A stretch of 30,411 nucleotides of DNA from a virus: IMG/VR virus record IMGVR_UViG_3300027836_000027, positions 1 to 30,411 of that record. One strand, given 5' to 3'. Positions 1 through 30,411 of this stretch are shown piece by piece. A program made the position numbers and the translations under genes. The notes beneath the pieces were generated by a model. That model was given only the letters and a program-made list of their open reading frames with translations, was not told the DNA's origin and searched no databases. How positions within the stretch are numbered: the first letter of the stretch is position 1; each line of letters opens with the position of its first letter.

Positions 1-127
1 AATGCCTTACAAAATGCCTCAATTTCTTTTTGTTTGTCTTTTAGGCGATCAATTTCAAATTGCAATTTGCACCACGATTCCGTTTCTGAATAATCATATT
101 TTACACCGCCCTCCATTTCTGAAAAGT
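1..127. repeat. Terminal direct repeat, copy 1 (contig circularisation overlap)
   Basis: These 127 bases are identical to 30285-30411. An exact overlap of 127 is what a de Bruijn assembler using k=127 leaves at the ends of a circular or terminally redundant contig. The open reading frame read through the join is continuous, which supports real circular continuity. Whether the virion DNA has fixed ends or is circularly permuted cannot be told from sequence alone. Confidence 0.9.
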
Positions 128-362
128 CCACACCAAATGCCGACAATTTGCCATCCTTATTTTGGCGCAGATCAACAAATAAATGTTCTTTTAATAGTTT
201 ATCCATTTCTGCTGATAAATGCGTGAATTTCGCCAATTGTGCCGCCAATTTCACGGTGTTAATTGAATCTGCGTTGGCCATAAAGTTTTCGGCCAACTGC
301 GTGATTTCTTTTTTGCTCAATTCTAGGATTTGGCCATCAACGGCCATTAATTCGTTTTTCAT
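1..362 (-). CDS. Junction-spanning phage protein, N-terminal part (154 aa in full)
   Basis: The gene starts with ATG at 362 (MKNELMAVDGQILELSKK...) and runs off the window at base 1. It continues in frame at 30284 and ends with TAA at 30182-30184, giving 154 residues once the genome is closed. The N-terminal half is predicted helical (LSKKEITQLAENF, LAAQLAKFTHLSAEMDKLLK). A C-terminal coiled-coil-like helix (EIDRLKDKQKEIEAFCKALK) follows, then a Ser/Thr/Lys-rich tail. It lies 11 bp after the 83-aa gene, downstream of the ERF annealing gene and upstream of the SSB gene, so a role around recombination or replication is likely. That is context only; I recognise no named family. Confidence is high that it is a gene and low for function. 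Confidence 0.85.
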   Translation of the reverse strand, partial: MKNELMAVDGQILELSKKEITQLAENFMANADSINTVKLAAQLAKFTHLSAEMDKLLKEHLFVDLRQNKDGKLSAFGVDFSEMEGGVKYDYSETESWCKLQFEIDRLKDKQKEIEAFCKA

Positions 363-373
363 AGGTATGTATT

Positions 374-625
374 TTAATTATTTAAATTTTCAATTAATAT
401 ATCTGCAATTAAAATTGAATTTTTAACAAGATTCTCTATATGTAATTTATCATTAATTTGAATTTTATCATTTGATAATAAACCCTGTATTGCTTTGGAT
501 GCAAAATATTCCCTTTTGCTTAATCCTTTTTCAATATTTTTAATATATCTATTATTAGCTAAGTGATGCAATGTATCAACTTCATATTCAGAAGGAAAAG
601 CATGGTTTTTATTAATATTTGCCAT
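374..625 (-). CDS. Small conserved phage protein (83 aa)
   Basis: The ATG at 625 follows the ERF gene by 3 bp, so the two are co-transcribed. The central segment GLSKREYFASKAIQGLLSN resembles the GLTKREYFAxxAMQGLL motif of many short phage proteins of unknown function found in early or recombination regions. No transmembrane segment or catalytic signature is visible. The C-terminus is helical (ENLVKNSILIADILIENL). The gene looks more AT-rich than ERF next to it. Function is unknown; the family resemblance is from memory of the motif, not a search. Confidence 0.8.
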   Translation of the reverse strand: MANINKNHAFPSEYEVDTLHHLANNRYIKNIEKGLSKREYFASKAIQGLLSNDKIQINDKLHIENLVKNSILIADILIENLNN

Positions 626-628
626 AAT

Positions 629-1243
629 TTATTTGGTTGCTAATTCTTGTTTCCGGTGGTTGATCAATTGCTGAATCTCTTTATTTGCTTGTGCCTCCGC
701 TGTTAATTTATCCCAAACGGCTTTCAAATCCTCTGTTGATTTGGCATTATGCACATCTAATATCAATTCTTTAAACTCATTATCAAATTGTGATGGTGCA
801 GGTATTCCTGTTTTGGCCTGTGGCTTCGATTCCTGCGATTTGCCGTGATCATTTGTTGCATCTGAATCCTTTGTGTCATCGATGGCAAATAATCCGTTTA
901 AAGCATATTTGCGTGCGTAACTAGATGCGGCCCCTGTAATCTGCGATCCATCCATTCCCTTTTTGGTTTCTTCTTCACGTGCCAATCCTATTGATTTGAA
1001 TGTTCTTACACCATCAGTCAATTCAGCAACTGATTTGATATACCAACGGCCATCGGCACCAATTAAATCATCTGTCAATGTAATTGAAAATCCCATTGGA
1101 TTAATTACCTTTTTGACTGCCTCCAAAATATCTTCGGCTGATCTGTAATGATATTTCCCAAATGAATTGAATTGCCCTTTGGGTGCTTTTAATTTTGCCT
1201 GTATTTCGGCCAATGGATTAATTTGTTTTTCCTGATTCATCAT
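629..1243 (-). CDS. erf: ERF-family single-strand DNA annealing protein
   Basis: ERF proteins bind single-stranded DNA and anneal complementary strands during phage recombination and genome circularisation. This 204-aa protein has the family core near residues 25-125: FGKYHYRSAEDILEAVK, GFSITL, and the diagnostic block GSQITGAASSYARKYALNGL (99-118) followed by acidic IDDTKDSDA. After residue 130 comes a polar, Pro/Gln-containing linker and a helical C-terminal segment, the usual layout. Two adjacent ATGs (1243 and 1240) are possible starts. It overlaps the upstream 68-aa gene by 26 bp. SSB is encoded about 1.5 kb downstream across the circular join, a typical partner. No lambda-Exo or YqaJ exonuclease gene is seen beside it. 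Confidence 0.93.
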   Translation of the reverse strand: MMNQEKQINPLAEIQAKLKAPKGQFNSFGKYHYRSAEDILEAVKKVINPMGFSITLTDDLIGADGRWYIKSVAELTDGVRTFKSIGLAREEETKKGMDGSQITGAASSYARKYALNGLFAIDDTKDSDATNDHGKSQESKPQAKTGIPAPSQFDNEFKELILDVHNAKSTEDLKAVWDKLTAEAQANKEIQQLINHRKQELATK

Positions 1244-1424
1244 ACATTTGTTTAGATATTCTATTGATTGCCTCCCACATTAGGGGATAATTTAATTTTC
1301 TTGAAATAGCCATCTGCACATTGTGTGGTTCCCATTTGTCTTTTCGTGGTGGCTGTATCCCTTGATTGTTTAAGTCATCAGCCACTAATTTTTGCAATTC
1401 TGATTGATTAATTTTTATCCGCAT
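1218..1424 (-). CDS. Hypothetical protein (68 aa)
   Basis: This small basic and polar protein has no recognised family. The N-terminal half (INQSELQKLVADDLNNQG) and C-terminal half (AISRKLNYPLMWEAINRISKQMY) look helical. The ATG at 1424 overlaps the end of the 62-aa gene by 17 bp, and its 3' end overlaps ERF by 26 bp. Such tight packing is typical of a phage early operon and supports translation. Function is unknown; its place directly before ERF suggests a recombination or replication accessory, by context only. Confidence 0.72.
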   Translation of the reverse strand: MRIKINQSELQKLVADDLNNQGIQPPRKDKWEPHNVQMAISRKLNYPLMWEAINRISKQMYDESGKTN

Positions 1425-1596
1425 ATCGTTTATTTAACATTTCTTCAATTGATTCAAATTCCTCTGTGCCTATTTCTTTGCCTCCGCAGTTTTGCATTTC
1501 ATTTTCAATGTATTTGCCTAATTCATCGATGTCATTGAAATTCTTTGTCACCGTGTAATAGCCTGCATAATCTTTGAATGTGATTTTGTAGATCAT
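1408..1596 (-). CDS. Hypothetical acidic protein (62 aa)
   Basis: I place the start at ATG 1596 (MIYKITFKDYAGYYTV) rather than 1644. The 16 residues added by the upstream start lie over the end of the 36-aa membrane ORF and do not look coding. The sequence suggests a beta strand pair (YKITFKDYAGYYTVTKNF) followed by acidic helices (DELGKYIENEM, EEFESIEEML). It ends inside the next gene with a 17-bp overlap. No family is recognised. It belongs to the early operon. Confidence 0.7.
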   Translation of the reverse strand: MIYKITFKDYAGYYTVTKNFNDIDELGKYIENEMQNCGGKEIGTEEFESIEEMLNKRYADKN

Positions 1597-1607
1597 GGCC
1601 GTAGTTT

Positions 1608-1718
1608 TTAAATGTTTCCGATTATATACATGATTTTCACGCATACTGCCAAAACGGTTAAACAGATCACTAAACCTGCGATGTCATTTTTGTCAATTGT
1701 TTTTAATAGATTCCACAT
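1608..1718 (-). CDS. Small membrane protein (36 aa)
   Basis: This short reading frame starts at ATG 1718 and ends with TAA at 1608-1610. It has a polar N-terminus (MWNLLKTIDKND) and one strong transmembrane helix (IAGLVICLTVLAVCVKIMYII). It fills most of the gap between the 97-aa and 62-aa genes and has the same strand and spacing as its neighbours. At this size coding cannot be proven, but the membrane helix matches other tiny membrane ORFs in this genome. Function is unknown. Confidence 0.5.
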   Translation of the reverse strand: MWNLLKTIDKNDIAGLVICLTVLAVCVKIMYIIGNI

Positions 1719-1739
1719 AATTGTTGTTGTTTAAAATAT

Positions 1740-1759
1740 GCCACAGAATCCGCTGTGGC
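1740..1759 (-). terminator. GC-rich hairpin after the first early gene
   Basis: There is a perfect 7-bp stem, GCCACAG/CTGTGGC, with a 6-nt loop, followed on the minus strand by ATATTTTAAA. It lies 37 nt after the stop of the 97-aa gene. The U-tract is weak, so it could be a partial terminator, an attenuator or an RNA-processing or protective hairpin for the upstream transcript. Confidence 0.45.
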
Positions 1760-1796
1760 CCGGTGCGCTGTACGAATACTGTGCGACTTTTATCTT

Positions 1797-2090
1797 TTAG
1801 TTTTGCATATTTAAAATATGCTCAACTACTTTTTTTTCTGAATCAGGAAATTTAATACCTGTTTTGTTACATATATATGAAACCGTGTGTCTGCCTGTTT
1901 TTTTGCTCAAATTACAAATTGCTGTTATTGCGTTTTCAAAACATACATCATCAATCCAAACATTCATTGGTGTTGAATAAGTTTCTTTAAAAATATCTGA
2001 TGTGGTAATTGTATTTGAATACTCTGCAAATCCAACCTTTGCTTTTATTGATTTGCCGTTTAATTCGATTGATTTGTTGTAAATAGCCAT
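1797..2090 (-). CDS. First early protein, hypothetical (97 aa)
   Basis: I chose ATG 2090 (MAIYNKSIELNGKSI). The longer start at 2132 would place the coding sequence on top of the promoter -7 box at 2121-2128. From a start site near 2114 this leaves an A-rich leader of about 25 nt without a Shine-Dalgarno motif, as is common in Bacteroidetes. The N-terminus looks beta-rich; the C-terminal half looks like a helix-turn-helix-sized segment (FENAITAICNLSKKTGRHTVSYICNKTG reads as helix-turn-helix, but no known family is matched). As the first gene from the strongest visible promoter and next to ATAGGT repeats, it could be an early regulator or takeover factor. That is inference only. Confidence 0.78.
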   Translation of the reverse strand: MAIYNKSIELNGKSIKAKVGFAEYSNTITTSDIFKETYSTPMNVWIDDVCFENAITAICNLSKKTGRHTVSYICNKTGIKFPDSEKKVVEHILNMQN

Positions 2091-2120
2091 TTTTTTGGTG
2101 TTTTCTTGTTGTTTGTTCTT

Positions 2121-2151
2121 CAAATGTAACACCTTATTTTATATATCCAAA
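2121..2151 (-). promoter_or_regulatory. Bacteroidetes-type early promoter
   Basis: Read on the minus strand, TTTG (2151-2148), a 19-nt spacer and TACATTTG (2128-2121) match the Bacteroidetes consensus -33 TTTG and -7 TAnnTTTG exactly in both boxes and in spacing. The predicted start site is about 2112-2116, just before the 97-aa gene. This is the best promoter in the window and the natural start of the early transcript. Confidence 0.82.
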
Positions 2152-2202
2152 CAATTTCAAACAAATTAATGCAAAAAAATACCAATTATTTATTTAACGG
2201 TC

Positions 2203-2254
2203 AAAAAATATGTAAAAAATAGGTAAAAAATAGGTTACCTATTAAAAACCTATT
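2203..2254. repeat. 11-bp direct repeats with inverted ATAGGT half-sites
   Basis: Three head-to-tail 11-mers of the form AAAAAATAGGT (the first reads ATATGT) occupy 2203-2213, 2214-2224 and 2225-2235. They are followed by inverted copies: ACCTAT at 2237-2242 and again at 2248-2253. The centre AATAGGT-T-ACCTATT (2229-2243) is a 7-bp inverted repeat. A further ACCTAT lies at 2329-2334. The one-turn period and dyad suggest cooperative binding of a protein, either an operator/activator array for the early promoter 50-130 bp away or iterons of a replication origin. No binding partner can be assigned; the Cro/CI-like protein at 26251-26457 is one candidate. Confidence 0.7.
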
Positions 2255-2270
2255 GAAAAAATAGTGTAAC

Positions 2271-2302
2271 AAAAAAGGGAAAACCCAATGGGTTTGCCCT
2301 TT
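2271..2302 (-). terminator. Rho-independent terminator at the end of the late region
   Basis: Read on the minus strand, AAAGGG-C-AAACC pairs with GGTTT-T-CCCTTT around a 5-nt loop, and the stem is followed by a run of T. It lies about 50 nt after the metallophosphoesterase stop, the last gene before the early promoter. It therefore separates the late end from the early start on the circle. Confidence 0.85.
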
Positions 2303-2348
2303 CTTTACAACAACTTATGAATCACTAAACCTATTTATTCATGCAAAT

Positions 2349-3335
2349 CTACACAATTTTGCCATCTTTTATTGCAATTAGATCAACCTTTGATTTGCCA
2401 TCTGTGATTTCTACAATTGCAAATCCCTGTGTGTGCTGATTGAATGGCATATATTTTGGTGCTGTTGTCGTTAAACACCCTGTGGAATACGTGTGAATGT
2501 ATTGCCCAAACCCTGTTTTTCTTGTTGTGGTGGTTTGGCGATGCACATGGCCCATCAGGGTATTGCAAAACATTTTATTAAATAGCGACTGCGATGGATT
2601 GATTCCACCAACACCGAAACCCTCGTGGCCGTGAATCACTAATAAATCACCCATATATACACCCTGCCAATCAGGGATAAATTTTATATCCAAATGATCC
2701 AATCTAAAAAATTGGTTGAATTGCATTTCGTGCAATTGCGCAAATTCCTCTGCCTGTTCGTTTAAATATCTTTGATACCTGTTTTCGTGGTTTCCTGCCT
2801 TGAAATAAATTGGGATCAATGGAAAATTGCTTCGCAGGGTTTGCATGAAATTTCGGCACATTTCAATTTCTTTTGGAAAATCCCGCAAATTGGGATCGCG
2901 TTCATGCCGGCTGATCGAATATTGATCAAAAGTGTCCCCATTCAGATACAAACAATCGATGTTTCTGCGCTTTAATTCCTTTATTGCACATATCAATGCA
3001 TCCATTGAATGGAACGGCACGTGTATATCTGAAAGGATGCCAATCACCTTAAAATGATCCGGCAATGATGTAGGCAAATATTCCTCACCAATTGAATTTT
3101 CAAACCCAAAATTTTCTAATTCCTCAAAATTTGTTGATTCAATTTTTGAATTTGGTAAATTGGCTAATTGCCAAACATTGCGCTCACGAATCAATATATT
3201 GTGAACTCTCATTGTTTTTCGGAACATTTCCGCACTTACGTATCCGTATGTTTCATAATATTTCTCCGAAAAGGTTTTGACATTTAATGGCGATGAATAA
3301 AAATGATCTCTGATTTGATCGTGTTTTTTGCCCAT
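2349..3335 (-). CDS. Calcineurin-like metallophosphoesterase
   Basis: This 328-aa protein carries every metal-binding motif of the calcineurin-like phosphoesterase superfamily in order: SDIH (102-105), NGD (132-134), GNHE (181-184), HGH (235-237) and GHVH (262-265). About 95 N-terminal residues before the catalytic domain are helical and resemble a small winged-helix or DNA-binding domain. Related phage enzymes hydrolyse phosphodiesters or phosphomonoesters, including nucleic-acid ends; the substrate here is unknown. It is the last gene before the terminator and stands apart from the tail operon: a terminator (3396-3427) and the duplicated 24-bp element (3352-3375) precede it, so it is probably expressed from its own signal. 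An intact active site makes catalysis likely. Confidence 0.92.
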   Translation of the reverse strand: MGKKHDQIRDHFYSSPLNVKTFSEKYYETYGYVSAEMFRKTMRVHNILIRERNVWQLANLPNSKIESTNFEELENFGFENSIGEEYLPTSLPDHFKVIGILSDIHVPFHSMDALICAIKELKRRNIDCLYLNGDTFDQYSISRHERDPNLRDFPKEIEMCRNFMQTLRSNFPLIPIYFKAGNHENRYQRYLNEQAEEFAQLHEMQFNQFFRLDHLDIKFIPDWQGVYMGDLLVIHGHEGFGVGGINPSQSLFNKMFCNTLMGHVHRQTTTTRKTGFGQYIHTYSTGCLTTTAPKYMPFNQHTQGFAIVEITDGKSKVDLIAIKDGKIV

Positions 3336-3351
3336 TTGTAGTTTTTTTTAT

Positions 3352-3375
3352 AAAATTAGTCAAATTGCTAATTAG
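3352..3375 (-). promoter_or_regulatory. Duplicated 24-bp dyad element, copy A
   Basis: This element matches 19745-19768 at 23 of 24 positions. It contains the dyad AATTAG-N8-CTAATT. It ends exactly 16 nt before the metallophosphoesterase ATG, the same distance as the other copy has to the prohead-protease ATG. The 16-nt spacers do not match each other, so the element itself is conserved. It follows a terminator, which suggests that it starts transcription. It does not fit TAnnTTTG. Confidence 0.75.
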
Positions 3376-3395
3376 TTATTCCACTAAATAAAACA

Positions 3396-3427
3396 AAAAT
3401 GGCCGCAGATTATTCCACGACCATTTT
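3396..3427 (-). terminator. Terminator after the tail-tip gene
   Basis: Read on the minus strand, AAAATGGTCG pairs with CGGCCATTTT (10 bp with one G-T wobble) around a 12-nt loop, followed by TGTTTTATTT. It lies 76 nt after the stop of the 642-aa tail protein and 21 nt before the duplicated element. Confidence 0.8.
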
Positions 3428-3502
3428 GCATTCACCCTAATCAACATCCGATTCACCCATAAGATGAACGGATGCGCACTACCAAACCCTATGAAAAACA
3501 AA

Positions 3503-5431
3503 TTATTCCTGATATGAAACCCTGTACGTATTTGCCACATCCGTGTAATTATTCGGAATGTGAAATTGGCACGTGTACACATTTGATTTCAACTGAACCC
3601 GGATTGAATCCACAATGGCCGAATCTGTTTCGGTTAATGTGTTGAATTTAATCCACAATTTATGCGCCATTGTCATGATTGAATACTGATCCATATTGTA
3701 CAAATCACCTTCATATTGCATTGAATATTGCCTAAAATCGTTTAATCTTTGCTGTGTGACTATCTGTTCAATAAATAATCCGTTGGCATCCTGCGCACGT
3801 TTGAATGCATTGTTGTCTGTAAATGCCCCCGAAAATACAACGGAATCCAAATCAGCCTGTACTACATCTTTGTGTTCTAAAACATCAGATGTCACAAATG
3901 TACCGGACTGCTCACGTATAAACCATGCTTCTTTGTACACGTTTTGATCCTTATCAATATTCCGAATTGCGCAGTTATCTAAATAAATTCCTGTGTATGA
4001 ACCCGGTGCATTGATGTAAGGTAATGCAAAACCCAATTCCATTTGCCCGGAATCCGGTGCATTTGCTGTTGTGAATTTAAACGTTTCAAATCTACCTGCC
4101 CCCACAACGGCCGTTTCATTCCAAATAATTGATCCGGATGTTCCCCATGTTTTGTTTGAATTGCTCCAATACCAATATGTTGATGGCGCATATTCAATGC
4201 GCAGATACCATGGCAATCTGTTATCCGATCCACCGATGTCAATATTAACCGATATTAAAACCTGATATTGATTGGCTTTAATGGCCGATGCTGCCCCAAC
4301 CGTGAACAATTTTGTTTGATATACACCCAACGCACTTGTGCCTGTAAATTTGATCGACTTACGGCCTGCAAATGGGTTTGCCTCAAATGTTCCAACTGCC
4401 CCAAATAATGTATCCCAATTTTCATATCCAAATTCAAACGATGCGTTTAAATTCAAATCATCCTGTTGCTGTGAAATATCGACTATTTCCTGATATTTTT
4501 TAACCGGCCTGCGTGGTGTTCTAAACAGATTTTGGCCAATTGGTTGCATATTGGTTGGCACCACCTTCAACATATTTGTTGTCACGGCTGATTGTTCCAC
4601 CCCTGCGGCATTATAAATCCAATATTTGATGTCCTCTGATCCTGCATTCAAAAACCCTTGTTTGGCTGTTAAAATGCCGGCACCGGTGTATGTTCCTGCC
4701 TGTATTCCTGCAATTATCCGTTGATCACCATAAGATGAATTATTTACAATATACCACCGGCCAAACGATTGGAAAATACGGCAATTGAATCCAAGTAATA
4801 TTGAACGCAATGTCATTTTTGCATCGTTTATGATGTATTTATTATTGTAAAATCCAACCTTTCTAATCGTGATTTGATCAAATATGTTTTTCCATGCTGC
4901 ATCGGTTGAAATTCTTATATCATTGCTGATGTAAATGTCATAATCCAACTGCAAATTGGCTAAACCATTGTACATGAATTTCCACAGGGTTTGATTATCC
5001 ACCCCAACGGCCGGCATCCATGTATCATATCCATCTAATTGGCCTAAATTGTCTGTGGCTGTAATTGACAATGAATACGGTGTTGAAACCAATGCCTGTG
5101 AATATAGATCATTTACAACCCAACCTGACCAAAATGTGGAATAATTACCGGCTGATGATTCCCAATAAATCACCACTTTGTATTCACGTTCATCATACAA
5201 ATAAAAATCATCATAGGTAACGTCATCCGTTACCAATAAATTTAACGTGCATAATGATCCAATCAATGGCTCGTATAAATCTTCCTCTGCCTTCCACTCG
5301 ATTTCAACCGGTTCTGATGTGCCAACCATTGGCAAAACTGCACCGGAATATCCATTTTTAAAGATTTCAACCTTTCGTTTGTTGCCTTTTATGTCGGCAA
5401 ATTCCAAACGATATTTCACACCGTATGCCAT
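3503..5431 (-). CDS. Tail-tip protein with carbohydrate-binding-like domain
   Basis: The protein has 642 aa and follows the tape measure after 2 bp, the position of distal tail, tail-associated or receptor-binding proteins. The N-terminal 130 residues (YRLEFADIKGNKRKVEIFK, YEPLIGSLCTLNL, TFWSGWVVNDLYSQ) resemble the beta-rich N-terminus of minor tail proteins in Bacteroidetes phages. Residues about 322-490 look like a jelly-roll carbohydrate-binding module: NASFEFGYENWDTLFG near its start, GRKSIKFTG in the middle and GIYLDNCAIRNID at its end. The C-terminal region (EHKDVVQADLDSV...) is probably another tail domain. A role in attachment to surface glycans is inferred. Identification rests on order and fold-like patterns, not on a clear family signature. 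Confidence 0.82.
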   Translation of the reverse strand: MAYGVKYRLEFADIKGNKRKVEIFKNGYSGAVLPMVGTSEPVEIEWKAEEDLYEPLIGSLCTLNLLVTDDVTYDDFYLYDEREYKVVIYWESSAGNYSTFWSGWVVNDLYSQALVSTPYSLSITATDNLGQLDGYDTWMPAVGVDNQTLWKFMYNGLANLQLDYDIYISNDIRISTDAAWKNIFDQITIRKVGFYNNKYIINDAKMTLRSILLGFNCRIFQSFGRWYIVNNSSYGDQRIIAGIQAGTYTGAGILTAKQGFLNAGSEDIKYWIYNAAGVEQSAVTTNMLKVVPTNMQPIGQNLFRTPRRPVKKYQEIVDISQQQDDLNLNASFEFGYENWDTLFGAVGTFEANPFAGRKSIKFTGTSALGVYQTKLFTVGAASAIKANQYQVLISVNIDIGGSDNRLPWYLRIEYAPSTYWYWSNSNKTWGTSGSIIWNETAVVGAGRFETFKFTTANAPDSGQMELGFALPYINAPGSYTGIYLDNCAIRNIDKDQNVYKEAWFIREQSGTFVTSDVLEHKDVVQADLDSVVFSGAFTDNNAFKRAQDANGLFIEQIVTQQRLNDFRQYSMQYEGDLYNMDQYSIMTMAHKLWIKFNTLTETDSAIVDSIRVQLKSNVYTCQFHIPNNYTDVANTYRVSYQE

Positions 5432-5433
5432 AT

Positions 5434-7743
5434 TTATCCTATTCTATTTCTTTGCTTTTCTGCACGTTGTAATGCCACCACTAAATCCTGACCTCTTAAC
5501 ACAAATTCACCTGTCATTGCACCGCCTCCGCCATTGCCTGTGTCTAACATATTTTGCAATTTACTCAATGGTGCAATTACTTCCGGATTTGATTTTGCGC
5601 CCGGATATTCACCCATTAAACCCATTGTTGGCCCCGAAACAATACCACCTGCGGCAAATTTTGGAATGGCTGCAAATGCTGATAATACCCCACCAACTGC
5701 CGTTGCAATAAATGCCGGTGTTGTAAATACCGCCAATGGCCCGGTGGCTGCTCCTGATTGCGCTGCCGATTGTGTAACCCAACCCAAAGATGATGCAAGG
5801 TTCATGGCTAATTGCTGAACAATCATTGCCCCTAATTGAACCAATGTTTTCATCATTGAACCTGCAAAACCTTCTAAACCTGATGATGCCAATCCCATTG
5901 AATCTACAATTGCATTTCCTAAACCTGAAAATACAGAACCTACCGCCTCACCTATTGCATTTATTATGGCTTTTGTTTTTTCCATATTTGCAGCCAATGT
6001 TTCTGTTGCCGCTTTTGTGTCTTGTTCGGCAAATTTATTCATCACTTGTACCTGCTCTTCAAAATTGGCTGACATTGCTGCCAAATCCTCTGCATCAAAT
6101 TTAGCTTGCATTGCAGTTTTATCAGATTGATTTTTTTCATCAATTGCCGTTGTGCTTTGATGTAACCTGTTGCGTTCGTTTACTTGTTGATCGTAAACTG
6201 ATGCTAAATCCCCAACTTCTTTTTGGCGATCCGTTAAATATTTAGATGATATTGCATCCGCTGCGGCTAAATCCTCTTTTCCTACTTTTTCCTTTAATGC
6301 TGTTAATTTATCAAATTCGCCTGCAAAATATTTGTTGCTTTCATCAAATGCTTTTTTTCTTGCTTCCTCTGCCGGATCTTTTTTGGCTTTTTTGGCTTTT
6401 TTTGCTCCTAATGCACCTGAAATTCTTTCCTGTTCCTTTCTTGCTGCTTCATCTGCAATTTTTGTTGCTGCGGCATCTGCAACTGATTTTTTTTCAATTC
6501 CTTTAATTAATGCATTGTTTTGTGCTATTAATTGTAATTGACCTTTAATTTGTGAATCAATTGCCTGTGTAGAAATACCCTGTGCCGTATTCATGCCGGT
6601 TATCGGGCCACCTGCCATTGCTTTTTGCTTTTTAAGCAATTCAATGGATGCTAATATTTCTTTGTTTTTCTCCCGGATTGCATTTGCATCCTTTTTTTCC
6701 TGCTCTGTTAATTTATTATTTGGGTTTAATGCTGTGGCATAATCGTATGCGGAAACGGCAGCCACACCCAATAATGTTGCTAAACCTGCAATTGATGCCG
6801 CACCTTTTAATGTCAAATTAAATTTAACCGCTGCCGCACTCATCAAATTGAATCCCTCAATTACTTTTGGAACAATTGTACCAACCAAAAACAATAATGG
6901 CCCAAAACCTGCCGCAATACCACCCAATACAACTATAAATGTTTTTGTTCCCTCACTTGATTTTGAAAGTCCTGCAATTACATCATTTAATGAACTAACA
7001 ATAGATGTAAATGCCGGCAACATTACCTGTCCAATTTGACCACTTAATTGTTTCATGCCTTCGCTAAAACCACGCATTTGGTTTGCTGCACTTTCACTTG
7101 TTCTTGCAAAATCACCCTGTGCATTCTTTGTGACTGACATCACGTAATTATATCGCAATAAAACCTTTTCGGCTTGCGACATTGTATCATATTGTTTTGT
7201 AATGCCTTGTGAAAATGCAAATGCTTTGACATTGGTTTCGGTCATTACAATACCCATTCTTTTTAAAGATTCGGTTTCGCCTGTAAATATTCCGTTTAAA
7301 GCCGTTGTGGCTTCCTTAATATTAATGTCTTTGAATGATGATAAATCACCGGCTAATCCAACTAATGAAATAGACAATTTTGATGCCTCACCAACACCTA
7401 ATCCCATTGATGTGGCCATATCGCCAAATAATGCGGCCATATCTAATGCTGAACCCTCAGCAATACCAAATGATGTTAATGATGTTTTTGCAAAATCCCT
7501 GACCGTTTGCGCTGATGATTTGAATGAAACATCAACTTTGTTCAATGATTCATTGAAACTTGATGCCATAACAATCGATGCAGTTCCGGCCGCTAATAAT
7601 GGTGCCGTGACATATGTGGACATTGTTTTGCCCAATTCAGCCGCTTGCTTTGAAAATGCGATTAATGATTTCTGCGCATCTGATAATGCTGCATTCAGAT
7701 CGGTTGCATCACCGGTTATTCGTACTTTTAATTCCTCTGCCAT
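5434..7743 (-). CDS. Phage tail tape measure protein
   Basis: The tape measure sets tail length and is threaded through the tail tube. This 769-aa protein starts with LKVRITGDATDLNAALSDAQ, a common tape-measure N-terminus. It continues with the TP901-type core (YVTAPLLAAGTASI, ALFGDMATSMGL, EATTALNGIFTGETESLKRMG, VMSVTKNAQGDFARTSESAANQ). A hydrophobic stretch lies near residues 268-298. A Lys/Ala-rich coiled region (KKAKKAKKDPAEEARKKAF) follows, then a C-terminal hydrophobic part and the typical GEYPGAKSNPEVIAPLSKL end. At about 0.15 nm per residue the tail would be roughly 115 nm, an estimate. It lies directly after the G/GT chaperone genes, the standard order. Confidence 0.95.
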   Translation of the reverse strand: MAEELKVRITGDATDLNAALSDAQKSLIAFSKQAAELGKTMSTYVTAPLLAAGTASIVMASSFNESLNKVDVSFKSSAQTVRDFAKTSLTSFGIAEGSALDMAALFGDMATSMGLGVGEASKLSISLVGLAGDLSSFKDINIKEATTALNGIFTGETESLKRMGIVMTETNVKAFAFSQGITKQYDTMSQAEKVLLRYNYVMSVTKNAQGDFARTSESAANQMRGFSEGMKQLSGQIGQVMLPAFTSIVSSLNDVIAGLSKSSEGTKTFIVVLGGIAAGFGPLLFLVGTIVPKVIEGFNLMSAAAVKFNLTLKGAASIAGLATLLGVAAVSAYDYATALNPNNKLTEQEKKDANAIREKNKEILASIELLKKQKAMAGGPITGMNTAQGISTQAIDSQIKGQLQLIAQNNALIKGIEKKSVADAAATKIADEAARKEQERISGALGAKKAKKAKKDPAEEARKKAFDESNKYFAGEFDKLTALKEKVGKEDLAAADAISSKYLTDRQKEVGDLASVYDQQVNERNRLHQSTTAIDEKNQSDKTAMQAKFDAEDLAAMSANFEEQVQVMNKFAEQDTKAATETLAANMEKTKAIINAIGEAVGSVFSGLGNAIVDSMGLASSGLEGFAGSMMKTLVQLGAMIVQQLAMNLASSLGWVTQSAAQSGAATGPLAVFTTPAFIATAVGGVLSAFAAIPKFAAGGIVSGPTMGLMGEYPGAKSNPEVIAPLSKLQNMLDTGNGGGGAMTGEFVLRGQDLVVALQRAEKQRNRIG

Positions 7744-7754
7744 AATGTAAAGTT

Positions 7755-7780
7755 AAAAAAAAAGCCAAACCATTATTTGG
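7755..7780 (-). terminator. Possible attenuator between GT chaperone and tape measure
   Basis: Read on the minus strand, CCAAA pairs with TTTGG around a 6-nt loop, then C and nine T. The stem contains the stop codon of the GT reading frame (7773-7775), so ribosomes finishing GT could mask it. The stem is only 5 bp, so partial termination is more likely than full. Confidence 0.42.
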
Positions 7781-8108
7781 ATTGACTTTTTTCAATTTGA
7801 TCTAAAAATGCCTTGAATTGTTCCGGTGTCGATTTCGGTTTTCCTTTCTCCATATAAACATCCTGTGGCAATGAGAATAATTTATCAGGTGTTATAATAT
7901 GCGATTTCTTTGTGGCTGTTGAATTTACAACCATTGTGGAAATAAATCGTGCCATCTCCCAATTCAAATTTACGTTCACACTCCATGATTCCCCTAACAA
8001 CGCATTTTCTTTCCATGTATTGCGCCAAAACTGATCCGGTGTGATGCCTGCCTGACCTATATAAAAATCAAGCATTCGATCCCATGTTAGGGGTTGATCT
8101 GCTTTGGG
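7773..8108 (-). CDS. Tail assembly chaperone GT extension (made by -1 frameshift)
   Basis: This is the T part of the G-GT tail chaperone pair. The reading frame is open upstream of its first ATG (8075) back to the slippery site, giving PKADQPLTWDR before MLDFYIGQAGITPDQFW. That extra segment looks like protein, and joining the frames at 8108-8114 yields a product of about 234 aa (123 from G plus 111 here). In siphoviruses GT bridges the tape measure and tail-tube subunits during assembly and is absent from virions. Its place directly before the tape measure fits exactly. Independent initiation at 8075 is possible but unlikely. Confidence 0.85.
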   Translation of the reverse strand, partial: PKADQPLTWDRMLDFYIGQAGITPDQFWRNTWKENALLGESWSVNVNLNWEMARFISTMVVNSTATKKSHIITPDKLFSLPQDVYMEKGKPKSTPEQFKAFLDQIEKSQSK

Positions 8109-8476
8109 TTTTTTGTGGATTTCTCAACGTTTCTGCGCACACCTGCATTCAGGTCATTGCCTAAAATTCTTGATTCCATTAATGTATTTACCAATAATGT
8201 CAATGAATCCGGTGTCATATCCTCCATCCATGATCCAACTTGAAAAACGTTGTAATCAATAGGATTTCCATTTTCCTGATCGTATGCCAAAATCCCTGCA
8301 TATACTAATGCACGCATTGTGTTTAATGTGATCCCTGATGAAAATACTTTGTCAATCTCTGATATTTTGTGGCCGCTTGCATCCTCAAATGCTACCCAAA
8401 AATTCATGCTGAAATGTAATGTGCGATCCTTACCGCCAATGTTCAATTGACAATAGCCACGTTTGCGATTTTCCAT
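8087..8476 (-). CDS. Tail assembly chaperone G
   Basis: This 129-aa protein precedes the GT frame and the tape measure. It begins MENRKRGYCQLNIGGKDRTL and contains FWVAFEDASG and LNTMRALVYAGILAYDQENG, a helical pattern typical of gpG-like tail chaperones. The last six residues (PKQINP) follow the slippery site and are made only by non-shifting ribosomes. It lies after the major tail-tube gene, separated by a hairpin terminator (8508-8533), so its expression is probably kept below that of the tube protein. Its role is transient: coating the tape measure during tail assembly. Confidence 0.88.
   Translation of the reverse strand: MENRKRGYCQLNIGGKDRTLHFSMNFWVAFEDASGHKISEIDKVFSSGITLNTMRALVYAGILAYDQENGNPIDYNVFQVGSWMEDMTPDSLTLLVNTLMESRILGNDLNAGVRRNVEKSTKNPKQINP
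8108..8114 (-). promoter_or_regulatory. -1 ribosomal frameshift site A_AAA_AAC
   Basis: Read on the minus strand in the G frame, the codons are acA AAA AAC, the classic X_XXY_YYZ slippery heptamer. A -1 shift here passes directly into the open GT frame. The distance from the slip to the G stop is 18 nt. No strong downstream stem was found by eye. Confidence 0.88.
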
Positions 8477-8507
8477 TTGTGTTTGATTAGGTGTTTAAAC
8501 TTTAAAA

Positions 8508-8533
8508 CCCTGCACCATTTTACTGATGCAGGG
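8508..8533 (-). terminator. Terminator after the tail-tube gene
   Basis: CCCTGCA pairs with TGCAGGG (7 bp, 12-nt loop), followed on the minus strand by TTTTAAAGTTT. It lies 22 nt after the tail-tube stop and 31 nt before the chaperone start. It is probably a partial terminator that keeps chaperone mRNA below tube mRNA. Confidence 0.7.
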
Positions 8534-8555
8534 AATTTATTTCTGAATCAGCAAA

Positions 8556-8966
8556 TTATGCGTTTGTTGATTTTACGATTGCGCCTGTCAATGTGATTGA
8601 TCCGCTGAATGTCACCGCTGCTTCCATTTCTGCCGATTGCTCGATGGATGCAATGTATCCCTCCGCTGTGTAGATCGTGTCACCTGATGCGATTGTTCCA
8701 AATACACACGTGATGATTGTACGATTCAAAACGAAATCAACCAATTCCTCTGCATTTGCCGCAGATGCGTAGTTCACTAAACCATCAAACGAAATTTCGC
8801 CTGAACGTAAACCGCTGATTCCCTCAGACCAACCTGATGAATCTTTTGTTGTTGCATCTGCAATGTCTTGTGAAATAGACAATGAACATGATGTTGTGTG
8901 TGCAATAGCCGTTCCCTCAACTTTGATCAATAGGTTCGTGCCGTTAAATACTCCCGATGTTGCCAT
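8556..8966 (-). CDS. Major tail tube protein (paralog 1)
   Basis: This 136-aa protein matches the TP901-1-type major tail protein pattern: GTNLLIKVEGTAIAHTTSCS, ATTKDSSGWSEGISGLRSGEIS, DGLVNY, then GYIASIEQSAEMEAAVTFSGSITLTG. Such proteins form the stacked hexameric rings of the tail tube. It comes just before the chaperones and tape measure, as usual. Its upstream neighbour (9021-9470) is clearly a paralog. The compact length and clean C-terminus make this copy the more likely major tube subunit. A TATATTTG box lies 36 nt upstream and a terminator lies downstream, consistent with a separately boosted transcript. Confidence 0.9.
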   Translation of the reverse strand: MATSGVFNGTNLLIKVEGTAIAHTTSCSLSISQDIADATTKDSSGWSEGISGLRSGEISFDGLVNYASAANAEELVDFVLNRTIITCVFGTIASGDTIYTAEGYIASIEQSAEMEAAVTFSGSITLTGAIVKSTNA

Positions 8967-9001
8967 ATTTTTGTTTAATTTTTATGCTCTGTTATTTAAT
9001 G

Positions 9002-9009
9002 CAAATATA
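9002..9009 (-). promoter_or_regulatory. Candidate -7 box TATATTTG before tail tube
   Basis: TATATTTG fits the TAnnTTTG consensus and is followed by CATTAAA, nearly as at 10243-10250. It lies in the gap before the tail-tube gene. No TTTG is seen about 19 nt upstream, so it is an incomplete match. Confidence 0.4.
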
Positions 9010-9020
9010 TTCAAAATGCA

Positions 9021-9470
9021 TTATAGATTTTGCCATTGAATATTTAAGTTTTCCCAATTCGTAAACACCTGATTCCATATCAATCGTGTATCCGTATAAA
9101 TCCGGCCTGAAATGGTAAAATCAACGGAATATGTTGAAACGTTTTCCATCTGTGAAACCTGTTCCACGTTATTGATATACCCTAAACCGTAATAAAACAT
9201 CCCGGCCGTTTGGAATACCCATTGCACCTGTGATCGTGTGATAATTCTGTCCACAAATTGGTTATAATTAACCGAATCAGAATAATCAATCAATCCATCC
9301 GCTGAAAATGATGCGGATCGTTTACCGGCTAAAACTTCCTTCCAACCCTGCGAATTTTTATTGGTAAATTCGGCCATGTCCATCTGTAAAGACATCGTGG
9401 CGGATTTGGAATGTCCTAATGCCACATCGCCTTCATACAAAACAACATTGGTGCCGTTTACTAATGCCAT
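9021..9470 (-). CDS. Tail tube-like protein (paralog 2)
   Basis: This 149-aa protein aligns along its length with the tube protein encoded next to it: NGTNVVLYEGDVALGHSKSA, FTNKNSQGWKEVLAGKRSAS, DGLIDY, GYINNVEQVSQMENVSTYSV. It has an extra Trp-rich C-terminal tail (IWNQVFTNWENLNIQWQNL) that the other copy lacks. It may be a second tube subunit, a minor decorating subunit or a tail terminator-like cap. The duplication is seen directly; the functional split is inference. Its ATG at 9470 immediately follows the stop of the upstream gene. Confidence 0.85.
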   Translation of the reverse strand: MALVNGTNVVLYEGDVALGHSKSATMSLQMDMAEFTNKNSQGWKEVLAGKRSASFSADGLIDYSDSVNYNQFVDRIITRSQVQWVFQTAGMFYYGLGYINNVEQVSQMENVSTYSVDFTISGRIYTDTRLIWNQVFTNWENLNIQWQNL

Positions 9471-9818
9471 TTAAACCGCAGGTGATTCAATTGATGGCTC
9501 AATCGGTGCTTCCGGTGTTGGTGTTGGTTCCGGTGGCACAGGTGGCACGTAATCGCCTGTAATTGTCAAATTTAATTGCCCTGCAACCCAATCCCACGCA
9601 TAAGCATCTGCGGCCCATTTTGCATAATCATCGCCTGTCATTGATAAATTGCCCTGCGCAACCTGTGATCCAATTGTTTGATCCTCATTTTGCGCACTCA
9701 ATGAATAATAAAACGTGGCCGAATTGCCCAACGTTACATTTACAGCATACGCATTTAAAATGGTTGCATTTAATGTTTTGCCATTATCCCAAATGGAAAC
9801 TGCTTCGATTGTTTTCAT
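9471..9818 (-). CDS. Hypothetical virion-region protein with Pro-rich tail (115 aa)
   Basis: The protein has a beta-rich N-terminal part (VSIWDNGKTLNATILNAYAVNVTLGNSATFYYSLS) and a conserved-looking helical segment (MTGDDYAKWAADAYAWDWVAGQLNLTITG). It ends in a Pro/Glu/Thr-rich tail of about 25 residues (PPVPPEPTPTPEAP...). Similar small proteins lie near fibers and tube genes in Bacteroidetes phages, but I cannot name the family. Its stop abuts the start of the tube paralog, so they are translated together. A minor structural role is likely. Confidence 0.75.
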   Translation of the reverse strand: MKTIEAVSIWDNGKTLNATILNAYAVNVTLGNSATFYYSLSAQNEDQTIGSQVAQGNLSMTGDDYAKWAADAYAWDWVAGQLNLTITGDYVPPVPPEPTPTPEAPIEPSIESPAV

Positions 9819-9819
9819 A

Positions 9820-10215
9820 TTATAATTCTATTTCCTCATCTAAATTCGTAAACTCAACACCCTCAACCCATCCATTTAAAAATCCAAATTCTTCTAATCC
9901 ATCAGGATTGACAATTTGAATTGCAATAAAATCAACCTCTGTTAAATTTAATGCCTTTGATTTTTCAGTCAATTTTTTTAATCCATCTTTTGTGTATGAA
10001 TAACCGCCATTTTCTTTTAAAATTAGGTTGCTATCCTTATCAACTGATGCATTGTCCAATCTGTATTCCTCCGCCTGTTCCTCATATTTATCTAAATATG
10101 GCTTTAATTTCTCATTGATTTTGGCCAATTTCTTTTGTGCCTTTGTCTTTTGATCACCGGCAAAATGGCTTAAAATGCGTGACAAAACAATGATCTCTGC
10201 GTACTTTCTTTTCAT
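9820..10215 (-). CDS. Hypothetical phage protein (131 aa)
   Basis: I chose ATG 10215 (MKRKYAEIIVLSRILSHFAG). The longer start at 10245 would overlap the candidate -7 box at 10243-10250. The protein has a Lys/Glu-rich helical centre (KAQKKLAKINEKLKPYLDKYEEQAEEYRLDNASVD), a glycine-containing loop (KENGGYSYTKDGLKKL) and an acidic C-terminal end (EEFGFLNGWVEGVEFTNLDEEIEL). The pattern is familiar from uncharacterised phage proteins in tail regions. No enzyme motif or membrane segment is visible. It starts the small structural group between the fiber and tube genes. Confidence 0.75.
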   Translation of the reverse strand: MKRKYAEIIVLSRILSHFAGDQKTKAQKKLAKINEKLKPYLDKYEEQAEEYRLDNASVDKDSNLILKENGGYSYTKDGLKKLTEKSKALNLTEVDFIAIQIVNPDGLEEFGFLNGWVEGVEFTNLDEEIEL

Positions 10216-10242
10216 TTTATGTTGATTTGGTTGTTTAATATG

Positions 10243-10250
10243 CAAATATA
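10243..10250 (-). promoter_or_regulatory. Candidate -7 box TATATTTG
   Basis: TATATTTG followed by CATATTAAA lies 28 nt before the 131-aa gene, in a 39-nt gap. It fits TAnnTTTG but has no clear -33 TTTG. Confidence 0.4.
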
Positions 10251-10254
10251 CTGA

Positions 10255-10698
10255 TTATGGACAATACGTTGAACCACTTACAATTTGAATTGATCCGTTG
10301 TATCCGGATGGTATGTTCACCTGTGGCCCTTGTGAAATTCCGTTGTAATAAAAAAATCTATTAGTAAAACCGGGCAAAATATACCGTTGGCCAACACCTA
10401 ATGTTGGTGCAATTCGTGTCCATGCTCCTGCACCACCATCACACGCAGTTAATTGATAATACGTGTATTGAATTGCCACTAATTGGCTTTTTACAACCAA
10501 TTCGTTATTTGGCACACCAACTAATGGCACCGGACTAATTTCAATATATGATTGAATTAATTCTTTACGAACGCAACGTGATGCAGATTCACCTGATGGT
10601 GGCATTGGTAATAATTGCAGAAAATATCCATTATTAACTGCACTAATTAAGCTATCCCACGAACACGTTTGGTTTGATGCCACGTTTATCCATTGCAT
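10255..10698 (-). CDS. Hypothetical protein downstream of tail fiber (147 aa)
   Basis: The ATG at 10698 immediately follows the fiber stop, so it is translationally coupled to the fiber. The protein is beta-rich and aromatic, with five cysteines (including TCSWDS, SRCVRKEL, TACDGGAG and a C-terminal YCP) and Gly/Ser-rich loops (GPQVNIPSGYNGSIQIVSGS). These features suit a small virion or fiber-associated domain exposed outside the cell. I do not recognise a family. Host-recognition accessory or fiber cap are possibilities by context. Confidence 0.72.
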   Translation of the reverse strand: MQWINVASNQTCSWDSLISAVNNGYFLQLLPMPPSGESASRCVRKELIQSYIEISPVPLVGVPNNELVVKSQLVAIQYTYYQLTACDGGAGAWTRIAPTLGVGQRYILPGFTNRFFYYNGISQGPQVNIPSGYNGSIQIVSGSTYCP

Positions 10699-10699
10699 A

Positions 10700-13600
10700 T
10701 TATGCTGCGTTTAATTGTTTTTCTAATTCGGCAACCCTTTGTTCTAATCGGGCAATTTTTGCCGTGTGAACCTCTCTATATGATAATGTCAAAAATCCAT
10801 CCATGTTTTTTTCAACTGAATATGGCATAAATTCCTGTGCATCCTGCGCAAAATATCCAAATTCAATTTTGCCATTCTTTTCGTACAATTTAGCTTGTAA
10901 ATTTTCAATGCCTGCAATCTGTGCTGATCCATCAATTAATTTTTTTAATCGACTATCTGATGATTCAAAAAATGATGTGGCTGTGACTGATCCTGTAAAT
11001 TTTCCGGCTCCCTGAACTTGCAATTTTTCACCTGTATCTGATGCCATTCCAACAAGTAATGATCCGGCAATTGGAACTATTGAAAGACTTTTCCACGCTT
11101 GACCATTATGAACCGTACCAATAAATCCCATATCAAATGCGGTACTCCAACCCATATTTATACCTTTTGACACGCTTGAACTATAACCAACTCCTAATCC
11201 TACCGTATATCCTGCACCAAAATCACCACTTAATCCGCTATATAAAATTGTTGCGGTTGAATTTACAAAAATAGAATTTGAAAATGTTGCTGTTCCTGAT
11301 GTTCCTGCAATAGACAATCCAACTGCACCGGTAGCCCAAAATATTAAATTGCCTCCTGTATTATACATTAATAAATCTGCCGATGAACCGGCTGTAACTG
11401 CACCACCAACAGCTAAAAATTTACCTGAACCTGTACCCAAAGATAAATATGTTCCAATATTTACATTTGTGGTAAACCTCCCCGTACCATTTACATCAAG
11501 TTTATACCCTGCATCTGTTGTACTGCTACCAATTGAAATATTGCCATTCAAATGCATAACTATTATTTCACTTGATGAATTATTCCAAAATCTGTATTGT
11601 GTTCCGGCTAAATAATTAAGCCAATTATTTGTTCCATTAGACAATCCTAATGCGGCATTTGTTGCATTTACAATAGATAATCCTTTTGTACCTGATAATT
11701 GACCTGATGGTGAAGCTGTTCCAATGCCTAAATTACCATTTGGATCTATTGTCATTCGTTTTGCAAATGTTGTTCCATTATTTGTATAAAATACTAATTC
11801 ACCTTGATTTGTTATTTTATTTTCTGCTCCAATTAAACCAACTGCGGCTGATGTATTTCTAAATGATATTGCACCACCTCCATAAACATCACCTGCATTG
11901 TATGTACTTCCTACTAATTCAATAATAGGCTGAATAGACGCTTGAATTGTAATTACTTTTGCCCCTCCATAACCTGCAATGTTTGTTGATAAAGAATTAA
12001 TACCAATATTGCCATTTGCATTAATATAAAAAGGTGCTGTATATGTTGATCCGGTTTGTGTTGTACTTTGTAAAATTGCAAAATCTCCAAAAACATTGTA
12101 ATCGTTTAACAATAGCCACCTTCTACTAGATCCATCTCCAACATTATTAATTAAATAACCACCCTCTGTTGTGCCTGCTCCGCCTCCCCTTACTTGTATT
12201 CTGCCTTCCGCTGTAATGCTACTTGCAAATGTTGATGCACCATTTTTGTCAATAGTTACCTTACCGGCAAAAAAATCAACAAAACTTGATGCATTTGTAT
12301 TATCAAAATTAAAATATAATCTACTTCCTGCCTTTGAATTAATTGCTAAAAAATTATTATCTGAATATATTAATGGATTTGGTGCGCCCGCTGTTGTTAT
12401 GCCTCCCCATCCAATTTTTGTTTCAGATGCACTCGAAAATAATATATTATTATTTAATGTCAATTGCCCACTATATCTACCTGTCCCACTTACATCAAAC
12501 CTAAAACCTGCATCTGAGTTTGTTCCAATGCCTACATTACCACCAATAGGTTGTAAAACTAATAATTTCCATGCTGTACTATTATGAACTACACCAATAA
12601 ATCCAAAATCCAAAACATTATTATATCCAATATTTATGCCTTTATTTGGCGATGTTCCGGGCATTCCAACTCCAAAACCAATTGTATAATTAGGGCCAAA
12701 ATCTCCGCTTAATGCATAACCTTGAACAGAGCCAATTCCGCTAACTAATAATGATCTACTAATCAATGAAACATCTGTACCGTTATCTGTTATTGCACTA
12801 TTACCTAATCCACTTGCTGATGTCCATTTAGGTAAATAATTAATTGTTCCTGATCCTGTGACAGGATTAACAATTAATGCTGAAACAGATCCATCAGCCA
12901 TTAAATACTGACTTGATGTGCCACCTGATTTGATAAATGATGCCGATGTCAATGTGCCGGCATTTATCGCATTACCTGATGGTGTAATTTGGAATTTTGT
13001 TGCACCGGCTGTTTGATCATAAATGTAGAAATACCCCGAATCAACAAAAATTGTGTAATCCGGATTATTGTCTGTATCCGTGAAATATAACTTTGGTGCA
13101 ATTCCGCTTATTGTCATATCACCTGTAAATACAGGATTTGCCGCATCCGCTTTTAATGCCAACTTTGCCAAAACTGCATTGCTGTTTGGATATTCTGTTG
13201 ATGATGCCAATAAATTTGACACCATTTTGTCTAAACGTTGGTATGTACTTGCTGCATCACCGGTTGTCAAATACGTTGAATTGTCATACGATATTGTTGT
13301 GCCTGATGCTTTCACAAACCCTGTGCCATTTAATTGCGCCTGTGGTGTATATCCCAACACCGTTGCAATGCTCTTATTTTTCCATAATGATGTGGCTGAT
13401 TCATAAAATAGTCCATCATTATTGCTAGGTGTTTGAACTGCAACATCATGTAATTCCTTTAATTCAAATCCATTTTGAACGTTTACAAAGATTTCACCAT
13501 TGTTTTGTTGCACACGTGTAACAACTCCAATATAAACTAAATGTGCCGGTGCAAATGGTTTATTTGCTAAACCAAAAATTAATGCTCCATTTACACCCAA

Positions 13601-14446
13601 CCAAACCGGATCACCGGCTGTTGCGGCTGATGTGTCCAATCCTGCCAATAATCCAAATGTCACACATTTAACCAAAGCATTTGTTGCGCCACCTGTTTCA
13701 AGTAAACCAAACGTTTTTGAACTCAATGCCTCTGTTGTATTTGATGCAGCCGAAACAATGATATTTGTTCCATTGGCTGATGATACATATACGGCTGCAC
13801 CTTTGGCCAATGTTTGCCCTAATTTGACTTCATTTTTTGTCTGTGTGGCAAAATTATCAATCCATTCAGTATTATAGTCCGTTGCGTTAATTTTAGCCAA
13901 AATTTGGCCTGTTGTTCCGCCTATTGGTAAACCACCGGTAATTGTTGGAAACGTTGCAATTGATCCATCACCACGAATGTATTGTGAAATCGTACCGGTT
14001 GGATTATTAAATTTGGCATTTAATGCCGTTTGTAAATCCGTTTGATTGGATAATGTTCCGGTAATATTGCCCCAAACGGCTGATGTTCCTGCAATAGTCC
14101 ATGATCTATTTGCTGATAAATCATAGGTTGTTCCATTGATTGTCAATGTCCGGGCATTTGTCACCGGTGTAAACCCTAATGCGGCAATGATTTGTGAACT
14201 TGTTATGGATGTTAAATAGGTATTTGCATCCAATGATCCATCCGCCTTTAAAAATTGCGTTGCTAATCCGTTGGTGACCTTGTATTTGTTTGCTCTTAAA
14301 AAGCCATTTGAATCAATAAAAACATTTGATCCCCCACCAAATCCATCTGTGATTTGCTTTTCGCTTGCTGTGAGGATGTCATTGTCGATTGTTTTCAACA
14401 ATGCTTTGTATGTTTCGGCTACTAAATTACCGGTTAATGATGCCAT
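10700..14446 (-). CDS. Tail fiber with C-terminal S74 intramolecular chaperone
   Basis: At 1248 aa this is the largest gene and probably the receptor-binding fiber. The N-terminal part and shaft are Gly/Ser/Thr/Asn-rich with many short repeats (GxFLRANKYKVTNGL, KFDV or KLDVNGTGRF, GNIGI or GNLGIGT), typical of trimeric beta-helical fibers. Residues about 575-665 and 1070-1160 are diverged copies of one module (both contain LSGDFGxxYT, KGIN, GFIGxVHN and AWK). The C-terminal 86 residues match the peptidase S74 chaperone: SDSRLKK with the Ser1163/Lys1168 dyad, GYFAQDAQEFMP, LSYREVHTAKIARLE and a coiled coil. S74 domains trimerise and then cut themselves off the mature fiber, which here would be just before Ser1163. 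Confidence 0.93.
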   Translation of the reverse strand: MASLTGNLVAETYKALLKTIDNDILTASEKQITDGFGGGSNVFIDSNGFLRANKYKVTNGLATQFLKADGSLDANTYLTSITSSQIIAALGFTPVTNARTLTINGTTYDLSANRSWTIAGTSAVWGNITGTLSNQTDLQTALNAKFNNPTGTISQYIRGDGSIATFPTITGGLPIGGTTGQILAKINATDYNTEWIDNFATQTKNEVKLGQTLAKGAAVYVSSANGTNIIVSAASNTTEALSSKTFGLLETGGATNALVKCVTFGLLAGLDTSAATAGDPVWLGVNGALIFGLANKPFAPAHLVYIGVVTRVQQNNGEIFVNVQNGFELKELHDVAVQTPSNNDGLFYESATSLWKNKSIATVLGYTPQAQLNGTGFVKASGTTISYDNSTYLTTGDAASTYQRLDKMVSNLLASSTEYPNSNAVLAKLALKADAANPVFTGDMTISGIAPKLYFTDTDNNPDYTIFVDSGYFYIYDQTAGATKFQITPSGNAINAGTLTSASFIKSGGTSSQYLMADGSVSALIVNPVTGSGTINYLPKWTSASGLGNSAITDNGTDVSLISRSLLVSGIGSVQGYALSGDFGPNYTIGFGVGMPGTSPNKGINIGYNNVLDFGFIGVVHNSTAWKLLVLQPIGGNVGIGTNSDAGFRFDVSGTGRYSGQLTLNNNILFSSASETKIGWGGITTAGAPNPLIYSDNNFLAINSKAGSRLYFNFDNTNASSFVDFFAGKVTIDKNGASTFASSITAEGRIQVRGGGAGTTEGGYLINNVGDGSSRRWLLLNDYNVFGDFAILQSTTQTGSTYTAPFYINANGNIGINSLSTNIAGYGGAKVITIQASIQPIIELVGSTYNAGDVYGGGAISFRNTSAAVGLIGAENKITNQGELVFYTNNGTTFAKRMTIDPNGNLGIGTASPSGQLSGTKGLSIVNATNAALGLSNGTNNWLNYLAGTQYRFWNNSSSEIIVMHLNGNISIGSSTTDAGYKLDVNGTGRFTTNVNIGTYLSLGTGSGKFLAVGGAVTAGSSADLLMYNTGGNLIFWATGAVGLSIAGTSGTATFSNSIFVNSTATILYSGLSGDFGAGYTVGLGVGYSSSVSKGINMGWSTAFDMGFIGTVHNGQAWKSLSIVPIAGSLLVGMASDTGEKLQVQGAGKFTGSVTATSFFESSDSRLKKLIDGSAQIAGIENLQAKLYEKNGKIEFGYFAQDAQEFMPYSVEKNMDGFLTLSYREVHTAKIARLEQRVAELEKQLNAA

Positions 14447-14472
14447 TTTCTGCCTGCTTTATTTTATGCAAG

Positions 14473-14922
14473 TTAAAAAATAATCAGCCTTGTTTTTATG
14501 AACACGTAACCGATAATGATGATTGATTCAAACATGATGGTAATAATGGCCCATAATGGAACAACGTTTGTGACAATCTTTTTGTATTCAACCTTTGTAT
14601 TGTCCGATTTTGACAATTGGTATTTGGATTTGTACACAGATTCAATTGAATCAATGTCAATTTTGGCCTCAATTCTGCCACGTGTTGAACGCAATGTGAT
14701 TGATCCCTGTGGTATTATAAATTTTGAATAAAAGTCCGTTAAAATGCCCAAAGAATCGCACGGATTTTCGATGATAATTGAATCCCGGATGGCCTTTGTT
14801 TTGTAAATCACATCCGATGTGTGGATGGTATCATATTTAACAATGGTTGATTCTTTGATAATTGTCTTTGATGGTTTGCAACTTGCAAACAAAATGATGG
14901 CAATGATTAGGTATTTTTTCAT
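14473..14922 (-). CDS. Candidate u-spanin (lipoprotein with C-terminal membrane anchor)
   Basis: This 149-aa protein has a lipoprotein-type signal at its N-terminus (MKKYLIIAIILFASC, Cys15 as the lipidation site) and one transmembrane helix at its C-terminus (about residues 119-143, VVPLWAIITIMFESIIIIGY). The predicted periplasmic part between them is about 100 residues. An N-terminal lipid plus a C-terminal inner-membrane helix is the defining layout of unimolecular spanins such as phage T1 gp11. These join the inner and outer membranes in the last step of Gram-negative lysis. It lies directly after the endolysin. The Phe at -3 of the lipobox is not ideal. Family assignment is by topology and context only. 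Confidence 0.75.
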   Translation of the reverse strand: MKKYLIIAIILFASCKPSKTIIKESTIVKYDTIHTSDVIYKTKAIRDSIIIENPCDSLGILTDFYSKFIIPQGSITLRSTRGRIEAKIDIDSIESVYKSKYQLSKSDNTKVEYKKIVTNVVPLWAIITIMFESIIIIGYVFIKTRLIIF

Positions 14923-14933
14923 TTTTGTATTAT

Positions 14934-14975
14934 TTAATGTTGGTTATATTTTACATTAACCCCACTTTTTGTCAA
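14934..14975 (-). promoter_or_regulatory. Inverted repeat and sigma70-like boxes before the u-spanin
   Basis: TTAATGT (14934-14940) and ACATTAA (14953-14959) form a 7-bp inverted repeat with a 12-nt centre. Overlapping it, the minus strand reads TTGACA (14975-14970), 16 nt, then TAAAAT (14953-14948), close to an E. coli-type promoter. Bacteroidetes rarely use that type, so either signal may be fortuitous. The 69-nt gap holds no gene. Confidence 0.3.
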
Positions 14976-14991
14976 TTATGATGGATATATC

Positions 14992-15480
14992 CTACAAAAT
15001 CACGTAACCCTGTGAATCTACTTTTTTGGCATTCCACAATGCAAAATATTGCGATGGTGTTTTTCCAAATGCTTTTTGAAAATGTGGCATATCAGGAAAT
15101 TTTTTCCAATCGCCACCCCATTCCCAACCGTACTTTTTAAACACCGCCACAACCTCCATCCAATCCGCTTTGCCATCAGAATCAAAATCCTTTTTAACAT
15201 CCCATGAAACCGCTTTGCCATCAATTAAAACAATATCAATTGCCAATCCGTAATTGTGTAAACTTAAACCCGGCTTTGCCTTTGAAACAATTACACCCGG
15301 CTTTGTTCTGCCCTGTGCATAAATTGCCTCCTGCTCTTTAAATGTGCGCAATGTGTGACTAAATCTGCAAAATGCTTTGCCTCTTAATGAGTCGCATATT
15401 TCATCATATATTGCGACAACCTCTGCACGCAATTTTGGGTGCATTAATTGAATCCGATCTAATGTTGTTTGATCTTTCAT
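14992..15480 (-). CDS. Endolysin, peptidase M15 family (D,D- or L-Ala-D-Glu peptidase)
   Basis: This 162-aa enzyme cuts peptide bonds in peptidoglycan to release progeny. The zinc site of the M15/VanY-like family is visible: SLHNYGLAIDI (His75 and Asp82) and DMPHFQ (His133), with the preceding WEWGGDWKKF block seen in L-alanyl-D-glutamate endopeptidases. An acidic DFDSDGKADW segment (98-107) resembles a calcium-binding loop. There is no signal peptide, so export depends on the holin-like protein encoded just upstream, whose stop overlaps this ATG by one base. The exact bond cleaved cannot be decided by eye. Confidence 0.94.
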   Translation of the reverse strand: MKDQTTLDRIQLMHPKLRAEVVAIYDEICDSLRGKAFCRFSHTLRTFKEQEAIYAQGRTKPGVIVSKAKPGLSLHNYGLAIDIVLIDGKAVSWDVKKDFDSDGKADWMEVVAVFKKYGWEWGGDWKKFPDMPHFQKAFGKTPSQYFALWNAKKVDSQGYVIL

Positions 15481-15767
15481 TATTCCTGTTCCGGCTTCTT
15501 TTTTACCGGTTTGCCATGCTTTAATTTATGGTTTTCCTCACGTAGATTTTCAATTTCAACGGTCAATTCATCAACCTTTTTGCTTAATTGATCGACTTTG
15601 GCCTCCAACTTTTCATTCATTTGCGTTACCATGTCAATCACACGTTGGGAATTTTCTAATTGTATTGTACTGATGTCCGCATTTTCTTTGCGTTTCCCTA
15701 ATATCCACGATATAAATGCCGTGACTGATGATGATGCTAGGCCAATAATGGCATCCCTTAATTCCAT
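15480..15767 (-). CDS. Holin-like membrane protein with coiled coil (95 aa)
   Basis: One N-terminal transmembrane helix (IIGLASSSVTAFISWILG, about residues 7-24) is followed by basic KRKEN and a long coiled coil (RVIDMVTQMNEKLEAKVDQLSKKVDELTVEIENLREENHKL). The C-terminus is Lys-rich. It directly precedes the endolysin and shares one base with it, the normal place of a holin. Single-span holins with coiled tails exist, but a membrane tether or antiholin is possible. The lysis role is inferred from position and topology. Confidence 0.7.
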   Translation of the reverse strand: MELRDAIIGLASSSVTAFISWILGKRKENADISTIQLENSQRVIDMVTQMNEKLEAKVDQLSKKVDELTVEIENLREENHKLKHGKPVKKKPEQE

Positions 15768-15769
15768 TT

Positions 15770-16210
15770 TTAAATTGTCTGTTGGATTTTATTACTGATT
15801 TCTACAATGCCACGAAAATATGTGTGATCACGTTCATCATCCACCATGTATGTCGATGATTCTTTCACGCAGGTAAATACATTGAATCCATCCGCAGAAA
15901 GGTCAAAATATCCATTTGATCGTGTTCTAATTAATTCTAAAATTCTATTGATTGCACTATTAGCTGTAATTTCACCGCCTGAATCTGATTGGAAACGTGT
16001 TACCACTTCAATTCGTGTGATTGTTTCGGTGATAAATGATGACTGATTGAAATCTGTTTCATCAGATGAAACGGAATAAACCAAAATATACGGAAACGAT
16101 GCCGCAGATGGAACACGGTTATAAACACCAAATGTCACACCGCCAATCACCACGTTATTTGTCAAACGTGTAATGATCGCCTTGCGAATGAATTGTATCG
16201 GTTCTAACAT
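15770..16210 (-). CDS. Tail completion/terminator protein (DUF3168-like)
   Basis: The 146-aa protein has the size, position and pattern of DUF3168 tail terminator proteins: an N-terminal helix (PIQFIRKAIITRL), FPYILVYSVSSDE, a beta strand ETITRIEVVTRFQS, a helix (SAINRILELIRT) and a C-terminal strand (TYFRGIVEIS). Such proteins cap the tail tube and join it to the head. It lies directly after the HK97 gp10-like gene and its start overlaps that stop as TAATG. The fold assignment is by pattern only. Confidence 0.75.
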   Translation of the reverse strand: MLEPIQFIRKAIITRLTNNVVIGGVTFGVYNRVPSAASFPYILVYSVSSDETDFNQSSFITETITRIEVVTRFQSDSGGEITANSAINRILELIRTRSNGYFDLSADGFNVFTCVKESSTYMVDDERDHTYFRGIVEISNKIQQTI

Positions 16211-16656
16211 TATTTCGTTAATTGTTTAATTTTTGTTTCTAATCTGTCTGTCAAATTACCTAATTCCTTTCGCAAATTTGTAAAGAAAAACGGCCGTGCC
16301 GGCAAATTCACTTCCTTAATTCCTCTGCCTTTAAATTGTGCCGCATAACTTGCAGGAAATCCCAACTTTGTCAAATGGCTTAAATCAACCTTTCTGCCTG
16401 TTCCAAATTCAACATATGGTGCATATGGTGCTTTTGAAAAAACAACAACCGTATTTTCATTTTGCCTTTCAAATCCGGTTTGAAGCCTCAAATTACCGGT
16501 GTGATGCCGGGCATCTGTTTTCATTCCGGCAACAGCATCCGTTGCCGCTTTAACTAATTGATTTGACAATTCCTGTTTGGATAATTTACCCAAATCAGCA
16601 ATTTTTTTTTGTAAATCTGACAATTGTTTTGGATCAACTCCGCTATTTTTTGCCAT
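16210..16656 (-). CDS. HK97 gp10-like tail completion protein
   Basis: The block APYAPYVEFGTGRK (residues about 77-90) followed near the C-terminus by LPARPFFF is the signature of HK97 gp10-like/minor capsid-tail joining proteins. The 148-aa length is typical. The N-terminus is helical (DLQKKIADLGKLSKQELSNQLVKAA). It acts at the head-tail interface late in assembly. Its start overlaps the stop of the connector gene upstream (TAATG type) and it is followed by the DUF3168-like gene, the canonical order. Confidence 0.88.
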   Translation of the reverse strand: MAKNSGVDPKQLSDLQKKIADLGKLSKQELSNQLVKAATDAVAGMKTDARHHTGNLRLQTGFERQNENTVVVFSKAPYAPYVEFGTGRKVDLSHLTKLGFPASYAAQFKGRGIKEVNLPARPFFFTNLRKELGNLTDRLETKIKQLTK

Positions 16657-17000
16657 TATCCTGCAATTTTAGTGGCTGTCATTTTAACCCAAAAATTCTC
16701 AAACGTTTGAAAATTGGAATTAATCCGATATAATGCCGCAAATCCTTCTACACTCAATACATCCTCATTGGCAATCAAATCAGCCGTTTCCTTTCTGATC
16801 GTGATTTCTATTTCTGTGGACAATAAACGGATGCCCATCTTTTCATCAATGGCACCCTTTGTTTCCTGAACACGGCACCATACAGTGTCGATTGTAATGT
16901 AACCGCCCGGTGTTGTGCCACCAAATCCATCTGATGTGCGTGCCAAACGTTTGATCAAAATACGTTGTTTCAATAAAGATGCCGTGTTCCCTGATGCCAT
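16656..17000 (-). CDS. Head-tail joining protein (head closure, SPP1 gp16-like)
   Basis: This 114-aa beta-rich protein fits the phage head-tail joining family: LLKQRILIKRLARTSDGFGG, VWCRVQETKG, IEITIRKETADLIANEDVLSV, YRINSNF, then a C-terminal strand. These small barrel proteins plug the connector after packaging. It lies between the gp6-like adaptor and gp10-like genes with one-base overlaps on both sides. Confidence 0.85.
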   Translation of the reverse strand: MASGNTASLLKQRILIKRLARTSDGFGGTTPGGYITIDTVWCRVQETKGAIDEKMGIRLLSTEIEITIRKETADLIANEDVLSVEGFAALYRINSNFQTFENFWVKMTATKIAG

Positions 17001-17509
17001 TATATAAATACTGATTTTAATCCATCCAATAATTTTGCCGATGCACTTGGAACATCATTCACGGTCATGCCGGTAACGAAATCCGTTCTATTATCGTAAT
17101 ATGTCGAAACCATCATCAATAATGCCTGCTTTAAAATGCCATCATTCATTCCGGATGTAATAAAATCGATTTTAATGTTTGATCCTAATGGCCCAATTTC
17201 AACAATCGGATCACCTAAACCATACACGGTAAATGGCACCGAAATATTTTTGACCGTAACTGCATCAACAGATGCCACAGGGCCAAATGGCACATCAATA
17301 AACCCATCATTTGAAAAATCCAAATAATAGGTGCGATCCTTTGCAATTATATCACGACTCATGTAGTTTTCAGCCGCTGTGTGTGCCGCTTCAATCATCA
17401 AATCAATCAATGTATCATCAGCATTTGTATCAATACGGATGTAATTCTTTGCATCTGTACGTGAAATGATTGGAACCCCAATCACATCATTAATTTTTAT
17501 TTGCCGCAT
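17000..17509 (-). CDS. Head-tail adaptor protein (gp6-like)
   Basis: The 169-aa protein matches gp6/gp15-like connectors: an N-terminal helical part with TDAKNYIRIDTNADDTLIDLMIEAAHTAAENYM, a beta insertion (RTYYLDFSNDGFIDVPFGPVASVDAVTV) and a C-terminal helix (ILKQALLMMVSTYYDNR). It docks below the portal. The ATG at 17509 lies 20 bp inside the 3' end of the 90-aa gene, so translation is coupled. Confidence 0.87.
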   Translation of the reverse strand: MRQIKINDVIGVPIISRTDAKNYIRIDTNADDTLIDLMIEAAHTAAENYMSRDIIAKDRTYYLDFSNDGFIDVPFGPVASVDAVTVKNISVPFTVYGLGDPIVEIGPLGSNIKIDFITSGMNDGILKQALLMMVSTYYDNRTDFVTGMTVNDVPSASAKLLDGLKSVFI

Positions 17510-17762
17510 TCTTTTTTGGTTTGTGTCCTATGTGTCCGTAGATCATTTTTTGTTCCTTTGTTTCAACCTCTACGGCCTCCACTTTGGTTTCAATTTCAAT
17601 AGCCTCCACAATTGTTTCAGCAATCTCTGCCTCTGCTTTGATTGCATAATTGTGTGCTAAATAATGTCTTTCAACATCAGCCGAAACCGTAACGATTTCA
17701 CCGGCTTTGTGGTATCCTGTTTTATTATCGAATACCGTTTTTCTCATTAAAACTTTGCCCAT
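17490..17762 (-). CDS. Small virion-region protein (90 aa)
   Basis: I chose ATG 17762 (MGKVLMRKTVFDNKTGYHKAG). The longer start at 17807 lies inside the terminator hairpin. The first 45 residues resemble short phage proteins placed between capsid and connector genes (a strand pair with YHKAGEIVTVSADVERHYLAHNYA). The rest is an Ala/Glu/Val-rich repetitive segment (AEAEIAETIVEAIEIETKVE...) and a basic tail. It may be a decoration or connector accessory. No named family is claimed. Confidence 0.75.
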   Translation of the reverse strand: MGKVLMRKTVFDNKTGYHKAGEIVTVSADVERHYLAHNYAIKAEAEIAETIVEAIEIETKVEAVEVETKEQKMIYGHIGHKPKKNAANKN

Positions 17763-17781
17763 TATTGTGCTATTTTTTGAA

Positions 17782-17789
17782 CAAATATA
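17782..17789 (-). promoter_or_regulatory. Candidate -7 box TATATTTG after the capsid terminator
   Basis: TATATTTG on the minus strand sits just after the terminator stem and 20 nt before the 90-aa gene start. A TTTG lies upstream at a short spacing (15 nt). It would restart transcription of the connector genes. Confidence 0.45.
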
Positions 17790-17791
17790 AA

Positions 17792-17826
17792 AAGAAAAGC
17801 CACCCAAAATTTAGGTGGCTTTTCTT
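17792..17826 (-). terminator. Strong terminator after the major capsid gene
   Basis: A perfect 13-bp stem (AAGAAAAGCCACC with GGTGGCTTTTCTT) with a 9-nt loop is followed on the minus strand by TTTATATTT. It begins 21 nt after the capsid stop. It should limit read-through into the connector genes and stabilise capsid mRNA. Confidence 0.9.
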
Positions 17827-17846
17827 AATTTGGAATTGTATTAAAA

Positions 17847-19043
17847 TTAAACTCCGATTGCAGCGATGTCCGTTGCAAATACACCCTTAACGATTGCTAA
17901 TGGTGCGTAGTTAGTTAATGCAATACGCTCAACCAAACGAACGGTCACGAAACCATCACGAACGTTTGTTCCATCCTCACGGAAAAACTCTAATGAAAGG
18001 TTTTCACGTACCCATAATTGAGTAGCCATTGCGAAATTACCAACCATATACGTTCCTGCTGTGATCGCTGTGTTTTGAACAACCGGAATCCCTTGGAATT
18101 GTGGTTGTAAACCTGCGTAAACCTGATCTTTCAAATACTCATTTGTTGTTGACTTCAACAATAAGATTTTTGCAAAATCTGTTGGGTTTAACATAATGTA
18201 ATCAGGACGGTAATTAACCAATGCCAATTGGTTGATTGCTACTGTCAAAACATCAAATTGATTTGCTGCTGTGATTGCATCTGCAAATGCACCTGCTGCA
18301 AACGCTGTTGCACCTGATGTTGAAATACCGCTGATGTTCGGTGCTGTACCGTTACCATATAATAATTGTGCATCTTCAACAGTTAACAATTTCTCAGGAG
18401 CACGTGCCGCCAAATATGATGTTAATTGTGGGGTGTCTGCTAACATTTCCTCAGAAATACGGAAATAAGTACCGATTTTCTGAACGTTTGCATCAAATGC
18501 TGTCAAATCGAAATCTGATTCAGTAAATGTTGCGCCCTGTGCTGTTGCTGCTGCACCGTTGTCATACGCTGTTTCACGTACATAACGAACAACATCAGAA
18601 TTTGTTGAACCCTGTGCCAATAATTGACGAACGTGAACAGGACGTGTTGGATCGTACTTGATACCCGGAACGTATTGTGCCGGAATAACCTCACCTGTGA
18701 AATTGTTCGCCACAGTCATATCGCCTGCCTTGATCTCAAATTTAGCTGAACGGCTGTTGCCATTTACCAAACCATCTAATGCACCCTTTGTGATACCATC
18801 AATCAAAGATTGTTTGAATGATTGTGCGTTTGCTCCTGATGCTGTTTTCTTTGCTGCAACTTCCGCTGCATCAATACGGCTGTGGATTTCTGTGAATTTA
18901 GTTTCTAAATTCTTGATTTCGGATTTTAATAATTCATCCGCTTTTCCTGTTGCTGATGCAACTGCTTGGCCTTCCGCTTTTGCGATACGGCTGTCAATAG
19001 CTGAATTTAATTCATCTAATTGATTTTTGATTTCTTCTGTCAT
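17847..19043 (-). CDS. Major capsid protein, HK97 fold
   Basis: The 398-aa protein has the full HK97-type layout. About 100 N-terminal residues form a charged coiled-coil delta domain (NQLDELNSAIDSRIAKAEGQ, LETKFTEIHSRIDAAEVAAK) that acts as scaffold and is removed by the prohead protease. The mature part follows (TGEVIPAQYVPGIKYDP, RPVHVRQLL, YVRETAYDNGAAATAQG, FRISEEMLADTPQL, DAQLLYGNGTAPNISGI, NYRPDYIMLNPTDFAKI, GIPVVQNTAITAGTYMVGNF, FVTVRLVERIAL). The cleavage point is near residue 100 by analogy. It lies 1 bp after the protease gene and is closed by a strong terminator. Confidence 0.95.
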   Translation of the reverse strand: MTEEIKNQLDELNSAIDSRIAKAEGQAVASATGKADELLKSEIKNLETKFTEIHSRIDAAEVAAKKTASGANAQSFKQSLIDGITKGALDGLVNGNSRSAKFEIKAGDMTVANNFTGEVIPAQYVPGIKYDPTRPVHVRQLLAQGSTNSDVVRYVRETAYDNGAAATAQGATFTESDFDLTAFDANVQKIGTYFRISEEMLADTPQLTSYLAARAPEKLLTVEDAQLLYGNGTAPNISGISTSGATAFAAGAFADAITAANQFDVLTVAINQLALVNYRPDYIMLNPTDFAKILLLKSTTNEYLKDQVYAGLQPQFQGIPVVQNTAITAGTYMVGNFAMATQLWVRENLSLEFFREDGTNVRDGFVTVRLVERIALTNYAPLAIVKGVFATDIAAIGV

Positions 19044-19044
19044 C

Positions 19045-19728
19045 TTATTTTGACTTAATTTGTTTGTTTAAATATGAAAATATTTCGGAAATCTCCATCT
19101 GTTTAACTTCCGGCACGGTGACAATTTCTGCCGGCCGTGTGGTAACATCAATAAACAATGATTTCAATTTCATCAACTCACTCTCAATTGCGTATCCCAA
19201 TTCATCAGATACGTTTTCTTTTTTGATCATTTTTGCCAACACATCGAAACGTTTTGCCAATAATTCCTGATCTATTTCACCCTTTGCATCTGTAATCAAT
19301 GCCATTGGGTTTGCGGCTAATGTAACACACGAAATTTCGTATAACTTCACCTCTTTTAATTCACGCACACCATCCTGTCTGTAATTCTTTACAATTGGCA
19401 TAATACCAACGGAATTTTCCGTAATCACACCGTTTTTCATCAACAACAAAATATCTTCACCCATTCTTGTTTTCGGAACTTCCGCAACAAAATACAATCC
19501 TTTTGCATCTTCACGTAATTCATTGAATTTACCTAATGGCTGATCAATTCTGTGTTGGTTGCAATACCTTACACGTGATCCGTTTTCAGATAATGTTTTG
19601 GTATATGCACCCGGCAAAATGATGTCATTGTCTGAATCAATGTTGCCAAATATTGAACCGTAACCGGACACGATGCCGTTTACATCATCTATGTCATCAA
19701 TCCCAATGGATGTTTGTTTGTAAATCAT
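19045..19728 (-). CDS. HK97-family prohead protease
   Basis: This 227-aa serine protease (S78 family) removes the capsid delta domain. Visible marks are GIVSGYGSIFGNIDSDND, His59 in NQHRIDQPLGK, Ser106 in ITENSVGIMP, and YEISCVTLAANPMA (130-143). I chose ATG 19728 (MIYKQTSIG). The upstream TTG start would read through the 24-bp element. The C-terminal 60 residues are helical and probably self-cleaved or scaffold-binding. The gene is preceded by the second copy of the duplicated element at 16 nt, suggesting a transcription start for the protease-capsid pair. Confidence 0.93.
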   Translation of the reverse strand: MIYKQTSIGIDDIDDVNGIVSGYGSIFGNIDSDNDIILPGAYTKTLSENGSRVRYCNQHRIDQPLGKFNELREDAKGLYFVAEVPKTRMGEDILLLMKNGVITENSVGIMPIVKNYRQDGVRELKEVKLYEISCVTLAANPMALITDAKGEIDQELLAKRFDVLAKMIKKENVSDELGYAIESELMKLKSLFIDVTTRPAEIVTVPEVKQMEISEIFSYLNKQIKSK

Positions 19729-19744
19729 AACCTTTCTTTTGCTC

Positions 19745-19768
19745 AAAATTAGTCAAATAGCTAATTAG
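19745..19768 (-). promoter_or_regulatory. Duplicated 24-bp dyad element, copy B
   Basis: It is identical to 3352-3375 except for one central base and sits the same 16 nt before the start codon of the prohead protease. It contains the same AATTAG-N8-CTAATT dyad. It is probably a promoter or operator controlling the protease-capsid unit. Confidence 0.75.
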
Positions 19769-19791
19769 AAAACCGAACGTAAAAATTAATT

Positions 19792-20844
19792 TTATCCGTC
19801 AATGTTTTCCCCTGCCACAATTGCACCTGTTGTTCCTGTAATTACATCTGCACCAATAATGGCATCAATTACGGTTGCCTGTGCAATACCAAATCCAATG
19901 TCTGTGATTGGCGCACCAATTGTGTTTGCGCCTTCTTTTGGCAATACAATCATTGAACAACGGCAATTGATTACGTTAGATGCTGATCCATTAGGATCGC
20001 CCGGCCTTTGTAATGACTCACCACCAACCGAAAATTTACTATTAAATGGCACAACCTGTCCATTGGCTTCACGATGTGCATCACGAACACGTGCATCAAA
20101 TCCTGATCTCCACGTTTTTGTTAAATCCTGACCGGCAAACAAATTGACCGCTGCCTGTTCTGTTGCATAATTGGCTGCGTTTGTTGCCTCCGTTCTAACA
20201 ATCCTGCGTGCCTGATAATCTGCTAAACCATCAAATTTTTGGCGCAACATCTTTGATTGCACCTTTTCACCGGCTGATTGGAAAATAGGATCGGACATAA
20301 ATTGGCGAATTGTATTTGTCAATGTTGCCTGTGCTGTGGATGAAACCATTGTCACCCTTTGTCCTGCTACCTGTCGGCCCATAAACGCAAATGCATTGCG
20401 CCAAATAGATTGCATATTGGCCGGATCGGCTTTTGGCATATATTTCTGAACGTTTTTCGAATACCAATTGGCGAATTGCAAACCGATTTTGGAATACATC
20501 CCCTCATACATATCAATGTATTTGGCATCCTGAAAAAATCCCTGTGCTGTGGCTTGTGTCATTTGCCCAACCCTCAAATAAAGGTCAATGGCATCATTGT
20601 ATTCGGCCTTGTAAAACTCTGTAAAATCACGAACGGATGTGCGTTCCGCTTTCTCTAATTGGTTTTCAAAATCATTCTCCCAATCTTTCTGCGCCTTTGT
20701 TTCTTTCTGTGGATCAAACAATGTGCTACAAACCGCAACACGCTGTTCAATGGTATCAAAATCATTGATAATATTAGGATCAATGACACAACGGCCCATA
20801 AAATCATTCCGGCTTTCACCTTCCTGTGGATTTGGCAACGGCAT
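19792..20844 (-). CDS. Mu F-like head morphogenesis protein
   Basis: The 350-aa protein combines an N-terminal phage motif with two cysteines (RCVIDPNIINDFDTIEQRVAVC, Cys19 to Cys39, after MPLPNPQEGES) with a Mu protein F-like domain at about 200-300. The latter has RIVRTEATNAANYATEQAA (214-232), WRSGFDARVRDAH (245-257), NGQ, RPGDP and VINCRC (291-296). Such proteins are minor head components that associate with the portal. The last 50 residues are Ala/Ile/Gly-rich. It lies between portal and protease, the usual order, starting 3 bp after the portal stop. Confidence 0.9.
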   Translation of the reverse strand: MPLPNPQEGESRNDFMGRCVIDPNIINDFDTIEQRVAVCSTLFDPQKETKAQKDWENDFENQLEKAERTSVRDFTEFYKAEYNDAIDLYLRVGQMTQATAQGFFQDAKYIDMYEGMYSKIGLQFANWYSKNVQKYMPKADPANMQSIWRNAFAFMGRQVAGQRVTMVSSTAQATLTNTIRQFMSDPIFQSAGEKVQSKMLRQKFDGLADYQARRIVRTEATNAANYATEQAAVNLFAGQDLTKTWRSGFDARVRDAHREANGQVVPFNSKFSVGGESLQRPGDPNGSASNVINCRCSMIVLPKEGANTIGAPITDIGFGIAQATVIDAIIGADVITGTTGAIVAGENIDG

Positions 20845-20847
20845 AAA

Positions 20848-22215
20848 CTAAACGTTTAATGGCTTCGGGTTTTCCAATGCCGGCATTGTTGGATTCTGTT
20901 GCATTAAATTAGCAGGGATGAAATAATCATCCATAAAGGGATTTTCTTTGTCCGTAGCGTAATTCATTGCATCACGTTTCTCGTTTGGTGTAACCCACCA
21001 CGCTGATGCTAATTGTGACACCAATTTGTCCACTTCCTCCTGCATTTCACTTATTACCGTGAAATCAAAATCAATGAAATATTCTTTGCCAAATTTCGGT
21101 GCCAACCAACGGTTTAATTCATCACGAATTTTGATCAATTCAGGGATCACCGCATTTTGGTACAATGCCTTTTTGGCCTCCTTCATATTGTTGTATGTGG
21201 ATGCATCTGTATTGTTTAGCAACTGCACAGGGATGTTGTATAAATTACACAAATCCTTCACCGTTCCATTGTATTGCTCAATCAATGACAAATCAGATGC
21301 TGACAAACCAAAATTCACCCAACTCAAATCCTTTGGTGTGATGATTACATCACCTGCGTTTGTTGCGCCCTGATAATTTTTTCTGAATTTGTCTTTTAAT
21401 GCCTGCGCCTGAACCTCAGTCAAATTGCCATCCTTAGAAATCAACATACCACGTGATGTTTGATTCTGTAAATATTTTAATCCGGTGGTTACGGCTTCAT
21501 TGTTGGCCGATAAAACACGCAGGCCGGCACGCAAAGGTGATTGGCCATATAGGTTTGAACCGCTGCTGTCGTAATCCGGATTAAAATCTTTGATGTGGCA
21601 AATATATTCGGGTGCAACCTCAATCATTGAATTATATTGGATTTTGTACCCTGCCACCGGTTGCATCACACCATTTGAAACGATTTCAACCAATTGTGAT
21701 GGTAAATTGTACAACTCTGTGAATTTACCTTGATTTGGCCCTGAATCCGGCCCGATGCCGTAGATGTAACGGTTTCCTGTTAGTTTACCGAATGCAACTA
21801 TTTCACCCAACCACGCTGAAAATGATTGTGCCGGGTTTGGTCGCATCAATAATGCCTCCAAATCCGAATCCTTTATTTCTTCAAATGCTCTTTTGCGTAA
21901 TATGTTGGCCTTGTATATTGCAGGGCCATCCATCACACCTGATGTCATTGCCTTGTATTGCTTTGCTGTGCCTTCGTTTGTGACACGGTAAACAGAAATA
22001 GGGATTGTGGTTGCTGCCTTAACAATCAGGTTAATGATTGAATAAATGGTGGCATTGCGTTGATAACCATCACGAATGTATGTGGAATCGTTATCCTCAT
22101 TCATTATGATATTCGTGCCAAGCCACGTGTATATCAGTTTATTATATGCCTCGTTTGTGCCGCTCGATAATGCTTTGGCAATGGATTGTTTGAATGTATC
22201 AATGATTGATGCCAT
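20848..22215 (-). CDS. Portal protein, HK97 family
   Basis: The dodecameric portal forms the DNA gate at one capsid vertex. This 455-aa protein shows the family features: ATIYSIINLIVKAATTIPISVYR near residues 54-76, LLMRPNPAQSFSAWLGEIVAFGKLTGNRYIY around 126-155, a central YICHIKDFNPD, GQSPLRAGLRVLSANNEA, and PVQLLNNTDASTYNNMKEAKKALYQNAVIPEL in the clip/stem region. The Gln-containing C-terminus (NLMQQNPTMP) is usual. It follows the large terminase after 32 bp. A TATTTTTG box at 22235-22242 could be a weak promoter. Confidence 0.95.
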   Translation of the reverse strand: MASIIDTFKQSIAKALSSGTNEAYNKLIYTWLGTNIIMNEDNDSTYIRDGYQRNATIYSIINLIVKAATTIPISVYRVTNEGTAKQYKAMTSGVMDGPAIYKANILRKRAFEEIKDSDLEALLMRPNPAQSFSAWLGEIVAFGKLTGNRYIYGIGPDSGPNQGKFTELYNLPSQLVEIVSNGVMQPVAGYKIQYNSMIEVAPEYICHIKDFNPDYDSSGSNLYGQSPLRAGLRVLSANNEAVTTGLKYLQNQTSRGMLISKDGNLTEVQAQALKDKFRKNYQGATNAGDVIITPKDLSWVNFGLSASDLSLIEQYNGTVKDLCNLYNIPVQLLNNTDASTYNNMKEAKKALYQNAVIPELIKIRDELNRWLAPKFGKEYFIDFDFTVISEMQEEVDKLVSQLASAWWVTPNEKRDAMNYATDKENPFMDDYFIPANLMQQNPTMPALENPKPLNV

Positions 22216-22247
22216 TTGTATTGCTTTTTTTTCTCAAAAATACATAA

Positions 22248-23432
22248 TTAAACCACAAAAAAATCAGAACGATTTTTGTATTTGGTATAAACCCCATACC
22301 GGATTGCATCCATCAGGTGATTGTGTTTGTCTATTGGCTTATTTATAATCGTTCCATCTTTCAATTGCTCCCAAAAATAAAACTGAAATTCATTGTGCAA
22401 ATTCTGCGATTCAGATGAACAAATCACCTCGTGTTCCTTTAATAAACTAATCCCGGCTTTTATTGATCCCTCACCTTTTATTGCAGGAACGGCCAAAATA
22501 TCCATCTGTCTTAATTCCTCAATTGATTTGGGTTCGGCTGATTCACAATAAATTATGTGTTCATTTAGTTTTTTTTCTTTTAGGAAATCGGCAATGTCAC
22601 GGTTTGTCATTCCCTTTTTGTACATAATTTCGTGAATGTACAATTTATCACCAACCTTTGCCAACTGCACAATGGCCGTTGGATCGTGACTGAATCCAAA
22701 ATCAAGGCCATAAAACACATCATCAAATTCAGGGAAATCAACCTTTGGAATGAATTGCCAATTAGGAAATATTTGGCGATCACTAAACACCGCACGTTTT
22801 CCCTCACCGTAAACCCTCCAATAATCCGGATCTTTCGCTTTTAACCGTTCAATTTCTTTTACCAATTCAGCCGGCAGGAACTGATTATCTTTGTACGTTG
22901 TGATCCACGTATCACAATCATCACGTGTGATCACTTCATCATAAATCCAATGCACCGGATCAGATGGATTGAAATCACAAATCATTTCATCCGTTGTTCG
23001 CATCAGCAACTGCCGGAAATCTTCGTGATCTAATTCATTGACTTCGTTGCAATAGCAAATATTTCGTTTCCTACCCCTGATTTTCTGTGGTTCATCAACT
23101 GATAAAAATTCCACAACGTGATTGCCAAACGTGTATGTGTTTTCAGATTTGTTGTGTTGGCCCACATACAGAATGCCCAATATGTCCAATATTTCGAGAA
23201 AATCACGCATCACCGATCCTTTCAAGGCCGGCAATGTTTTACGCACAATCGAAATCACCAATGGTTTTTTGGATGATGTCAATTTGTAGATCAGATATTG
23301 GCACAGGGCATAAGTTTTTCCCGAACGTGTACCGCCCTGATGAACTTTGATTCTTTTGGTGCTGTTTAATGTCTGATAAAACTGAATGTTGCATTTCTGC
23401 GCTATTCGTTTTCTATTTGTGCCGGTGTCCAT
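22248..23432 (-). CDS. terL: Terminase large subunit
   Basis: The packaging motor has both halves. The ATPase has Walker A GGTRSGKT (33-40), Walker B ICYCNE (125-130, Glu130 catalytic) and the coupling-like region DFNPSDP (153-159). The RNase H-like nuclease has Asp244 in GLDFGFSHDPTA, Glu297 in CESAEPKS and Asp375 in NHLMDAIRYG. The length of 394 aa is in the short range for the family. The start at 23432 overlaps the small subunit gene by 31 bp. The packaging mode (cos, pac or terminal repeats) cannot be read from the sequence by eye. Confidence 0.96.
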   Translation of the reverse strand: MDTGTNRKRIAQKCNIQFYQTLNSTKRIKVHQGGTRSGKTYALCQYLIYKLTSSKKPLVISIVRKTLPALKGSVMRDFLEILDILGILYVGQHNKSENTYTFGNHVVEFLSVDEPQKIRGRKRNICYCNEVNELDHEDFRQLLMRTTDEMICDFNPSDPVHWIYDEVITRDDCDTWITTYKDNQFLPAELVKEIERLKAKDPDYWRVYGEGKRAVFSDRQIFPNWQFIPKVDFPEFDDVFYGLDFGFSHDPTAIVQLAKVGDKLYIHEIMYKKGMTNRDIADFLKEKKLNEHIIYCESAEPKSIEELRQMDILAVPAIKGEGSIKAGISLLKEHEVICSSESQNLHNEFQFYFWEQLKDGTIINKPIDKHNHLMDAIRYGVYTKYKNRSDFFVV

Positions 23433-23767
23433 TCTATTATGGCAGATTCTATGCCGGTTTCGTGTACAACCTCCGTGCGCTCAATGTATCCACGCTTTTT
23501 GCCTTTGGTCTTTAAATAAAAAATGGTGGCTGTTGTGTTGCCATCTTTGATCTGCTTATGCAATTGCGATTCCGCAAAATCCAATGTCATATCGGCCAAA
23601 TCATCAACTGCCTTTTTGTATTCCGGATCAATGTTGATCCATTCGTAATGCTGCGCCCTGTGTATCCCTGCAATCTTTGCTGCGGATGTGACAATGCCCA
23701 ATGACTTTTCAAGGGCCTCCAACATCCGTTTTTTATTTAGTTTCGTTACACTCTTAGGTACTGCCAT
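23402..23767 (-). CDS. terS: Terminase small subunit
   Basis: This 121-aa protein directly precedes and overlaps terL. An N-terminal helix-turn-helix (MLEALEKSLGIVTSAAKIAG then IHRAQHYEWINIDPEY, residues 15-50) would bind the packaging site. The following helices (AVDDLADMTLDFAESQLHKQI) make the oligomer, and the block NTTATIFYLKTKGKKRGYIER is a recurring feature of phage small terminases. It starts 3 bp after the ParB-like gene. Confidence 0.9.
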   Translation of the reverse strand: MAVPKSVTKLNKKRMLEALEKSLGIVTSAAKIAGIHRAQHYEWINIDPEYKKAVDDLADMTLDFAESQLHKQIKDGNTTATIFYLKTKGKKRGYIERTEVVHETGIESAIIEWTPAQIENE

Positions 23768-23770
23768 ATT

Positions 23771-24283
23771 TTATTTTTTGCAATAGCAATTTAGTCCATT
23801 TTCAATGAAATGTTTGTATGCCATTTGTCTTTGTTCCTCAGATTCAAACGACACCTCAATGACAAATTTATCTTTCGCCTCATTCTCATTGTCCACCGGT
23901 AATTCCTCACCTAATTCCTTATAAATCGGCAAATCCAATCCCCAATCCTCTAAATCAGCCATTTCCCAATCATTAGCCAACAAATCCCAATCCCACTCAC
24001 CAAATCCCACATTATCTGTAATAATAAACCGTTTCTGTTGCTCGGCTGTCAATGCGGATGCCTTAATAATCGGCACACGCTTCAATCCGGCTTCAATACA
24101 GGCACGCAATCGCATATTCCCACCCAACACCACACAATTATCATCCACGATGATTGGGCGCAATTGTAGCATTTCCGGGAACTCCTTAATGGACTTGACC
24201 AATTTTTTGAATTTGTCATCCTTAATCAATCGGGGATTATTGGGATGCGGAATTACCAATTTGATATTTATTTCCTCAATCAT
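23771..24283 (-). CDS. ParB-like nuclease/CTPase-domain protein
   Basis: The 170-aa protein has a ParB/Srx-type N-domain: HPNNPRLIKDD (13-23), PIIVDDNCVVLGGNMRLRAC (43-62, with GGNMR in the binding pocket) and an EQQKRFIITDNVGFGEWDWDLLANDW extension (81-106). In phages this module is often fused to, or next to, a DNA methyltransferase; none is present here, so it stands alone. Its C-terminal 60 residues (KFVIEVSFESEEQRQMAYKHF) are a separate small domain. It lies just before the terminase genes and may influence DNA packaging or transcription; that is inference. Confidence 0.88.
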   Translation of the reverse strand: MIEEINIKLVIPHPNNPRLIKDDKFKKLVKSIKEFPEMLQLRPIIVDDNCVVLGGNMRLRACIEAGLKRVPIIKASALTAEQQKRFIITDNVGFGEWDWDLLANDWEMADLEDWGLDLPIYKELGEELPVDNENEAKDKFVIEVSFESEEQRQMAYKHFIENGLNCYCKK

Positions 24284-24384
24284 TATTTTTCGCTTTTATT
24301 CCAAATGATGTATGCCATCACACAAATGTATGCAATTTCAACTGCACCAACCCACCACGCTAATGTGACTAAATCATCAATCAT
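24283..24384 (-). CDS. Small membrane protein (33 aa)
   Basis: The frame starts at ATG 24384 (MIDDLVTLAW) and its stop overlaps the ParB-like start (TAATG). It consists mostly of one Trp/Ala-rich transmembrane helix (LAWWVGAVEIAYICVMAYIIW) ending in charged NKSEK. Translational coupling and membrane topology support it, but at 33 aa it is unproven. Confidence 0.5.
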   Translation of the reverse strand: MIDDLVTLAWWVGAVEIAYICVMAYIIWNKSEK

Positions 24385-24395
24385 AATATTATTGT

Positions 24396-24515
24396 TTAAT
24401 CCATCCATTTGCCGTGATTAATTAAATGCCACGTTCTGTGCTTTAAAACTTCAATAATTAATTGAAATAATGTGTCCGCTTCATAGCTGCCAACACCTTT
24501 TATGATTAGTTTCAT
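24396..24515 (-). CDS. Small hypothetical protein (39 aa)
   Basis: The ATG at 24515 overlaps the stop of the DUF3310 gene as ATGA, a normal coupling signal. The protein is MKLIIKGVGSYEADTLFQLI followed by a basic helix with His residues (HRTWHLINHGKWMD). It fills the gap to the 33-aa ORF. No family is recognised. Confidence 0.48.
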   Translation of the reverse strand: MKLIIKGVGSYEADTLFQLIIEVLKHRTWHLINHGKWMD

Positions 24516-24730
24516 CCCTGAAATTTGTCTAATTCTCGTTTGATATACCACAGGGATTTTTCCAAATCCTGTTTCTTGTTGCCCTTTTTGTCGGCCCTCA
24601 AAATATATTTGATTGCGTTTCCCAAATTAAAATTTAGGCTGAATCCCTCGATCACATCAATTGCCTCAATGCCTCCATTAGATTGATAATGTTGCGGATG
24701 ATCCACCATTTCACGGCTGTCATTTGTCAT
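24512..24730 (-). CDS. DUF3310 protein
   Basis: The 72-aa protein is a clean match to the short phage DUF3310 pattern: VDHPQHYQSNGGIEAIDVIEGF (9-30), LGNAIKYILRADKKGNKKQDLEKSLWYI (36-63). It is sometimes labelled a nucleotide kinase-like protein, but its activity is not established. It lies in the middle-gene block upstream of the packaging genes. Confidence 0.9.
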   Translation of the reverse strand: MTNDSREMVDHPQHYQSNGGIEAIDVIEGFSLNFNLGNAIKYILRADKKGNKKQDLEKSLWYIKRELDKFQG

Positions 24731-24803
24731 TCTGTATTGATTAGGTAAATATGTGCTTTTGTTTCCGGCAGTTATTCATCACCCAACTGCTCCACAAATT
24801 TAT

Positions 24804-25190
24804 TTAATTTTTCCATAGGTTTGACATTGGTTTTTCCCAACAATCAATCCCATAAGATTTCAACAAAATATTAATCTGTGTATTCAATGAATCTTTCTTT
24901 GTGTCATCCATCTGATCCATTTCCATTCCAAGCATAAAAAATGCCTCCATTGCTGTGCAAGCATTTTGGAATGTATCCAACGCATCAGGCAATTCGGGAT
25001 CATCGTTTCTGTTCTGCGGAAACAATACGGCCATTGTTTTTTCCAATTCCCTGATCATTTGCTTTGTGACCATTTTCACGGCCTGTTTGTTTGCCGGATG
25101 ACCGTGCCACGATCCATCAATGAAATCCAACATATTTTGGCACAGGGCAAAAAATGTCAATAGTCTAATTTTGTCTTTTGTAGTTTTCAT
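24804..25190 (-). CDS. Hypothetical protein (128 aa)
   Basis: This mostly helical protein starts MKTTKDKIRLLTFFALCQNMLDFIDG and has an acidic, Met-rich middle (FFMLGMEMDQMDDTKKDSLNTQINILL). The second half of the sequence includes DPELPDALDTFQNACTAMEAFF. There is no membrane segment strong enough to call. Same strand and operon as its neighbours; a 73-nt gap without a convincing gene separates it from DUF3310. Function is unknown. Confidence 0.75.
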   Translation of the reverse strand: MKTTKDKIRLLTFFALCQNMLDFIDGSWHGHPANKQAVKMVTKQMIRELEKTMAVLFPQNRNDDPELPDALDTFQNACTAMEAFFMLGMEMDQMDDTKKDSLNTQINILLKSYGIDCWEKPMSNLWKN

Positions 25191-25238
25191 CGGTTTGTAT
25201 TTTTAGCATTTACGGCCGTTTATTGCCTTGTAATTTTA

Positions 25239-25427
25239 TCATTTACCAATATTCAGCAAATCGGTTGGGAATTTATAGGGATCAATGCACAAATCAAGTT
25301 TGATGATTTTGTGGAATATCATCAATTCCTGTATTTCCTCAATGATTTCAATTGCCTCCTCACGTGTTATGCCATCGGAACATTTGATGTCACCGTGTAC
25401 AAATATATCTTCATCGTGAAATTTCAT
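25239..25427 (-). CDS. Hypothetical acidic protein (62 aa)
   Basis: I chose ATG 25427 (MKFHDEDIFVHGDIKCSDG). The longer start at 25469 would lie further inside the upstream gene and adds a hydrophobic, unlike-looking segment. The protein has an acidic helix (TREEAIEIIEEIQELMIF) and a short C-terminal end (PYKFPTDLLNIGK). It overlaps the 75-aa gene by 17 bp. No family is recognised. Confidence 0.68.
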   Translation of the reverse strand: MKFHDEDIFVHGDIKCSDGITREEAIEIIEEIQELMIFHKIIKLDLCIDPYKFPTDLLNIGK

Positions 25428-25638
25428 TGTAGTAAATTTTAAAATTGCGCACACGATTGTAAACCACACGTTTTTCCATTTCTGATCCGTGCATCAGCCG
25501 GGCCACACAGGTTTCAAGAAATAATTTTGGATTGTGGATTGTTTCCCACGCATTCACCTTGATTGGCTGTTCTGTGAAATCAGGATCAGCAATTTTTTCA
25601 TTGGCCCAATCAATGGCCTTTTGTCTGTTAATATTCAT
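25411..25638 (-). CDS. Hypothetical protein (75 aa)
   Basis: The ATG at 25638 overlaps the end of the VRR-NUC gene by 4 bp (ATGA type), so translation is coupled. The protein begins MNINRQKAIDWANEKIADPDF and continues with a helical segment (NPKLFLETCVARLMHGSEME) and a basic C-terminal part (RVVYNRVRNFKIYYNEISR). It may be a nucleic-acid-related accessory of the nuclease next to it, on context only. Confidence 0.7.
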   Translation of the reverse strand: MNINRQKAIDWANEKIADPDFTEQPIKVNAWETIHNPKLFLETCVARLMHGSEMEKRVVYNRVRNFKIYYNEISR

Positions 25639-26060
25639 CGTATTGTCATTTGATTTTCCAATTTCCCATCTGTATAGCCTGACCGGTATGCATCCATAAT
25701 TTTATCCTGCACGACAAATCGTTGCGCCTCATAATATTTTAGCTTTTCAATCAATTCATCCAATGATCGCACAATTATGTATTCATATCCGCAATCCCTT
25801 GCTTTCTGCTCGAATTCCTTTTGGTTTGGCTGTTGATAATTGCCTGCAATCTTAACTTCAACAAATAGACCGTGAAACGTTTGGTTTGGCAATAGGATCA
25901 ATAAATCAGCCACACCGGCTTTCACACCTTCCGCCTTTAATTTGGCCGCAACTGCTTTGTTTCTCCATCCACCGTTTGGAATGGCAAAAAACGTGTAATT
26001 GTTCAAATCAAGATATTTGGCCAAAACCGTTTGCAATCTGTGTTCGTGTTCGTTTCTCAT
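25635..26060 (-). CDS. VRR-NUC domain nuclease
   Basis: The 141-aa protein is a PD-(D/E)XK-type nuclease of the VRR-NUC family, known as Holliday-junction or flap-processing enzymes in phages. The signature runs FFAIPNGGWRNKAVAAKLK (24-42), GVKAGVADLLIL (45-56, Asp52), GLFVEVK (64-70, Glu68 and Lys70) and QQPNQKEF (76-83, Gln80). The active site is intact. The C-terminal 35 residues (LKYYEAQRFVVQDKIMDAYRSG) extend beyond the core. With ERF and SSB it gives the phage a minimal recombination set. Its start overlaps the stop of a 45-aa ORF. Confidence 0.93.
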   Translation of the reverse strand: MRNEHEHRLQTVLAKYLDLNNYTFFAIPNGGWRNKAVAAKLKAEGVKAGVADLLILLPNQTFHGLFVEVKIAGNYQQPNQKEFEQKARDCGYEYIIVRSLDELIEKLKYYEAQRFVVQDKIMDAYRSGYTDGKLENQMTIR

Positions 26061-26194
26061 TTTGCATTGTGTTTAATGTGGACAATCATTTGTTTTTTGC
26101 CACCATTCCTTTGCTTTCTGACCTGATTAATTGCAATACATACAATTGATCCAATCGTGATAAAAACTGCTGTTAAAATCAAATTCTTTTTCAT
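26057..26194 (-). CDS. Small membrane protein (45 aa)
   Basis: The frame starts at ATG 26194 (MKKNLILTAVFITIGSIVCI) and ends in ATGA overlap with the nuclease gene. The first 22 residues are one transmembrane helix or a signal anchor; the rest is short, basic and His-containing. The coupling to the nuclease start makes it credible. No family is recognised. Confidence 0.55.
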   Translation of the reverse strand: MKKNLILTAVFITIGSIVCIAINQVRKQRNGGKKQMIVHIKHNAK

Positions 26195-26250
26195 ATGTCG
26201 GTTATTGGGTAAAGATTCTGTGTTTATTTAAAGTCGGAATTTATGCCCAT

Positions 26251-26457
26251 TTATGGCAAAATCTGATTTGCATCAATATCTAGCATTTTGCACACTCTTA
26301 ATGCTGTGATTAAATTCGGACACATTTTGCCTGAAATCCAATTGCACACGGATGAATGCGTTGTGTTCAATTCATCGGCCAATTCGTGCCTGCTTATTCC
26401 TTTTTTTTCTAATCCTTTTAGCACCAATGTGCCAAATTCTGTTTCGATTGCTTTCAT
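26251..26457 (-). CDS. Cro/CI-type helix-turn-helix regulator
   Basis: The 68-aa protein is a single HTH_3 (XRE-like) domain: GLEKKGISRHELADELNTTH then SSVCNWISGKMCPNLITALR, with a five-helix pattern to DANQILP. It has no cleavage or dimerisation domain, so it is Cro-like in size. It follows the ABC/GNAT gene after 9 bp. Candidate targets are the repeats at 2203-2254 and the dyad at 29068-29079. Without an integrase nearby, a lysogeny switch is not established. Confidence 0.92.
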   Translation of the reverse strand: MKAIETEFGTLVLKGLEKKGISRHELADELNTTHSSVCNWISGKMCPNLITALRVCKMLDIDANQILP

Positions 26458-26466
26458 TTTTATAGG

Positions 26467-27633
26467 TTAAAATAATGTTAATTGATGTTTATGTTCGTCC
26501 AAATACCTTAATTTATCTATGGGTAATAATAGGTCATTAAAACCATTAATTGATTTTCCAATGTATTTATGACAATAATGAATAGATTTTCTTAAATTAT
26601 TGTATTTATTCAATGGATCAACTTTGTCATTTCTTATTTTTCCATTGTGGCCTGTTGGTTTCCATTTATTAAAATACAAATTCCTATATTCTCCCAATGC
26701 AGGATTTGATGTTTTTGTGTAATAGTTACAATTTGTATTTTTTGAAATTCCTGCGCAAAACTCACTTATTGCACTACCAATTCCCATTCCTTGATAATCA
26801 GGTAAAACAACAATTCTGCTTTCACGATAACTTTTAAAACAATCAGTTTTGCCAACTTGAATACCTAATACATTTATTGCAATTGGTTTATTGTTTAATT
26901 CAAATAATAAGTAAATATATGCCGGATTTGCTTCTTGTGTCAAATAATGATGCTTTTTGAATAAATCCCAAATTTTAGATTTGCATCTGTAAACTGATAA
27001 TTCAATTTTTGGTTTCCCTTGCCTAAGATATTCGCACTTTTCGAGTGCGCCTCCTTTTTCAGGTGACAAAATATAATCGGGCATTAACCATTCAAAAATA
27101 TCGTAATGACACGATGCAAAAACAACCCTTTTATTGTGCTTTCTTATAAATTTTTGAATTGCAAAACTCATTGATTTTGCCACATCTCTATTTACAACCG
27201 ATGTAAATTCATCAATTAGCACAATATCCTGATCTAATGATTTTGCCAATTTATATGCAATTAATGCCCTATATTGTTCGCCATTTGATAATTTGTCAAA
27301 TGGTCGCAACCAAGATGGAACACTTGATAATCCAACTGATGACAAAATTTTTGTTGCCTCTTTTGGTTCTAACCAATCAAAATTTGAAATTAGTGCTTTT
27401 GAATTGTCAAATATTGGATCTGATACATCGCCTAATGATTTTAAAATAGTGCTTTTACCACTACCACTCCCACCATAAATCACAATTATATTCCAATTAA
27501 AATCGCCTAAATTTTGCAAATTATGATTGATTTCAAATTCTGTATTTTTTCGATCCTGAATATCAAATGATTCATACACATATTCTGTGTATTGATCATT
27601 TTTAATTTCATTTGTTAATTTTATTGTTTTCAT
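26467..27633 (-). CDS. ABC-type ATPase fused to a GNAT-like acyltransferase domain
   Basis: The 388-aa protein has two enzyme-like halves. The N-terminal ABC ATPase shows Walker A GGSGSGKST (54-62), signature LSNGEQ (115-120), Walker B DIVLIDE (136-142) and the switch His176 in ASCHYD; it has no transmembrane part. The C-terminal half (about 210-360) has HHYLT (228-232) and the acyl-CoA-binding motif VVLPDYQGMGIG (275-286) of GNAT enzymes. The order is ABC then GNAT, as in the little-studied group related to COG2401. GNAT-fold Mom of phage Mu modifies DNA adenine, so protective DNA modification is one possible role, but the target is unknown. It is AT-rich beside its neighbours, suggesting acquisition. 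Confidence 0.9.
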   Translation of the reverse strand: MKTIKLTNEIKNDQYTEYVYESFDIQDRKNTEFEINHNLQNLGDFNWNIIVIYGGSGSGKSTILKSLGDVSDPIFDNSKALISNFDWLEPKEATKILSSVGLSSVPSWLRPFDKLSNGEQYRALIAYKLAKSLDQDIVLIDEFTSVVNRDVAKSMSFAIQKFIRKHNKRVVFASCHYDIFEWLMPDYILSPEKGGALEKCEYLRQGKPKIELSVYRCKSKIWDLFKKHHYLTQEANPAYIYLLFELNNKPIAINVLGIQVGKTDCFKSYRESRIVVLPDYQGMGIGSAISEFCAGISKNTNCNYYTKTSNPALGEYRNLYFNKWKPTGHNGKIRNDKVDPLNKYNNLRKSIHYCHKYIGKSINGFNDLLLPIDKLRYLDEHKHQLTLF

Positions 27634-28373
27634 ATTATTTGTCCGTTTTCATCCAATGTCATATCCATTTCGGCTAATTGGTGGCAAAACAATTTGTATG
27701 CCTCACCTTTGCATTCTGCATTGTACAATTTATCATCTGTATATTTGGGCCTCAATCGTGTTTTGATTTGTTCACGATCAACATCAGGGCAAACCCATAT
27801 TCCAAATTTTACTAAAAAATCATATAGATGTGCCAATCCTTTTGGCCATTCAAATTTGCCACCGGTTTTTTCGTATGCTTTAATTTTAGCTATGTATGCA
27901 TTAACATTATAAACTGCATCTGCTTTTAATTCTGCATCCGTTGGTGTTGGTTTTTTTTCTTCTAATTGTGGCCGTTTTACCAATTTGGTTTCCTGCCTTG
28001 CATATTCAATGTATGCGTTCATAATTCGGCCAAAGTATTCACACGAAAAATTCTCATAACATTTGCAATCAGTATTTAATTTACCTGCAACTGCCATTTC
28101 AAATGCAATGGCTATTTCTTCGGGTGTTTGATTGCCGTAATTTGATTTGATAAATGCTAACAAAACATATTTTTCCTCATCGGTTGGCATATTTGCACCA
28201 CGCAGGCCAACCATTAGCATTGACAACCGCAAAACCTGTTTTAAATCATTTTCTGATCGTGTCCTAATGTTTAATGTGCTTTGTGCCTTAATTATTGTAT
28301 TGACTATACCATTAAAATTTTGCAAGGGCTGCCATTCTTGCTGCACTCGTTCCAAGTTTTGTTTCTGATCCAT
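27630..28373 (-). CDS. Replication-region protein, possible helicase loader partner (247 aa)
   Basis: The gene overlaps the replication organizer by 62 bp and the ABC/GNAT start by 4 bp. The protein is helical, with a conserved-looking block (LSMLMVGLRGANMPTDEEKYVLLAFIKSNYGNQTPEEIAIAFEMAVAGKL) and a C-rich stretch (DCKCYENFSCEYF). A second half contains KFEWPKGLAHLYDFLVKFGIW. Proteins of this pattern accompany phage replication initiators in Bacteroidetes phages. No Walker A motif is present, so it is not a DnaC-type ATPase. Its role in recruiting host helicase is inferred. Confidence 0.78.
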   Translation of the reverse strand: MDQKQNLERVQQEWQPLQNFNGIVNTIIKAQSTLNIRTRSENDLKQVLRLSMLMVGLRGANMPTDEEKYVLLAFIKSNYGNQTPEEIAIAFEMAVAGKLNTDCKCYENFSCEYFGRIMNAYIEYARQETKLVKRPQLEEKKPTPTDAELKADAVYNVNAYIAKIKAYEKTGGKFEWPKGLAHLYDFLVKFGIWVCPDVDREQIKTRLRPKYTDDKLYNAECKGEAYKLFCHQLAEMDMTLDENGQII

Positions 28374-28980
28374 TGTTGTTGTATTTTTTTGTGTTATTCA
28401 TCCACGTTGTAATTCGCCTTTCAATATCAAAAAATTTCTGATCCTCCCATCGTAATTTGCCATTTTTTTGATTAGGTTCTGCCCAATAATCAATAAATGA
28501 TTCGTATTGATCACCCAATAAAAATGCAGATGATTCAATCAAATTTCGAAATTCATTTACCTTATTTTCTATAATAGTTTTTATAGATTCTTTATTTGTA
28601 TTTTCTTTCTTTATATTATTTGATGGTTTTACTACATAAGCATTTCCCTCATGAGGAAAACCTCTATGTACCTTTTCCTCATTAGCATTTTGCAATGTAG
28701 GTACATCAAATAGTGTATATTGAACCAACCGATGGCCAATTTCGGACATATATCGTTCACGTGTTAAATACCCAAAATTCTCTAATTCCTTTAATGCCGC
28801 CATAATAGCCGGCAAACCCTCCTTTGATTGATGTGCTATCCTTTCAGCACTAAAATCCCAACCATCAGGCTTTGATTGAATGTAGGCAAACAACCCTTTT
28901 GCCTTCAATGAAATGTCTTTGCTGTTTACCAAATCATTTGGCACCGTTGCAAATCTGTTTTTGATTACTAATTTTCCCAT
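28312..28980 (-). CDS. Replication initiator/organizer with winged helix
   Basis: I chose ATG 28980 (MGKLVIKNRFATVPNDLVNS) rather than 29001; this opening is typical of phage replisome organizers. Residues 1-95 form a winged-helix domain (LKAKGLFAYIQSKPDGWDFSAERIAHQ, IMAALKELENFGYLTRERY). After a polar, Lys/Asn-rich linker, residues about 155-195 resemble a DnaT/DnaD-like segment (FIDYWAEPNQKNGKLRWEDQ then FFDIERRITTWMNN). It probably binds the origin and brings in host replication proteins, as no phage helicase is seen. It is preceded by a structured leader and promoter (29014-29096). Confidence 0.88.
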   Translation of the reverse strand: MGKLVIKNRFATVPNDLVNSKDISLKAKGLFAYIQSKPDGWDFSAERIAHQSKEGLPAIMAALKELENFGYLTRERYMSEIGHRLVQYTLFDVPTLQNANEEKVHRGFPHEGNAYVVKPSNNIKKENTNKESIKTIIENKVNEFRNLIESSAFLLGDQYESFIDYWAEPNQKNGKLRWEDQKFFDIERRITTWMNNTKKYNNNGSETKLGTSAARMAALAKF

Positions 28981-29013
28981 ATTAATATAAAAAGCCACCA
29001 AATAAATCCACCG

Positions 29014-29079
29014 GATCTCACTTCGGTTTCATTAGATGATGGCATTTTAAGTCCATTGGTGTTATTATGTGAGATCACA
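29014..29079 (-). ncRNA. Structured leader RNA of the replication gene (two hairpins with complementary loops)
   Basis: Read on the minus strand, hairpin 1 has stem GGTGT/ACACC (29081-29077 with 29062-29058) and a loop containing GATCTCAC. Hairpin 2 has stem ACCG/CGGT (29027-29024 with 29013-29010) and a loop containing GTGAGATC. The loops are complementary over 8 bases, so a kissing interaction or a long-range stem is possible. A 12-codon uORF (29018-29056) lies across it with its stop inside loop 2. At DNA level TGTGA-GA-TCACA (29068-29079) is also a dyad. No known riboswitch is recognised. Confidence 0.45.
29018..29056 (-). CDS. Leader peptide candidate (12 aa)
   Basis: ATG at 29056 opens MDLKCHHLMKPK and stops with TGA at 29018-29020 inside the loop-2 sequence GTGAGATC. 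A ribosome on it would disrupt the leader fold. Without expression data this is only a possible translated leader. Confidence 0.25.
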   Translation of the reverse strand: MDLKCHHLMKPK

Positions 29080-29088
29080 CCTACATCA

Positions 29089-29118
29089 CAAAAATACAAA
29101 AATTACATTAACATCGAA
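29089..29118 (-). promoter_or_regulatory. Promoter for the replication operon
   Basis: TATTTTTG (29096-29089) fits TAnnTTTG, and TTCG (29118-29115) lies 18 nt upstream, one base from TTTG. It reads into the leader and the organizer gene. The -33 half lies within the end of the 91-aa gene. Confidence 0.55.
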
Positions 29119-29378
29119 CCTTTCAATGGCTTAAATTTGAACAGATTGCCATATTGTGGATGCTCCAATACAAATTTCCGTGCATACATGGGTGCAAAAT
29201 TGTTGTTTACCTTGTATGGATCATTGTTAGAATTAAACGTATAATCGTAACGCATTGCCTCAAAGATATATTTTGATCCTATCTGCCTGCGGCCTTCCTG
29301 TGCCATCTTTACTGCGATGGACTTGTACAACTCATAAATGTGTTTATTGCTCTGATCGTATTGCTGAAAACTTACCAT
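29103..29378 (-). CDS. Conserved phage protein, early region (91 aa)
   Basis: The pattern resembles a widespread, uncharacterised phage protein: F..Y...N..IYELYKSIAVKMAQEGRRQIGSKYIFEAMR, then a Asn-rich loop, YKVNNNFAPMYARKFVLEHPQYGNLFKFKPL. These occur near recombination and replication genes. There is no catalytic signature. Its start lies within the upstream 49-aa ORF (35-bp overlap). Confidence 0.85.
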   Translation of the reverse strand: MVSFQQYDQSNKHIYELYKSIAVKMAQEGRRQIGSKYIFEAMRYDYTFNSNNDPYKVNNNFAPMYARKFVLEHPQYGNLFKFKPLKGSMLM

Positions 29379-29493
29379 GATATTGTTGTTTTGGGTGAAT
29401 AATATGCAATTTCTTTTTATTTCTTTCTAATTCTTTTGCAATATGTGTCCAAACCTGATTGAACGTGTATCCTAATTCATTTCGTTTTTCCAT
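29344..29493 (-). CDS. Small hypothetical protein (49 aa)
   Basis: ATG 29493 opens MEKRNELGYTFNQVWTHIAK, a polar, helical protein with a basic middle (KELERNKKKLHIIHPKQQY). It overlaps the next gene by 35 bp and the upstream 36-aa ORF by 17 bp. The overlap chain and codon pattern fit a real phage gene, but no family is known. Confidence 0.5.
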   Translation of the reverse strand: MEKRNELGYTFNQVWTHIAKELERNKKKLHIIHPKQQYHGKFSAIRSEQ

Positions 29494-29587
29494 CTTTAAT
29501 CATATTTAAAATCGCACCTAATATCGTAAAAAACATTTGTGCAATTGTCCAATAAAATATCAAATTTATTTTGTCCTCTATACTCAT
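29477..29587 (-). CDS. Small membrane protein (36 aa)
   Basis: ATG 29587 overlaps the stop of the 89-aa gene (ATGA). The product is MSIEDKINLIFYWTIAQMFF followed by TILGAILNMIKDGKTK, essentially one long hydrophobic helix with charged ends. It is the fourth tiny membrane ORF in the genome. Coding is plausible but unproven. Confidence 0.5.
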   Translation of the reverse strand: MSIEDKINLIFYWTIAQMFFTILGAILNMIKDGKTK

Positions 29588-29853
29588 TTTCGTACGTATC
29601 TAATGATTGACATGATTGGAATCCCTATTAATTTGCGTTCCGGATCAGGATGTTTAAAAAACAATGTCCGGTTGCCCTCTGTTGCGTGATCCAATTCGCC
29701 TTTCAGAAACATCACCTGATTACCCAACCGGTATTCAAGTTCATACACACTACCAATTTCAACATCCCTGTGCTTTAAATTGGCCGTTGCAACGGAATAA
29801 ATTGCTTTCAATTCTCCGTGCCGTGTCGTGTAACTATCTACGATTTTGCGCAT
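29584..29853 (-). CDS. Hypothetical beta-rich protein (89 aa)
   Basis: The start overlaps the SSB stop (TAATG), so the two are coupled. The sequence suggests a small beta barrel (IGSVYELEYRLGNQVMFLKGEL, RTLFFKHPDPERKLIGIPIM, SIIRYVRK). It may cooperate with SSB, by context. No family is recognised. Confidence 0.72.
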   Translation of the reverse strand: MRKIVDSYTTRHGELKAIYSVATANLKHRDVEIGSVYELEYRLGNQVMFLKGELDHATEGNRTLFFKHPDPERKLIGIPIMSIIRYVRK

Positions 29854-30161
29854 TAAAATGGTAAATCATCAGGTGTGATTGGATTGATTTCACGTTGGAT
29901 CGGCTGTGCCGGTGCTGATTGGCCCGGTTGATCCAAGATTTTCAGTAACTTAAAATTGCCGATAATTGGCATTTTCAAACCTGATTCGCGTTCCTCTTTT
30001 GTTGTGTTTTGCTTTACGAAACCATTGTTTTCGTATTGATCAGGTGTGTCGGTCAATATCCCTGTGATGTCCAAATACTTTGCCCCTGTCTTTTGGCTTT
30101 CATAAATGCGTGCTTTGTCGATTTTTGAAAGGTCAATTTTGATGCTTACTAAACGTGCCAT
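29853..30161 (-). CDS. ssb: Single-stranded DNA-binding protein
   Basis: The 102-aa protein is short for an SSB but has an OB-like N-terminal part (VSIKIDLSKIDKARIYESQK, TGAKYLDITGILTD, IIGNFKLLKILD), a Pro/Gln linker and the acidic tip DDLPF at 98-102. That tip is the protein-interaction tail of SSBs. It coats ssDNA and would recruit host repair and replication proteins, working with the ERF annealer encoded earlier in the same operon. The upstream neighbour is the junction-spanning gene, 20 bp away. Confidence 0.86.
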   Translation of the reverse strand: MARLVSIKIDLSKIDKARIYESQKTGAKYLDITGILTDTPDQYENNGFVKQNTTKEERESGLKMPIIGNFKLLKILDQPGQSAPAQPIQREINPITPDDLPF

Positions 30162-30181
30162 TTGTTATTTATTTAGATTGT

Positions 30182-30411
30182 TTATTTAATTACTTTTTTG
30201 ATTGTGGTTGTGGATGATTTCGATGGTGGGTAAAAATCAGCCAACTCACCTGTTTCCTCATCCAATATAGAAACCTTTGATTTCAATGCCTTACAAAATG
30301 CCTCAATTTCTTTTTGTTTGTCTTTTAGGCGATCAATTTCAAATTGCAATTTGCACCACGATTCCGTTTCTGAATAATCATATTTTACACCGCCCTCCAT
30401 TTCTGAAAAGT
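30182..30411 (-). CDS. Junction-spanning phage protein, C-terminal part
   Basis: This is the rest of the 154-aa gene that starts at 362; bases 30285-30411 duplicate 1-127. An internal Met at 30400 is not the true start, as the frame is open upstream for 82 more codons in the circular genome. The part encoded here contains the coiled helix (EIDRLKDKQKEIEAFCKALK), an acidic turn (ILDEETGELADFYPPSK) and the Ser/Thr/Lys end. Confidence 0.85.
   Translation of the reverse strand, partial: FSEMEGGVKYDYSETESWCKLQFEIDRLKDKQKEIEAFCKALKSKVSILDEETGELADFYPPSKSSTTTIKKVIK
30285..30411. repeat. Terminal direct repeat, copy 2
   Basis: Exact copy of bases 1-127; see copy 1. Remove one copy to obtain the unique circular sequence of 30,284 bp. 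Confidence 0.9.

Follow-up and report, generated by a model that had tools for sequence, protein, structure and literature searches.

In the lambdoid OR and OL regions, operators for dimeric repressors form palindromic repeats that allow cooperative binding beside the early promoter. Class-I activator sites of the CRP type lie upstream of their promoters, at distances that change in helical-turn steps, and the omega-repressor operators of the pSM19035 group consist of seven-base half-sites (heptads) in direct and inverted orientation. Here we analyse a repeat array in one genome of an uncultured Bacteroidota phage (IMG/VR record IMGVR_UViG_3300027836_000027, 30,411 nucleotides, called the window below), which shares features with each of these systems and matches none of them completely.

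Like OR and OL, the array consists of palindromic repeated sites adjoining an early promoter. Nevertheless, its half-sites stand in tandem at one helical turn and flank a single palindrome, it sits ahead of the -7 box by 55-90 bp instead of overlapping it, and it is optional, with neither a linked repressor gene nor a tyrosine integrase. Its placement upstream in helical-turn steps resembles that of class-I CRP-type sites, from which it differs in being multi-unit, not one dimer site, and in that the promoters look intact without it. As in the omega operators, the half-sites are seven bases long and both direct and inverted, but omega heptads are contiguous whereas these are 4 bp apart (11-bp step), and no omega-like protein was found for this array. 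Finally, iteron origins of plasmids and phages also carry short, helix-phased direct repeats in AT-rich DNA; the array, in contrast, does not track with the initiator, is dispensable and gives no skew signal. On balance, the sequence evidence below leads us to regard the array as an accessory, helically phased putative operator, that is an upstream regulatory array, of the early promoter.

Genome context

The genome is about 30.28 kb and circular in the assembly, with identical 127-bp ends (1-127 and 30285-30411), where the assembly of a circular or permuted genome overlaps itself. The minus strand carries every long gene: a recombination and replication set that includes an Erf-like annealing protein, an SSB-like protein and the HTH_36 initiator, followed by the genes for terminase, portal, capsid and tail, with a metallophosphoesterase last. 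At its N terminus, the initiator has a DNA-binding domain that exists in unrelated allelic forms (14% identity), exchanged among close relatives. Positions 26467-27633 encode a 388-aa protein whose N-terminal part matches an ABC-type ATPase and whose C-terminal part matches a GNAT acetyltransferase, and a minus-strand hairpin at 1740-1759 separates the 97-aa and 78-aa genes. The features needed here are as follows.

1797-2090, minus strand: first early gene, 97 aa, of no convincing family and not common to the phages with the array
2121-2151, minus strand: TTTG-N19-TACATTTG, a putative early promoter that fits the Bacteroidota consensus, its -7 box lying 89 bp from the core of the array
2184-2201, minus strand: ACCGTTAAATAAATAATT, a separate conserved element adjoining the array, also found in relatives without the array, remote ones included
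2203-2266: whole array, between terminator and early promoter
2203-2213, plus strand: degenerate third direct unit AAAAAATATGT, with half-site AATATGT at 2207
2214-2224 and 2225-2235, plus strand: two exact direct units AAAAAATAGGT, 11-bp step
2218-2254, no strand: array core AATAGGT-N4-AATAGGT-N-ACCTATT-N4-ACCTATT, 37 bp, defined by its sequence and its recurrence in 24 other viral contigs
2229-2243: perfect 15-bp palindrome AATAGGTTACCTATT (AATAGGT-T-ACCTATT), centre of the array, found once in each genome that has the array
2237-2243 and 2248-2254, minus strand: two inverted half-sites ACCTATT, 11-bp step
2256-2266, plus strand: degenerate outer unit AAAAAATAGTG, lineage A only
2271-2305, minus strand: late-operon terminator hairpin with T run, from hairpin and repeat prediction, one prediction placing the hairpin at 2281-2295
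2349-3335, minus strand: last late gene, metallophosphoesterase, PHROG 221, used as query for fetching relatives
26251-26457, minus strand: 68-aa Cro/C1-type HTH protein, a proposed binder
28312-28977, minus strand: replication initiator (Rep), HTH_36, PHROG 428, from profile matches

Read on the minus strand, the gap thus contains the terminator hairpin, the array, ACCGTTAAATAAATAATT, the promoter-like TTTG-N19-TACATTTG and then the 97-aa gene. A sequence-only reading of this DNA had placed the array between a late terminator and an early promoter, and we indeed find the hairpin on one side and a Bacteroidota-type promoter on the other. Its description of the gap as the only sizeable one is roughly right, 2091-2348 being the longest stretch without a conserved ORF. 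TAnnTTTG is the published promoter consensus of Bacteroidota (PMC6414381). TTTG-N19-TACATTTG is the sole exact match in the window, though chance also predicts one, and the putative promoter is backed by conservation in relatives.

Repeat structure of the array

The three 11-bp direct units followed by inverted units that had been noticed from the letters are borne out by the sequence and by repeat tools and stand above shuffled DNA, the array running slightly beyond position 2254, where it had been taken to end. Plus-strand copies of AATAGGT lie at 2218 and 2229, minus-strand copies at 2237 and 2248. The window holds 11 copies of this half-site against 2.6 ± 1.6 expected, four of them inside 37 bp. 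A 7-mer occurring four times within 60 bp, both strands counted, turned up once when the whole window was shuffled 200 times and never when the local gap was shuffled 2000 times. The 11-mer unit, with two mismatches allowed, shows no window-wide enrichment; the signal of the array is the clustering and phasing of its sites, not a window-wide excess of 11-mers. The third unit, AAAAAATATGT, is missing from the two-unit relatives L034, L047 and L051 and is better kept in L044.

Recurrence in related phages

Using the phosphoesterase alone, and not the array pattern, we fetched 32 relatives, of which three haplotypes (L001/L002, L009/L010 and L012) carry the array nearly letter-perfect. In most other relatives of this close group, the terminator leads straight into ATGACCGTTAAATAAATAATT, without the array, which makes the array, as judged from these sequences, a clean presence/absence module within the group. 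In L017, L021 and L028, a different insert just past the phosphoesterase stop, made up of a hairpin and an ORF resembling an HNH endonuclease, fills the usual terminator/promoter slot.

Pattern searches found the core, near-invariant, in 24 IMG/VR contigs belonging to about 8 phage lineages. The flanks of some of these families bear no resemblance to the window, and the phosphoesterase is 53-61% identical outside lineage A. In the inspected cases, the core sits between a hairpin and an early promoter, in either orientation relative to transcription among the loci with the array, and always as one copy per genome. Most loci came from the pattern search, which exaggerates conservation at the bases it specified; the spacers, which it left free, are nevertheless rich in T in each lineage, on the same strand throughout. 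Given the near-unchanged recurrence of the array in distantly related phages, it is probably a control switch to which a protein binds, and not a replication origin.

Among 35 compared genomes, the array is present in 18 and absent from 17, although the set was partly picked by the array pattern and these numbers are not a population frequency. None of the 17 genomes without the array contains the 15-bp palindrome with up to two mismatches. The idea of a putative operator array finds support in conservation, palindromic geometry and stepped distance (see below); the epithet "master" goes too far, given the 17 genomes that lack it.

Distance to the early promoter

We measured how far the core ends from the -7 box, the boxes being called by consensus and some lineage-E members having no clear one. 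In lineage A this distance is 89 bp (window, L040, L044), 87 (L038), 78 (L034, L047, L051) or 79 (L054), and the gain or loss of a unit shifts it by 11 bp (89 vs 78). In other lineages it is 80 (L039), 65 (L045) and 64 (L041, L050, L053, L055), and in further lineages 67 (L035), 55-56 (L049, L037), 67 (L052) and 66 (L130, counted by hand). The core thus precedes the -7 box by 55-90 bp, in steps of about 11 bp.

With one value per lineage (n=8), phase clustering gives p 0.013 for a period of 11 and p 0.048 for 10.5; after scanning periods 10-12 it is p 0.008 (8 lineages). With the seven lineages available before L130, the values were p 0.035 (11 bp) and 0.11 (10.5 bp). These eight points, with promoters called by consensus, are suggestive, not strong, evidence that the distance follows helical steps of about 11 bp.

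The accessory-operator reading fits best because of this stepped distance, the palindromic geometry and the fixed slot. Half-sites AATAGGT one helical turn (11 bp) apart, with a central palindrome, would set regulator dimers next to one another along the same side of the helix, where they could bind cooperatively. The bound dimers might then modulate a promoter 55-90 bp away, either by contacting RNA polymerase in the manner of a class-I activator or as an upstream repressing complex. We infer here the binding of a protein, its dimeric state, its action on transcription and the sign of that action. Several observations count against the operator model: symmetric dimers do not account for the one-strand T runs in both spacers, phages with the same promoter architecture exist without the array, the array occurs in either orientation, and the searches described below revealed neither a binder gene nor a host regulon. 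A lysogeny operator is less likely, since none of 18 relatives encodes a tyrosine integrase (PF00589).

Candidate binding proteins

Three phage proteins had been proposed as binders, the 68-aa HTH protein, the 97-aa protein and Rep, and none of them tracks with the array in the co-occurrence comparison. The 68-aa HTH protein is found in 14 of 38 records, 11 without the array and 3 with it, and it is absent from several genomes with the array, including the near-complete records G001 and G007, so that we rejected it as a dedicated binder. Recognisable relatives of the 97-aa protein occur in just two loci, both without the array (L006 and L013), a separate search for relatives found none, and this protein was likewise rejected on co-occurrence, as was Rep, whose alleles are independent of the array.

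No ORF family separates genomes with the array from those without, either by blastp clustering or by phmmer (E 0.01). The binder is therefore most likely to be either a factor of the host or a protein carried by all phages of the group. Erf, a 247-aa protein, a 91-aa protein (p91, 29103-29378) and a second 68-aa protein (p68b, 1218-1424) occur both with and without the array. Both p68b and p91 are small and shared across the group; p68b has weak recombinase-type HTH matches, and the structure models of the two gave no significant Foldseek match, so that we regard them as candidate binders only. The putative binder may thus be a common phage protein, a host protein without a visible exact-palindrome regulon, or a small protein that was missed.

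On the host side, the 15-bp palindrome occurs at four sites in 395 Bacteroidota genomes, those inspected lying in coding DNA, and no regulon with the palindrome upstream of host genes was seen in them. Genome contigs of about 85,000 prokaryote species gave six matches to the three-site pattern, all unrelated or chance-like. Named phages and plasmids gave no match to the array, Rfam nothing close to a gathering score, and literature searches no description of such an array.

Alternative explanations

The sequence-only reading had also allowed for origin iterons, which would be bound by the phage initiator (28312-28977) and would let it open the AT-rich gap. This gap is indeed non-coding and adjoins the early genes, the repeats are phased and iteron-like, and the rep gene contains no obvious iterons. 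Nevertheless, the 17 genomes without the array include G006, whose RepN is 99% identical to that of G007, which has the array, so that the repeats are not present in every replicon using this initiator. Conversely, RepN is only 14% identical between G000 and G007, which both carry the array, and a test of Rep alleles shows no association with it (difference 0.003, p 0.32); the repeats do not change in step with the initiator's DNA-binding domain. Cumulative GC skew, which had been suggested as a check, falls monotonically with no extremum at the array and no turn near 2200, in a skew dominated by one-strand coding. We consider an origin decidedly unlikely, because the Rep alleles are independent of the array and because many relatives lack it, among them some with virtually the same Rep DNA-binding domain.

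Phased A tracts could also curve the DNA ahead of the promoter and so assist it, with no need for a sequence-specific protein. In a wedge-model calculation, the predicted bend over 62 bp is about 100 degrees, at the 99.95th percentile of the window, and it is high in lineages A and D, with T runs kept in both spacers. In lineages E, F and G, however, it reaches only 42-60 degrees (86th-99th percentile) while the half-sites are intact, several slots without the array are bent equally, and curvature would not require conserved GG/CC bases or a palindrome. Being inconsistent across lineages, curvature was rejected as the sole explanation, which we judge very unlikely, and would be at most an added feature. 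The strongest predicted bend of the window lies at about 3328, at the start of the phosphoesterase gene, and the array ranks second. A site that a dedicated enzyme uses in recombination, resolution, packaging or partition would suit the 37-bp element, which is long, asymmetric and present in single copy, has inverted arms and occurs in both orientations. We find this similarly improbable, given the lack of PF00589 in the 18 relatives and of any gene family confined to genomes with the array, the constrained slot and promoter distance, and the position of the array well inside most contigs, not at an end. Clean presence/absence between relatives and both orientations might point to a small mobile or MITE/REP-like insertion that has no function and accumulates in the only tolerant gap. 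This appears more improbable still: no copies were found in the roughly 85,000 prokaryote species, no phage has a second copy, and the distance to the promoter is stepped.

Related arrays and implications

Two more arrays share the design of a step of about 12 bp plus a palindrome, namely AGGGRC / AGGGAGTACTCCCT and TTGTACG / TTGTACGTACAA, and are found in L039, L041, L050, L053 and L055 and in L037, L049, L123 and L124. They occupy the same slot, beside the AATAGGT array in some lineages, or lie upstream of early genes, which suggests that this phage group habitually stacks such cassettes there. The AATAGGT, AGGGAGT and GTACAA arrays might then be interchangeable upstream cassettes that are gained, lost, flipped and stacked before the early promoter, and that tie early transcription to a regulator not encoded by the phage (a host factor or the protein of a co-resident element), a proposal that we regard as possible but rather unlikely.

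As a putative accessory operator, the array offers a precise DNA probe for fishing out the regulator of early transcription in this uncultured group of Bacteroidota phages. That a putative regulatory element is near-invariant across lineages and yet dispensable speaks for control cassettes that small phage genomes can exchange.
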